Source of the DNA: Geosiphon pyriformis
Taxonomy: Eukaryota; Glomeromycota; Glomeromycetes; Archaeosporales; Geosiphonaceae
Reading direction: 5' to 3'
DNA: 64,000 nucleotides
NCBI GenBank assembly: GCA_016748015.1
Contig: JAAOMT010000109.1
Span: 84,769 to 148,768, forward strand
Shown: positions 1 to 64,000 of the stretch, piece after piece
Position numbering within the stretch: the stretch's first letter is position 1
Layout: each line of letters opens with the position of its first letter
Program-made: the position numbers and the translations under genes
Notes under the pieces: model-generated
What the model saw: only the letters and a program-made list of their open reading frames with translations
Database searches by the model: none
What the model was told of the DNA's origin: nothing

Positions 1-3000
1 AGCACTTTTAGATCCTTTTTTTTTAGATATGCTACTACTTAAAGCCATTTTTAAGTTCACAATAAAAAGATTGTTAGTTAAAAAAATATTGAAATAAAAT
101 AACAAGAAAAAATAAAACTTTTTTATTAAAAAAAATGCTCTTTAGAGAATTTTAAATATAGGAAAAAAAGAAGTTTTTTTGATATTTTTTTAGATTAAAA
201 AAGTAAATTTTATTATAGTTAGTATTATAAAACATCTTGATAATATAGTACTTATTTTTTTAAAATTTAGAATTAGATATAATTTAAAAATATCAAATTT
301 TATTCTTTTTCTTTAACCCATTTTTTTTAATATAGTTTTCAATAGTTATATAAATAAAAAATAACATAATTTTATTATTATTATATATTACAAATGATAT
401 TTAAATGCTACCTAATATCATATATCATATAAGTAATCTAAATTAGGTACAAATTATGCTCTTACTACATGTAATCAGTCACTCAGGCCAATTAAAACAA
501 CACTAAGTAACTACATAAACTGAAGCTAAGTTACTAATATCTGAAAAAAATAAGCAAGATCTATAAAGACCAAAATGAATACCAAATACCTCAGCAATTT
601 CAAACAACTTAACAACATCAGCAAAAAACCCCCAAAAAAGCCCAAAAACTGAAACAAAAATTGAACTATTAAGTAAGATCAATCTATTTCTTTTTATAAA
701 AGCATAATGTTTAGTATAAACCGACCAAATATTATCTCTGAAAGTGAAACAAAGAGCACACAAAAATTTCACAACCCTTCAACTTGCAATTTTGGGATTA
801 TGAAAGACAAAAATAGCTTTTTGGAGCTAACTCTTAAAAACAAAACCCTTATAAAGAGCTGTATATACAGAAACATCAGAAGCACAAAATAACAGAAGCT
901 GAAAAACATGAAAAAAGGAGCAAAAAAAACCAGAAACACCCTCTAGTAAGCTGCATAGGCATTTAACAATTGACAATAAATAGAATTGTCAGCTTTATAA
1001 GAGGGCACATAATCTAAAATCTTAACATTATTACAATACAAACATAATCATTAAGTAGCATTTGTTGTATAAGTGCTTTCAAATAGCAACAGGCAGCCAA
1101 TAATGTAAAGTTTTTATGAAATAAGTGTGTATACTGATAAAAAGTTTGTTTGTGAAACCTGCAGCTATGTGCAAATCAAAATGTCATACCAAAGAAAAAC
1201 TGAATTAGTTAATGTCTGAAAACAAATCATCCACCAGAATTTTAGAACCAGAACTAATCTTTTAGCATGCATAATAAACAGATCCAAAAATATCACAAAA
1301 AAAATATCTAGAGTTACCAGAAACAACACTACTACCAGCCATAATATAGTGTTTTTTTTAATAAAGAAGAAGATACCAATTAAAGAAAAAAGTGGCAGCA
1401 GCAAGAGCATTAGCATGTTCATTATTTAAAACACTTAAGCAATCTTTTACCTTGTGTTATTTAACCCATAATTTATATATTTGTTTAGAAAAATAAAAAT
1501 AAAATTGTGTTAATTTCTTTAAAATTGAAATAAAAAATACAATAGTAATCTATTCTACCAAAAATAATAAATATTATATTTTTGATTATAATAATTTTAA
1601 AACAATTTTTACAACATACTACTACTGAATTAAAGTAATAAATAAAAAATAAGTGATAGAAAAAAAATTAGGCTTGTATATAATTACTATAATATATATA
1701 AAAAATGAATAAAAGAAAAAAATATATATAAATAAAAAAATACAAAAATATTTTATTGTATTTGATATCAAAAAATATAGAATTATACCAATAAAAATAT
1801 AAAATAAAACTAAAACTAGTATAGTTTTATAATTTAAATTATTAATTATATATAAGTAAAAAAATAATATAAATAAAAATATTAAAGCAATCACTTCTAT
1901 AATTTATGAGTTATATATATAAAAGTAGTCTATTATATTATTATTATAATACTTATTAATAATAAAACATTGAAAATTATTGAGATTAATGTCAATTTAA
2001 TAAAGTTTTTAATTATATATAAGAATACAAATAGAAAAATAAATAATATAAATAATACTAAGACTTGAATAATTATAGATCTGTATTTTGTAAGCTTATA
2101 TATTAGAATTAACACAAATAAAAAAATTGCAGTAATAATAATATAAAAGATTTATTTTTTTATTTTAAAATTAAATATATTAAAAAATAGTAATCTTATG
2201 AATATAATGATAAAGGTTTTTTTTAATAATATTGTTTTTTTTATAACAATAAATAGATAAGAAATTATGTTTCAAAATTTTAAATAATCCTAGTTTTTAT
2301 AATCAAAAAAATATACCAATTTTTATATAATAAGCTAAAAATAATACTATATATGTAAAATAAAAATAAAATTTAATAAATTATGTAGTATAATTATAGT
2401 TAAAAAACTGATTATAATAACAAAAAATTTTATTCATTGTGAGATATTTAAAAAAATTTATTATTCTGTTGGATTTATTCATATTCAAACAAAATATTAA
2501 GATGATTAAAATTTATAACCTTAGAATATTTAAACATAGTGTTTTTTTTTTTATGTTTCTAAAAATTAAAATGCATATATTTACATCTGATAGATATTAA
2601 TAAATAAATAAAATAGCTCTTTTTTACTATAATATTTTTAACAATAATTTTACACCAAATATTATCTTAATTGATCAGAAAAATTAAACTCGAATTGTTG
2701 GTAGTTATTCAAAAAAGAAGTTCAAAGAACACAGAATATATTTGTATCTAAATATATTTTCTGTATTTTATACAACTAAAATATAAAAACAATATATAAT
2801 TTAGTATTATATTATCTTTTATTTTTACTTTCAACTTGAAAAAAATACAAAAAAATGACACAAAAATTAGGACATTTTCTCAAAATAAGAATTATATAAC
2901 TTTTTTTTTTATAATTTTAATCTTATTACAAGTTTTAAATTCTTTATAAAGTTTTTTTTTTTCAATTAATATTAATAATAATAAATATAAAAAATCTAGT

Positions 3001-3999
3001 AACTTGTTAATTTAATATTTATTACATCAATTATTTTTTTTTAATCCTAACTATTTGACTATTTTTTTATTAATTTAAGTTCATAATAATTAAAAGTTTG
3101 TATGAAAATTTCGAATTCTTTTAAGATATTTGAAAATAAAATATTTTTATCAAATATCTAAAGAAACACATTGAGCCTCACTATAAGTATTGCATAAAAG
3201 TTGTTTAGTTACCATATATTTATAGCCAGAAGAGTATTCGCCACAGAAAAAAAGAGCAAAACATTATAGACATATAAGCTCTGTTTAAAAAAAAACCGAG
3301 TTAAGAGTAAAAAAAAGAGTGAGATAAGTGTTGAATTAATTTAATTGAATTTAATTTATTTAATATTATAAATTAATTCTTGGTTACTAGCAGAAGAAGT
3401 AGAAACAAAGATGGCAAAAATATTAATATGAACAAGATTTAAAAGTTTTTCATTTTAGAATATAATTTTGTTCAGTTTGAAAGAGAAATAAAGATTTTTG
3501 GATTTTTTTCTATCATGTTTTCTTTCTATTATAATAGGTTTTTATGTTGATCGTTTAAAATGAGCTGTGTGACAATTTTTAATTAATTTTTGTAATCTTT
3601 AAGAAAGCCACTCCCTCAATAGAAAATAGAAATTAATTAATTTTAAATTTGGAATTACATAAAATTTTTTTGCTTGTTTGTTTATTTAAAATGACGAAAA
3701 AAAATAAGAAAGTTTTTGTTTATTTCTATTAAAAAATATTAAACGTTGGTATCTAACAAAAATAAATGATTAGAAATGCTAATTTAATATTATATAGTAT
3801 TTAAAAGTATTAAACATACTTTGAACTTATGTCTTCTAGAATTTTCAAACAGTATTTTGAAGAAGATAAAAGCATTATCAAAAAATATTAACATTTTTAA
3901 GGTCAAAATGCTAAAACCAAATTATTTTTTTAAATTTTGATTTTTATTAGTGTTACATTAAATGTCAAAGAGCCAGACCTACTTCAGGATAAATAATTC
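1..3999. other. AT-rich non-coding stretch
   Basis: About 4 kb of very AT-rich sequence with long A and T runs. The open frames here are low-complexity (Ile/Leu/Phe/Lys runs) and none shows a recognisable domain, so I call no gene. Positions 400-1420 are slightly less AT-rich and look like degenerate repeat DNA (next entry). Confidence 0.6.
400..960. repeat. Degenerate dispersed repeat, related to 59890-60330
   Basis: By eye, short blocks around 430-600 (for example GATCTAAATTAG-like and CCAATTAA-like words, and a CAATTTCAAACAA block) recur in the same order near 59915-60050. The match is patchy and AT-rich. It may be the tail of an old LINE such as the one at the right edge, but I cannot prove the class. 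Confidence 0.35.
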
Positions 4000-4230
4000 T
4001 TAAAATCTTGGACTATTAATTTGATTTTGATAATTACAAATTTTCTGTTGGGCTTTGAGAAATTTATTATTTATACTTGGACAATATCCTAAAATATGAA
4101 TATAATCTATTTGATATATATTCTTTGACTTTGGATTATGTCTACTTACAAACAATTTTGCCACAATGAAAACAGCAACAACAACAGAAAAAGCAATATA
4201 GAAGAAAAAGATATATGAAATTCTATACAT
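4000..4230 (-). pseudogene. Fragment of small cysteine-containing protein with N-terminal hydrophobic segment
   Basis: The minus strand encodes a start MYRISYIFFFYIAFSVVVAV, a strong signal-peptide or membrane segment, followed by a tail containing RHNPKSKNIY and HILGYCPSI. The tail resembles the C-terminus encoded at 12660-12740 (HNSRSSISTY, HIIGRCPSV), so the two loci look like relatives. A GTAAGTAG string sits at the join between the hydrophobic segment and the tail, so a donor site may lie there and the fused reading may be artificial. It is much shorter than the 12.7 kb relative. I do not recognise the family. Confidence 0.3.
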
Positions 4231-6747
4231 TTTATCAGGAGTTTTAAGAGGAGAAAGTCTATAATTGCTAGTAATATTTATAGTGTTTCCATATTATTAT
4301 TCGATTAGCAACAGATAAGTTTTCTTTTCATAATTGTTTTTATGATTATATTTTTATAATAGTTATTTTAAATAGTCAAAGACCTAAGATAATCTCCCCA
4401 TTTATTCTACTTTGTATTGTTGTGGAAAAAGTTTCAAGGAAGTTGTGAGAACTTTAGAAAAAGTTGAAAGATTCTACAAATAAAGAAAAATCTACAGGTA
4501 AAAATTTTACAGATCAAGGTTAAAACTGTGTTTCCAGTTTTTAAAATCTGATAAACATGTAAAAAAAATGATAAAGAACAAATCGACAACAAATTATTCA
4601 ACAACAAAAACAACAATAATGTTAAAATTTCATCCAAGAGCAGTTTATACAGGTGTGTTTTAACTTTGCAGAATAGGAGAACCTGAAGGTTAGTTTATTT
4701 AATTAAAAAAGATTTTTACATTATTAATTTTCTAATTTAATATGCCAAAATTTTAAAATAAAATTTATTTATCTTCTACAACTATGAGAGGATTCACATT
4801 TAGAAGATATTTAATAGATATATTTTAGATTATCTTGATTTATAAAAGTTATACCGCCAAAAAAATGTATTAAAATTTTTAATAGTTCATTCATTTAAAC
4901 TCATTATTATTAATTTAAAAAAAAATTATTTTTACACTTGAATTTAATATGCTTATAATAAAATAATGCTTTTAAATTATTATTTATTGTTATTTATTTA
5001 GACGACTTTAAATAATATATTTTTCTCATTAACAATTTAATTATATTTTTAATAATGAATAATAATTATTTAATCTTGTATGTTCTTTTCTAATTAAATA
5101 AATTATTTCATAATTTGTAATGTGCATTTATTATTATATAAAACTTGTTAATAATTAAATCAAAAATAACAATTTTGATGATTATATTAATAATATGTGT
5201 AAGTTTTTATTGCATATCTATTATTATTTATCAAAAAAAGTTTGAGGTTCAACCACTATTTACCGAAATAAAATTAAAACTATTTTATAATAAACACAGT
5301 TCATATTTTGTTTACACATAACCAGCCATTCAAGCTAATCGAAGCAATACTACATATTATAATTTAGATTTTAGCTAGCTTATAATTAGTAAAAATATGA
5401 CCAACCAACAAGTAAACAATTAAAAACAATTAATTTTATTACATAAACCAAAATAACTTAAATGTTTTAATCTAAAAACAACTTAAATATTCAATTATTG
5501 TTACACTGAATTTTCAGTATCTTAGGTTGGGTTGTTGTATCATTTAACTTATTAAATAATTATTCTTTTTTATAATTTGCTTTTAATCTTGCATTTGATA
5601 GCTATGTTAGCTGCACAAATGAATTTGCAATCTGATAATTCAGCTTTCTCACACTTGATGTAAGTAGAACTTAGGTATTTGGTATTATAATTCTTTATTT
5701 AGCAATATATCTGCTATGCAAAAATTTTAGAATGTAAGTGGCATAAACTGGTCACTTTAGTGCTAGTGGATTCAGTTCTCATTTAAAATCTGAATGCCAA
5801 ACCAAAACGTTTTTTGCTAATTTATATTATTCGTTAAATCTTTGTCTAAATATATTTTACACATTTCGCTTTTAAATTAGCAGCTTCATAGACACAACAG
5901 ATGAAATTACAAGTATTATTCGAGACAAAATTGCCACTTTGGCTTTTCAAAAACCTTTTAGATATCCCATGCAGCAGTACCCCCTCAGAAAATGTTATAT
6001 TTTTTTTCAATGATGATTTAGGTATTTTACATCTCTCCATCCAACATTTGTTGTGGAAATTCAGTCTGGCCTTTCTCAATTTCAAAGTACACATATGTAT
6101 GACTGTTTAACTATCTGTATATATGTCACATATCTTTTCTTAGCTTTAATTAACGATTACAAAATTTTCCTATGTCAATGTAAATTTTTACTTAAAGTTG
6201 TGATTTGATTGAATTATTTTATAAAATACTGTTTTAATTTCGAGTATAAGTATTTATTTTATTTTTAAATAATGAATACAAATTCCAAAAGCATTTCAAA
6301 CCATTTTTGACTTATTATTCTGAGGTTTGAATCAAGAATTTTTTTTCAAATGCAAACTGAAAATTCTGGTGCAAAAATAAGATTAAATAAGACAAATTAG
6401 GTACTTCGAATTTATTGGATAATACCTCTATTTTAAAAATATTGTTTAGAAGAACCTATTTATTAAAGAGTTAGTGTCTCGAAGCTGAGCTTATACTTTA
6501 AGTGAAATCTTCAGTCTTTTAAAAAGTATATTTTTTTATTTAATTACCAGTAAAAACCAAAACGTAATCGAAAATATAGTTTAAATTAGCAGAAAAACAT
6601 AAATATGCATATAAAAGTTGTATTTCTAAAGACCTGACTTCAGAGATTACTTTTATTAAATGAATTTATAAATTCTAAAGCTTTTTCAATGTTAAAATAG
6701 GTAATATGGTATTCTTTTAACTTGAGCGTAGGGCTTAAAATAGTAAG
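4231..6747. other. Non-coding, with a few unplaced short ORFs
   Basis: No gene I can support. ORFs at 4434-4637 and 5846-6110 (both strands) overlap each other's antisense frames and show no family motif. The 5846-6094 minus frame has several Cys residues and is slightly more complex than its surroundings, so an exon of a secreted protein is possible but unsupported. Confidence 0.5.
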
Positions 6748-8229
6748 CTATAAAATATTCTGGTCATACTCCTCGATAAAAAAATTTACCCGCTGATTTT
6801 CTGATCCAGGTATTATAGCATGCTCATAATGTGCTGTCTTTTTACAATAGCACCCTGGACAATTTTTGAAATCTTTGCCAACCACATAAATATCGAAATG
6901 AAATTGAGGTCCGGAAATTGGCCCACCAAAAGGTCCAAGTTTTCCAACAAATTTGCTAAGTTTAGAATTTCCAGCTTTGCCATCTCCAAGGGAAAAAATA
7001 AGACTTGCCTTTCCATCAATTTCTTTATTCTGAAAGTGCCAAGACTGTGGGTTATAGCCGCCAATTACCTGACCAGTTCCTTCCACTTTGATTACGCTTA
7101 CTGTTACTCCTTTATTATCGCATAATCAATGAAAATCGGCTGGACTGAATCCGTCTCGACTACCTCGAAGTAACAATTGGAAATCATTTTCAAGTTGATT
7201 TTCAAATGGAGTATTTTCATCTTTGCCTTGAATCCAATGATCAAGCTGTCTTATATTATGCGATCGAAGAAGTTTTGAATCAATATTTGATCGAGAAAAA
7301 CGCATTGGCTGAGCGTCTATGAACTTTTGATGGCTACCCGGTACGAGATAATGATGTAAAAGATCTTCATATAAAGTTCCAGGTAAGATTCTCGCAAATG
7401 GTTTTACTTTGTGATAAAAGTCAACTGAATATATGTTAAAGAACCGGATTAAAGGTAAAAGTCTTCCAATGGATTCCTTAAAGGCGTTAAAGTTTTCATC
7501 TGTCCAGTAAAGAACGTTCTTCATCTGAATATTGTTATCCAATTTAGCAACTCCCCATTCCACAATCTTTTCCCATATTTCAGATTCTTCTATATTTAGG
7601 TCATCCCGGGTTAAAATTGAGGAAAGAGCATTTTCACTGAGGGAGGTAAAATCTTACGAGTTGAAGACTATTGCTAGATTGTTAGCTGCTATTTCGGTGC
7701 AGAATTTTTGTAACTTTTTGAAAGAATCATGCATGAATGAAGTTTTCTGCAAAGTAGCGAAATTTTCTTCTGGCTCTTTTGCACGGTGTTCAATCAAATG
7801 GTCTTCAAGGGGATTCTAGAAGAAGCTCGTCAGCGGTAACGAGCAATTCTAAAATGGTGGATACTTCATGTTTATCAAGAGAAATCTCGCCATTATAAAT
7901 ATATCTGTGCAAGAAAATGAAACATATGAATTTATGCTAGCCAAAATACTTTGGAGCAAATGAAGACCTTTGCCTGAGAATTATATCAAAAATTTGGGTG
8001 AAATATTAGGTTTATCAAAGATAATGGTATTATTTTCTCTTTTAATCCTATTACTAGAGAGTGCTAGAGCAAAATATGGTGATCTTGCTGCCAAAATTGG
8101 CGAATGAGCATGAAAAGTTCTAATATTAGGCGCTTCTCCAACAACAATCTTAACATCAGAGAATTTCTGGCTATCCAGTAAATTTCCAAAATCATTGGAT
8201 AAAGCATGAAAGAATTGCTGGGGTGCCAT
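6748..8229 (-). pseudogene. BTB/POZ-BACK-TLDc protein, decayed
   Basis: Read on the minus strand from the ATG at 8229, the segments line up with a full BTB-BACK-TLDc protein. The BTB part contains FSDVKIVVGE, FHAHSPILAARSPYF and, in a shifted frame, YIYNGEISLDKHEV. The BACK part includes the ELLVTADELLLESP and WGVAKLDNN segments. The TLDc part contains LLRGSRDGFSPADF, GGYNPQSWHF, SLIFSLGDG and a C-terminal FFIEEYDQ. The frame is broken at least four times: one-base shifts near 7985-8000 and 7806-7813, an in-frame TAA at 7654-7656 and an in-frame TGA at 7126-7128. There is probably one intron between the BTB strands (acceptor CAG near 7902). TLDc proteins are linked to oxidation resistance and V-ATPase regulation; BTB domains dimerise or recruit Cullin-3. 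The family is strongly expanded in Rhizophagus (recalled). Stops on both sides of the TLDc start make this a pseudogene unless base errors are common. Confidence 0.85.
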
Positions 8230-11200
8230 TGGTAAAAGATATAAAAAGCTTTGAAATATTGATATTTCAATCTGCAGTGTTTAAGGAAAGACATTTTCAC
8301 AAAATCAAATCAGGCACCGAGCTTTATACTACATGTAATATGTGATTTGACAGGTGATCGGGATATTATTTTAAATAAAAGTTCTAACCAATTAAATTAA
8401 AAACCACATTTTTAAAATTCAGTGTTTGCAAATGAATTTTAGTGTTAAAGTAAAATTAATTTATTTTAAAATTTCATTCACCTCTATTTTTAAATATTAG
8501 TTTTTGACCATATATAGAAATATTTAAAATATAATTGGCTAGTTAAAATAAGTTTATTTCCGTTACGGATATTTAATATGGGTTTTGAATAATTGATAAG
8601 TAATGTTAAACTCAAAATAATAATATGAATAAGCACGAATTATGAACAAAATAAATAAAAATAAAATTTCTAATTACAAAAAATCTAATATTTTTATTTG
8701 TTAAAAGTCAAGAGCATAAAAACTGGCTTGAAACCTTAATAAAAAATAATCAAATTCAAGAGTAAATTAAGTAAATTTGAAATTTGAAATTTTTGGTTCT
8801 TAATTTTGAATCGGTGAACATGTAGTTGAATACGGAGCCAAATCAACATCCGGTATAAAGGTTGAAATCAAGAACTTGCAAATAATATTAAATTTTTTGA
8901 TTTTTTTAAAATTTTTGGGAAGGTAATGCTTATATAAACACTCACATAAACTCAAAAAGAAGCTTCTTTGACTTTAAGACTATGATTGCTCTTATCATAA
9001 TTCATATTTTAGAAAAAATATAAGAATTTTGAATGTTTATAGGCGAATAATATTTTAGAAAAAAAGCCAACACAAAAACTGGCTTTGAAAAATAGCTGGA
9101 AGCAAAATTAATCATTTAAAAGTAGATTTGTGCAAGAGGTTATTATAGAAAACCAAATGTGTTCACATTAAACAATATTGTGTTTATCTGCATAAGAAGC
9201 ATCTGGGAAACTAATTTTTACAATCAATCAATTATATGTTTAATGTGGTTCTAAGAATGCTAAAGTATAAGGTTAATATATTTTTTGATTTGAGTTTCTA
9301 GAAAGAAAAAAATAAAATAATTCTAAATGTTTAAACAGTAATAATTTTAGATACTATTGTCTTTGGTGCTTTGAATATATATTTGATTACATAATTGTTA
9401 ATTTTAAAAAAAATTATTGGGATGTTGTCTCTTACCTATTTCTAAAACAGAAATTGGTCTTAAATTATTTTTTTGCTGTTTGGAAAAACTCTCAACCAAT
9501 TTAAGAAAATTTTTTCAAAGCTTAATAAACCAAGGAAGCTAACATAAAATTTTGGCTGGTATTATTAAAACAAAAATGACACATAAACTAATTACATTTT
9601 AATATTTTGAAATTTTGAAATTTATTTTCCACTAATGATTTGTATGCATCATCATTTATTAGTCAGTACTCATTCTAACTAATCAAAGATAGGTCAAAAA
9701 ATACATGGAATCAAATGTTGAAATTATATAAATATTAAATTTCAAATTCTGAAAGCTGAGATAAATACTCCAAAAAAAGTTTTTGTGAACCTAAAAACAT
9801 AAGAACAAAATATATTTCTCTAATTCTCTGCTGGCTGCTACTTTTTTAATCAAAATTGTGTATTGGCACAATATAAGGACAGAGTCTCAATACTTTTGAA
9901 TCACATATTATCCAATAATAAATTGGCATCTTCAATCCCAAATTCTATTTTACTACCTCCTCTTGTATTTGGAATTCAAACTAGTAAAATAAGATTTTGA
10001 ATCAACTGAATTATTTTAATACTAAATTAAGTAATATCTTAAAATTAAGATTGGATAAATATTTTATTCTGGTTTACAAAATATTTATAGCATAATCAAT
10101 ATTGAAGCTACTTGATTTGTCAACAATTTTAGCTATAATATCACTTCATGTATTTGTTTTTGGTCAATATGCAGCTAACCACCAGAATTATCAATGCAAT
10201 GTTTAAAAAAATGTAGAACCAGACTGGAACCTGAAACTAGATATAAAAAAAAATTGATTTCTTTAGAACTTAGTTTTTTCAAAGATTAATTCAAAAATAA
10301 ATTTACTGTTTAACATGCTTTTTTATTTAATAATTTTCTGGATACAGTGCCCATGTTAAAAAGAAAATAAAATTGGAGACCATTTTTCTCAAATTGTAGG
10401 TTTTCCAAATAAGCTTAAAAATACTGTTCATTGGAGATACAAAATTTATTTGATTTTTAGCTTTCTGGTATCGATGGAGGCAGAGCAACATGGAAAGGTA
10501 ACTTACTGAATAATATGTCAAGTTTTGTTACAAAAATTACGAATAAAACGACATCTCCTAATGGTCCTAAAAATATTAATTGGCTTATAACTCAAATAAC
10601 AGTTAATTAGGTGTGGTAAATTGTTAATTTAATTTAAAATTCAATAATAAATTTTCAAATATGTAAATTGTTTGCCTTATAAGCCTAGAAAAATATTTTT
10701 AAACATCATTTATATGTTGGTAGTTAAAACTAAATATGGCCAGCACCACCAGATTTCTGGTATATAATTTTTAAAAGTTTAAAATAATTGAAATATTTTT
10801 AATTTTATCAAGATATTGAATAATTTAATTAATTAGTGGCACCCAAATACCAAAATGCACAAAATAAAGAAAGCCTATTTGGTCCAACACTAGTTTTTCA
10901 CAGAACTATTATTTTATAGCACATCTGTTGACAACTCATCAGGTGGTAGTGATAATAGTAATGATAACGGCGGTGTATTTTGACAGTTATATATTTGAAC
11001 ATATAGTTCTTTAACTTATTGCCAATTTTCTGTATTTTGCTACTGTTTTTTGTGGGTCAATAACAGAATATACACCAATCTTATTTTTACTTATTTTTTT
11101 TTCAATAATAAGCAAAAATGTTTGAGAAATTTTTTGTAAAGCATTTAAAAAGTGTTTTGTATATTTTGATCAAAGAACTATTTTTTTATGCTAAATGAAA

Positions 11201-12659
11201 ATACATTTGTTTTAGAATTTTATTGACTCGATAAAAACATTTTTTGGTGTTTTATTTATTAATGTTATGAATATTACAAAAATTAGTAATTAATTAATTT
11301 TTTTCCAATATTTTTTAATTAGTGTATTATAAACAGATTGACTATTAAATATTGTTATTTATTGATCTTTAAGGTATATAAACTGTTGTTTAATATTTTG
11401 TTAACAAAGAATAGTTTTTTCTAATGGCTTGAAAATTCAAGGCCAAAAACATTGTTTTAATTTAAGAACTAGATTAATACTTAAAAAAAAAATGTTTTTT
11501 AACTCTTTTTTTTCTGAATTTTTATTTATTTTTAATTATTCATGCTTTTTCTAAAGAATTTAAAACTGCTGAATATCTTTATTGCAAAATGTTATTGTAG
11601 TTATACTTTGTTATTTCTTTAAAGAAAATTGGTTTTAATATTGATTTTAATAGGTAATATTGTTATGTATCTATAGAATAAATATAAAACTTCTTAACCA
11701 GTTATATCATGGTTAACTTTCTATAAGCAAAGTGTACTAAAAGCAAAACTTTGTTTTATTAGTTTGGATTAGAAAATCAACAGTGGAATTTCTTTGTAAA
11801 AGACTATGAAGCTTTTCAAATTATAAAAAGATAAATGTGCAAAAGATTCTATATGCTACTATTTATTATCCATTATAAAGTTAAAAGAATAACACTTTAG
11901 AAACTATAAATTGTATTAATAAAAAGTAATTTTTGAAGTTTAGATTTTATCATAAACAAAAAAATAAAATACTCTTTAGCTGAAATATTCTCCGCTAATT
12001 AGATTTTAGATTTTTACTATGTGCTTATATATAAAAATACTTTTTATAAATTTTCAATAAACTTTAACTCAAAAAAAATAAAATATAATCTCAGCTTCGA
12101 AATAATAATCCTTTAATAAACTAGATTTTTATTAAACAAAGTTTTTTGATTTTAAATCATTTTCTGTTTGTATATTTAAAATTGCATAACTTTCTTTTTT
12201 CGTTGACTGTGATTGAATTCTCATTATTCAAGAGAAATACAATTGAAAATGCCTTTCAAATTATTAATAACATTAATTTTTGCTCTTTTCTTGCATAATC
12301 TCATTTTTGAATTTTAAAAGTTAACTGATAACAAAATTGGTTTCTGATATTAAGTTTTAAATATAAAGTTATTTTTCTGAATTATACTAAGCAGAATATT
12401 TTATGTTTAAAAGAATGCTGTATTTTTTTTATTTAATGGTGTGATATTGAGAAAAGACAGTCTAAATTTTTAAAGTTCTAAATTAAACATTTTATTTGTT
12501 ATAGATTGAATTTGTCTTTATTGAATTTGACTTGAAAAACCTTTTTTAGTTTTAAATGAATTGCAATTAATTGTATTTATATAAACTTATATAAAAAAAT
12601 AGATATTATATGAATTGTAATCATTTAAATAAATATTCTCAATTCTGAAATGGTTTATT
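8230..12659. other. AT-rich intergenic stretch with dispersed repeat
   Basis: No gene I can support. ORF 10327-10521 (minus) has no recognisable motif. The right third, from about 10970, belongs to a dispersed repeat listed separately. Confidence 0.5.
10970..12480. repeat. Dispersed repeat A, copy 1
   Basis: Sequence from about 10975 (TTTTGACAGTTATATA...) matches about 58290 onward in the same orientation, with the same order of landmarks: GACAGTTAT, AATTTTCTGT, AATAAGCAAA and a poly-T block. A later segment, about 12160-12310 (GACTGTGATTGAATTC, CAAGAGAAATACAATTGAAA), matches about 55985-56130. No coding frame survives. Copy 1 is less AT-rich than the 58.3 kb copy, so it is probably younger or less decayed. 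Confidence 0.55.
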
Positions 12660-12965
12660 TTAAGCTACACTCGGACAACGTCCTATAATATGAAGCTTAT
12701 AAGTAGATATTGAAGACCTTGAATTATGTAAAAAAAAATAAGAATTTTTGCTTGCATTGCAGTAATTTGGTTCATTGTTTAAAATATTCCATTGATTCTT
12801 TTTACACTTATTACCATCATTTGCTTCTGGATGAACTAATTTAATTTCAAGCTTTCCATGGTATAAATAAAATCCGGAAAGCTATTATAAAAGTTCAATT
12901 TGTTGAATTTTATCAATATCTTTTTTAAAAATTATCATTGAAAGTATTCTTGGAAGTTTGTATTT
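12660..12965 (-). pseudogene. Cys-containing secreted-type protein, C-terminal part, interrupted
   Basis: The minus strand gives a well-composed 73-codon end, LSGFYLYHGKLEIKLVHPEA followed by NKCKKNQW, NYCNASKN and HIIGRCPSVA-stop, with three Cys. The same frame continues upstream (KLPRILSMIIFKKDIDKIQQ) but is cut by two adjacent stops, TAA TAG, at about 12882-12887. The TAG could instead be a splice acceptor for an exon starting at 12881. The tail resembles that encoded at about 4078-4145. I do not recognise the family. It is either an unresolved multi-exon gene or a pseudogene; coding-like pieces continue to about 13620. Confidence 0.4.
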
Positions 12966-14629
12966 ATGTTTCCTCTATGTGAATGCAGTTAATCAATTAA
13001 TTGAACCATTTTCTCACCAACAACAATCAGGTCGAGGTTTCTAGCATTGAAAATTTCCAATTTTCTGAATTAAGATGTTCCGGATTTTCGATCCCATAAG
13101 AATATCACACAACCGAGTGGCTCACCTGAGCCCCAGTGGTTTCAATGCCATATCAGCGAGTGGTCTTTGTACGCCACTATTTCCCACTTCCATTTCTAAT
13201 TCTGTGTGCCATGTCTCATTGTGTCAAGGAAATATCTTACCCACTAATTCTTTTACTATTAAAAATTTTAATATATCAGGTGAAGAAATTTAAAAAACCA
13301 ACAAATTTAGTTGAATTTTTGAATAGAAATCAAATTTTATCATTGAAGTAACCATTAATTAAACTCATGGGTTTTATCAAGCGTATCCTAAATTCGCTGT
13401 GGTTGAACACAATGCTACAAATTCCGAAAATCGAGTCATCCTGCTCAATAAATCAAAGGGTTTTCGATTCGAGACTAAAACTCTTGGTGCAAGTGGTTTG
13501 GTAACTGGCCATAGAAATCCTAGATTGAATTTTGTAGGAGAAATTAATCGATTATCATTAAAAAATTTCGTCAAACTGAACGATCAAATCTTTTCGATAT
13601 AGAATAGGATTGTATCGAATAAAGGAAATATTTGAAGCAAACTATTTAAATGCGGAAAGTTAATATAATCTTTTAAACTAAAATCAATTATTTTTCTTTA
13701 TACGCTAAGTTTCAAAGCAGAATTTTGGCGCCAGCTTTTAATAGATAAATTCCAGATATGGTAAGAAAAAATAAATTGGAAATTATCAATTTTTTTGTGA
13801 TTGGATATTTTAGGAAATCAAAGATACCATACACTACATATCTTTTCAAATTATTCCGAGAAAAGAATAACTTACGGGTTTTTGAGTATTCTCAAAATGT
13901 CAAGATAATGATTTGTCAGCCATTCATTAATGACTTTCAGGATGCCTAATATCATTAGCCTAATCTAAAAAGGAAATCTTAACAAGCAAAACCCCTTTGT
14001 TGACAAATAAAAAGATAAAATTATTTCCGTCATATCAATCTTTAACTTTGATTTTCCTTACATTGATTAGATTGGTTCAAGTAAAAAGAAATCTTTAAAG
14101 AGGTATTTTTTAAATCGAGTCTTTTGAAAACCTTTGAATTCTTATTAAAATAGCAATATAAAAAATCCAATTTAAGGATTCTTGAAAAAAATTGATGGTA
14201 AACGATAATTTTCATTAAAAAGAATCTAAATCTGAATCTGAATCTTCTATTTGAGTTGGCTGCTTCATAATTGAAAAAAATTATATGACACCATCCTATA
14301 CAAGAACTTGGGTTTTGTGAGATAATATATATTAGTATTTGGGGTAAAGATTCGCAAATAAGAGCAAATCCAAAAATTTTCACTATCAGTAAACAAAAAT
14401 ACGAACAGAAGTTTCCAGAAAGCATATCTTTGTACCATTAGGAATTGTCTTTAAAAAAAAGTTAAAGTAATCAATTACCTATGGGTAAATCTTTTTTTAA
14501 AATTAGTAATAGTAATTTCATTGAAAAACTTTAAAAAGACTTGGTTTGAAATTATCCCTACGAATATGTGAAGTTGCTCAACAAAATTTTGTGAAATAAA
14601 ATAACTTTAACCTGAAATTTTACACAATT
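12966..14629. other. Coding-like remnants, unresolved
   Basis: 13050-13620 has markedly more balanced base composition than its surroundings and open frames on both strands (for example 13399-13602 plus and 13377-13574 minus), which usually marks a real exon on one strand. The minus frame near 13150-13210 gives WHTELEMEVGNSGVQRPLAD and could belong with the gene piece at 12660-12965. I cannot join these with splice sites in a consistent frame and name no product. 13620-14629 is AT-rich; the 14042-14425 minus ORF has no motif I recognise. Confidence 0.4.
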
Positions 14630-16018
14630 ATGAGAGGCATTCCTTGCTGGGTTCTGATAATATTAGCAGTAACCTATCTTTCTCAAATAGCAATCTCAGG
14701 ACCAATACCGAGAGGACTTAATCTTGACCGTCGTATAAAAAAGTATTCAGGTAAGGGTCCTATTNNNNNNNNNNNNNNNNNNNNCCCCCCCCCCCCCCCC
14801 CCCGAAAGATTTTGACCTCTAATTAAAAAATCTAAATAACTATTTTGTGAATTTAAGAGCTTTACTTTTTATTCTATTTCAGTGTCTTGTGTGGACAATT
14901 GCCATTCTATTAGAAGGTAAAGATTAATTTGTAATTTATAATTTTAATCAGATTCTTGAATAAAATCCTGTACTTTATGAGATTATACGATAATTAATAT
15001 GCCGCAGAACATCTAATTAAATCTAAAAATAGTATCCCAAAAACACCCGTATCGGTGATAGAACATCGATCAATAAATGAGACCATCCCCGAACAACAGT
15101 CACCACCAATTGGAACAGAAACAGATCAAGTAACACTAAATCCTTCGAAACTGTCGCCCACATATTCTACATGCATGGAACCGGGAACTTTAGCTCTGGT
15201 GAGAATTCTTTTGACAATTATTATTATTATTATTATTATTATTGTCTATTATTTAAGATAAACTCACGAAAATTTACATCATCATTTTTTAGACATTTGA
15301 TGATGGTCCAGCACCAGTAATTAAAAATCTTTATCTCTTTAATTAATTTTCTGATTTTCTAAAATTTACTTTGGTATCGTTTCAGATTACCAACGCACTC
15401 CTTGATACCCTAAAAGAAAAAAATGTAAAAGCTACATTCTTTCTAAACGGTTCCAATCGTTTCTGCGTCTACTATTACAAGGATGTTCTCCTTAGAATCA
15501 TAGATGAAGGTCATCAATTAGGCCATCATACCTGGAGTCATCCAAATCTAGTTTCCCTATCAGATAATGAAATTATTGATCAGATGTTCAGGCTTGAAAC
15601 TGCTCTTCGTCGAATAATTGGTATGGTGCCAAGTTATATGCGACCTCCATTCGAAGCTGGAATTGATGATGATCGAGTACGGTCAATAGTAGGTGGATTA
15701 GGATACAAGATGGTTGGCTGGAATATAGATCCCGCGGATGCTTTTGAAAATGAAGATAATTTGGATAAACAAAAAGAAGCAATTACCGAACAAATGAACC
15801 TGTACCCATCACTAGCTCCACATATTATACTTAATCATGACCCGCTTCCTATGACTACAAATGATTTGGTGCCATGGGAAATCGATAATCTTTTGAATGC
15901 TGGCTACAAGTTCAAAACTGTTGGTGAGTGTTTGGGAGACTCGGATCCGGATTCATGGTATAAAGAAATTAGTCCTCCTGAGGAGGTCGATCCGAATACT
16001 TGGAATTGTGATAATTAA
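14630..16018 (+). CDS. Secreted chitin deacetylase-like polysaccharide deacetylase (CE4)
   Basis: NodB-type deacetylase that would remove acetyl groups from chitin in the wall. Exons by splice signals: 14630-14750, 14883-14916, 15008-15198, 15293-15316, 15386-16018, about 330 residues in all. Exon 1 is a signal peptide (MRGIPCWVLIILAVTYLSQI). The catalytic domain shows motif 1 TFDDGPAP (split over exons 4 and 5), the metal-site segment HQLGHHTWSHPNL (HxxxH), motif 3 as RPPFEAG (usually RPPYG or RPPFG, so Glu replaces Gly), the W-N-I-D strand and HDPLP near the end. The domain is the usual ~200 residues. Exons 3 to 5 are phase 0 and secure. The frame through the 34-base exon 2 does not fit both neighbours: exon 1 to 2 needs one phase, exon 2 to 3 another. 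The intron between exons 1 and 2 holds the assembly gap, so an exon may be missing there. Intron 3 carries (ATT)9. Confidence 0.85.
14765..14803. other. Assembly gap (20 N) followed by 19 C
   Basis: Twenty N at 14765-14784 then a run of 19 C at 14785-14803, in otherwise AT-rich DNA. It lies in intron 1 of the chitin deacetylase. The C run is either a true GC-rich hard-to-sequence tract or an assembly artefact; the real gap length is unknown. Confidence 0.95.
15217..15243 (+). repeat. (ATT)9 microsatellite in chitin deacetylase intron
   Basis: Nine perfect ATT units inside intron 3. Confidence 0.9.
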
Positions 16019-18386
16019 AAAAATACAAATAGGAGCTGATCATTTTTATAAAATGCTGGACCAGTCTCCTAAGCATACTTTCCTTTTAGAATCACCTTCA
16101 AGTCTATTATTATTTTTTACGATCATGTGCATTATCAATAAACAAATATTTGGAATGATTCAAAAATTAATAAAGAAAGCGGCTGTGTCATATCCTAAAT
16201 CAGAACGATATGAGAAAAAAATTTCAACCTGTTAATATGTACCATCACAAAAATCATTCTTCCGTAAAAACTTTACCGCACATTTTGGTCTTCACACAGT
16301 AGCATTAAACTTGGACTTTTTTTCCAAGTATAAAACATACATTCCAAATAGAGATTAGCAAATCAAAAACCAAGCTGTAGAATTAAAACATTTGATATAC
16401 TATTATATGTTTTTAGTTTTTGAATAGCTGTAAAAGACTGACATTACCAAGAATTTAGAACCACAGGATTGAAGAAATTTTAAATGTGAAATAAAAGTAG
16501 TAAATATAAAAACCAACTAAGAGTTTTGTTCATAAATGAAAAAACTTGCTTTGATTTCAACATATAAATTATCTAAAAAATCTTTAAAAACTAATTTCTT
16601 TTTAAATTGGTTTTGTTTAACAAAATAAAATTTTCAATAATTAATAAAATTTAAGCATTTGTTTTTTTCAAACCGCTTTAAAAAACAGAAAATAGCAAAA
16701 ATCATGTGTATATTAATTATCATGATTTTAGTCTTTTTTAAAAATTTAATCAATTGATACATATATTAATAAAAAAAAATAAGATTTTTAAGTATAAAAT
16801 GATTTTATTTTTGATAAAGAACTTTTTATAAGGATTATTTTGGTTATTAAATGTTTTATGAAATTTTTAATTTCAATACTTGAGTCACTAATAAGGTAAT
16901 TAATTAAAAGAGTAATTAACTAAAAAAATAAATAATTAAGAAATGATACTGCTTATAAAATTAATAATAATAAAATATTTTTAATGTGACTTAACATAAG
17001 ATGCAAATTAAATATATATCTATAAAGAAAATAAAACTGTATTTAAGTAATTGTTTTTTTGTAAATTTAACAAATTACCAAGCCAAAGTAATAAACCATC
17101 AAAACTGTAAAAAATTCTATGTTAAATAATGATAAAAATAAAAAACAATATATACTTAATTTGAATTGAAAATAATACAATGTACAAAATTTTTTGGTTT
17201 ATATTTTTTATTATAATAAACATTACTTTAATTATTTTTTTTGCAAAATACTAATATAAGATGAAAAAAAGTTTATAATATATTATTAATTTGAAAAAAA
17301 AGATAAAAGCAATATTATTTAACAAATTATTTAAATTAAAAATCTTTGAGCCAAATCTTACTTAGAAAATAATATAAATTTTGTAATTCCAACAAAGAAA
17401 ACTAATATTATATCAATATTTTCATTCATAAAAGTAATAATAACAATATATCTTAATCAAATTTATACCTTGTCCTGAGCGATTCGATATAACTCGATTT
17501 GATGGTTTTTGTTTCAATAAGGTTATTTGATGGTAAGATATAATTTACAAATAAGAGCGGTTAACAAATAAAATCGCGATAACTCGGATTATTTTTACAA
17601 TCACGATTACGGTTTAATCAAATAAAATTCAAATAATTCCTCCAAAAGCTCATAATATGAATGGGATGTAAAAAATACCAATGGAGCCATAAGAACAACT
17701 GAATTCTTATTATTGTTAGAAAAAATTTATAACTTTTCAAAAACCCAACTTATATATATTAACTAAGAATAAATAAATGTCACATAGAATGGATTGCATG
17801 GTAGCATTTAAAAAATATTTCCAAAATTGGCTAAGGAGAACTGTTTCTATGATTTTTTTATAAATTTTTAATATTGTAATTAATTTGGTTTTAAACATAA
17901 TCATTGAGTGTGGGATAATAAATTTTCAATTCTGTATGCTTCAAAAATTTGTGACCTTAATTAAAAGATGGTATTTTTATGTTTCAAATTTTTCAATTAA
18001 TTGTAACTCAATGCAAATTGAAAATGACTCGTTTTAATCAATTTCAATAAAATTCAAAGTTCGTATGGAAAAACTTGAAAACCAAAGGTCTCAACAAAAA
18101 GAGGGACTAATCTGAAGAGTGACAAAGCCTTTATAGAAATTTTTTGAACGCTAATGAAGCAGTCGATAAAACAATCAATTATCTAATCAAAAGATCTTTA
18201 ACGAAACAATTAACCTGACTATTTACGCATTCTATGAATGCCATTGAAAAATATTTCCAAAAATTGATGAGAGGTTTTTTTTCTATTCATAAATTATTAT
18301 TAGTAAATGGATTAATTAATTAGAGATGTATGAAATGAAATTCAAAAGATATGAAAGATTGTATGGTAATGAACTCATAAAGAGGG

Positions 18387-18417
<31 letters not shown>

Positions 18418-18674
18418 ACTTTATTTTTACATGTATTATTGATTTTAACTGATTAATTTTCCATGAATAGACTAATATTCAAAATGACTGATGATATTTA
18501 TAGTTTAGGGATTTTATTATGAGAAATAAAATCGAAAAAGGTCATTTCATTAAGAGTTATTCTTGTTCCCTAAATATAGCGTTAGACAGAATTATATTAA
18601 ATTCTTTAACATCTTACCTTTAAGCAAATAATGATAAATTCACTACGATCTAAAATTTGTAAAGTAAATAAACT
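16019..18674. other. AT-rich intergenic stretch
   Basis: Begins with the 3' side of the chitin deacetylase. No further gene seen. 17470-17660 is slightly less AT-rich, with CGAT-containing words, but has no frame of useful length. Confidence 0.5.
18387..18414 (+). repeat. (AATC)7 microsatellite
   Basis: Seven perfect AATC units. Confidence 0.9.
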
Positions 18675-18677
18675 AAC

Positions 18678-19461
18678 CTGCTGAAAACTTTTGTTGTTCA
18701 ATACTTTTTTTATCTAATTTCTTAATCTGACGCTTCCTTTTAGAACTGTTATTACACAAATCTTTTGTAAATTCTTCAAATTTATATTTTACTTCAATTA
18801 GTTCAGTAAAGGAGGGTCCAAATAAGAGAGGTGGTAATTTCAGGTTTAAGTTCATCTAAAATATTCATTCACATCAAAAGATAGCGTCATTAAGAAGATT
18901 ATGAAAGTAAGGCGGGTATTATTCTTAATTCCCATAAAAATCATGCCAGAAAATATAATTATCCCCGGCTATTGTGAACCTTTCCTCTCATAAAACTTCT
19001 GTTGGGATTACTCCAAATATTGAATCATTCGAAGTCGCAACTTCGTACATAACTATTTTTGAATTTTAAGTCATGATAAACCATACATGCAGACCAAGGT
19101 GTAGGATGAATATTTGAGGATAAAATATTTCAAAGTATCTCCATGTTTGGCAACTTCAATCATCCAATCCTGTAATCAAGTGTTTATGCTTTTGCAGCAC
19201 CTATTATTAAAGAGACATGAACATCGCTCTTCTATTAAAAAGAAAATAAAAAATCAAAGTATAAGATTTAAATTCAGATGAATATTTTGATTACTTACCT
19301 TAATAAATTTATTGCAAATTCTATCCCATTTCACTATTCAACATATCTATATATATTTCATCAACTGCCTCGTCCCCACTTTGCAAAATCTTCAAATAAT
19401 AGGATCCATACGTGTTGCAGTTATGAGATTGTAAGTTTTTCTTACTTTGAGTTTTTTCCAT
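18678..19461 (-). pseudogene. Protein kinase of the Glomeromycotina-expanded type, decayed
   Basis: Pieces of one kinase can be followed on the minus strand in the right order. N-terminal: SYYLKILQSGDEAVDEIYID followed by a broken match to the WNLQWIPYDKF region that precedes the kinase domain in this group. Then VYHDLKFKN (remnant of HRDLKxxN), a GVIPTEVL segment (remnant of GVIPYxAPEVL), ERFTIAGD and ELKPEITTS (the GLRPEI region). The C-terminal tail contains EEFTKDLCNNSSKRKRQIKK, which I recall as characteristic of Rhizophagus kinases. Frames change several times, stops lie in the domain (for example after EVL), and the ATP-binding glycine loop and VAIK lysine were not found. The last exon ends at a GTTAGT donor near 18677 without a following exon. 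It cannot be an active kinase. Confidence 0.7.
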
Positions 19462-22400
19462 TGTGAAAGAGTATTACGCGAATGCTGATAAATAAGATTT
19501 TGGCATATTTCTATTTAAATATTTGTCCCTCACTTTTAAATGGGAGCTTTCTTTCAAAAATTTCTAAAGACTGACCTCGTATTTTATCCTGATTCTCTAA
19601 ATTCTAATATTAGATGTTAGCTCCGGAATCAATTGATATTTTTACCAACATTGTTTGTGTGTGTAATGCATGATTTAAGACTTTATGCATTTACCTTGCA
19701 CACAGAAAATTAAACATCTGTAATACCTCAAAGTTAGTCATTTCCAAAATCTGTTGTCTTAAGAATTTATTCAGAAATTTTTTTAAATAATTGAATATGA
19801 AAATGGAGATTGTGTTGGTTATCTTCAGCCTCAAATAAAATTTTTAAATGGCCCATAATCTGTAGTATTAAAATGCTGACTAACTTTCAACAAAGTAAAT
19901 TGGTAACCATAAAATATTGATTCTAGGTTCAAATCAGATATTGTTATCGAGCTTCATTTTCCGAGATATCTATTTTAAATTTTTGCAGTGTGATATAAAT
20001 TCTCGATATATTTTTTAATATAGCTAAAGAATAAGATATCTAATTGGATAGAAATTGTCTAACAAATTCGGCATTTTAATCTTGAAAAAAATCGAAAATA
20101 ATACTGAATTCGACTTTAGTAATTAACATTAGAATTTTATTAAATCTTGAAATAGTTTAATTTTTTATAATTTTTCCACAAGAATAAAATTTTTGCAACA
20201 AGTCCACGGTTTGAAATTTACAAATAAAGCAATTTAAATCTTACATAAGTAAAAAGAGTATTTTCAAACCAAATATAAAAAATTTAAGAAACATTCTAAA
20301 TAATAAGTAAGCAATTCTAAAAAAAAAGTCATAAATATGACAAATTTACAAAGCTAAAATATTTTTTGTTTTTACATATTTTAAAGTAAATTTAAATTTA
20401 CAAAAATATATATTTTTTATTTAAATTCAGCTGCTAAAATTAAAAGTAAAAAAAATGTGTTGGTAAAAAGAAAGAAATTATGAATTTAACTTTCTAATTG
20501 ATGTAAAACCATGTCAACAAATAATAAATTAATTTAATTATTTCTGAATATGTGAAAGTCCAAATTTATAATCTGCCAGTTGAAAATGTCTTGAAAAGCT
20601 TTTTTTCTACTCTTTAATATTCAGAAGAATTATAATACAATTTTCAAGTGCAATACTTGAATTAATAACTTGAGATTTTCAATTAGGAAATTTAAATTTC
20701 AATTGCTTCTAACAGAACAAATTAATAATAATGGGATTCACGAATTTGTCTGATTTGAAGAGAAAATCTTTCATCATAATCTTGAAATTTGTCTGGCAAA
20801 GAGGCCCCTAATAAAGAATTTTATTTTGCTAATAGGTAATATTTGGCCAATTTTGAGAAATAAGTAGGAATCTAAAACAATATATTCTCTTGTCAAAAAA
20901 ATTATTTTCTAATGTATACACATATGGTTAAAGGGAAACTTTATTAGAATTATTTATACATTATAAGTTTCTCTGAATAAATTAAAATAACATATATATA
21001 TATATATATTAAATGTCAAATATTGCAACAAAAATTCTATGCTTTTTTTGTGAAGTATTGATTGAATTCTTCTTGTAGAAATAGGATTTATTGTCTTTTA
21101 TAGAAATATCTGCTAAATTCTTTCGTCATAATTCCTTATTTTAAAGAATAGTAATCCTTAATTTTTGGCATTTTCAGGTGGTCACGTTTTAGAAAGTTCT
21201 CCCAATTCATGAGCTGTAAAAACTCGCATAAAAGTTATACGATGAAATCCTATATTTTTTGCAATCTATTTATTGCGTTTTTTTGCAAGGGCCAATATAT
21301 GCGACAAATTAAAAAATAATGTATCACAAAAATTAGATAGCTAGTTACATACAAAAAGGTTAATTAATTAACTATCTAATTTTTGACCCTGAAATATTTT
21401 TGTCACCCTTCCCCCGATATCTTAGTATGTTAATGAAAGATTAGAGATCCAATACATCTTTTTAGAGTTCAGAAAATAACTATGGACAAATTTCTACACT
21501 TGAAAAGTTTTCCATAAATTTATATCCAAAATTTTAAATAGAAGATTGTAAAAATTTTTTGAAAGAGTTTTCCCGAAAAAAATCCAATATCTAAAGAGAA
21601 ACTCATATTGTCAAAATATTTTAAGCACATTAGTTGACTGAGAGGGAATTTAGGTGTCCCAATTTTTTGATAAATAAATATTTTGTTCCAGATAAGAATA
21701 TTTTGAAATGAAACAGATTAAATTTAAAATAATCTTTACAATCACCAATATAAAACTAAAAAACAAGCAAACAAATTAGTTTATCTTGAACTATTAATTA
21801 ATTCTTTAATAGATGGGTTTGAAATCAATTAATTACAAAAGGATGAATTTAAAATTTTTCGTAATACAAAAAAAAATAAGAATGAGAACGGGAAAGACTA
21901 ATTACATTACATGTATGGACAATACTTTTCAGAAAATGTTCATTCATCCTTGATCAAAGATCTATTGTTGTAATCTTTTGAAGTGAAACCATTTTGATCA
22001 AAATTAAACCCAGAGTTTTACAATGTTGATTGGGAATTATAACTCATTTAAAAGCTTTAATGATATTTTAAAATAAAATTTCCAAAATCATTTATGAGCT
22101 TTTCCCAAATCAATTTAAATTAACTGATTCAAAAAATTAGATGGCAGCAAAATTTTATCCTTGTAGAAACCTCTTCAAATTTATCCAAGATATGTGAAAT
22201 TGGGGTTATAAAAAATCGACTCTTGGACATTGGTAATATATATTTTTAAATTTTTTATTTAACCACAAATTTTTATTATGAAAATCTCCAGTATAAATAT
22301 ATTTTAAAAAGTTCAACTTGTATTGATTGACACAGAAATTTGTCATTAAAACGATACATTTTTGAATTAGACTCCAATCTTTACTTTTAATATTTATTAA

Positions 22401-22641
22401 TATTTTTATTTAATTTGTTGATATCGAAAATAGAATCATTTTATCATGATAAATATTTATTTATCTCTACTTTTGTTTTGTATACTATAACAATGATGCT
22501 TGGGGTTGTTTAGAGAACTAAAACTCAAACCGAAAATTCCTAATCTGTCTTAAAAAAATATTTGGAAAATCTTTTTGACTTGATCTTTTTAAATAAAATC
22601 AAAAATTGTCGCTGAAAAAAATTTTCGATTTTAAGCTCAAC
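19462..22641. other. AT-rich intergenic stretch with a 14-bp-arm hairpin
   Basis: No gene I can support. Mostly simple AT-rich DNA. A perfect inverted repeat at 21327-21385 is listed separately. Confidence 0.5.
21327..21385. repeat. Inverted repeat (hairpin), 14-bp perfect arms
   Basis: CAAAAATTAGATAG at 21327-21340 is the exact reverse complement of CTATCTAATTTTTG at 21372-21385, with partial pairing continuing inward (CTAGTTA / TTAATTA). The flank to the right reads ACCCTGAAATATTTTTGTCA, which is reminiscent of DNA-transposon termini, so this may be a MITE-like remnant. Confidence 0.5.
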
Positions 22642-24188
22642 ATGAAACTTAGCAATACATTTATCTCAAAAAAATTGTTTTTAGAACTCAATATTATAAA
22701 GTTTTCGTATAAAATTCAAACTAGACTTTGGTGGATTTTTCTTCTAATTCTAATTGGAAAACTTTTGTATGAGACTTTAGTGTTTAAAACAAGATTAGAC
22801 AAAAAAACTATCGTAAAAAAATCATCATTTCAATTCGAAAAATTTACAAATCATGTAAAAAAAAGCCAACTTTCTTTTTCGTCAACACTTATAAAACAAA
22901 ATATAACTTTAAATAAGCGGATTAATACGGCAGAAGAAATCTCACTCCCTAAAAAATTAGTCAATGATCTAATATTCAAAGAATTTTTGGCAAACATGGC
23001 ACACATGGCAAATATTCCTCATTGCCTTTTTGGTCATAAATACGTCAATAACGCCCGTTTAATAGTTTGTAAGTGTGAAATTGTTTTAGAGTATTTAGTT
23101 GAATGCCTAATAATTATTTTAAACGTTTGGTGCCCTACAGTCGATGTAACAATTGCTATGATTGAAAACAGAAGAGCAATTATTGGATACTTTCGGGGTA
23201 AGTGATTAGCAATCATATTTTTTTTTTCGAATTTATTGTTAAATATTCTTTTAAATTCATTTACATGTGTGACTCAAGGACCCGAATATTCTATACATGA
23301 ATGGGATAGAAAAAGATTTGAACTTAAATCACATGATTGGCCAATTTACTCTGTTTGGTACGATGTGTTGACTAGCGAACATTTTATTAGAAGTGCTACA
23401 AAAATTGACAAACTTATCTCAACGTGGACTGATGAAATAATTCCATTTTATTTTGCTGGACATGGTATAGGAGGAGGTAGGGTTCTTTAAATTATAAAGT
23501 CGTATTTAAATCCCCATGCACAGGCGATACTTTACTTTACTTTTAATGAAAAGCTCTTTTTAACTTTTAAATTCTAATTACTATCAAGTGTATGCCCTAG
23601 TTGTGGGTATGAATATAGCAATGTCCAATAAGCCTAATGCAAAACCAAACCTATGGAAAAAAAGAGATGTTACCGTTGTCACTTTTGGGCAACCAAGAGT
23701 AGGAAGTTATAAATTCGCCCAACGTGTTAACCAGCTCAGGATGCTGAACTTTCTCAAAATATATCGTGTAACACACACAGATGATTATATTCCTCAACTA
23801 CCAAATAAAGGGGATTCAGGAATAAAATATTTTCATAGTGATCGAGAGTATTGGATTTCAAATCCTGATTGTGAGTGTACAGCGTCGTCTAAAACAGATG
23901 GTTACGAACTTTTTGATTGTCCAGGTTACTCTGACTTGGATTCTAATTTATTTGGTGAAAATAAAGTAACAAGCTTTCAATTTTGATGTTCAACCGTTTT
24001 TATTCAAACATGTTGAATAACTGTTTAAAAAATCTTAATCTTAGGAATGTAACCTTGGAACGAGTTCAACAACAAACTACGAAGCTGGTTTCCGAAATTA
24101 TTTTGGTACCATTTTTGGGGATTGCTTTTCTTTTCAAAATAATCCAAGAAATTCATTATTTCCTTTTGAAGGATTGAGACTAGTTTAG
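22642..24188 (+). CDS. Class-3 lipase-fold protein lacking the nucleophile Ser (copy 1)
   Basis: Exons 22642-23197, 23279-23476, 23589-23965 and 24045-24188 join in frame to 424 codons with GT-AG introns. Residues about 33-52 (RLWWIFLLILIGKLLYETLV) form a membrane or signal-anchor segment. The lipase_3 landmarks follow: IGYFRG across the first intron, DEIIPFYFAGHGIGG, VTVVTFGQPRVGSYKF, YRVTHTDDYIPQLP and FHSDREYW. In active members the second block is GHSLGG; here it is GHGIGG, so the Ser is replaced by Gly248, while Asp317 and His334 are kept. Exon 4 (ECNLGTSSTT, GFRNYFGTIFGDC) fits the C-terminal end of the paralogue at 30.6 kb. The intact frame over four exons argues for a maintained protein, but not for a hydrolase. 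Frame and splice sites are certain to me; the function is open. Confidence 0.85.
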
Positions 24189-27100
24189 AAATTGTTCTTG
24201 AAGTTTTCCTTTTTAGAATTTTTAATTTTGCAAAATTATCTTCAAATTTAAATTCTTTATAAAAATTTTAGTTCAAGGACAAACCCAAATGAAAATATCA
24301 AGTTTTAAGAATAAAGCTGTTGATTTTAATAAATAAATTTATATAATTAAAATGCTGTTATATTTAATTGAGTATTTTTGTACTTGAATAAAAGATCTTT
24401 TTTGAAGAACTTGATAATTTTGTAATTTTTTTTATTGAATGACACTAGTTGTGGCCAAAAAAAGCATATACAATACAGACTCAAAACCTTTTAAATCTAC
24501 TAAATTAATCAATCTCAACTAATTTCTAATAAGTTGTTAAACAATAAAATAAATATCAATTTATTAAAATTATATATATTTATGAAGTTAAAGATTTCCC
24601 TTTTCAAATTTCAGAGTGGGAAACATATTTGTGAGAAATTATTAATTAAAGACAATAGATGTAAGCATATTGAGACTGTTCATAAGTAGATACAATAGGA
24701 ATAAACAAAATTGATCACACACAAAAATACCACAACGCTTTGACTGAATTCGTCATTGTATACGTCAAAACATTTGTCAAAACTTTTCAAGATCAAGCGG
24801 TATGTTACACTTAAAGTAAACGGAATATTCATTGTGATTCCTGAAGAACAATGCCTATATTGACATCTAACTTTTGCACTCTCTACTTTAAATTTCTGGA
24901 AAGCTTTCTTTCTCTTGTCAAAGTTTTTAATTTCAACGTCAAAATTAGGAAAAGAATCAAAAAACAGATATTGCTCAATGTGATGCAGCTGAATAATTGT
25001 TTTCATAGAAAAAACAAAAGGGTAAGAACTAGTATGACATGATATAACCATCCAAATATGAAGTTGTGTGGGGGAGGGGGGCAAAAAAAAAATGAAAAGT
25101 GATACTCGTGATCTGAAAAACAATTTATTGAAAAGAAAAATTTTAAAAGATTGTTTATAAAAATTGTTTTTTTTTTTATAAAACACATCTAAAGTCTTTG
25201 CGATATCTCTCGCTTTCAACATACCTTTCATCTGCCAAAGACAAGACAAAAGCCAAACCTGAATTTACTTGGTCAATCTTTTATATAATAAATCTTTTTC
25301 CCAAAAATCATCGAGACTTTATTGCAATTCAAAAACCACAATGCAACAAACCAATATCAATTTAAAGATACGTTTAAACGAAGAGGAAACACCAGGAGAC
25401 CATTAATTCTTTCACAAACTTATCAAATGATTACGAAACAAACAAAAGCCAATTGTCGACATTCAGTTAAGGTGGTTTTTTACCTTGGTTTTAAAAATTA
25501 AAAGTTTGGAAAAAAAATGAAAATTCATATATAAAAGAAAATAGCCAGTTTATTCAAGACTAAAAGATCCCAAAAATTTTTTTAAGTGGGACGGTTTTTG
25601 TGTCAAGAGAAAAACTAGCTTTATATTGACATTTTCCAACGTGAAGTAGAAAAATGAATTTTAAAAGAATGGAATTCTTTGCCAAAAACTAGGCGTTGGG
25701 AGTTAAAGAATTGCATATAATAATAACAATAATAAATTTATCTCAATAAAATCTATTACTTTTGGTCTTTCTAACATTATATGATTTCATGTTAATTTTT
25801 TGTCATATTTTACGATTCCTATGAGACCCATTTTGCATATAATCATCTTTATTATAGTTAAAAATTTTAAATAGAATTTAGAATTTTACAGGAAACTTAA
25901 CTTTCTCTATATAACCATTCAAAAAGAAAAAAAAAAGTTTTATCATTGAATAAATTTTAAAATTAAATGTATATATATATATTATAATATAGGTTTTAAT
26001 TAAAAGTAATAATTAAGTTACTACATATATAATATATGACAATACAAAGATATTATTCATGATAAGGTGGTGACGGTGGTGGTTCATTGGGTATCTGGTA
26101 TAAAGATGGTGGATGTTGTTTGGGGTTTTATTTCATTTTGAATGGTTATTGACATTTGAGGTTGGGATTTTTTATTTTCAAAATTCTGGATATAGGATGA
26201 AAGGAGGCTGACAACAGTTCTAAATAGTAGACGGTTTCGGCGACGGCAATGAAGACTTCTTTTATGGACGGTGCTTACTCTGTCTCGAGAACACATTTCA
26301 AAAAGCTTTTTCTAGCAAGTCTTTGATAATGCTAGTGTAAAAATTCTTTCTTTTCCAACGATAACAAAAATTTGATTCAGGAGATGCTTAATAAAATTTC
26401 TTAAAAGGTTATCGCTTTTCTCAAATTGAATTTCTGAAATTATTAGATTGAATTTAAGAATCTTACTTGTATTTATAGGCTTAAAACACGTAAAAAATAA
26501 AAAAAAATTTACAAGATGATTTTTCGATATTATTATTTTAAAAGCTTGGCACACCAAAAGGAAAGTTTCCGGATTGAATACAATTTGGGAACACTATTTT
26601 TAGAGTGCATATGAAACAATAAACAGGCTTATGGATTGCCAAGCCGGAATTTTGATTCCAAAAATTGAAATGATTCTTTTCGTAATATTATCAAAACTTG
26701 ATTAATAAATTTTTTCGAAATGTCACTCAATGGACGAAACACATGATTAAGAAATTTTTTTTTATTGAAAAGCAAAAAAGATAATTCATTTGAAGCTTCT
26801 ATTAACCAAAAAATTTAAGGGGGAAGTTTAAATGGATGGTTTTCAGATTATTTCAGCATCAAATTAAAAGCGAAAAATGCGTTGTTATGATATCCTACCT
26901 AAGAAATAAAAGCCAAAAAATTTTAATATTAACCTCGTCTCTTTTTTGTTGACCATGAGAAAAAAATTGTAAAGCTAATATTTCTGACCGAGGACAGATT
27001 ATTAAAAGGTGGTCACACAAAGGCTAGCATCAGGGTGAAAAACTAAATCCTAAACAAAGCACAAAAATAACCAGAGTAATGTAAAAAAAAATCAACACTA

Positions 27101-28320
27101 AAAAAGGTTAGTTTGTTGTGGATAAAAATATATACGCAGACCCCCCATGACACAACGCAGGTTTTTTTAAAAATTTTGATTAGAGAAAAAAAAAAAACGG
27201 CTAACAAAGAATGACTAAATAGTTAAAGACTGAAATTTTTTTGTTCCTACTTGCAAAAAAAACCACAATTCGTGATTTTGAATTATTAAAATAAATAGAA
27301 AAACTTTACTACAACTCAAATGATTAATGAAAAAAACTAGATAAAGCATAAGTATTAATAATGTAACTTTTGAATACACACAGAGACTACTACTAAAGAA
27401 AAAACATTTTCTTATCAACAGCGTAAATGTTTAAGAAAATTTTTTTTAGCTTAGTAAATTCAAAGCCCATTTATTTGGGTAAAATCAAAGATTTTATTTT
27501 TAATAAAAAACTACAACTAATTCTCATTAAATAATAATATTTTGAATTACAATTCAATTTCAATTTTGTCTAGCTAAAATATAAAATAAATTTTCAACCT
27601 TTTAAAATTGTGTTTGGGAATAGTTGAAATACTGTTTCATCAGAAAATAAGGTCGACATTCTGGCATAGTAATTGGTACTATATGAAATATTTACTCCTT
27701 TATATTTATTTAGCTTAGTAGTAATTCTTTGTAGAGAGATAAAGAAGAATTTTTTATGAAAATATTCTCAGTACCTACTTTTCTTGATACAGGTGTCGTC
27801 AATCTTTTTTCCTGTTTTTTTTTTAACAGTCGTCTAATGTGAATTATATACAAAGCTGCAAAATTAATTCGGCGTGGGAAATAGTCCATCACATGAGCTT
27901 TCATGTGGATCTTATTTGGGTAAAAAATGAAAAAAAAGTTTATTGCCCAAATTTTTTCATCAGACACATTATCTCATCACAATATTCCTCATTTTTTAAA
28001 AGGATAACATTATGAGAATTTGATTTTTTCAAGAAAAACCCAAAGAATTAACACGGTCACTAATTTTCATGCTTTATAATAAAAATTTTTCAGATAATAA
28101 AACCGTTATTTATTTACATTTGGCTTATTAAAAAATCTCTTAAAGTTTATTGCTCACCTAAATTTAATGGTTTTTGCCCGAAATAGAACTTTGAGACTAA
28201 TATTTTTCATAAAAAAGTACCACCAATACTTTTTTTCCTGGTGTCCATACAGTATATTTTTACATCAAGTTTTCATCTTAATAAAATAATAACTTTCATT
28301 CTCAGCATCACTTTGAAAAC
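24189..28320. other. Intergenic; possible unresolved minus-strand exons
   Basis: No gene I can model confidently. On the minus strand 25230-24780 gives two well-composed stretches: MKGMLKARDIAKTLD (25220-25175) ending at a GTGTTT donor, and LHHIEQYLFFDSFPNFDVEI through RCQYRHCSSGITMNIPFTLS (about 24990-24803), preceded by an ATTCAG acceptor. These could be exons of one small gene of unknown family. Near 26050-26300 (minus) a Pro-rich end, PSLYQIPNEPPPSPPYHE-stop, and the frame MCSRDRVSTVHKRSLHCRRR overlap in different frames. ORF 27710-27967 has no motif. The rest is AT-rich. Confidence 0.3.
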
Positions 28321-28575
28321 CTAGATAGATACATGTAAAAGATCCACCTCGTCCCTTGATATTTTTAGCGAGAGAAGCCATCTCAATGTTGAGGATGATG
28401 GTTCAGAGTTTCCTGAGGGCATTAATGATGATGATGATGATGATGACGCTCTTTTGTTTGATTGCATATTGTAAGCGTGTTTACCATAAGTGGCAACAAA
28501 TGATAAAAGGACGACCGTTGCTAGGTATTTAGGAGCTCCACTTCTAATTGAACTTTGAAGCGAATTTCGTGACAT
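28321..28575 (-). CDS. Small predicted membrane protein with poly-Ser tract
   Basis: An 84-codon ORF from the ATG at 28575. Residues about 12-31 (SGAPKYLATVVLLSFVATYG) form one likely transmembrane helix after a short basic N-terminus, a layout common in small mitochondrial inner-membrane proteins. A run of seven Ser encoded by TCA repeats follows, then a hydrophilic tail. Composition is clearly better than in random AT-rich frames. I do not recognise the family. A GTAAAC string inside codon 31 could be a donor, so the true C-terminus may differ. Confidence 0.45.
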   Translation of the reverse strand: MSRNSLQSSIRSGAPKYLATVVLLSFVATYGKHAYNMQSNKRASSSSSSSLMPSGNSEPSSSTLRWLLSLKISRDEVDLLHVSI

Positions 28576-28773
28576 GTTTTACTGATGAAGATATCGAAAA
28601 ATTTAAAAAAATATGTCGAATATTTATTACGTATTTCAAAGATTAAAATTTCTTAAAAATGAATTCGGGGGGAGATGAAAATTTTTAATTTAAATCCCCA
28701 TTTATAAAAAGATGAGAAATTCTCACTGGTTTATTTTTTGTAGAATGATCACAAAAGAATATTTACTACTCAC

Positions 28774-28855
28774 CTGATATTACTGGGGAGGTCGTTTTTG
28801 AATGCGCCATGACGAGAATTGTTAATATTTGGAGTGTAAACATTGCACGAACCAT
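28774..28855 (-). other. Possible orphan signal-peptide exon
   Basis: The minus-strand ATG at 28855 opens MVRAMFTLQILTILVMAHSK, a good signal peptide, and runs to a canonical GTGAGT donor at 28773 (leftover phase 1). No downstream acceptor gives a long frame: the 28321-28575 ORF is in the wrong phase for the nearby CAG acceptor. It may be a 5' exon of a lost gene, or chance. Confidence 0.25.
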
Positions 28856-28912
28856 CAAATAACATTCTAAAAGCTAATCAAAGGTCATGGGAAAAAATTG
28901 TGAGATAATTAG

Positions 28913-28913
<1 letters not shown>

Positions 28914-28967
<54 letters not shown>
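28914..28967 (+). repeat. (AAT)18 microsatellite
   Basis: Eighteen perfect AAT units, the longest pure microsatellite of the window. Confidence 0.95.
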
Positions 28968-30589
28968 TAAATGCCGATCAACACACAAAAAAAGTCATTG
29001 AAACTTAAAAATTTCGCACACTGGCCTTTTTGTTTTAAAAACTGAATTTTAAGTAAAATGATTTTTTTTTTAATAATTGAAGCTTCTAAATATTTCACTA
29101 TATATATATGAAATTTACGATATAATTTCTCGATAGAAATTTCCATATATAAAATCTAATTTAAAAATTTTGGATTTTGAATAGTAATTTTAATTTGATT
29201 GAAATTTATTAAAAATAATGATAATAATAATCATGTATTAAAATATTTTTGTAAACCTATTTAAAAAATATTTGTCATTTAAAATTCAATATAAAAATTC
29301 CAGATCATACATTACTGAAATAAAAGGAATTCTAAAGTTCAATATTTGAACAATTTAAACTTTAATGCATTCATATATTTTTTATTTATTTATTTATTAG
29401 TTTTGTTGTTTTTGTTGTTGTTCATCCTGTTTATTTTTTGTTTTTTTAAAAAATACATTTCTCTTTATAAATATCATGATCAAAAATTTTTTAAAATATT
29501 CTCATCGTTCTATGTATCGTATTTTAATAAAATCCTGAGAAAAATTCAAAAAAAATTTTTCACATTAAAATTCCCATAATTAACAAAAAGTAAACAATAA
29601 TTGAAAATTTTCTCTAAAGAAATCAAAATTTTTCCAATCTTAAAAGAAATATCAACAAAATTTTAACTTTTTAAAAGATTAAAGTAATTCTTTGCAAAAT
29701 CAAATAACTTTTAATTTTACGAACAGACATTTAAAATACTGATATTGATGTGTAATTAAAAAAGGGTTTTTCTTTTGTGTCATATCCATCATATTCTTTT
29801 GTCTTTAGTTAACATTGGAAACCCGATAATAATTTTATTAATTTATTTCCCAATTTTTTCTAATCATTCAGATTCTTCAAAAATTCATTTTAAATGATCC
29901 TTTCAACTAATTTTCAAATAAAACCTTAAAATGAAATATCTGTTTTAAACTATAATTCCAACAAACCATTGCAATTCTCTAATCATTATTTTTAACGCTA
30001 AAGCTTTGAGACAACAAATTTTAAAAGTTCTACACAACTGAATTTTTAGAATCGTTAATTTTATTATAAAAATCAATTAATAAAGATTGAATTTGACTTA
30101 TATTCCTTTAATATTTTTGTTAAGACAAAAATTCATTCTCATTATAAAACTTTCCTGTATCCTTCGAAACAAAAAGGTTTGATAATTTAGCTATGCTATA
30201 CATTTTTTTTAATTGCCGCGTGATAATCATAATTTGAAAATTTAATTCTGCTAATCACAAAATCTAAAAGATCCTTATATGTATTTAGAAAAAATATGTG
30301 CCATGTTTAAATTGTCTAATCTTTATTTCTAAATTCACTTTTCTTTTGAGCAACTTTTATAAAGTTATGCAAATTTTGATAAGATTAATAAAATCGAGTT
30401 TGCTCTTAATACTAAATTCAAAAATATATTTTCTGTAAAAAAGATGACTTTTTTCATAAAAATTTTTTGTCCCCTATTTTTAGATTTTAATTTGAATTAA
30501 TTACAATCAAGCTATCTCAAAATTGACATGTATCATCACATTTAAAAAAACGCTAAATATTACTCTTTCTATTCCTCACAGTAGCCAGG
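28968..30589. other. AT-rich intergenic stretch
   Basis: No gene seen. ORF 29346-29579 is a low-complexity Leu/Phe frame. Confidence 0.5.
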
Positions 30590-32022
30590 TTAATGGCCAA
30601 ATCTATAGCCAAATCTATAGCCAAAATAAGGACCATCATATGTAAAATCTGGGTCATGTACAAGCTGTGAATTATTACAATACTATATAAATGGATTTTT
30701 TATAAATTTAATATTAATAAATTTTAAAAGATGCAAAAAAAAGTGCGAAACTTACCGGATTTTCCTTCAACCCATTAACATTACTAGGACAAATATAAAA
30801 CTCGAAAGTATTACAATCACATTTTCCCTCGATCCAGTATTCTATTCCATGATGAACGTAAGAATCGAAATTTGGTTTCCCGGTACTAATTGGGAATCTT
30901 GGGATTTGATCATCCATCAAGGTTACTCGACTAACCGTTACCATTTTTTCGACAAGGTTCGCAAATTCTATATTCCCTATCCTTGGAGATCCCCAAGAGA
31001 CGACATGAATTTCATTAATCAGGTATAAATTTCTCATAATTAGTGCCGTAAATATTGCATATACTGTATTTTTGAAATAAAATAAAATTTTTTTTTTTTT
31101 TTTTTTTGAACACATTGACCCCCAAAATCTCAATCTCAATCTTCCAAGAGAAAAATAAACATACCGCCTGCTAAGCGATGTCCAAGTATCAACAGATTTC
31201 TCCCATGCAAGTGTTTTTTGATGGTTGTTGTAAAATATTTTCTAATGTTTTCAGAAACTTTTAAAAATCCGTTGTAAAATATTTCATCAACTCTTGCATC
31301 CTTATAGCCAGGATAAGGTATCAGGTTATTTTCTCGGTTTTTATTCCATGTGCTCAAGTAGCGTATTTCAGGTGCTTTTATAACAAATACGACACTATTC
31401 GGCTTGAAATATAGTCTGCCTAAAAGTATTATTTGATTTTAATAATAATAATAATAAAGTTCATAGAAACAGGACATTTATATAGCGAAATACCTATTAC
31501 ATTCCGATTTTTGTCAAATTCCATTACTTCATCTCTTGCATAATAAATCTCATGAGTATACATCGCAAAATTTTGAAATTTCAACAGTAAAAATTTGTCC
31601 CTAATTCTTTTTGGTTTATTTAATGACTTTTCATCATGGGTACGTTTAATCAAAGGATTTCTTTCAATTCTTGCCTCAAATTGAGACGTTGGTAATTTAT
31701 CTCTTCTTTTCTGAGTTGATTGTAATAAAATGTATTGGCATTTTTTTTTACACTTCCTATTACTTTGTCGAATTTCCTGTAAATTTTTTTCTCTTAAATC
31801 TTGCTCCGTTGAAGATAATTTGCTGATGGTAATGGGTGGAATTGTTTTTCTTTCTTTATTGGCATCAAAAGTTTTTTTAAAACTGAGGAAATTTAAATTC
31901 TCTAAAATATTCTCTGATCTATGGGAAAAATCTGCTTCAGATCTGATGAAATTACTTGGATCAAACGCAACCATAACAACAACAATAAAAGCGCAGAAAA
32001 GAAAGATAAAGGAAGAAACCAT
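30590..32022 (-). CDS. Class-3 lipase-fold protein lacking the nucleophile Ser (copy 2)
   Basis: Minus-strand exons 32022-31494, 31419-31165, 31063-30756 and 30664-30590 join in frame to 388 codons, with intron phases 1, 1, 0 identical to those of the 22.6 kb gene, so the two are paralogues. The N-terminus MVSSFIFLFCAFIVVVMVAF is a signal peptide or anchor, followed by a Lys/Arg-rich low-complexity region to about residue 150. Lipase_3 landmarks: SVVFVIKAPEIRYLSTW, LLILGHRLAGVYAIFTAL, VVSWGSPRIGN, SRVTLMDDQIPRFP and YVHHGIEYW. The nucleophile elbow is G-H-R-L-A instead of G-H-S-L-G: Arg258 replaces Ser and Ala replaces the second Gly. The Asp (about 313) and His (about 333) remain. A Ser AGC codon becomes the CGC seen here by one change. 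A repeated FGYRFGYRFGH-stop closes the protein. It is not a conventional lipase. Confidence 0.85.
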
Positions 32023-32048
32023 CCTTGTTTGCCTTGGCTAATTTCCTA

Positions 32049-32064
32049 GGATATATTTATATCC
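32049..32064 (-). promoter_or_regulatory. TATA-like element upstream of lipase-fold copy 2
   Basis: The minus strand reads GGATATAAATATATCC, a near-palindrome containing TATAAATA, 27-42 bases before the ATG at 32022. It is a reasonable TATA box if the 5' leader is very short; the close spacing leaves doubt. Confidence 0.3.
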
Positions 32065-33288
32065 TTTTTCAATCAATATCATCTTTAATTAAAGAGTTTC
32101 CTCTTTTACAAATCTTTTTACCTTTTGTCTGTAAACATACATGTCATCATCCGGAGAACAACTTTATAATGAAAAGTTTCATATCATATAGTCCATGTGA
32201 TTTTTCCAATATCAAAAAAGTTTCGGATTTTCTTGTTTACCATTTTTGATGATACTGAAAAAAATTTTCCAAAAATTCAAATTTGTTTTCTCAAATCTTT
32301 CCCAAAGTTATCATTGTTAGCGATTAAATCAAAAAGTTTTATATCACTGACTTTTTATCCAATCAAATATTAAATCGCAAAAATGATTAACACCCAAAAT
32401 GACCTTCGAACATATATTTCTTGATATGACGAACAAATTTTAATTTTCGAGGTAAAAGTAAAAAAAAAGGATTTGAATTATATTCTTTGGAAGAATTTAC
32501 GTTTTTGTAAATTTTTCTTCGTCCTAAATTGAAAATTGGTTGTAATGTAAGGAAGTTTGTCAAAAATATTTCAAAGTCCATGTAGCATACGAATATTATT
32601 ATTTGTTGAACTTAACACACACCGAATTCTATTTTAGGCCTTTTGTAATGTTCTTCGGTAACATAGTCATCTAAAAGGAACCCTAGGGTTAAATGGCTCG
32701 TTTCTTGGTTTTAAAATTTCCTTTTTTTTTAAGTTAATTGAGGCCTTTAATGCTTGAGATTTTTGATCAGAGTTAATGAAAAGTAACCAACTTTTTTTTG
32801 AATTCTCTTCACTAATAAAAACTATATTTTAGCAGCATTTATACAGATTTATCCAATCAATAGATAGAAACCTCAAAAAATGCTGTGGTTCTTTGACATT
32901 GAAAATCTTCCTTTTTAAAATTTGTTTATCAAGTTTAATATGAGAACTGTTTTATTAAATTAAATAAAAGCAAGTGGAAATACAAAAGTAATTACAAGTT
33001 TGGTGAATAATATTGATATACAATTAAGATTCAAAATCTTTTTGTTGCGAATAGAATAGTCTTGATAAATTTGACCTTTAGTGTTCATTATTAAAGTTTA
33101 GTTAAAGATTTCGAATTCGTTGTTAACTAATCTATATAATTTTCAAAATTTTTCCTGAGCCTGGTAGAGTATGCCTGTAAGCCAAAGATTCCGACCAAAA
33201 AGTTTTCTCAAACTTCGATTTGGTGATAAGTTCGTGCGAAGAGAATGACGGTGATGATCAAGAAAAGAGTATTATTGATACAACTTTT
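32065..33288. other. Intergenic; right part duplicated at 55.5-56.0 kb
   Basis: No gene I can support. From about 32810 the sequence reappears, inverted, up to about 55965 (TATTTTAGCAGCATTTATACA here against its reverse complement there). This is the 3' flank of the CaaX ORF. Confidence 0.5.
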
Positions 33289-33420
33289 TTACATGATCGA
33301 ACATTGACCGGTACCACTACCATCGTCTGGGTCACCAGTTGGTCCTTTAATAGAGCCATTTCCAGGTGCGATGACTGAGAGAGGATTGAATGAGGATTGA
33401 TTGTTGGTTGTTGGTTGCAT
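33289..33420 (-). CDS. 43-residue CaaX-box peptide, pheromone-precursor-like architecture
   Basis: An intact ORF from the ATG at 33420 to the TAA at 33289-33291, too short for usual gene finding. It begins MQPTTNNQSSFNPLSV, has a Gly/Asp-rich middle (GPTGDPDDGSGTG) and ends QCSIM-stop. C-S-I-M is a CaaX box whose final Met predicts farnesylation. Fungal lipopeptide mating-pheromone precursors are about 35-45 residues, hydrophilic and CaaX-terminated, and the layout matches; the sequence itself is not alignable from memory. A TATAAAG element lies about 105 bases upstream and no intron is needed. A decayed copy at 55387-55496 keeps the Cys, a CaaX-like end (CLIM) and the stop. Alternatives: a chance ORF in the trailer of the adjacent family pseudogene, or another small prenylated protein. 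A G-protein gamma subunit is unlikely because there is no coiled coil. Confidence 0.45.
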   Translation of the reverse strand: MQPTTNNQSSFNPLSVIAPGNGSIKGPTGDPDDGSGTGQCSIM

Positions 33421-33903
33421 TTTTCTTCAAGTTATTTGATTTAATTTGAATATGATGGTTTTTTCTTTTCTTTTGGTCGTTTTGGTTGGATTGAATGAAA
33501 AGAAATTGGGAAGGCAAGACCAGCTTTATAGAAAAAAATCATAGTCTTCATATTATCATTCATCAATAGGAACAATATTAATTGAATTAGAATGTTAAAA
33601 CCGAAAATTCTGACCAATCACCGTTTAGATTTATATTATTATTCAGCGGACCCATTGTTAAGCTATCCCAACAATGTCCTAAACGGTCTAAATAATATTC
33701 AAAATTCAATTTATTAATTATCCGTGAAAAAGCCAGGAGACAGAGCATTGTTCTTTTCATCGAGTACATTCATGTTCAAATTCACCCATTAAGGAAATTT
33801 TTTTACGCAGATTAATTCTTGAAACGTGATACTACCACCTTTGTATCGAACAATGCTAAAAAGCGTTACGCTACATTATTATGAAAAAAAATTCATAGCT
33901 ATT
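33421..33903. other. Spacer between family pseudogene and CaaX ORF
   Basis: Contains the putative promoter and leader of the CaaX ORF. A 60-codon minus ORF (33587-33769) has no motif, and most of it is missing from the duplicate at 55.2 kb, so I do not call it. Confidence 0.4.
33524..33530 (-). promoter_or_regulatory. TATA box for the CaaX ORF
   Basis: The minus strand reads CTATAAAGCTGG, with TATAAAG at 33530-33524, 104-110 bases before the ATG at 33420. The decayed duplicate has CTAAAAAGCTGG at the matching place, so the element is lost there. Confidence 0.4.
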
Positions 33904-35916
33904 AGTAGTTGATCCCCTTTTTGGATCTTTTTCGCCGAGTAAAACTCGTTGATCGAATATATTCTACATTTTGATTTTTTGGTTTCCGCTTTCTTCTATC
34001 GAATATTTCTTTCTGGTATTGATTATCTTTGGAAAACATCTCTGCCTTGCGCACGATGTCATTCTGAACATTGAAAATATAGGAGTAAGCAATTATCTTT
34101 TAATAATAAGAAGGATGCTCATCCTTACCTTAAAAAAATAAAGAACTTCATTTGAGTCAATTGGGATGGGAAATGAAAATCATCCCCTTGGAAGCCAAAA
34201 TAGAGGCCATCATCAACCAAGTTAATCCCAATGAGGCGGCCACTCAAAGCTGTAAACTGGAATCCAAAGATCACGAGATTCTCAGCTACATTTACCAAAA
34301 TGTTTTTCCTCAAGAATTCATTGAGGACGCATTGATTGGTGCGAAAGCATTTGCTGCGATCCCTCACAGCCTTACTGGGAGTGCTAGCCCGAGCGAACTC
34401 CGAATGGCTCAACTCGACGTCGTTGCTGCGGCACGTGATCCGCAAATCGATTTTGCGGCCCGTCGATGTTGCTTTCGATATCGTTTTGCCCATAAAAAAT
34501 TAAGTTAGTAAAATTAGGAAAATTTAAATTAAATCAATTCACCCTTACCAATGGAGACAAATTTTTTCTGCAACATCAGCAAAAACAATATCCAGAATAG
34601 GTGCCAACATCTGTGATATAATCAATTTCTGTGAGTTTTTGCTTTTCACCCAATGCATCAACGAATAGAGTTGAATTTTTCAAAAACATATCCAAGCTAG
34701 TAATAAAAATCAAAATTCAGTTTAATAAATCAAATAACCAGTTAAAAAAACACAATAACATACATTATTAAGTATATTTTGATGATTTGTTGATACTTGA
34801 AGCTCCTTGTTTCATCCTTCATTTCATCTAAGATAAAGTTCTTTGCTTCCAAGTACTTATGGTTACCGCACATCTGAAGAAAAAAAATTAGTCGTGTTAT
34901 AAATAATAATTTCTCCAAGATTAATAAACTATTTCCAAACCTCATCTATTTTTTTCACACTTTCATGGATAATGCCTTCGAATTTTAATGGTGTGATATT
35001 GAGCTGACCATATACTTTGGCCTTCAGATCATCCCACTCTTCACCAAAGAATGTCCACATGCCATTATCAAATTCAGATGTTAAATCAACAATGCAGGAT
35101 AAACCAAGCCTATAATTGAATTTGGTTATTTTCATGGGTTCAATCGATAAAAAATTATTATATGTATTATACCTAATAACACTCATCACAAATGCATCAG
35201 GTTTCTTGGCCTTTTTTTGTGATTCTCCTCCCAAACATTCCTTGCATTATTTGCAAGAACTTCTGTCACCGATTCGCCATTTTTTAACTTCCATTCTGAA
35301 TCTTTCGAGGAAGAAGGAGCATCAAAGGGATTTGATAAAGAAACTTCATCATCCCTGCTTTTTTTATCCTTATATTCGTCATCTTTATCATCCTCTTTGT
35401 CATCACTGCTGCTATCATCAGTTGAATCAACTCCCAACAACTTTTGATTAAAATTCCATGTGCAAAAAAATTAATGAATTGACTGTTCAGATTTAACATT
35501 AATAATATACATGTATATATCCATACCTTCTTTACAGATGAAGTTGGTGATGGTGAAACTTGGTCAAAAGACTCTTCATCCCACTGGTTTCTCTGTATTA
35601 TACAGAATAATTAACAAGTTAATTCTTATTCAAAATATAAACTACTATGTAATTACCTCTTCTTTAACATAGATTTTATTCCAGAACTCTCTAACAGTGG
35701 CTGAATTAATATAAGTGTCAAATTCAGCGAGTAGGAGTTGGCTTTGGTTTTTTCGACGGTTTGTTCATTTTTTTCAAGAGCCACAGCTTTCAAGACTTCA
35801 GATAAAGCTTGCTCTGCCTGTTGCTTTTGAGAGTAAGAGAATTTGAACTTTTTAAAGAACTTAATAGCGTTAAAATCCTTTAATATAGTTTCTTTTGTCC
35901 ATTTAGTGTAATCCAT
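33904..35916 (-). pseudogene. Lineage-specific multicopy family protein (WTFFGEEWD family), decayed
   Basis: The minus strand starts MDYTKWTKETILKDF at 35916. It continues through RNQWDEESFDQVSPSPTSSV, an acidic stretch (DDSSSDDKEDDKDDEYKDKK), PDAFVMSVIR, LGLSCIVDLTSEFDNGMW, TFFGEEWDDLKAKVYGQ, CGNHKYLEAKNFILDEMKD, MLAPILDIVFADVAEKICLH, GRKIDLRITCRSNDVELSHS, KCFRTNQCVLNEF, IGINLVDDGLYFGF and a basic end (FTRRKRSKKGINY-stop). I recall this layout from a large unnamed Rhizophagus family; the function is unknown. Introns are short GT-AG. Three lesions: a one-base loss in an A run near 35200 (frame change at NVWEENHKK), a two-base deletion near 34610 relative to the 54.5 kb copy, and an acceptor changed from TAG to TAT near 34487. 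The 34345-34500 exon is strikingly GC- and CpG-rich. Confidence 0.75.
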
Positions 35917-36264
35917 TATAAAGTTGCTATTAGAAAAGAGGTTTAAAGGAAGGGTATAACGCGCGAAGTAAACGAAAAAAGCGCGATCGTGCGTCATGTT
36001 ATATGATCATAAACTAATTTAAATGTTCTAATTAATGATTGGATAAATTATAATTGTTATGGTTACACACCTTTTACATTTTAAAAAAATTAACATAGAC
36101 CGGAGGGCCAATAAAAAATGTTTGATGAGCCAAAGATCTATTATTTTCAGACTTCTATCTAATATTCGTGTTTTTTATTAGGGATAATTTCCAAGATTAA
36201 ATTTCTATTTTAAAATATATATTCAAATGTGTGTTAGATTGATGCGTATAAATTGAGTTATTTT
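35917..36264. other. Spacer
   Basis: About 350 bases between the start of the family pseudogene and the end of the aspartic protease; no feature seen. Confidence 0.5.
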
Positions 36265-37983
36265 TTACCAATTAGAATCTGCCCGATTTGCAATACCGAC
36301 ACGTCTTTGACCGTAATCGAAAATTAAATAAAAGTTCTATCGTCGTATATTTTGTATTAAAATAATTAATAAAATTTTGTTAACATCACTCTTGCAATCG
36401 AATTCAATTATTATTTAAATCACCTTTATAAAGATCCCACCAACAATCCAGACGTCCTTCGGAGCCCCGGCTTGAATTCCCGAATAACAGTGCGTCTTGT
36501 CTACAGGCTCCAAAATCAAATCCTCAATTGGCACCACAAAATTACGACCTCCAAAAACAAAAGTAATCGCGTATTTCGACAAAGTTTTACACGGTATCAC
36601 CCAGGATCCGTTCAGATCCTCGGTATTATATTTTAGCTTTGTGAATTTTGAATTTGGTATGTTTTTATAGATTTGGTCCGCCGTTTGGTCATTTACGAGG
36701 ATTATCGTGGTCCCGGTGTCAATTACCGCTTTTCCACCGATATTTATAGGGTTATGGCCGACATACATGTTTGTTGCGGGAATCGCCCATTCCCTTTGGC
36801 TGACTACTTGAACGTATGTTATTGTGCCTAATATTATTAAGAATTTTACATTTAAATGTGAACTTTTTTTATCTAATATAAAATCAGATAAATTAAAAGA
36901 GAAAATCATTCTTGTTACCTTTCATTTTAGAATTATCAATTCCACCAAAAAGATATTCGCCACCACCACCTTTCTTCTTATGAATTAAGCGTACAGAAAA
37001 GACTGATATCTTAATCAATAGAAACAAAAAGAGAGATAAGATTCATTAAACTCCTCTTAATCCAGAAAAGAAACCACAAAAAATAGATTTCATGAAAAGA
37101 AATTTCTCAACTTACCAAAATATTAGAAATTATATTATCAAGTAGGGTTTTGAACCCAGAAATTCGAGAATTCATGGGCAGACCTAATCCCATAACACCA
37201 TCGATTACATCCCCTTGAAAATGATGTGTTTGATTGGTCGCTAATGCGAAACTTTGTTTTGAGACCTGAATGCCATCGAGATATACTGTTTCTAAAATTG
37301 ACAATTCAGAATAGTCAACTTACTTAGTTTTAAAATTAAAATTAGAAAAAGATATTTTTGTTTTTACTCTGAATTTTAAAAAACTTTTTCCTCTTTAAGA
37401 GAAATTCGTCTTTACCCTGAGCAATAAATCCTGAAACATTAGAGCCATCTAAATACCCTGTATTCCATTTAAGGTTCGGTTCAATTTTTTTGAAAGTCGA
37501 AGACTTTTTCGGATCATATAATGTCTTTCCTTTACACGCTTGACAAAACACAGAGGTAACCCAAAGATCCGAGGACCCAGTATCAAAATTTAGCGTGAAA
37601 TTTCTTCGCGGGGTACCAAGTTGAATATCGCCTATCCATTCAGCATCATCACCTACCGTACTGACTGGAAGACGACCAGAATGTGAAGTTAAATATAGGC
37701 ACGGTATGGTGTCAAGATTAAAAGAATTTAAATGTAGATATTTTTTGTGATATCTCGTTACTAATTCTTTAGGATTATGTTTAATAACTGCTTTTTGATG
37801 AGCAAAAGGGGTATCGCGTTTGTATAGGGTATTATGACGAAGTGTGATCAAGATTGTACCATTTTTTGAAGAATTGGATGAATTTAACAACAATGGTATA
37901 CCTTGGGTTAATGAAGCAGTAATAAAATTTATAGAAAAGAAAAAGATTGATAAATTGAGGACGGAATTTTTATAGGGTAACAT
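36265..37983 (-). CDS. Secreted pepsin-like aspartic protease (A1 family)
   Basis: Minus-strand exons 37983-37416, 37291-37116, 37009-36919, 36827-36424 and 36336-36265 join in frame to 436 codons with GT-AG introns. The protein opens with a signal peptide (MLPYKNSVLNLSIFFFSINF), then a propeptide of about 80 residues with N-glycosylation sites. The first catalytic site is NFDTGSSDLWV (Asp about 134), the flap is GYLDGSNVSGF, the second site is VIDTGTTIILV (Asp about 315), and the end is DVWIVGGIFIK joined to NFYLIFDYGQRRVGIANRAD. Both catalytic aspartates are present and the length is typical of fungal A1 proteases. It would cleave extracellular or vacuolar proteins at acidic pH. No GPI-type tail. 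Part of the gene (36513-37180) is copied as a dead fragment at 53.5 kb. Confidence 0.93.
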
Positions 37984-39190
37984 ATTTATTATTTCAATCA
38001 GCGGAGATTGAGAAATTTCAACTTCGAAAATTTTAAGCGGAATAAAATAAATATATTCGAAAGAAATTAAATTTAATGCTTGATCTGTAACAAAAGTGTA
38101 AATGAAGAAAGGAAATGGATACCAATATATATATATATATATATCTCTCTCTCTCTCTCTTTTTATTAGTGAATTTCAATGCAACTTATGAAATAGAAAA
38201 GATTTTTACTATAGAAGTGGCATTAATCTGACGCAAAATTTTTGAAAAACCTTATACGTGGAAGTTGTTTCTGAACGTTATTTTGAAATTTTTATTTGAA
38301 TCGAGATGAAAAATAGTCTTTGATGTAGAGGGAGATATCAAGGGACAAGAAACCGTTTATTTGCATTTGAATCTCTGGTTTTACTGAATAGTTATTTCAA
38401 ATTGTCGTGTCAGAGATTCAAGTGAATCACAGATTTACATTTTAAGTAAGTGAAAATGAAATTGTTTATGAAAACAAATGACCAAACAGTAATCTTTTTT
38501 CACCACATCCCCAAATTATAATTAAGAATGGTTTCAAACAGAACATATTTTCAAAATTGATATCCCTAATATGCGACAAGTATCCCTATGTTTACATATT
38601 ATTAAGTATAGCAAAATAACCACCTTTTTCAATCATCTCAAGAGAAACAAAAAATTATTGTTCGGAAATATAAAATTAAAAAAAAAATTTTTTTTCTGGA
38701 AGAAAATAAATTTCATTAGGTGAAAAACTTGCAATTAATTAAATCGATTTCCTAAGATGAGATTTTGACAGGTGAGACAATTAAAATTCGTTATCCTCCG
38801 GAAGTTACATGCATTGTTTCCCATTTCGATTAGTGATTATCACGAGGAAACTGTTGATCCTGAACAATGGGTGGCGTTATCAGTAAAATGCATGTACATG
38901 CTGCTTTTTTTCACCAAAACTACGCACAAAAAATAATTTTAATAAAAATAAATATCTTTAAAATTTGCATTTTAGAAATTTTAATAGAAATTTTAGTAAC
39001 TCTCTCTAATCAATTTTGACTTAAATTATTTATTTAGAAGCATAAGACTTTGTCTCTTTCAAAACATGTCACTATTTATTATAGAATTCAAAAGATTAAT
39101 TAAAAGTGATGTTTATGCAATAGATAACTAAAAGATTAAAGTTTATGAAATTAAATAGTAATAAGAATTAATATTATATTAATGTAGCTG
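37984..39190. other. Intergenic: promoter side of the aspartic protease, 3' side of GH16
   Basis: No gene seen. A compound microsatellite lies about 140 bases upstream of the protease ATG. Confidence 0.5.
38125..38160. repeat. Compound (AT)10(CT)8 microsatellite
   Basis: AT units at 38125-38144 run directly into CT units at 38145-38160, about 140-175 bases upstream of the aspartic protease start. On the coding strand this is a GA run followed by an AT run, i.e. a purine tract in the promoter. Confidence 0.85.
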
Positions 39191-40728
39191 TTATATCAAA
39201 TAATTCTGTTTCATTGTTAAAATTATTGATGTCATGACGGATGCGGTTATCACTAACACCAACCCTAAACCCATCTGATCTATCGAGTGTGCAGCTAATC
39301 CAGGATTTGGAGGTGGAATCGAAATATCTGGATCAGCAGTATTAGCAGTATTAGCACCTCCCGGACCAGCACCACCATGATCATTTCCACCTAAATTAGG
39401 TGACCCAACTCCAAGCGTAGAATAAGAGCCGTTATTCGCTAAGGTAATATTTGGTGGTCCATAACCAGCAGGTGGCCATGTAGAAGTAGCATTTCCACCG
39501 TAATAACACGTGATATTTACCCAATCTACTGACATTGTATAAACACGATTTTTATCAGACCAATCAGTCGGTGTACCGGCCCAATCTGCAGTGCCTTTTA
39601 GGGTCATCCCACCATCCCAGACACTAAATTGAATTCTTTGTGGTCCACTGGGGTATAGAAAAGAACCATTACTTGCTTTCGTCGATTCCAGGGTGACGGT
39701 TCTTAATGGAGCACCATCAAGGAACCAAGTAATGTGATCTGGCAACCATTCGATTCCATATTCGTGATATTCTTTCGAAGTGTCTCCACCAGTTTTATGA
39801 TGTGTTCCTTGAGTGTAATCTAATACTCCTTGCCAGTAATAATTTGATTGAACTTCTGACGGTTCTAACCCCACCCATTCGAAATCTATTTCATCTCCTG
39901 CCGTATTTCGGGTCTGTGAGTTGATTCAATGATTAAATCAGTTATATAGAATTAATTTTTAATCAAGAAAATTAAATTTGATATTTCACGATAATTTGAA
40001 TTACTCACAATAAAGGAGGAAACGACACCAAGGTTCGAAGAGGCAGTTTTTATTCGAGCTGTTACCCGTCCGTATTCCATCCATCGAGTAGTTGAGACGG
40101 TTGATCCGAAACCTTGATAATTACCAAGGGAATTCTTATTTACACTATCATATTTCATTGATACTAAAAGATTTCCACCACTGAAACTTGCGTAATCTGG
40201 CTCAAAATCCGATGTCCAATCGTACTGTTGAATGAAAGGTTAAGCATTATTTGCACACGCCTAAGAATTTGATTGGTTATAGATCAAAAGCGTAAATAAA
40301 TAAATAAATTAATTAATTAGTCCTCAATACCTTGATAGGATCTCCATTAAAATTCTTTATATTAACAATTTTTGGATTATCAAAATTCTCAACCATGTTC
40401 ACGCAATACGGTTTCGGAAAACATGATTTTGGTGTGAACGAATTTTCAGGTTCACAACCAGTAGAACAGAATCTCGGGTCATTTGAACACCAGCCACTAT
40501 TACAACATGGCGAATCTATCGGACAGTTTTTATTGGAGTCAAAGTTTTTACAGGCTGATTCGGCTAGGAAAGTTAAGATCGAGAGAGTAAAAATTGCTGA
40601 TACAAGAAAGGGCTAGAGGCGAAAAAGTGAATGAAGGAAAGTTTAATTTTTTGGGAATTTTAATAAAAATTCAAATTTCATCAAATTCTTTTTATATAAT
40701 AACTTGCCTTTAAATAATGGAACTTCAT
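39191..40728 (-). CDS. GH16 cell-wall transglycosylase, Crh/Utr2-like, GPI-type
   Basis: Enzyme expected to link chitin to beta-glucan in the wall. Minus-strand exons 40728-40708, 40612-40331, 40224-40009 and 39913-39191 are all phase 0 and give 413 codons. Exon 1 (MKFHYLK) joins PFLVSAIFTLSILTFLAES to make the signal peptide; its intron uses a GC donor (GCAAGT). A Cys-rich N-terminal module follows (CPIDSPCCNSGWCSND, CSTGCEPE), resembling the chitin-binding CBM18 region of Crh proteins. The catalytic site is DEIDFEWVG, with nucleophile and acid/base Glu at about 181 and 185. Further family landmarks are HEYGIEWLPDHITWFLDG and FSVWDGG. The Pro/Gly/Asn-rich linker and hydrophobic end (LGLVLVITASVMTSIILTM) suit a GPI anchor. 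All key residues are present. Confidence 0.92.
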
Positions 40729-42689
40729 AATTTTTGGTAAATTTTATGTTCTGGAATTTACAAAATAAAATCTTTAATTTTTTTTCTTTTGGCAACCACT
40801 TTTAATAAGCAAATCTTGATGTTGGTAGATCATGATTTAAAATGATGGTAGATAACTAAAAAATATATATATATACTCACTGGGTCAAAATATAAAATAG
40901 AATCGTTTTTTAATTGTGAATATAAAACTATGAATTAAACTATGAATGCACAATTTGAAGTTTTGAAAAATGAATTTAATGGCAGAAAAATGAAAATAAT
41001 AAGAAAAACGAAAAGCGATGCTTGGATACTGTACCTTTATTGAATTTTCCTATTTCACAAAATGAAGTTTGGAAGTAGAAGAGATTTTGAATGATCCGAT
41101 TATATTTATGTTGTAATGTAGCTTTTGGGCAGAATAAAACGCCAATATTGTGAAGTTCTGAGCAAAATGGGTATCAAGTACGTAATTGAGCGTTCGTTTT
41201 TATCTTGTATTGTTTCTTGATTTAGGCAATTGATGAGAGGAAAAATGGGGCGCAATAATTGATGGGGGTTCACCAAGCTCCGTACAGGGATGAAGTATGA
41301 TAAAAGGGGCGAAAAGAAAATGGCAGACGTAAAAAGAAATTTTTGAATTGATCCTCAGAGAAAGATAAAAGCTATTTGAGTGCGTCGTTATGATTCAGGC
41401 TATGTGTATGCGTAGCTGATCGATGCTATTGCAGAAAAAGAAAGAAAGAAAGAAAGAGTATAAAAGGGAAAAAGAGGTGGACATAGTGAAGTTGGTATAG
41501 ATGAATATATAATTCAACATCAAAATAAATATTTTTAATTTTATGTAAGCAGCAGTTGTCATTTAGACGCCCCCCGAACATGATTCTACTTGTTTGGGAT
41601 TTTATTTTTTGTACTTTATTGAGAAAACGACATTTTCAAAGGTTCTAAATAAGGTAAATTGACTTGGTCATAGTGAGGCTTTTACATTTTCACAAAATCC
41701 CCGAATTTAATTGATTCATAATTAATAAAGCACACATTTAAACTGATATACACTGCATGATTTCATCTGTTATGATTTGGTTGACCAATCTATTTTTAGT
41801 ATTTTTGATGTAGCATTAGAATTTAATAATTCAAAGTAATCACATCATTGATTCTTTGATTACAAACTGGGACCATATGATGTCAAATAGAAATTGAAAG
41901 TTCTTAAGAAATTTTCGATTAATAAAATTTAATTTTTTAATTGAGAATACCGAAATAATTACATTCTCGTGTGATTGTGTTACGAAAAATTATTGGCCAA
42001 GAGCACACTGCTTTATCACATACACAGTGCATAAACTTGAATAATCCTTATTGAATTAAATTAAGTTACATTAAAAAAAAACTTGCCATCCATCTTCCTA
42101 TTATTCAAAAAAGTAATTTAAAAAAAAAAACTTTTGAATATTTACTTACCCCAAATTGAATAATATGGCTAATTAACCAGACTTTTGTTTTACATTTTTT
42201 GTAAATTATTTTCCTAATAAAAAATAATATGATTCTAAACATAATTAGATTAAATCTTATCCAGAAATATTCAATGTTCAAAAGTTTTTTTGGGTCAAAT
42301 TAAAAATAAATAATTCTTTTAATTGTTGTATCAAATTACATAAAAAATTATTTTATTTGAACACTGAAAACCAAGTGATTTACTTATATTCAGCTGATAA
42401 ATTATGAATTATCGATTTTTTTTTAATAATAAATGTACATTATTATTTTATTTATTTGGCTTTTGTTTTTCAAGTAATAAGCTATTCTCATAATTATGCT
42501 TGGCTAAATGGTTTAAAACTATTGATCATAAGGATTTTATTCTTGTTTTTCAATCAATTTTGAGAAGTTTTCAATGCATAAAATTTGTGAAAAACAAAGT
42601 GCCATTACATAAAATTTAATAATAATTTTTTTAATACAAAGCATCCCCGACACCTGATACTCTTTGTAGATTAAATTTGGAGTCGATGA
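40729..42689. other. Intergenic: promoter side of GH16
   Basis: No gene seen. Contains a short (GAAA)n-type run at about 41434-41458. Confidence 0.5.
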
Positions 42690-43246
42690 CAAAAAATGAC
42701 ATAATGCTGATCATTCATACCTTTTATAGATTAATCATCAAGCTCTATGCCCGCAAAATCCCAAAGGGCTAGCAAAAAGTATCATCTATTGTAGTAAGTC
42801 TACAGGCCTTTATTGGGTTAAAACGTTGGAGAAAACAAGAGACCCTAAGTGACTAACTAAAACCTGTCCGAATCGAATTGCAACCTCAAAGCAAGATGAC
42901 AAAATTGCTATAAATGGCTGGAATCAAGTTATATTTTCAGATGAAGGGACATTTCCTCTAAACCAACCAACCAACCAACATTAATTATTCTGGTCCGTGA
43001 AGCACCCATTAAAAGTAGGTTTTTTTTCAGTTTCAGGCTTTCAATAAAAGTGGCTGATTTGAAAGAAGGATGTTTAATGTTATTTCATGACTATCAATGT
43101 CACCTGACCAAAATCCAAAAAAAATTAATAATGGAAAAATCTAGTTAAGGCATTAAATGGGATTATAAAATGTATTAGTGATCAGAATATAATTAAACTT
43201 TTGATTACTGTAAATTATTTTATCGATCAAACGAAATAACACCCTG
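42690..43246 (+). mobile_element. Tc1/mariner transposase remnant, right end
   Basis: The plus strand, in shifting frames, shows LYARKIPKG, ALIGLKRWRKQ, GWNQVIFSDEGTF (the block around the second catalytic Asp, usually W..VIFSDES) and SPDQNPKKIN (usually SPDLNPIEN). The right end reads ACGAAATAACACCCTG followed by TA at 43247-43248, as expected for a terminal repeat with a TA target. The left terminus was not found. Dead element. Confidence 0.65.
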
Positions 43247-43248
43247 TA

Positions 43249-43849
43249 TATGAATGGAGATTTGCATTACATTCTATGATGATCTTTGAAATAAATCGAG
43301 ATTTTAAATACGTTCATCATTTTCCTTGGTTTTTTTTAAATCAAGATTATAAAAAAAAAAATAATGGTCACCATCGTCTAAAAGCTGAAACTGAGAAAAA
43401 AAACTTGCCGATTTGTTCGAATATAGAAGATAGAGAAACATGTTTTAGATTATTGATAAACTTGTCATTGTTATTTACCAATATCTTAATTACTGAAAAT
43501 ATTTTTGAAAGTTTAAAAAATAAAAACCAAAAAAATAGTTTTCATGGCCTGTTTTAATTTTAAATTAAATTTTGTCTTTTTCTAATTTTAAAGCTATATA
43601 TTTTATTAATTCCTATATTTTTCATGATTTTTCTTAATAAAATAACAATTTTTTCATTTGAATTATTGAAATAATTAAATTAAATCATATATATATTTAG
43701 TATTAAATTATTGATTTTTACCGAACGATTTTTATAATTATTATTAATACATTTATCTTTTTATAAAAAAATTTAATCGAAAAATTTTATAATATTTGGC
43801 TATCGGAAATGGTTTTCATAGTCTACAAATGGCAGAAATGACTCACCTG
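43249..43849. other. Between two Tc1/mariner remnants
   Basis: Holds a 93-codon plus ORF (43276-43557), basic and hydrophilic, with no motif I recognise; not called as a gene. Confidence 0.4.
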
Positions 43850-44468
43850 CAGAGGCCTAACAGAATATTGCGGATAATTTTAAAATAAAATAATACAAAA
43901 TCAATAAAAAAACAAGATTTTTTATATCAGAATGTATTAATCTTTATTTTGCCTATATAAAATATGTTTTGCAAAATAAAATGGTCACATAACTTATACA
44001 TATTTGAATATATATAACATTAATACCTTCTTTAAATTTAATACAAGCATTAATGTGATTTGGCATATTATCTACTAATTGACAGTAAATTTCAGGGGAT
44101 ATGTCATGCCAATGAGATTTGGTTTACCTTGAAATTTATTTTTAACTTCATTCAGAGATTTTTATTAAATTAAGTCTGAACTTTGAACAGATCAATCTAA
44201 TACTCAAACTTTAGTTTTTTTGAGAAAATTGGTGGAAATATGGGAAGTGTATGGTCTTGCATTATCTTTTTAAAACCAAATTTGATTAGGTGATGAGTTT
44301 CAGTTAAATAACCTTTATGTTTTTTTTGAATTAATAATTAAAGAAATCACTTGAAAATTTAAAATATAATATATATTATGATTTAAAAAATCTATTAGCT
44401 TAGAATAATTTTTATTGGTTATGTATTATTACATTTTAAAAAGTGTCGACAATATTCTGCTAGGTCTG
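43850..44468 (-). mobile_element. Short Tc1/mariner derivative with terminal inverted repeats
   Basis: Left end CAGAGGCCTAACAGAATATTG and the reverse complement of the right end CAGACCTAGCAGAATATTG match, and the similarity continues inward for about 60 bases. A TA follows the right end at 44469-44470. Inside, the minus strand encodes the end of a transposase: SVQSSDLNLIKNLWNEVKNK (usually QSPDLNPIENLW, with the third catalytic residue region), HWHDISPEIYCQLVDNMPN and HINACIKFKEG. Only the C-terminal third is present, so this is a non-autonomous internal-deletion copy. Confidence 0.7.
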
Positions 44469-44470
44469 TA

Positions 44471-45888
44471 AATATACTTTGGGATAGTGTATACATTTGC
44501 CAACCGTATTTAAGCAATCAGAAATTTGTACAACATATTTTTAAACGTAAATGGACGAACTTTCATTGAGTACGATTAAAATATTATGCACAAACTAGCT
44601 GAGAATCTGAATTGAATTTTATTGTAAATGTCCCGTTGAAAAAGTTTTTCTGTGCCCAAGAAACATGAGTTGGTCAATTTACAAAATCGAATCTTTTACC
44701 AAACAATGTTTCTTAAATATATCTTTTTGTTCAAGTTTTTCAATTTGAAATTTGGTCTTAAGAAGGTTCAACTCCTTTTTAAAATTTTATGATAATGCTT
44801 TTAAAAAAAAATATTAAAGTTGTAAAACTCATTAATTTAGATGTATCTAAAATTTATTATATTAATTAAAAATAGTTATTTTTTTTGGTTCAATTTATTC
44901 ATCAAAAATTCAAAAATACTATTTAATCTTTGCAACTTTTTTAGGCTTTAAGATACCAATGAATTTATAATATATGCTGATAAGTTTATTAATTAAATGT
45001 AAGCCAAGTGGTTTTGATATTAATTAATAATAAAATAAAAATCTAATATTCTTATTTTTGATAAAAAAAATAAAAAATAACAGAAAATTTCTTAAAATAC
45101 ATGTTCTTATTTTTCTAGTAAACTAATATATGGATTAATTAATAATTTTTAAAAAATTCTTTTATTAATTGTAGTTGAATCAAACTTGTAAGCATTTAAA
45201 TAATAAATTATAGAAAAAATTATTATTTTAAAAACAAAAAATAATTTTTTATGCTTACGGTGTACGTATATTAGACGTGGATCAAGACCACACTGTAAAA
45301 AATTCCGTAGTGTCTTTCTCACGCCCATGGCGTTCCTTGGCAATCTGCCATCCCATTTATTCCTCAACATCATCGTCTGCCTTTAATTTTGTTTTTATAT
45401 TAAAAAATATATATATTTAATTAAACAGTTGATTTTTTATGCTCAAATTTTCAATATAAATTTTTAATTATTTAATTATAATTTTGAAAATTACTTTTCT
45501 ATTTTTTATATGTTAAAAAGACATAATAAATAATCATAAAAAAATTTGAAAATTGAAATTTTTTTTCAAAATAGCATTTATTCATCATTTATATTTAAGA
45601 AGTTTAAAGCAATATGGTTTATTGATTTTATAAATTGCAAAACTAAAATTATTTATATAAAATAATTTAACAAATTTAAAAAAAAATATATTTATAAATT
45701 ATTTTTTAACATCTAACTTAAAAATCGAAATTGTATTTTAAACATTAAGCAAAATAAAATAGTGTCAAATATTTTTACATCATCGTAATATTTATATAAA
45801 ATTTTTGCTCTTTGTTGAATAATTGTGTTTTTAATGATTTAATTTGCTGTAATATTTACCTCAGTCTTCATTAAGTTGATTATGTTTT
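44471..45888. other. Intergenic, AT-rich
   Basis: No gene called. At 45375-45249 the minus strand gives MMLRNKWDGRLPRNAMGVRK and then TLRNFLQCGLDPRLIYVHRK, better composed than its surroundings, ending in AT-rich sequence. It may be a small exon or remnant; family unknown. Confidence 0.35.
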
Positions 45889-47458
45889 TTAACTATTTTC
45901 GTTGTAAGGTTCCAAAAGAGCAATGGCCTTTCTAAGATTATCCATTGCTGTTTTCACATCACTATAATTCAGAGCACTAATGGCCCATTTGGAATGTTTT
46001 TGGGCAATGGCAATGGTACTAGCATCTATTTCTGGAATGTTTCGGTAATTATGAGGTGTCTGGGGATTTGTGACATGAGTATGTGTTTGGAAAGAATGTA
46101 CATTAGAGGATGGGGTTGGTTGTTGATAGGGTGGGGTGACATATTTATTAAAACCTAGTTGCGGCGGAGGAGCCGGAGAAATAGGACCATGTAGCTGCGG
46201 TCTTTGTTGTGAGGGTTGATGAACCGAGTCATTACTAAAAAATGAGGGTTGTTGAACATTTAATTGGTTTTGATCATAATATAAATTGTTGGATGAAGTA
46301 GACGGTAAATTTAGCGAGGAAGGTGTGCTTGTAGTTGAAGGAAATGGATCTAAACCAATAACAGTATTTGAAGGAAATCCGATTGGGGAATAAAACTCAT
46401 TTGATTTGGGTGAAGGGATGGTGGGATGGAATGGTGTTACGATCAAAGTGCTCAATTGCGATTTGACATCTGGGTTATCACCAATAAAGGGATCGTAATG
46501 TGTCAAAGGTTGTTGATTTTGTGAGGGTGGTGAGGGAAATGATGCCCAAGGATCTTCCTCGGTTTTATGTAAAGAAGATATAGATGATAGTGGGGCAGAA
46601 GGAAATTGATCAAATTCAGGAACATCATTTGAGTGAGTTCTGGAATCAATATTAACCGAGTCAGTTTCTTGTTGAAGTTGGATATTTGGATCACCACCTG
46701 GTGGACCGGGAACTGGTGCTTCTCCATTATTTATCGCTTTGACGATATTTGCTGCCTTCCACTTGGCATATTTAATTTTCTCTTCGATCTGTAAATTTCC
46801 AAAAATAAACATTAGCCAGAAATCTAATTGGACTTTTTTGGCGAAACTTTATTCACCTCTGGTTCCATATCTCCAAATATGTATAATAGTTCCAAAAATA
46901 TTGAGGCTGCCAAAAAAGTTTTAGCTGTCTTTCTACAAGAAAAGCAGGTGAATTAATTGATTAGTGACATTTCAAATTTGCATAAATTTTTATATATACT
47001 TTGACGCTTTCCCCAAACGATCCTCATTGTCAGCATTGAGGAATATTTTCAACCCAAAATTTTCCACATATGCAGATCCTGCGATATCATTGGTGATAGC
47101 TTCATTATCTCCAAGATTTTTCTTTTCCTTTTCGTCATATTGGCAAATTAGCTTCGAATTTGAAGAAAATTACCAAGCTGACAGTTACACAATACCGCTT
47201 CGAGAACGTCCAAGAGAGTCGCAAGGAAAGCGGTGCTTTCCTTACTCTTTGTAGGTTTAGCAATCGCAAGTTTTGCAGCATAATAGTTGCCTAGAAGCTC
47301 AGGTGTTAGACAACTATCATTTTTGTTTGGTATCACAAAAAAAAATCAACCCTACAATAATAAGCAATGATAGGCTCCCGCTTGAGAAGTTCCTGGGCCC
47401 TTTGAAGATATGGGCTTATAAATTTCAATTCAACTGGAACTGGAGGTAAAGAGGCCAT
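45889..47458 (-). CDS. VTA1: Vacuolar protein sorting-associated protein VTA1 homologue
   Basis: Positive regulator of the Vps4 AAA ATPase, which disassembles ESCRT-III at endosomes. Minus-strand exons 47458-47356, 47290-47196, 47127-47000, 46932-46857 and 46788-45889 join in frame to 433 codons. The N-terminal MIT-like domain runs through LKFISPYLQRAQELLKREPI, NYYAAKLAIAKPTKSKEST, FLATLLDVLEAEKKNLGDN and FLAASIFLELLYIFGDMEPE, then EEKIKYAKWKAANIVKAINN. A long Pro/Gln/Ser-rich linker follows, and the C-terminal Vps4-binding domain is IAIAQKHSKWAISALNYSD with MDNLRKAIALLEPY. This is the family architecture and length. The start at 47458 (MASLPPVPVEL) is chosen over an upstream in-frame Met because it begins the conserved block. 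It shares a 305-base divergent promoter with the next gene. Confidence 0.93.
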
Positions 47459-47763
47459 GATTCTTGTAAAAGATTTTACGAGAAAAACCCAGAAGATAAA
47501 TGACGTATGTATCACAGCTTTCAATGATTTCTTTAAAAGGTTAAAAACAGGGGTTCAAACCTAAATCGTTGATCATCAGATGTCAGCAAATTCTAAATCT
47601 TTGCATTATGCACATAGAAAAAAAAAGCTAGCACGGCAAATCAATCGCAAACAGTTTTGCAAATCTCCGATATTTGATTCGCCGAAGATATAATAAATAT
47701 TGCCTCATTTTGATCTTTTCGCTTTACAAAGCCCATATTGAAACTCTTACTCCCTTCTAAAAA
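47459..47763. promoter_or_regulatory. Divergent promoter between VTA1 and the DUF4286-like gene
   Basis: 305 bases separate the two start codons, which face outward. TGACGTA, a CRE/ATF-type site, lies at 47501-47507, 43 bases from the VTA1 ATG. Confidence 0.5.
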
Positions 47764-48595
47764 ATGTCACAGGTCGGTATATGAAAATGTAAACATTAAT
47801 GATTAGATCAATCATTGATCAATTTCGTATTAAGATAATTCATTTTTTTTAAAAAAAAGGCCCATACGACAAAAGTTTTTCAAAATGAAGGCGATTTGCT
47901 TCCAATTATTTACGAAGCTAATTTCACTGTTGACTTAGGTATTTTTTACACTCGATTTTTATTGAATATATCTCAAGCTATCTGCACTAGATTTCTTATA
48001 AGGGTTTTATTTTTTTTCAACTATAGAGATATTTGATGAATTCTCAACTTGGCTACAGGATTATCTTCGTGAAACCATTAATCAGAATATAGCATTTCGC
48101 GATGCTGAGGTAAAATCATTTCCCGAATCCATGAATTCTCTGAAAGAATCTATAAGTTCATGCAAAGTATGGCAATTGTTCGGTTGTGGGTTTGCAGTCC
48201 ACAATAAAAGAAGTTATTTTGGGTTTTAATTGTAAACTTCCTTTTGATTGTTTAGGTTTTCGAACGAAATCCGGGACACGATGAAGGCGACAATTTTACA
48301 AAAAACCCCGATCGTGTTCATAAATATATCACAGTATTTTTTGAGGTCGATAATAAGAATAGCATTGATCGTTATTTAGCTGAAGAGGTAAATGACCGTT
48401 TTTTATCTCAAAAGTTTTTGTATCGATTAGTTTCTCTCTTCTTGATTCAATATTTCCACCTGAACTCAGGCTCCCAAAATCCAAGAAATCCTCAATACTA
48501 AATTCAACCAAAAAGATGGCTTAGTCGTCTCATCACGTCGCATCTTATATCCAGTGTCTCTGTGGGCTAAGGCTACTAAAGCAGCAAAGAAGTGA
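47764..48595 (+). CDS. DUF4286-like small dimeric alpha/beta-barrel protein
   Basis: Five exons, 47764-47772, 47860-47938, 48027-48109, 48256-48387 and 48480... more exactly 48470-48595, join in frame to 142 codons with GT-AG introns. The protein contains LLPIIYEANFTVDLEIFDEF, STWLQDYLRET, HKYITVFFEVDNKNSIDRYL and SSRRILYPVSLWA. The opening strand I-I-Y-E-V-x-x-x-V and the following W-L-x-x helix match the pattern I know from DUF4286, a family best known from bacteria, with a ferredoxin-like fold and no established reaction. Length (about 140 against about 100 in bacteria) reflects extra N-terminal and loop residues. The first exon is only nine bases (MSQ). Divergent from VTA1. Domain assignment is tentative; the gene model is good. 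Confidence 0.75.
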
Positions 48596-48977
48596 ACAAA
48601 GATTTTGTCTAGATTCAAAACAATAATTAAAAAGAAGTTTAGAAAAAATTTAGAGTTCAATCTTTAAAATTTTGCCTTCAAATTTTGGGCATCAAAGAAA
48701 TCTTAACGGAATTATTATATTCCTAAACTTAACCTTTAAAATAGAATAGGTCCCCTTTGTCGGGATATTGATACATCTAACTTTGGGTCACGTTATTATG
48801 ACGATATACCATTTTTAGTTAGACCATAAAAATGGCAGTGCAAAAAGTGTTAATAAGAGCACTTCTGACAAGACGTAACTTTTGATCAGGTATTGCTGAT
48901 CAAACTCAATGTTTGAGAAGGTTTACTATTGTTTTAAAATTGCTTTTGAATGAAGCTGGCCCTTTATCAACATTACA

Positions 48978-51230
48978 ATGGAGGAAACGGTGTCCGAGGC
49001 TAAGTCACCAAGGGTTCGAACTCTTTCTCTGTAAATTTTCATAGGCTGGAGTTTGTTTTCGTTGTGATGAACGCTAACATTCAAGTGATTTAGGGAAAGC
49101 GATCATATACTTATGATACACTCATGCGGTGGGTAAATTCTTATCTTGTTTCCCCATTCTGATTCCGTGTTATGAGCTTTCTGTTAAAAGGTTGAGTTCT
49201 TATTGGGTTCTAAACAACACAAGGTTGAACAATGTAGAAAATTGTTTGATCGATACGAGGAAATCCCGGGATACGATTATGAATAATATAGAACATCTTT
49301 TAAAGAAGGAGAATAATAAGCTTTGTCTAGTAAGTTTCTCTAAAACATCAATATATTCTCGGTCAGGACGCTGAATCAATCTCAATTCAATTATCTTTAC
49401 ATAGGAAAGAGAAAAAAATTCTAACTTATCAAGATTAAAGCGATATCAAGAAGATATTGCAAAGCAACAAAAAGAACTCGACGAAGGTGGCTATCAACTT
49501 GAAAATTTTATACTCAAATATATTTCTGAATTAGAGCTTGAAAACTGATTTATGTACGTGTCTCAAAAATTTAACTCAAAGAACGTCTTCGGCTCAATCA
49601 ACTGCGCGAGAATCTTCAATTAAGACGAAAATCTTTGGAAGACGCCAGGTTACGTTGTCATGAAGAGAATGAATATTTGGAGGAAAGCCAAAAGAAATTG
49701 GAACGAGATCGGTTTGTTTGTTAGTCTGTGCGGTTAGTTTTTGAAATTGCGTTGTTTATTTTTTCAGAAGGTCGTATTGAACGGGGTGCGTGTTATTAGC
49801 GAGGCACTCTCCGTCAATTCTTCTCGGTTAACCACTCGTCAAAGAGAATTGATTGCGGACTTGCTATCCATATATCCCATCGAGCCGGTAATTTTCTACT
49901 TTAATGATTTACTGGATTCTATTTGTTGATAATTCATTTTATTGATCAAGTATGAATAAAAGGCGAATACCGATGCCTTTTCTTTTAAAATTCTTGGCCT
50001 GCCGCTGCCTAATTCCGTGTTTAACGGTAAATGAAATGTCTGTTTTGAGATGGGCCTGTTTCTTTGAGTTCCCATTTAAATGATGCTTTATTTGAAATTT
50101 TTAGGAGATGACGAGCAAGTAGCTACAGCATTAGGATTTACATGTCATTTAATTCAAATGCTTGCCTATTATCTTGAGATACCATTGAGGTTTCCAATAA
50201 TACCAATGTCATCAAGATCAACGATACGCGATCCAATATCTTCTTCTATACTTGCACCAAGACAGTAAGTCGGGCTGTTTGTCCTTGCTCCAAGTTGGTT
50301 GTTTGACGTCAATTGGCATTTCCAAGTTTAGTTCAATCAAGAAGGTTTCACACACCTAAAAAGAATTTTTGAGCATTTATAACCCATACATGTGTATCAC
50401 ACATATTCAGGGAATATATATCACCATATGTGGCGTACATGGCGCCATTCTTGGGTTTATTAAACTTGATATTGATGGGATTATGCAAGGGGGAAGGAGA
50501 GCGTTACGTTAGCAACAATCAACTTGGAGCCCTGTAATTATTTTAACTTCTCTGGTTTTGTGATCCTATCCACTGTTCTGCTTGTTTTTTTCATATTCAT
50601 GCTGTTGAAATACAAATTTTTTTCAAATAACTGTAGTTTCCCATTGTATTCTAAAGGAGTAGATCGAATGCGTTTCGAATATGCTGTGTTTTTGTTAAAT
50701 AAAAACATTGAGCAGGTTAGTAATAAGAAAACCAGTAAAGATATTATGTTTATCGGTTTTAATTTTTGGACACTCGATTTTAGTTGATGCATTTCCAAGA
50801 ATTGCCGGTGATGGATCTTCGGCACACCTTGCCTAATTTGAAGTTTTTAATACTTAGCCTGATTTCGACATCATCCAGTCAAGCCTCCCATTTCCGTAAA
50901 ATTATTCCTCGTAACTCCACGGTAACGAGTGGTTCAAATAAAAATAATACTAATAATAATAGAAGTGGAATTGCAAGTAGTAGCAGCAACAGCCTTCATA
51001 TACCAAATCATCTTACTGATATTGGTCCCAGTAGCCTTATATCGGCATATCACCCACAATTACTTTATCGTGACATAAATCCTCCTTCAAGATCATCCTC
51101 AAGAAGCAGTACACGTTCCGTTGATACCAATGGGTCATTCAAAAAAAGTTCGTTAAGTCCCATAGCCATACCGCGAGGGGCTGAGAATCATCGGAGACGA
51201 AACACGGGATTAGAAGTCGGCGTCACGTAA
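48978..51230 (+). CDS. UVRAG/Vps38-Atg14-type PI3-kinase subunit
   Basis: Subunit of a Vps34 PI3-kinase complex acting in endosomal sorting and autophagy. Exons 48978-49030, 49094-49132, 49191-49329, 49405-49486, 49582-49715, 49768-49887, 49963-50026, 50105-50264, 50637-50715 and 50784-51230 give 438 codons in one frame. A coiled coil spans about residues 60-155 (SRLKRYQEDIAKQQKELDE, RLNQLRENLQLRRKSLED, EENEYLEESQKKLERD). The BARA2-like region follows: RQRELIADLLSIYPIEP, FSFKILGLPLPNSVF, EQVATALGFTCHLIQMLAYY, LEIPLRFPI, HFPLYSKGVDRMRFEYAVFL and DLRHTLPNLKFLILSL. The pattern GFTCHLIQMLAYYLEIPLR and FPLYSKGV are strong family marks. The C-terminus is Ser/Asn-rich. Exons 4 to 10 are firm; exons 1 to 3 are my best joining, with a CTAAC branch site before 49094. 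The 372-base intron 8 is the longest. Confidence 0.85.
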
Positions 51231-51917
51231 TATATCCTGTTGATTTGTCTGCTTATCTTCAGTTCCCAAGATCTCGAGCCGGGTCTTCAAATTCAGCAAA
51301 AATATACAGCGAATCGAGAAGATGCCCACGTTGTGGGCAACAAGTTATTATGTATTTTATTTTTTATTTGGAACATTTTAGCGTTGTAAATAGATTTTAT
51401 TATGATTGAAGATTTGATGGAGAAGATATCAACCCTATCCAAATAAGTCAAAAGATTCTCGAATAATAATATCTTGTACTCTTTGATGTTCCAGATTGTC
51501 AAGATAGTATCATCACACTATTTGTGATAACCAAATTAATTCCTTTGCATTATGTTACCTCATTGTTCAACTTGTCAAAATGGTACAACATTCAATTTTT
51601 AGTACTGGAAAAATCACTCTATCTTTGAACTACCTACCCCTCAAAGAACGTTACATGAACGTCACAACAGCTGAAATTCATTAACCCCTTTACTTTTCGT
51701 TTCCGTTGTAATTCCTAATCTCAAAGATGGGAATAATCATCAGGAATTATATTAAATAGAATACGAAAAAATATCGTTTCTAAATACATTTGACTTCATT
51801 CTTCCCTCTCTCTTTCTGAGGTTCTTTTTGTTAATGACCCAAAGCTGTTAGCTTTTATGACCAAAAACCTTTGAATATACTAGGATTGAACTATTTTTTC
51901 CGTCTACTGCTACCATA
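51231..51917. other. 3' flank of UVRAG-like gene and 5' flank of SAM gene
   Basis: No further gene seen; the sequence just before 51918 has pyrimidine-rich tracts (CTTCCCTCTCTCTTTC near 51800). Confidence 0.5.
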
Positions 51918-52968
51918 ATGACTGAATTAGATAAATCAACAGAACCAATTGCGAAGCAACGATCCCTTCCAACGCGTTCACTTCGCGCAATGTCACTTCC
52001 CACATTGCAAACAACTAGCAGCAGTAGTTGTCACTCCTATTCAAAGGGTACTTTACCAACCCCTGTGCGTACACACACCTTTCCCAACCCACCACCACAG
52101 TCTCCCCATCCTTCCCCTTTAACTTACCCAGACCTCCCACCCGACCCAAAACGTTGGACGTCTTCCAATGTGGCAGTTTACCTCGCCTATTGTCTTCGTC
52201 TATATCCCCCAGCGGTTATACAAGACCTTACACGCTACGTGCAAGAAGACACATCATTGAACGGACGTCGGTTTTTACGTCTCAAGGAAGAAAATTTGAG
52301 ACTTATGGGATTTAATGAACGATGGGTCAAGTTGATAATGACAGGTGTGAAAGCGTTACGAAGGGAAAGTTTGACACAAAAGATTTTGGTCAATGGGAGT
52401 AATAGCAATGGGATAATGGAGGAACCGCTAGAGGAAGAGTTTGCGGCGGAAGAGTATTTTGAAGGAGATGGTGAGACAACCGCCAGTACACCTAGTAGTC
52501 TTGATGGTATATTTCTCACTCGAAAATCTATTATCGTTTCTTCGAGTTGCATAATATTAATTGCTTCATAATCTAAATCTAGATGTGTTTTCTGAGACAA
52601 TTACTTCAACCGATCATTCTTCCATCTCCCAGATGGAACAAGTCAATAGGAAAGAATTAAATAAATCTTTCAATGTTTCCTTATCCTCACCTTTTCTTAC
52701 GGCTGAAGATAAAGAATTTATTTGTCAAGAATTAGCAAAACTTGGTGAATCATTTAAGGCGTCTTTGGCATCCTCACCATCACTCTCGACATATTCAAAA
52801 TCATCGTTTTCATCATCAAATCAACAAGAAGCGGAATCGGTTAGTTCAGTAAATGATTGTACGGCTGCACCAGTTGGTAATACCAGATCATATGGGAACG
52901 GGATAGTCCACGGAGCAATCTTCGGAGGGATGATTGTCTTAGCTTGTATGAAAATTTTTAGTCGATGA
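51918..52968 (+). CDS. SAM-domain protein with C-terminal membrane anchor
   Basis: Two exons, 51918-52506 and 52583-52968, join in frame to 324 codons. After a Ser/Pro-rich N-terminus with several basic patches (RSLPTRSLRAMSLPTL), a SAM domain lies at about residues 78-150: WTSSNVAVYLAYCLRLYPPA, LNGRRFLRLKEENLRLMGF and RWVKLIMTGVKALRRESL. The Leu-rich strand and L-x-x-L-G-F mark of the domain are visible. An acidic linker (EEPLEEEFAAEEYFEGDGE) and Ser-rich stretch follow. The last 25 residues (IVHGAIFGGMIVLACMKIF) form a single hydrophobic helix next to the C-terminus, so it is a candidate tail-anchored protein. SAM domains mediate protein-protein contacts; the partner is unknown. The ATG is the first in frame. 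Confidence 0.85.
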
Positions 52969-53497
52969 ATGTTTAGTTTGGTCGGAAGATAATTTTGTTC
53001 TTTCTTTATATATAAGCCTTAGCATACGTCATCCTCTGGTTCAACTTTTAAATTTCCTTCTCATTTCTACCTCTTATAGATCTTCGATTCAGATTCTCCT
53101 TACACAATTATCGTATCCAAATTTTCATTACCTTTCGCGATTATTATAATTCAGGTCTTATTCCACTTGGACAATAGTATTAAGCTCTTTTCCAGACGGA
53201 ATCGATTTGTGTATGTAATATTATTATCCTTATCAGTTATTTTTCCTATACATCCGATATCACTTATCCGCAAATACCAAATAAAACTCGACTTGTACTT
53301 TTCATTTAATTGAATTTTTCAATTTTGCCTAGTTCAAAATATAGTTTGAGCTTCTGAAAACTAGGAGACTGGATAGGCCCTTGTAAAAACTACAATATTT
53401 TATTACAAAGTAGGAAATAAATTTTCGCTTTCTAAAATAAATGGAAAACGATTCTGCAAGGTATTTGATGTAATAGATCTTTCAAAAATGATATAGC
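52969..53497. other. 3' flank of the SAM-domain gene
   Basis: No gene seen; composition stays moderate up to about 53330, in keeping with a trailer, then becomes AT-rich up to the duplicated segment. Confidence 0.5.
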
Positions 53498-54083
53498 AAT
53501 CAAATCATAAATTGATACCACAAAATTACGACCTCCAAAAACAAAAGTAATCGCGTATTTCGACAAAGTTTTACACGGTACCACCCAGATCCTCGGTATT
53601 ATATTTTGGTATGTGAATTTTGAATTTTGGTATGTTATTATAGATTTGGTCCGCCGTTTGGTCCTTTACGAGGATTATCGTAGTCCCGTTGTCAATTACC
53701 GCTTTTCCACCAATATTTATAGAGTTATGGCCGACATACATGCTGCGGGAATTTCCCATTCTCTTTGGCTGGCTACTTGAACGTATGTTATTGTGCCTAA
53801 TATTATTAAGAATTTTTATAGTAACAAGAGTTTTGGCTGAGATTTTACACATTTGAATGTGAACTTTTTTTATCTAATATAAAATTAGAAGATCATTCTT
53901 GTTATTAATTCCACCAAAAAGATATTCACTACCACCTTTCTTCTTATGAATTAAGCATACCGAAAGACTGATATCTTAATCAATAGAAACAAAAAGAGAG
54001 ATAAGATTCATTAAACTCTCTTTATCCAGAAAAGAAACCACAAAAAATGGGTTTTGAACCCCGAAATCCGGGAATTCATGGGC
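53498..54083 (-). pseudogene. Aspartic protease fragment, dead copy
   Basis: The minus strand matches exons 2 to 4 and their introns of the protease at 36.3-38.0 kb: MYVGHNSINIGGKAV, then VIDNGTTIILV, where the catalytic D-T-G has become D-N-G, and IYNNIPKF. Small deletions break the frame, the exon 3 copy has lost bases, and no signal peptide, first catalytic site or C-terminus is present. Confidence 0.85.
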
Positions 54084-55210
54084 AAAAGTATATGGTCAGC
54101 TCAATATCATATCATTAAATTCGAAGGCATTATTCATGAAAGTGTGAAAAAAATAGATGAGGTTTGAAAATAGTTTATTAATCTTGGAAAACTTTTCATT
54201 ATAAACGATTAATTTTTTTTCTTCAAATGTGGGGTAGTCACAAGTTTTTGGAAGCAAAGAACTTAATCTTAAATGAAATGAAGGATGAAACAAAGAGCTC
54301 TAAGTATCAAAAAGTCATTAAAATATACTTTATAATGTATTTTTTTAACTCTGTTTATTTGATTTATTAAACTGAATTATGATTTTTATTACTTGTTTTG
54401 ATATGTTTTTAAAAAATTCAACTGTATTTGTTAATACATTGGGCGAAAAGCAAAAACTCACGGAAATAGAGTATATAACAAAGATGTTGGCACTTATTCT
54501 GGATATTGTTTTTGCTGATATTGAAGAAAAAATTTGCTTCTATTGGTAAGTATGAATTGATTTTATTTAATTTTTTCTTAATTTTACTAAGTTAAATAAT
54601 TTAAATTTATTTTTAGGAGCAAAATTGATTTGCAAGTCATGTATTACAGCAACAATGTTAAGCCATTCGGAGTGCGTTCAGGTTAGCACTTTCAGTAAGG
54701 CTGTGAGGGATCGCAGCAATGTCTTTGCACTAATCAATGCATCCTCAATGAATACTTGAAAAAAAGCATTTTGGTAAATAAAGCTGAAAATTTGATGATT
54801 TTTGGATTTTAGTTTACAGCTTTGAGTGGCTGTCTTATTGAGATTGACTTGGTTGATAATGGGCTCTATTTTGGCTTCCAAGGGGATAATTTTCATTTCT
54901 CATCCCAATTGACTCAAATGAAGTCATTGCAATATACACTTGAGGTTCTTTATTTTTTTAAGATAAGAATGAGCATTTTTATTATTATTAAAAGATAATT
55001 GCTTACTCTATATTTTTAATGTTTAGGATGACATTGTGCACAAGGCAGAGATGCTTTCCAAAGATAATTAATGCCAGAAAGAAATGTTTGATAGAAGAAA
55101 ACAGAAACTAACAAATCAAAAAGTAGAATATATTCAATCAACGGATTTTACTCTGCAAAAAAAATCCAAAAGAGATCAACTTCGAATAGATCTGGGAAAT
55201 AATATAAATC
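54084..55210 (+). pseudogene. WTFFGEEWD-family gene, second decayed copy
   Basis: The plus strand matches the right part of the gene at 33.9-35.9 kb from KVYGQLNI onward: FEGIIHESVKKIDEV, GSHKFLEAKNLILNEMKDE, TEIEYITKMLALILDIVFAD, KIDLQVMYYSNN, IGLFW-type remnants and a basic end. It keeps the reading at ITKM, where the first copy has lost two bases, and a proper TTTTAG acceptor (before 54617), which the first copy has lost. It has its own stops (for example in the exon after 54617) and lacks the 5' half. Confidence 0.8.
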
Positions 55211-55386
55211 TAAATAGTTATTGATCATTTTATTCTTATTGATAAATGCTGATATAAAGGTTATGATTTTTTTCTAAAAAGCTGGTCTTGTCTTCCCAAT
55301 TTCTTTTCATTCAAATCAATTCAATTCAACTAAAATGACCAAAAAAAACCCATCATATTCAAATTAAATCAAATAACTTGAAAAAA

Positions 55387-55496
55387 ATGCAACCAACAAC
55401 CAACAATCAGTCATTGCATCTAGAAATAGCTCTATTAAAGAACTAACTGGTAGCTCAGATAATGGTAGTGGTACTGGTCAATGTTTGATTATGTAA
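55387..55496 (+). pseudogene. Decayed copy of the CaaX ORF
   Basis: Starts with the same 23 bases as the ORF at 33.3-33.4 kb (MQPTTNNQS), then lacks 22 bases, which shifts the frame into an early stop. Downstream, the original frame still ends QCLIM-stop. Nearly all base differences are C-to-T or G-to-A. Confidence 0.8.
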
Positions 55497-55984
55497 AAAT
55501 TTATAATTTTTTCTTGATCATCACCATCATTCTCTTCACACAAACTTATCACCAAATCAAAATTTGAAAAAACTTTTCGGTCGGAATCTTTGACTTACAC
55601 GCATAATCTACTAGGCTCAGAAACAATTTTGAGATTTAATATAAATTAGTTAACAACAAATTTGAAATCTTTACCTAAACTTCAATAATAAATACTAAAG
55701 ATCAAATTTATCAAAACTATTCTATTTGTAACAAAAAGATTTTGAATCTTAATTGTATATCAATATTATTTACCAAATCTGCAATTACTTTTGTATTTCT
55801 ACTTGCTTTTATTTAATCTAATAAAACAGTTTTCATATTATACTTAATAAACAAATATTAAAAGAAAGATTTTCAATGTCAAAGTACCACAGTATTTTTT
55901 AAGTTTTTATTTATTGATTGGATAAATCTGTATAAATGCTGCTAAAATATACTTTTTATTAGTAATGTTTTTTACTATTAAATT

Positions 55985-56130
55985 ATTTTATTGTATATTT
56001 AAATATTACAAAACTTTATTTTTTATTGACTGTAATTAAATTCATATTACTCAAGAGAAATACAATTGAAAATGTTTTCAAACTATTAATAACATTTTTG
56101 CTCTTTTTTAAATAAATTTTATTTTTGCAA
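55985..56130. repeat. Dispersed repeat A, partial copy 2
   Basis: Matches about 12160-12310 in the same orientation, including the block CAAGAGAAATACAATTGAAA. It begins about 20 bases beyond the end of the inverted duplicate. Confidence 0.6.
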
Positions 56131-58289
56131 AACAATTACCTCATAATATATAAAAGCTGTTAAATATTCAAAAAATAAATACTTTTTCTATAAAATAATG
56201 TTATTATAACCATAGTAATTTCAATTAGATAAGATATTTATTCTTCCTAAAAATTTGTTGAAAAAAACTATTGTTAAAAAAGTATAATATGATATACAAT
56301 ATTATAGAAATTAAACATTAATGTTAACTTATGGTTATTTGAAACCCAAAAGTTACAGGTAAAAAAAACTGTATATAAATAAATGCTAATAGAAAAAACT
56401 ATTTATTTTGAAGCTATAATATTTTTTGGTCTAATAATTTTTATTTTAAATTATTTTTTTATGATTAATAATTTTATTAAGTTTTTTTTTAACTAGAATT
56501 TTTAAAACTAATTGATTTTTAAATGTCTCTAAAAATTATTTTTGTTTTTACTTTTGGTTAAATTTAAGATTTTTTTGATCAAGACACAAAAATCTTATCA
56601 ATATGACTTAAAATCAACAATAACTATGTATTTTAATTATATAGCTATATTTAAAACTTTCTTATAAAAATAAACAAATAAATTTTTTTATCTAAATGCT
56701 TGCTTTTTTGATGTTTTAGTTCCAAAAAATTCAATAATAAATCTTTTAAATAAATTTTATAAAAATTAAAAACTAGAAAAAGTATATTTATCTATTTTAA
56801 ATTGTCAAATATTTGCTTAATAATTTATTATATGATACATTTATTACAAAATTATTATTGAAAATAATAAATAATTTTTATATAGTATTTCTAAAAACAT
56901 TTATCTTAATAATTTAATATTTTATCTTTATATAATAATGCAGTAATTTTGTAAAAATGCTTTGTCTTAAAATTGTTTAAGTTTATTGTTTTAATAAATA
57001 AATTATAATAAAACTAAATAGTTTAATAAAAAAAATTTGTATTTAATATTTATTTAAAACAAAAAATTAACTAAAAATAGCATTTATTTTCTTATTATCT
57101 TATTTTATTTAATTTTAAAAATTATTAAAACATTATCAATACTTAAAATATATTTTAATATATTATTTTTTAATATAAAAGTTTAAAAAATATTGCTTAA
57201 TAAGATAATATAATCATTAAATTAATAAATCCAATTTAAAACATTTTATAAATTATTTTAATTTTTATATAATTATATAATTTTACAATAAATTAATTTT
57301 TTTTAAAATATAACGATTAATAATTTACAATAAAACAATTTATTATACTATTATAATTAGATGTAATATGCTAATAGATAGTAAAAAAAACAATATTATT
57401 TAATAAAAAAATAAAAAAATAATTCAATTTTAATAAGCAAATTAAATTAATAAGAATTCAATATGTAAGATCAATTTATAAATATTTCAGTTGTTATTTT
57501 TTTCAAAATAACAAAAAATTTAAAAATAAAAAAATAATTTATATTGTCAACAAGAAATAATATACTAATATAATTCTATATTTTATGTTAATGCTCTTAA
57601 AATTTAATATTAAATATTAGTTATATTTTTAGTAAATATTTATTTAATATATTTTATAAAAACTATATAAATCGAGAAAAAAAATAGTGAAAAAAAATAA
57701 AAAAGTTAATATTATTGTATTTATTTTTACTTTAAATAAAATTAATTTAAATATAAATTTAAGTATAAATAAATTTTTACAGCTTTAAAAAGTTTCATTT
57801 AATGATTGTATTAATAATTTAGTCAATAATTAAGCTAATAATTAAATTTATAATTATATCTATAACTAGTTTTGAAAATAGTGTGTTTATTAATAATATT
57901 AATAACTAATATATATGATTAAATATGACTAAAAAGATTAAGCTCTAACAAAGTAAATTTATTTAAAAAAAGTTCTATTTTAAAGTTAACTAATTTGTTA
58001 AAAATTTTAGTTAATAAAATATAAAAAACTACAATAATATTAATTTTTAATCCAAAAAACCAAACTTTTATATAAGTGTTTTGGCTTTTTTTGTAATAAT
58101 TAAGACTTTTAGAACATTTAAACATATAATGCCTAAAATTTCTACTTGAATTTTTGAAGTTGTTTTTTTATAAGCTTTATATTTTCAATAATTTTACCAA
58201 GTTTTTTATAACTTTTAAGTTGTTTTTATATGACAATTTTTTGTTTATAAACAAATTTTTTTATTATTATTCTTTTAAGTATGTTAAAA
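56131..58289. other. Very AT-rich non-coding stretch
   Basis: No gene seen. Only low-complexity frames (for example 57919-58125). Confidence 0.6.
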
Positions 58290-59200
58290 AAAAAGTATTT
58301 TGACAGTTATGTACTTAAACATATATTTCTTTATTTTGTTGATAATTTTCTGTTTTTTCGTAACAGTTTTTTGAAAATTAATAATAAAGTATATTTTATT
58401 TTTATTTTTTATAATAATTTGTTTTTTAATAGTAAGCAAAGCATTTAAATAATTTTTTATCTAATATTTATAGATAATAAAGAACATTTTAATCAAAAAA
58501 TTATTTTTTTATATTGATTAAAGATATGTTTATTTTGGGACTAAAATGGTTTTTTTATATTTGTTTTGGTATTTTACTAATAGATATTATAACTATTACA
58601 ATAATAATAACTAATCAGATTTTTGTGATATTTCTTAATTTATATATTATAAACAAGTTAATTATTAAATATTATTCGATATTTGTTTTGCAAAATATAA
58701 GATTTATTATTTAATATTTTGTTAATTATAAATAGTTTTTTCTTTTAATTTAAAATTTTATCATCAAAAATATTGTTTTATTTTAATTTATATTTAAAAA
58801 GTAAGTTACTAATACTTAAAAAAAGTGTTTTATATATATTTTTTAAGTTATTTTTGAACTTTTTATAAGTAATTATTTGTGTTTTTACCAAAAAGTTTAA
58901 TATTGTTTTAAATCTTTATTGCAAAATATTTTTATAGTTAAGTTTAATTATTTCTTTAAAAAATTCTGTTTTAATATTAGTTTTAATGAATAATATTATC
59001 ATATATTTATAGAATAAATAAAAAGGTTTATAATTAGTTAAGTTATAATTTACTGTTTTATAAACAAAAAATGTTGAAAACAAAGCTTTATTTTATAGAT
59101 TTTTTTTTACTAATGTTTACTAAAATTTTACAAAGATTTAATTAAAATATTCTATTAACCTATTAATCTATAAGTAATAAAAAAAAAGTTTATAATATAC
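58290..59200. repeat. Dispersed repeat A, partial copy 3
   Basis: Matches about 10975-11880 in the same orientation, starting TTTTGACAGTTATGTACTTA, with heavy A/T bias relative to copy 1. Confidence 0.5.
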
Positions 59201-60360
59201 TTTAAGTTTTTTTACTATTGAGCTAAAAAAACTTTTTTTTATTTAAAAGTAGTTTTTAAATACATCTATGTTTATATATAATTTTCTTATAAATAAAATT
59301 AACAATTATAATAATAGTTTAATTTAAAATTACTTTTATTTAAAAATTTAATTAAAATAAACTAAATTAAACTTTGAATACTGTTTATGTTTAATTCAAA
59401 TTATGAACTAAATTTAATTTTTTTTAACAAATCTGAATTCAGTTCAAGTTTGGTTTAAAATTTTTAAATTTATTTAAATTCAATGGAATTAAAAAAAAAA
59501 TTTTATATTACTTTTTCATCAATTTTTACTTTGTTTAATTATTATAATCAGTTAAAAAAGTATATAAAACTATGTATATATAATAATTTTGCTTTTTAAA
59601 TTACTAAAATAAATTTATTTTTTGTATTACCTAATATTATTAAAGATTTAAAATCCAAAATAATAGAATTTAATAACCTAAATAGTCTAAATTTTAATAT
59701 CTAATAAATATATTTTTTAAAATAAAATATAGGACTATTTTGATAAATTTAAATAGATAAAAAATTGCTAAATATATAATCTTAAATATGTATATAAATT
59801 TTTTTTTTGGTAAACTACAAACATTATCAAATTTTATAGTATTATTTTTTTTTATTGCTTAACAAGTGTAGCCCAAAAGCCACCTAGAACAATATATCAA
59901 ACTAAGTGATCTAAATTAGACACTAATTATGCATTTTATATATATAAATAGTTACTTAGACCAATTAAGAACACATTACACTAAAGCTTTAGAAGAAAAT
60001 TTATTCAAAAAAGACATTTTTTAAACAATTTCAAACAATGTAACACTATTATTAATCAATTCAACTAGCTATTTTAAAGGCATTAGTTTTTACAACAGCA
60101 GATTTATGTTTTCAAAAAGACATCAAGTTAGAAAAAACTTTATTACTTAAATCAACCAGGTGTTTAAATCACCAAATATATCAACATCTTCTATGCAGCA
60201 CTCTTTTTTTTAAAGAAACTACCTCTCTTTTCAACTTATCAACAACTTTATTAAAAGAACCTATAGTACCAAAATTTCATTGATTTTAAGGCCAAGTTTA
60301 CTGCTTGAGACCAAATCTCTATTAATAAATTGTTCAAACAATTTAACCAAAGAATAGTAT
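59201..60360. other. AT-rich stretch with repeat related to 400-960
   Basis: 59890-60330 is less AT-rich and shares short ordered blocks with 400-960. No usable coding frame. Confidence 0.4.
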
Positions 60361-60615
60361 TATATAAAACTTAAAAATAATATGTCTGTTTTAGATATTA
60401 GATGTAAGTTTTTGAGAGATAGCTTTAATCTTAAAATAGCTCTTTATATATCTTAATATTATATAAAATTTAAGAATGATATGTCTGTTTTAAATGTTAA
60501 ATATGAGTTTTTTAAAAATAGCTGTAATCTTAAAATAGCTTTTAATATATTTTAATGTTATATAAAATCTGAGAATAATATGTTTACTTTAGATATTAGA
60601 TATAAGTTTTAAGTA
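60361..60615 (+). repeat. Tandem repeat, 99-bp period, about 2.5 copies
   Basis: The phrase TATATAAAA(C/T) begins at 60361, 60460 and 60559, exactly 99 bases apart, and each is followed by ATATGT(C/T)TGTTTTA-like and ATCTTAAAATAGCT-like blocks. Units differ by scattered substitutions. Confidence 0.85.
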
Positions 60616-60901
60616 CTAAATAAGATCTTATATTTGTAATTATATTTTTACTTATAAAAAACATGATTAAAAACAATAAATAATTCTTAAATTGTCAAAT
60701 AATTATAAGTTAATATATAAGATAAAAAAATTGTGTTTAATATAAATCATATAATTAATATTATAATATTATTAAAATTGCTATTTAATAAAAAATTAAT
60801 ATTTAATATAAATATAATAGTCAATATATATTTTATTTCAAAAAAATCATATAAAAAAAAATTTATAATTCTTTTTTAAACTGTTTTTTTAGTCTTTTTG
60901 G

Positions 60902-61240
60902 CTGAAAATTTGACTTAAAGCAATAAAAATCATTTAAACTAACATTAAAAAAACATAATTTTTGATAATATAAATATTATAATAACTCTAAGTTTTAGAT
61001 AATAATAATACCGAAAATTTGGCTCTAAGACAATGATAAAAACCAACTTAAATTTATATTAACAAAACATAAATTTTTAATAATATGAACAATATAAAAA
61101 CTTTAAGTTTCAAATAATATTAATGGCAAAAATTTGGCTTTAAAATAATAATAAAAACCAATATAAGCTAATATTAAAAAAACACAATTTTTAATAATAT
61201 AAGTACTATAGTATTTTTAAATTTTAGATAATACTAATTT
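60902..61240 (+). repeat. Tandem repeat, about 110-bp period, 3 copies
   Basis: AAAATTTGGCT-type starts recur at about 60902, 61011 and 61127, each followed by an AATAAAAACCA-like block, an AATATTAA-AAAACA block and a TTTTTAATAATATAA block. It is unrelated in sequence to the 99-bp repeat just before it. Confidence 0.75.
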
Positions 61241-61639
61241 GTTATATAATATATTAATTTTATTATTAGTTATTGATTAATCTAAATTTATGTAAAAAAT
61301 ATATATACATATTTTTAATTTTTATTTGTCTAAAATATAAATTTCTATAACTTTATTTTTAATTGTATTAACACAAAAAAATTAAAAAATAGAATTTAAA
61401 TATTGGAATATTTTAATCAATTTAAGATTTTTTATTAAAATAAATAATTATTAATAGTTAATAAAACAAATAATAATTATATTATAAAGTTTTTTTATTA
61501 TTAATATTAATACCAATTACTATAAAAAATTAGAACAGTTTTTTAATTAAATTAGCAATTTTATTTATTAAAATATTTTTTTAATTGATTTGTAATTTTT
61601 TTGGATATTTGTTTTTTTTTATAATATTTTTTTATTGTA

Positions 61640-63480
61640 ATATATATTGTTTAGTAAAAACTATCTAAATAATGCTAAAAAAAAAACTCTTTGTCTTCTT
61701 AATTTTATGATCATGACCAGAATGAAGAGTAAAAAAGCTGCATCTGATATTTTTCTTAAGATATCTAATAAAATTTCAACCAGAAAAGCTCTTTTTGTTG
61801 TAAAAGCAACTATGCAGAATGTTATAAAAGCCTTTTTTTTACCTAATAATCGTGAAAAGCTATCTTTGGTAGCTGTTGAAGCAATTTCTTCTTCTTTGAC
61901 TGGTTTTTCACCAATCAAAGTTCTCTTAAAGAGACACACTTAAGTTAGTTCTAATGTTGCCTTTACTTCAACTAAGAGTCCAAAAGTTTTTAATAATAGA
62001 CTAGTAAATAAGCTGGTCTTTTTTTTTATGGCTTCAACATCTGGTGCTGCTAATACTACCTTTTCAAAAAAAATGATCAAAAAAACCAAAATTTCAAAAA
62101 AGTGAGAGCAGTCGCTTGCCTTTGCTATTGTTACACCAAACCTCTTTGTGGTTTTTAATAAGATTTTAAGTGAAATCTTTATAGTATTATCTGGCACATC
62201 ATCCAAGATGGACCAAGATTAACCACTGATTGTATTGCCAAATATAGTGTCTTTTAGCAAATTGTTATTGGTTTTAGAAGCAAAACAATTGTTTCTTGTA
62301 ATATTATCTGTTTTTAAGAACTGAGTTGACCAAATAGAAACTGAATTATCTTTTCTAGTTTCTGGTGTTGCCACTAGTAGTGCTTGGGAAACCATTATTA
62401 ATCATCAAAAGTTTGTTGAATAGGTGGCCTTTTTTTTGGTATCTGGTACTACTTTTAATATTAAATTGACTTATGTTAAGATTGTTTTTTAGTCTGTACA
62501 TGGTTTTTTGGATGCAAAATCTGTTTTTAAGGACAATGTAAAGCTTTTTTGTGTGGAGTTTGCTTTTCAAAACTGTATTTTTAGTTGAGCTTACAGGCTC
62601 TGTTTACTTTGTTACTCTTAAAATTGCCAAATCTCTGGTGGTTTCTGAGTCTGGTTTCCCTTCTGCTGCTGTTGTGCTGTATAATATGTCTTTAAATGTG
62701 TCTGCTGCTAACATTAAGATAGCTTTTAGTGTGTTTGGCAGTATTACTCATGTTGTGCTGAAGTCTGCTGGCATTTGGCAATATATAATTATTTATTTTA
62801 AAAAATTGAACTCTGCTGTGTCTGCTTTAAATTATTAGTCAGTTTTGGTGGGCAAAAATAGTGTTAAAATCTTCTTCTTAGTGAATCAAAATAAGATTAT
62901 TCTGTCTTGTGATAGGTTTAAGGCCAAGTTAATTAATCTACTGTCTGACTGTACAGCTTTTAAAATTAATAATATGATTTTTTAGGTTGATAGTCAAACA
63001 TGTTTTATTTCTTGTTTTTCTGAATCTGGTTATTATTCTCAGTTTACTCTGATTATATTTGGTTCTCAAGTTGATTTGAATTTTGCGATTATTAAAACTG
63101 GTATTCTAAGAAAATGCTGTATTTGGTAGAAAACTCCTAGTTGTTGGCACTGTTTTAGATGTCAAAAAGTAAACTATTTTGCTGTGAACTGTAAAGTATC
63201 TTCACCTCTCTTTTTTAAGGCTCCCAAAGTGTTTAAACTACGTTTTATAAGTGGTATTTCTTATGTAAAGACTTCTGCTTTCCTAAATTCTTTTGAGTTT
63301 TCTTTCTTGATAGCTTCTATTTCTCTTTTTATGGTTGTTGGTAATCTCTTGGTGTTCTTTTGATTGGCTTCTTTGGAGTCTGATTTGGCCAAGCTTTTTG
63401 CTTTGGTTGAGTCTATTGTCAAACCAGTTGAAAAAACACCCAAAATACTTAATTATAATAATAACTTAGATAATCTAATA
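61640..63480 (+). mobile_element. Degenerate LINE, ORF1-like region with RRM-like segment and zinc knuckle
   Basis: The plus strand can be followed, across stops and shifts, as one retrotransposon protein. It has VLYNMSLNVSAANIKIAFSV, GSITHVVLKSAGIWQY (an RRM-like strand pattern), then RFKAKLINLL. A CCHC-type knuckle reads CWHCFRCQKVNYFAVNCK, in which the expected His is Tyr. The end is KAPKVFKLRFISGISYVKTS and LFALVESIVKPVEK. I recall such C-rich and KAPKVFKPHF-like ends from LINE proteins of Rhizophagus and Gigaspora. Stops interrupt the frame many times (for example near 62838, 62986 and 63130). No reverse transcriptase is in the window; it would lie to the right. Confidence 0.65.
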
Positions 63481-64000
63481 ATCAATATTTTTTAGTGTTA
63501 CTAAAGATATTTGGTTTTTTTTTTTAAATATTATTAATGTTTGTTTGCTATGAATTCACGTTTTCTAAAAGCTGTTAAATTTTTGATAACTGAATTTATC
63601 TTTAAATTATCTTCTATAATTTAAATAGCCGATTTTGTACTAATTATTTAATGTAGTTTTTTTATAGTAAAAGTCAATTTTTTCTTAAAAATTGCTCATC
63701 TGGAAGCTTACGAAAAATGTGTAGTTATTTTGCTGTAAAAGTCAACTTTTTTATAGAAATCTCATCTGTAGACTACCTTAATAATTATAATAAGAAAAAA
63801 ATAAAAAATAAAAGAAATATAAAAAAATGAAATTTTATTAAGAGAATTGTTATCTATTTAGGTCTGAAGTTACTAACAAATTACTGAAATTGGTAGCTAA
63901 TTAATTTTAAAACATTAGTTGATTTTCAGAGAATTTCAAATGTAAATAATTTTTAAGAAATTTCGATTTTTAAAGTATCTTAATTTTTATTACTTTTTAT
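63481..64000. other. AT-rich, probably further LINE-derived
   Basis: No frame of note. GTAAAAGTCAA(C/T)TTTTT occurs twice (about 63667 and 63736), a short direct duplication. Confidence 0.4.

Follow-up and report, generated by a model that had tools for sequence, protein, structure and literature searches.

Prenylated peptide signals in fungi

The a-factor precursors of yeast, MFA1 and MFA2 (Pfam family PF17317), are short peptides that end in a CaaX box. Basidiomycete lipopeptide pheromones (PF08015) are likewise made from short CaaX-ending precursors and act through STE3-type receptors; at the basidiomycete pheromone/receptor loci, the peptide is encoded beside its receptor. In the Leotiomycetes, a putative a-factor was recognised by its small size, CaaX end, and conservation after similarity searches had failed (PMC10569646).

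For arbuscular mycorrhizal (AM) fungi, Halary and colleagues (2013) described one STE3 gene, together with STE6, in Rhizophagus and Glomus cerebriforme, found neither an a-factor nor an alpha-factor gene, and called for new methods (PMC3834313). Pheromone genes were not upregulated in co-inoculated isolates (Mateus et al. 2020; PMC7490403), and R. irregularis has been judged likely to be asexual (Lee et al. 2024; PMC11414155). No report of an AM-fungal gene for a prenylated pheromone was found in the literature searched, which excludes most subscription papers and all preprints, and the original prediction's remark that mating peptides had not been described in this lineage is consistent with the account of Halary and colleagues (PMC3834313).

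A 43-residue CaaX-ending gene

The window, that is, the whole 64-kb stretch of Geosiphon pyriformis DNA analysed here, carries on its minus strand an intron-free open reading frame (ORF) at 33420–33289, with its ATG at 33420–33418 and its stop codon (33291–33289) directly after the CaaX box CSIM. It translates to the 43-residue peptide MQPTTNNQSSFNPLSVIAPGNGSIKGPTGDPDDGSGTGQCSIM. Re-reading of the DNA confirmed the 43 codons, the strand, and the terminal QCSIM as originally reported. Loose CaaX ends occur on just two other small ORFs in the 64-kb window, both of which look unrelated. The 43-residue ORF is a real, selected coding gene, as detailed below, and it is proposed to encode the precursor of an a-factor-like peptide.

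The precursor has no Pfam match and none to PF17317 (MFA1_2) at E values up to 10; it shares with the basidiomycete PF08015 pheromones a short, CaaX-ending form but not a recognised family. Residues 1–31 nevertheless align without gaps to yeast MFA1, with identities at M1, Q2, P3, T5, N21, I24, K25, G26, D30, and P31. In shuffling tests, this alignment gave P values of 0.001–0.002 over the whole sequence and 0.003–0.008 when M1 and the CaaX box were left aside, values that describe one comparison with the canonical sequence, checked only by its PF17317 match at 1.7e-18. The ungapped match suggests, rather than proves, homology to the yeast a-factor precursor. The two differ in that the Geosiphon peptide is seven residues longer between the DP pair and the cysteine and ends in CSIM instead of CVIA; moreover, yeast has two a-factor genes, whereas Geosiphon has at least 33.

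A dispersed gene family under selection

A search of the window's own genome assembly (124.7 Mb in 406 contigs) returned 37 matches, of which 33 read as intact ORFs of 43 codons, and the CSIM end is kept in 33 of 33; these counts, as well as those of decayed copies, are lower bounds. When the intact copy that had diverged furthest served as the query for a second genome search, no further family members appeared. The intact copies are spread over 12 contigs, both as arrays and as singletons, with clusters on C380, C241, C216, C283, and C318 and single copies on C353 (the window's contig), C254, C160, C394, C402, C401, and C356. Decayed copies lie on C216 (at 39722), C83, and C393 and in the window near 55386. 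All intact copies end in QCSIM and their proteins are 79%–100% identical to that of the window copy; the 33 genes comprise 29 distinct coding sequences. Among the prokaryote genome contigs and viral contigs searched, there were no relatives, as expected for a fungal gene.

Similarity between dispersed copies is mainly confined to the gene and its promoter, and some copies sit inside duplicated segments. In the stretch of C380 that was examined, which holds four copies, no other long ORF recurs alongside them. So many copies probably allow a single peptide to be made in large amounts.

Across the 33 intact paralogues, mean dN is 0.018 and mean dS is 0.604 (Nei–Gojobori), a ratio of about 0.03. 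Parsimony on a tree built from the genes plus their flanking sequence counted 149 silent and 23 replacement changes; the associated binomial p of 9e-69 ignores both tree uncertainty and codon composition and is read merely as 'very strong'. Gene conversion can homogenise copies, but it does not by itself produce this contrast between silent and replacement changes. The changes are also unevenly placed: codons 1–22 show 79 silent and 18 replacement changes, whereas codons 23–43 show 70 and 5, with all five replacements confined to two diverged copies (L034 and L035). In the window gene, this most conserved half, together with the stop codon and including the CaaX box, occupies 33289–33354 on the minus strand, and its near freedom from replacements is as expected if the mature peptide lies there, as is likely.

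The caution that a CaaX end may arise by chance no longer applies to an end shared by all of these intact copies at such a dN/dS ratio. Frame-keeping homologues with a ratio below 1, which had been proposed as a check across Glomeromycotina assemblies, were found here, at a ratio far below that value, as paralogues of one genome, and the prediction stands to that extent. Support for the Leotiomycetes a-factor came by a similar route of recognition, although the sequence and lineage differ and the support here comes from paralogues within a single genome.

A negative control for selection is provided by the decayed copy in the window, which lies on the plus strand at 55386–55496 (boundaries approximate), 22 kb from the intact gene. 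A 22-bp deletion breaks its frame and its TATA box is altered, so copies that escape selection do decay. An inverted duplication was observed around both copies, pairing 32811–37022 with 54081–55963 and the region 36514–37180 with 53498–54084; three long pieces are approximately 81%–84% identical, and the intact gene lies close to one arm, its decayed counterpart on the opposite one.

Promoter layout

A TATA box (TATAAA) lies on the minus strand at 33525–33530, starting 110 bases 5′ of the ATG, close to the 105 bases first estimated. In 32 of the 33 intact copies, the same motif is present between −103 and −147. Further 5′, on the same strand, is an ATTGTT site (33571–33576) that is conserved among the copies, followed at 33654–33675 by the inverted pair ATTGTT-N10-AACAAT; such a pair, with a spacer of 8–12 bases, is found upstream of 25 of the 33 copies. 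ATTGTT and AACAAT together occur 3.4 times per 300 bp upstream of the copies compared with 0.56 times in the window as a whole. The inverted pair is not unique to the family, since the window has one more, at 2231. The ATTGTT/AACAAT core resembles the sites of HMG-box proteins, making an HMG-box-type factor a candidate binder, judging by the motif. The pair is absent from the upstream region of the STE3 gene described below, and no promoter element common to both was found.

Receptor and processing enzymes

The original prediction had pointed to a Ste3-type receptor in the same genome as a check, and an intact one is present. The genome search found one STE3 gene (C303, 334886–335808) that, joined over two GT-AG introns, gives an uninterrupted protein of 526 residues with seven hydrophobic segments and a Pfam STE3 match at E 3e-70; the splice sites were picked for consensus fit and an open frame, and some neighbouring alternatives also leave the frame open. 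A search of solved structures with this receptor returned no real match. For STE2, the genome search gave no match, but the same search was silent in every control genome too, and so absence is not established.

Unlike the arrangement at basidiomycete pheromone/receptor loci, no copy of the peptide gene lies within approximately 14 kb of STE3, where the few short CaaX ORFs look like chance, and one peptide is instead encoded in dozens of copies. About 2 kb downstream of STE3 is an ORF resembling a ferric reductase or NADPH oxidase, named by eye (locus L039, 8273–9748, plus strand). Aspartyl-protease-like ORFs were noted in the window itself at 36415–38175 on the minus strand, about 3 kb from the 43-codon gene; in yeast, the secreted aspartyl protease Bar1 breaks down a mating peptide.

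ICMT, STE24, and prenyltransferase beta subunits (at three loci) are also encoded in the genome. CaaX-processing enzymes are eukaryotic housekeeping components, and their presence is only weakly informative.

Possible roles of the peptide

The 43-residue ORF is probably the gene for an a-factor-like precursor whose farnesylated product is sensed by STE3; the selected multicopy CaaX family and the STE3 gene in the same genome support the lipopeptide pheromone precursor first proposed. Under this model, C40 would be farnesylated, the residues SIM removed, and the new C terminus methylated, and cleavage, possibly close to N21 as in yeast, would remove the N-terminal half. A STE6-type ABC transporter would then export the mature peptide, whose sequence would be approximately GSIKGPTGDPDDGSGTGQC or a shorter form of it. 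Detection of this peptide by the STE3 receptor would steer mating, or else hyphal recognition and fusion.

The CaaX end alone predicts just prenylation, which would also suit a short protein that is never secreted but stays on the inner face of a membrane, working intracellularly as, say, a small regulator. Selection on the N-terminal half as well, with its 79 silent and 18 replacement changes, would fit such a protein. An intracellular role is nonetheless improbable: the product has 43 residues and no recognisable domain, its many near-identical copies stand in arrays, the genome's STE3 receptor is in need of a ligand, and the identities with the yeast a-factor precursor fall at the same positions. 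Still further from the data is the idea that the ORF arose by chance or was carried along by a mobile element, multiplying without serving any function. High copy number and the placement of some copies within duplicated segments would suit a passenger, but the dispersed copies are alike mainly over gene and promoter and the decayed copies display what loss of selection looks like; given also the copy number, the dN/dS of about 0.03, and the 149 silent against 23 replacement changes, this explanation was rejected as having next to no probability.

Alternatively, the peptide could be a prenylated signal unrelated to sex, directed at the plant host or serving self-fusion of hyphae. Because peptide and receptor are encoded in one genome, self-signalling is possible; furthermore, hyphae of AM fungi form anastomoses within a genotype, and a case has been made that R. 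irregularis is asexual (PMC11414155). STE3, however, is a family of mating pheromone receptors, and a purely non-sexual signal is regarded as unlikely, if a good deal less so than an intracellular protein. Its self-fusion variant overlaps with the a-factor-like signal preferred here.

Host lineage and significance

The AM-fungal pheromone-sensing pathway was described with a single STE3, as is also found in this genome, but without a pheromone gene (PMC3834313), and the CaaX family is a strong candidate for the ligand not found there. It is conceivable, though we would not put it at an even chance, that the peptide is the ligand of the AM-fungal STE3, is homologous to yeast a-factor, and is produced from an unusually large gene set, such that prenylated pheromones predate the Dikarya; homology to yeast a-factor would by itself make prenylated mating peptides older than that group. 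Evidence has been published on both sides of the question of sex in AM fungi, the symbionts of most land plants. A receptor was known but no signal had been reported, and a defined candidate peptide makes the question directly testable.

The AM-fungal claim depends on the host lineage, while the pheromone case does not. Glomeromycotina is plausible as this lineage. Primer AML1 matches the rRNA of the genome with one mismatch, as does AML2 by eye in the small-subunit (SSU) copy; primer FLR3 was not found in the genome, in which part of the LSU sequence is masked, and a primer for Rhizophagus EF1-alpha had no match there. AM fungi are reported to lack type I fatty acid synthase (PMC4771724), and the genome gave no match to PF08354, although failure to match counts for little in such a search. 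The SSU rRNA copy itself (L046, 25–1841, minus strand; near 1046280 on contig C320 of assembly G000) appears by eye to carry numerous C-to-T and G-to-A differences at sites that are normally conserved, and may be a decaying rDNA copy near the end of its contig.
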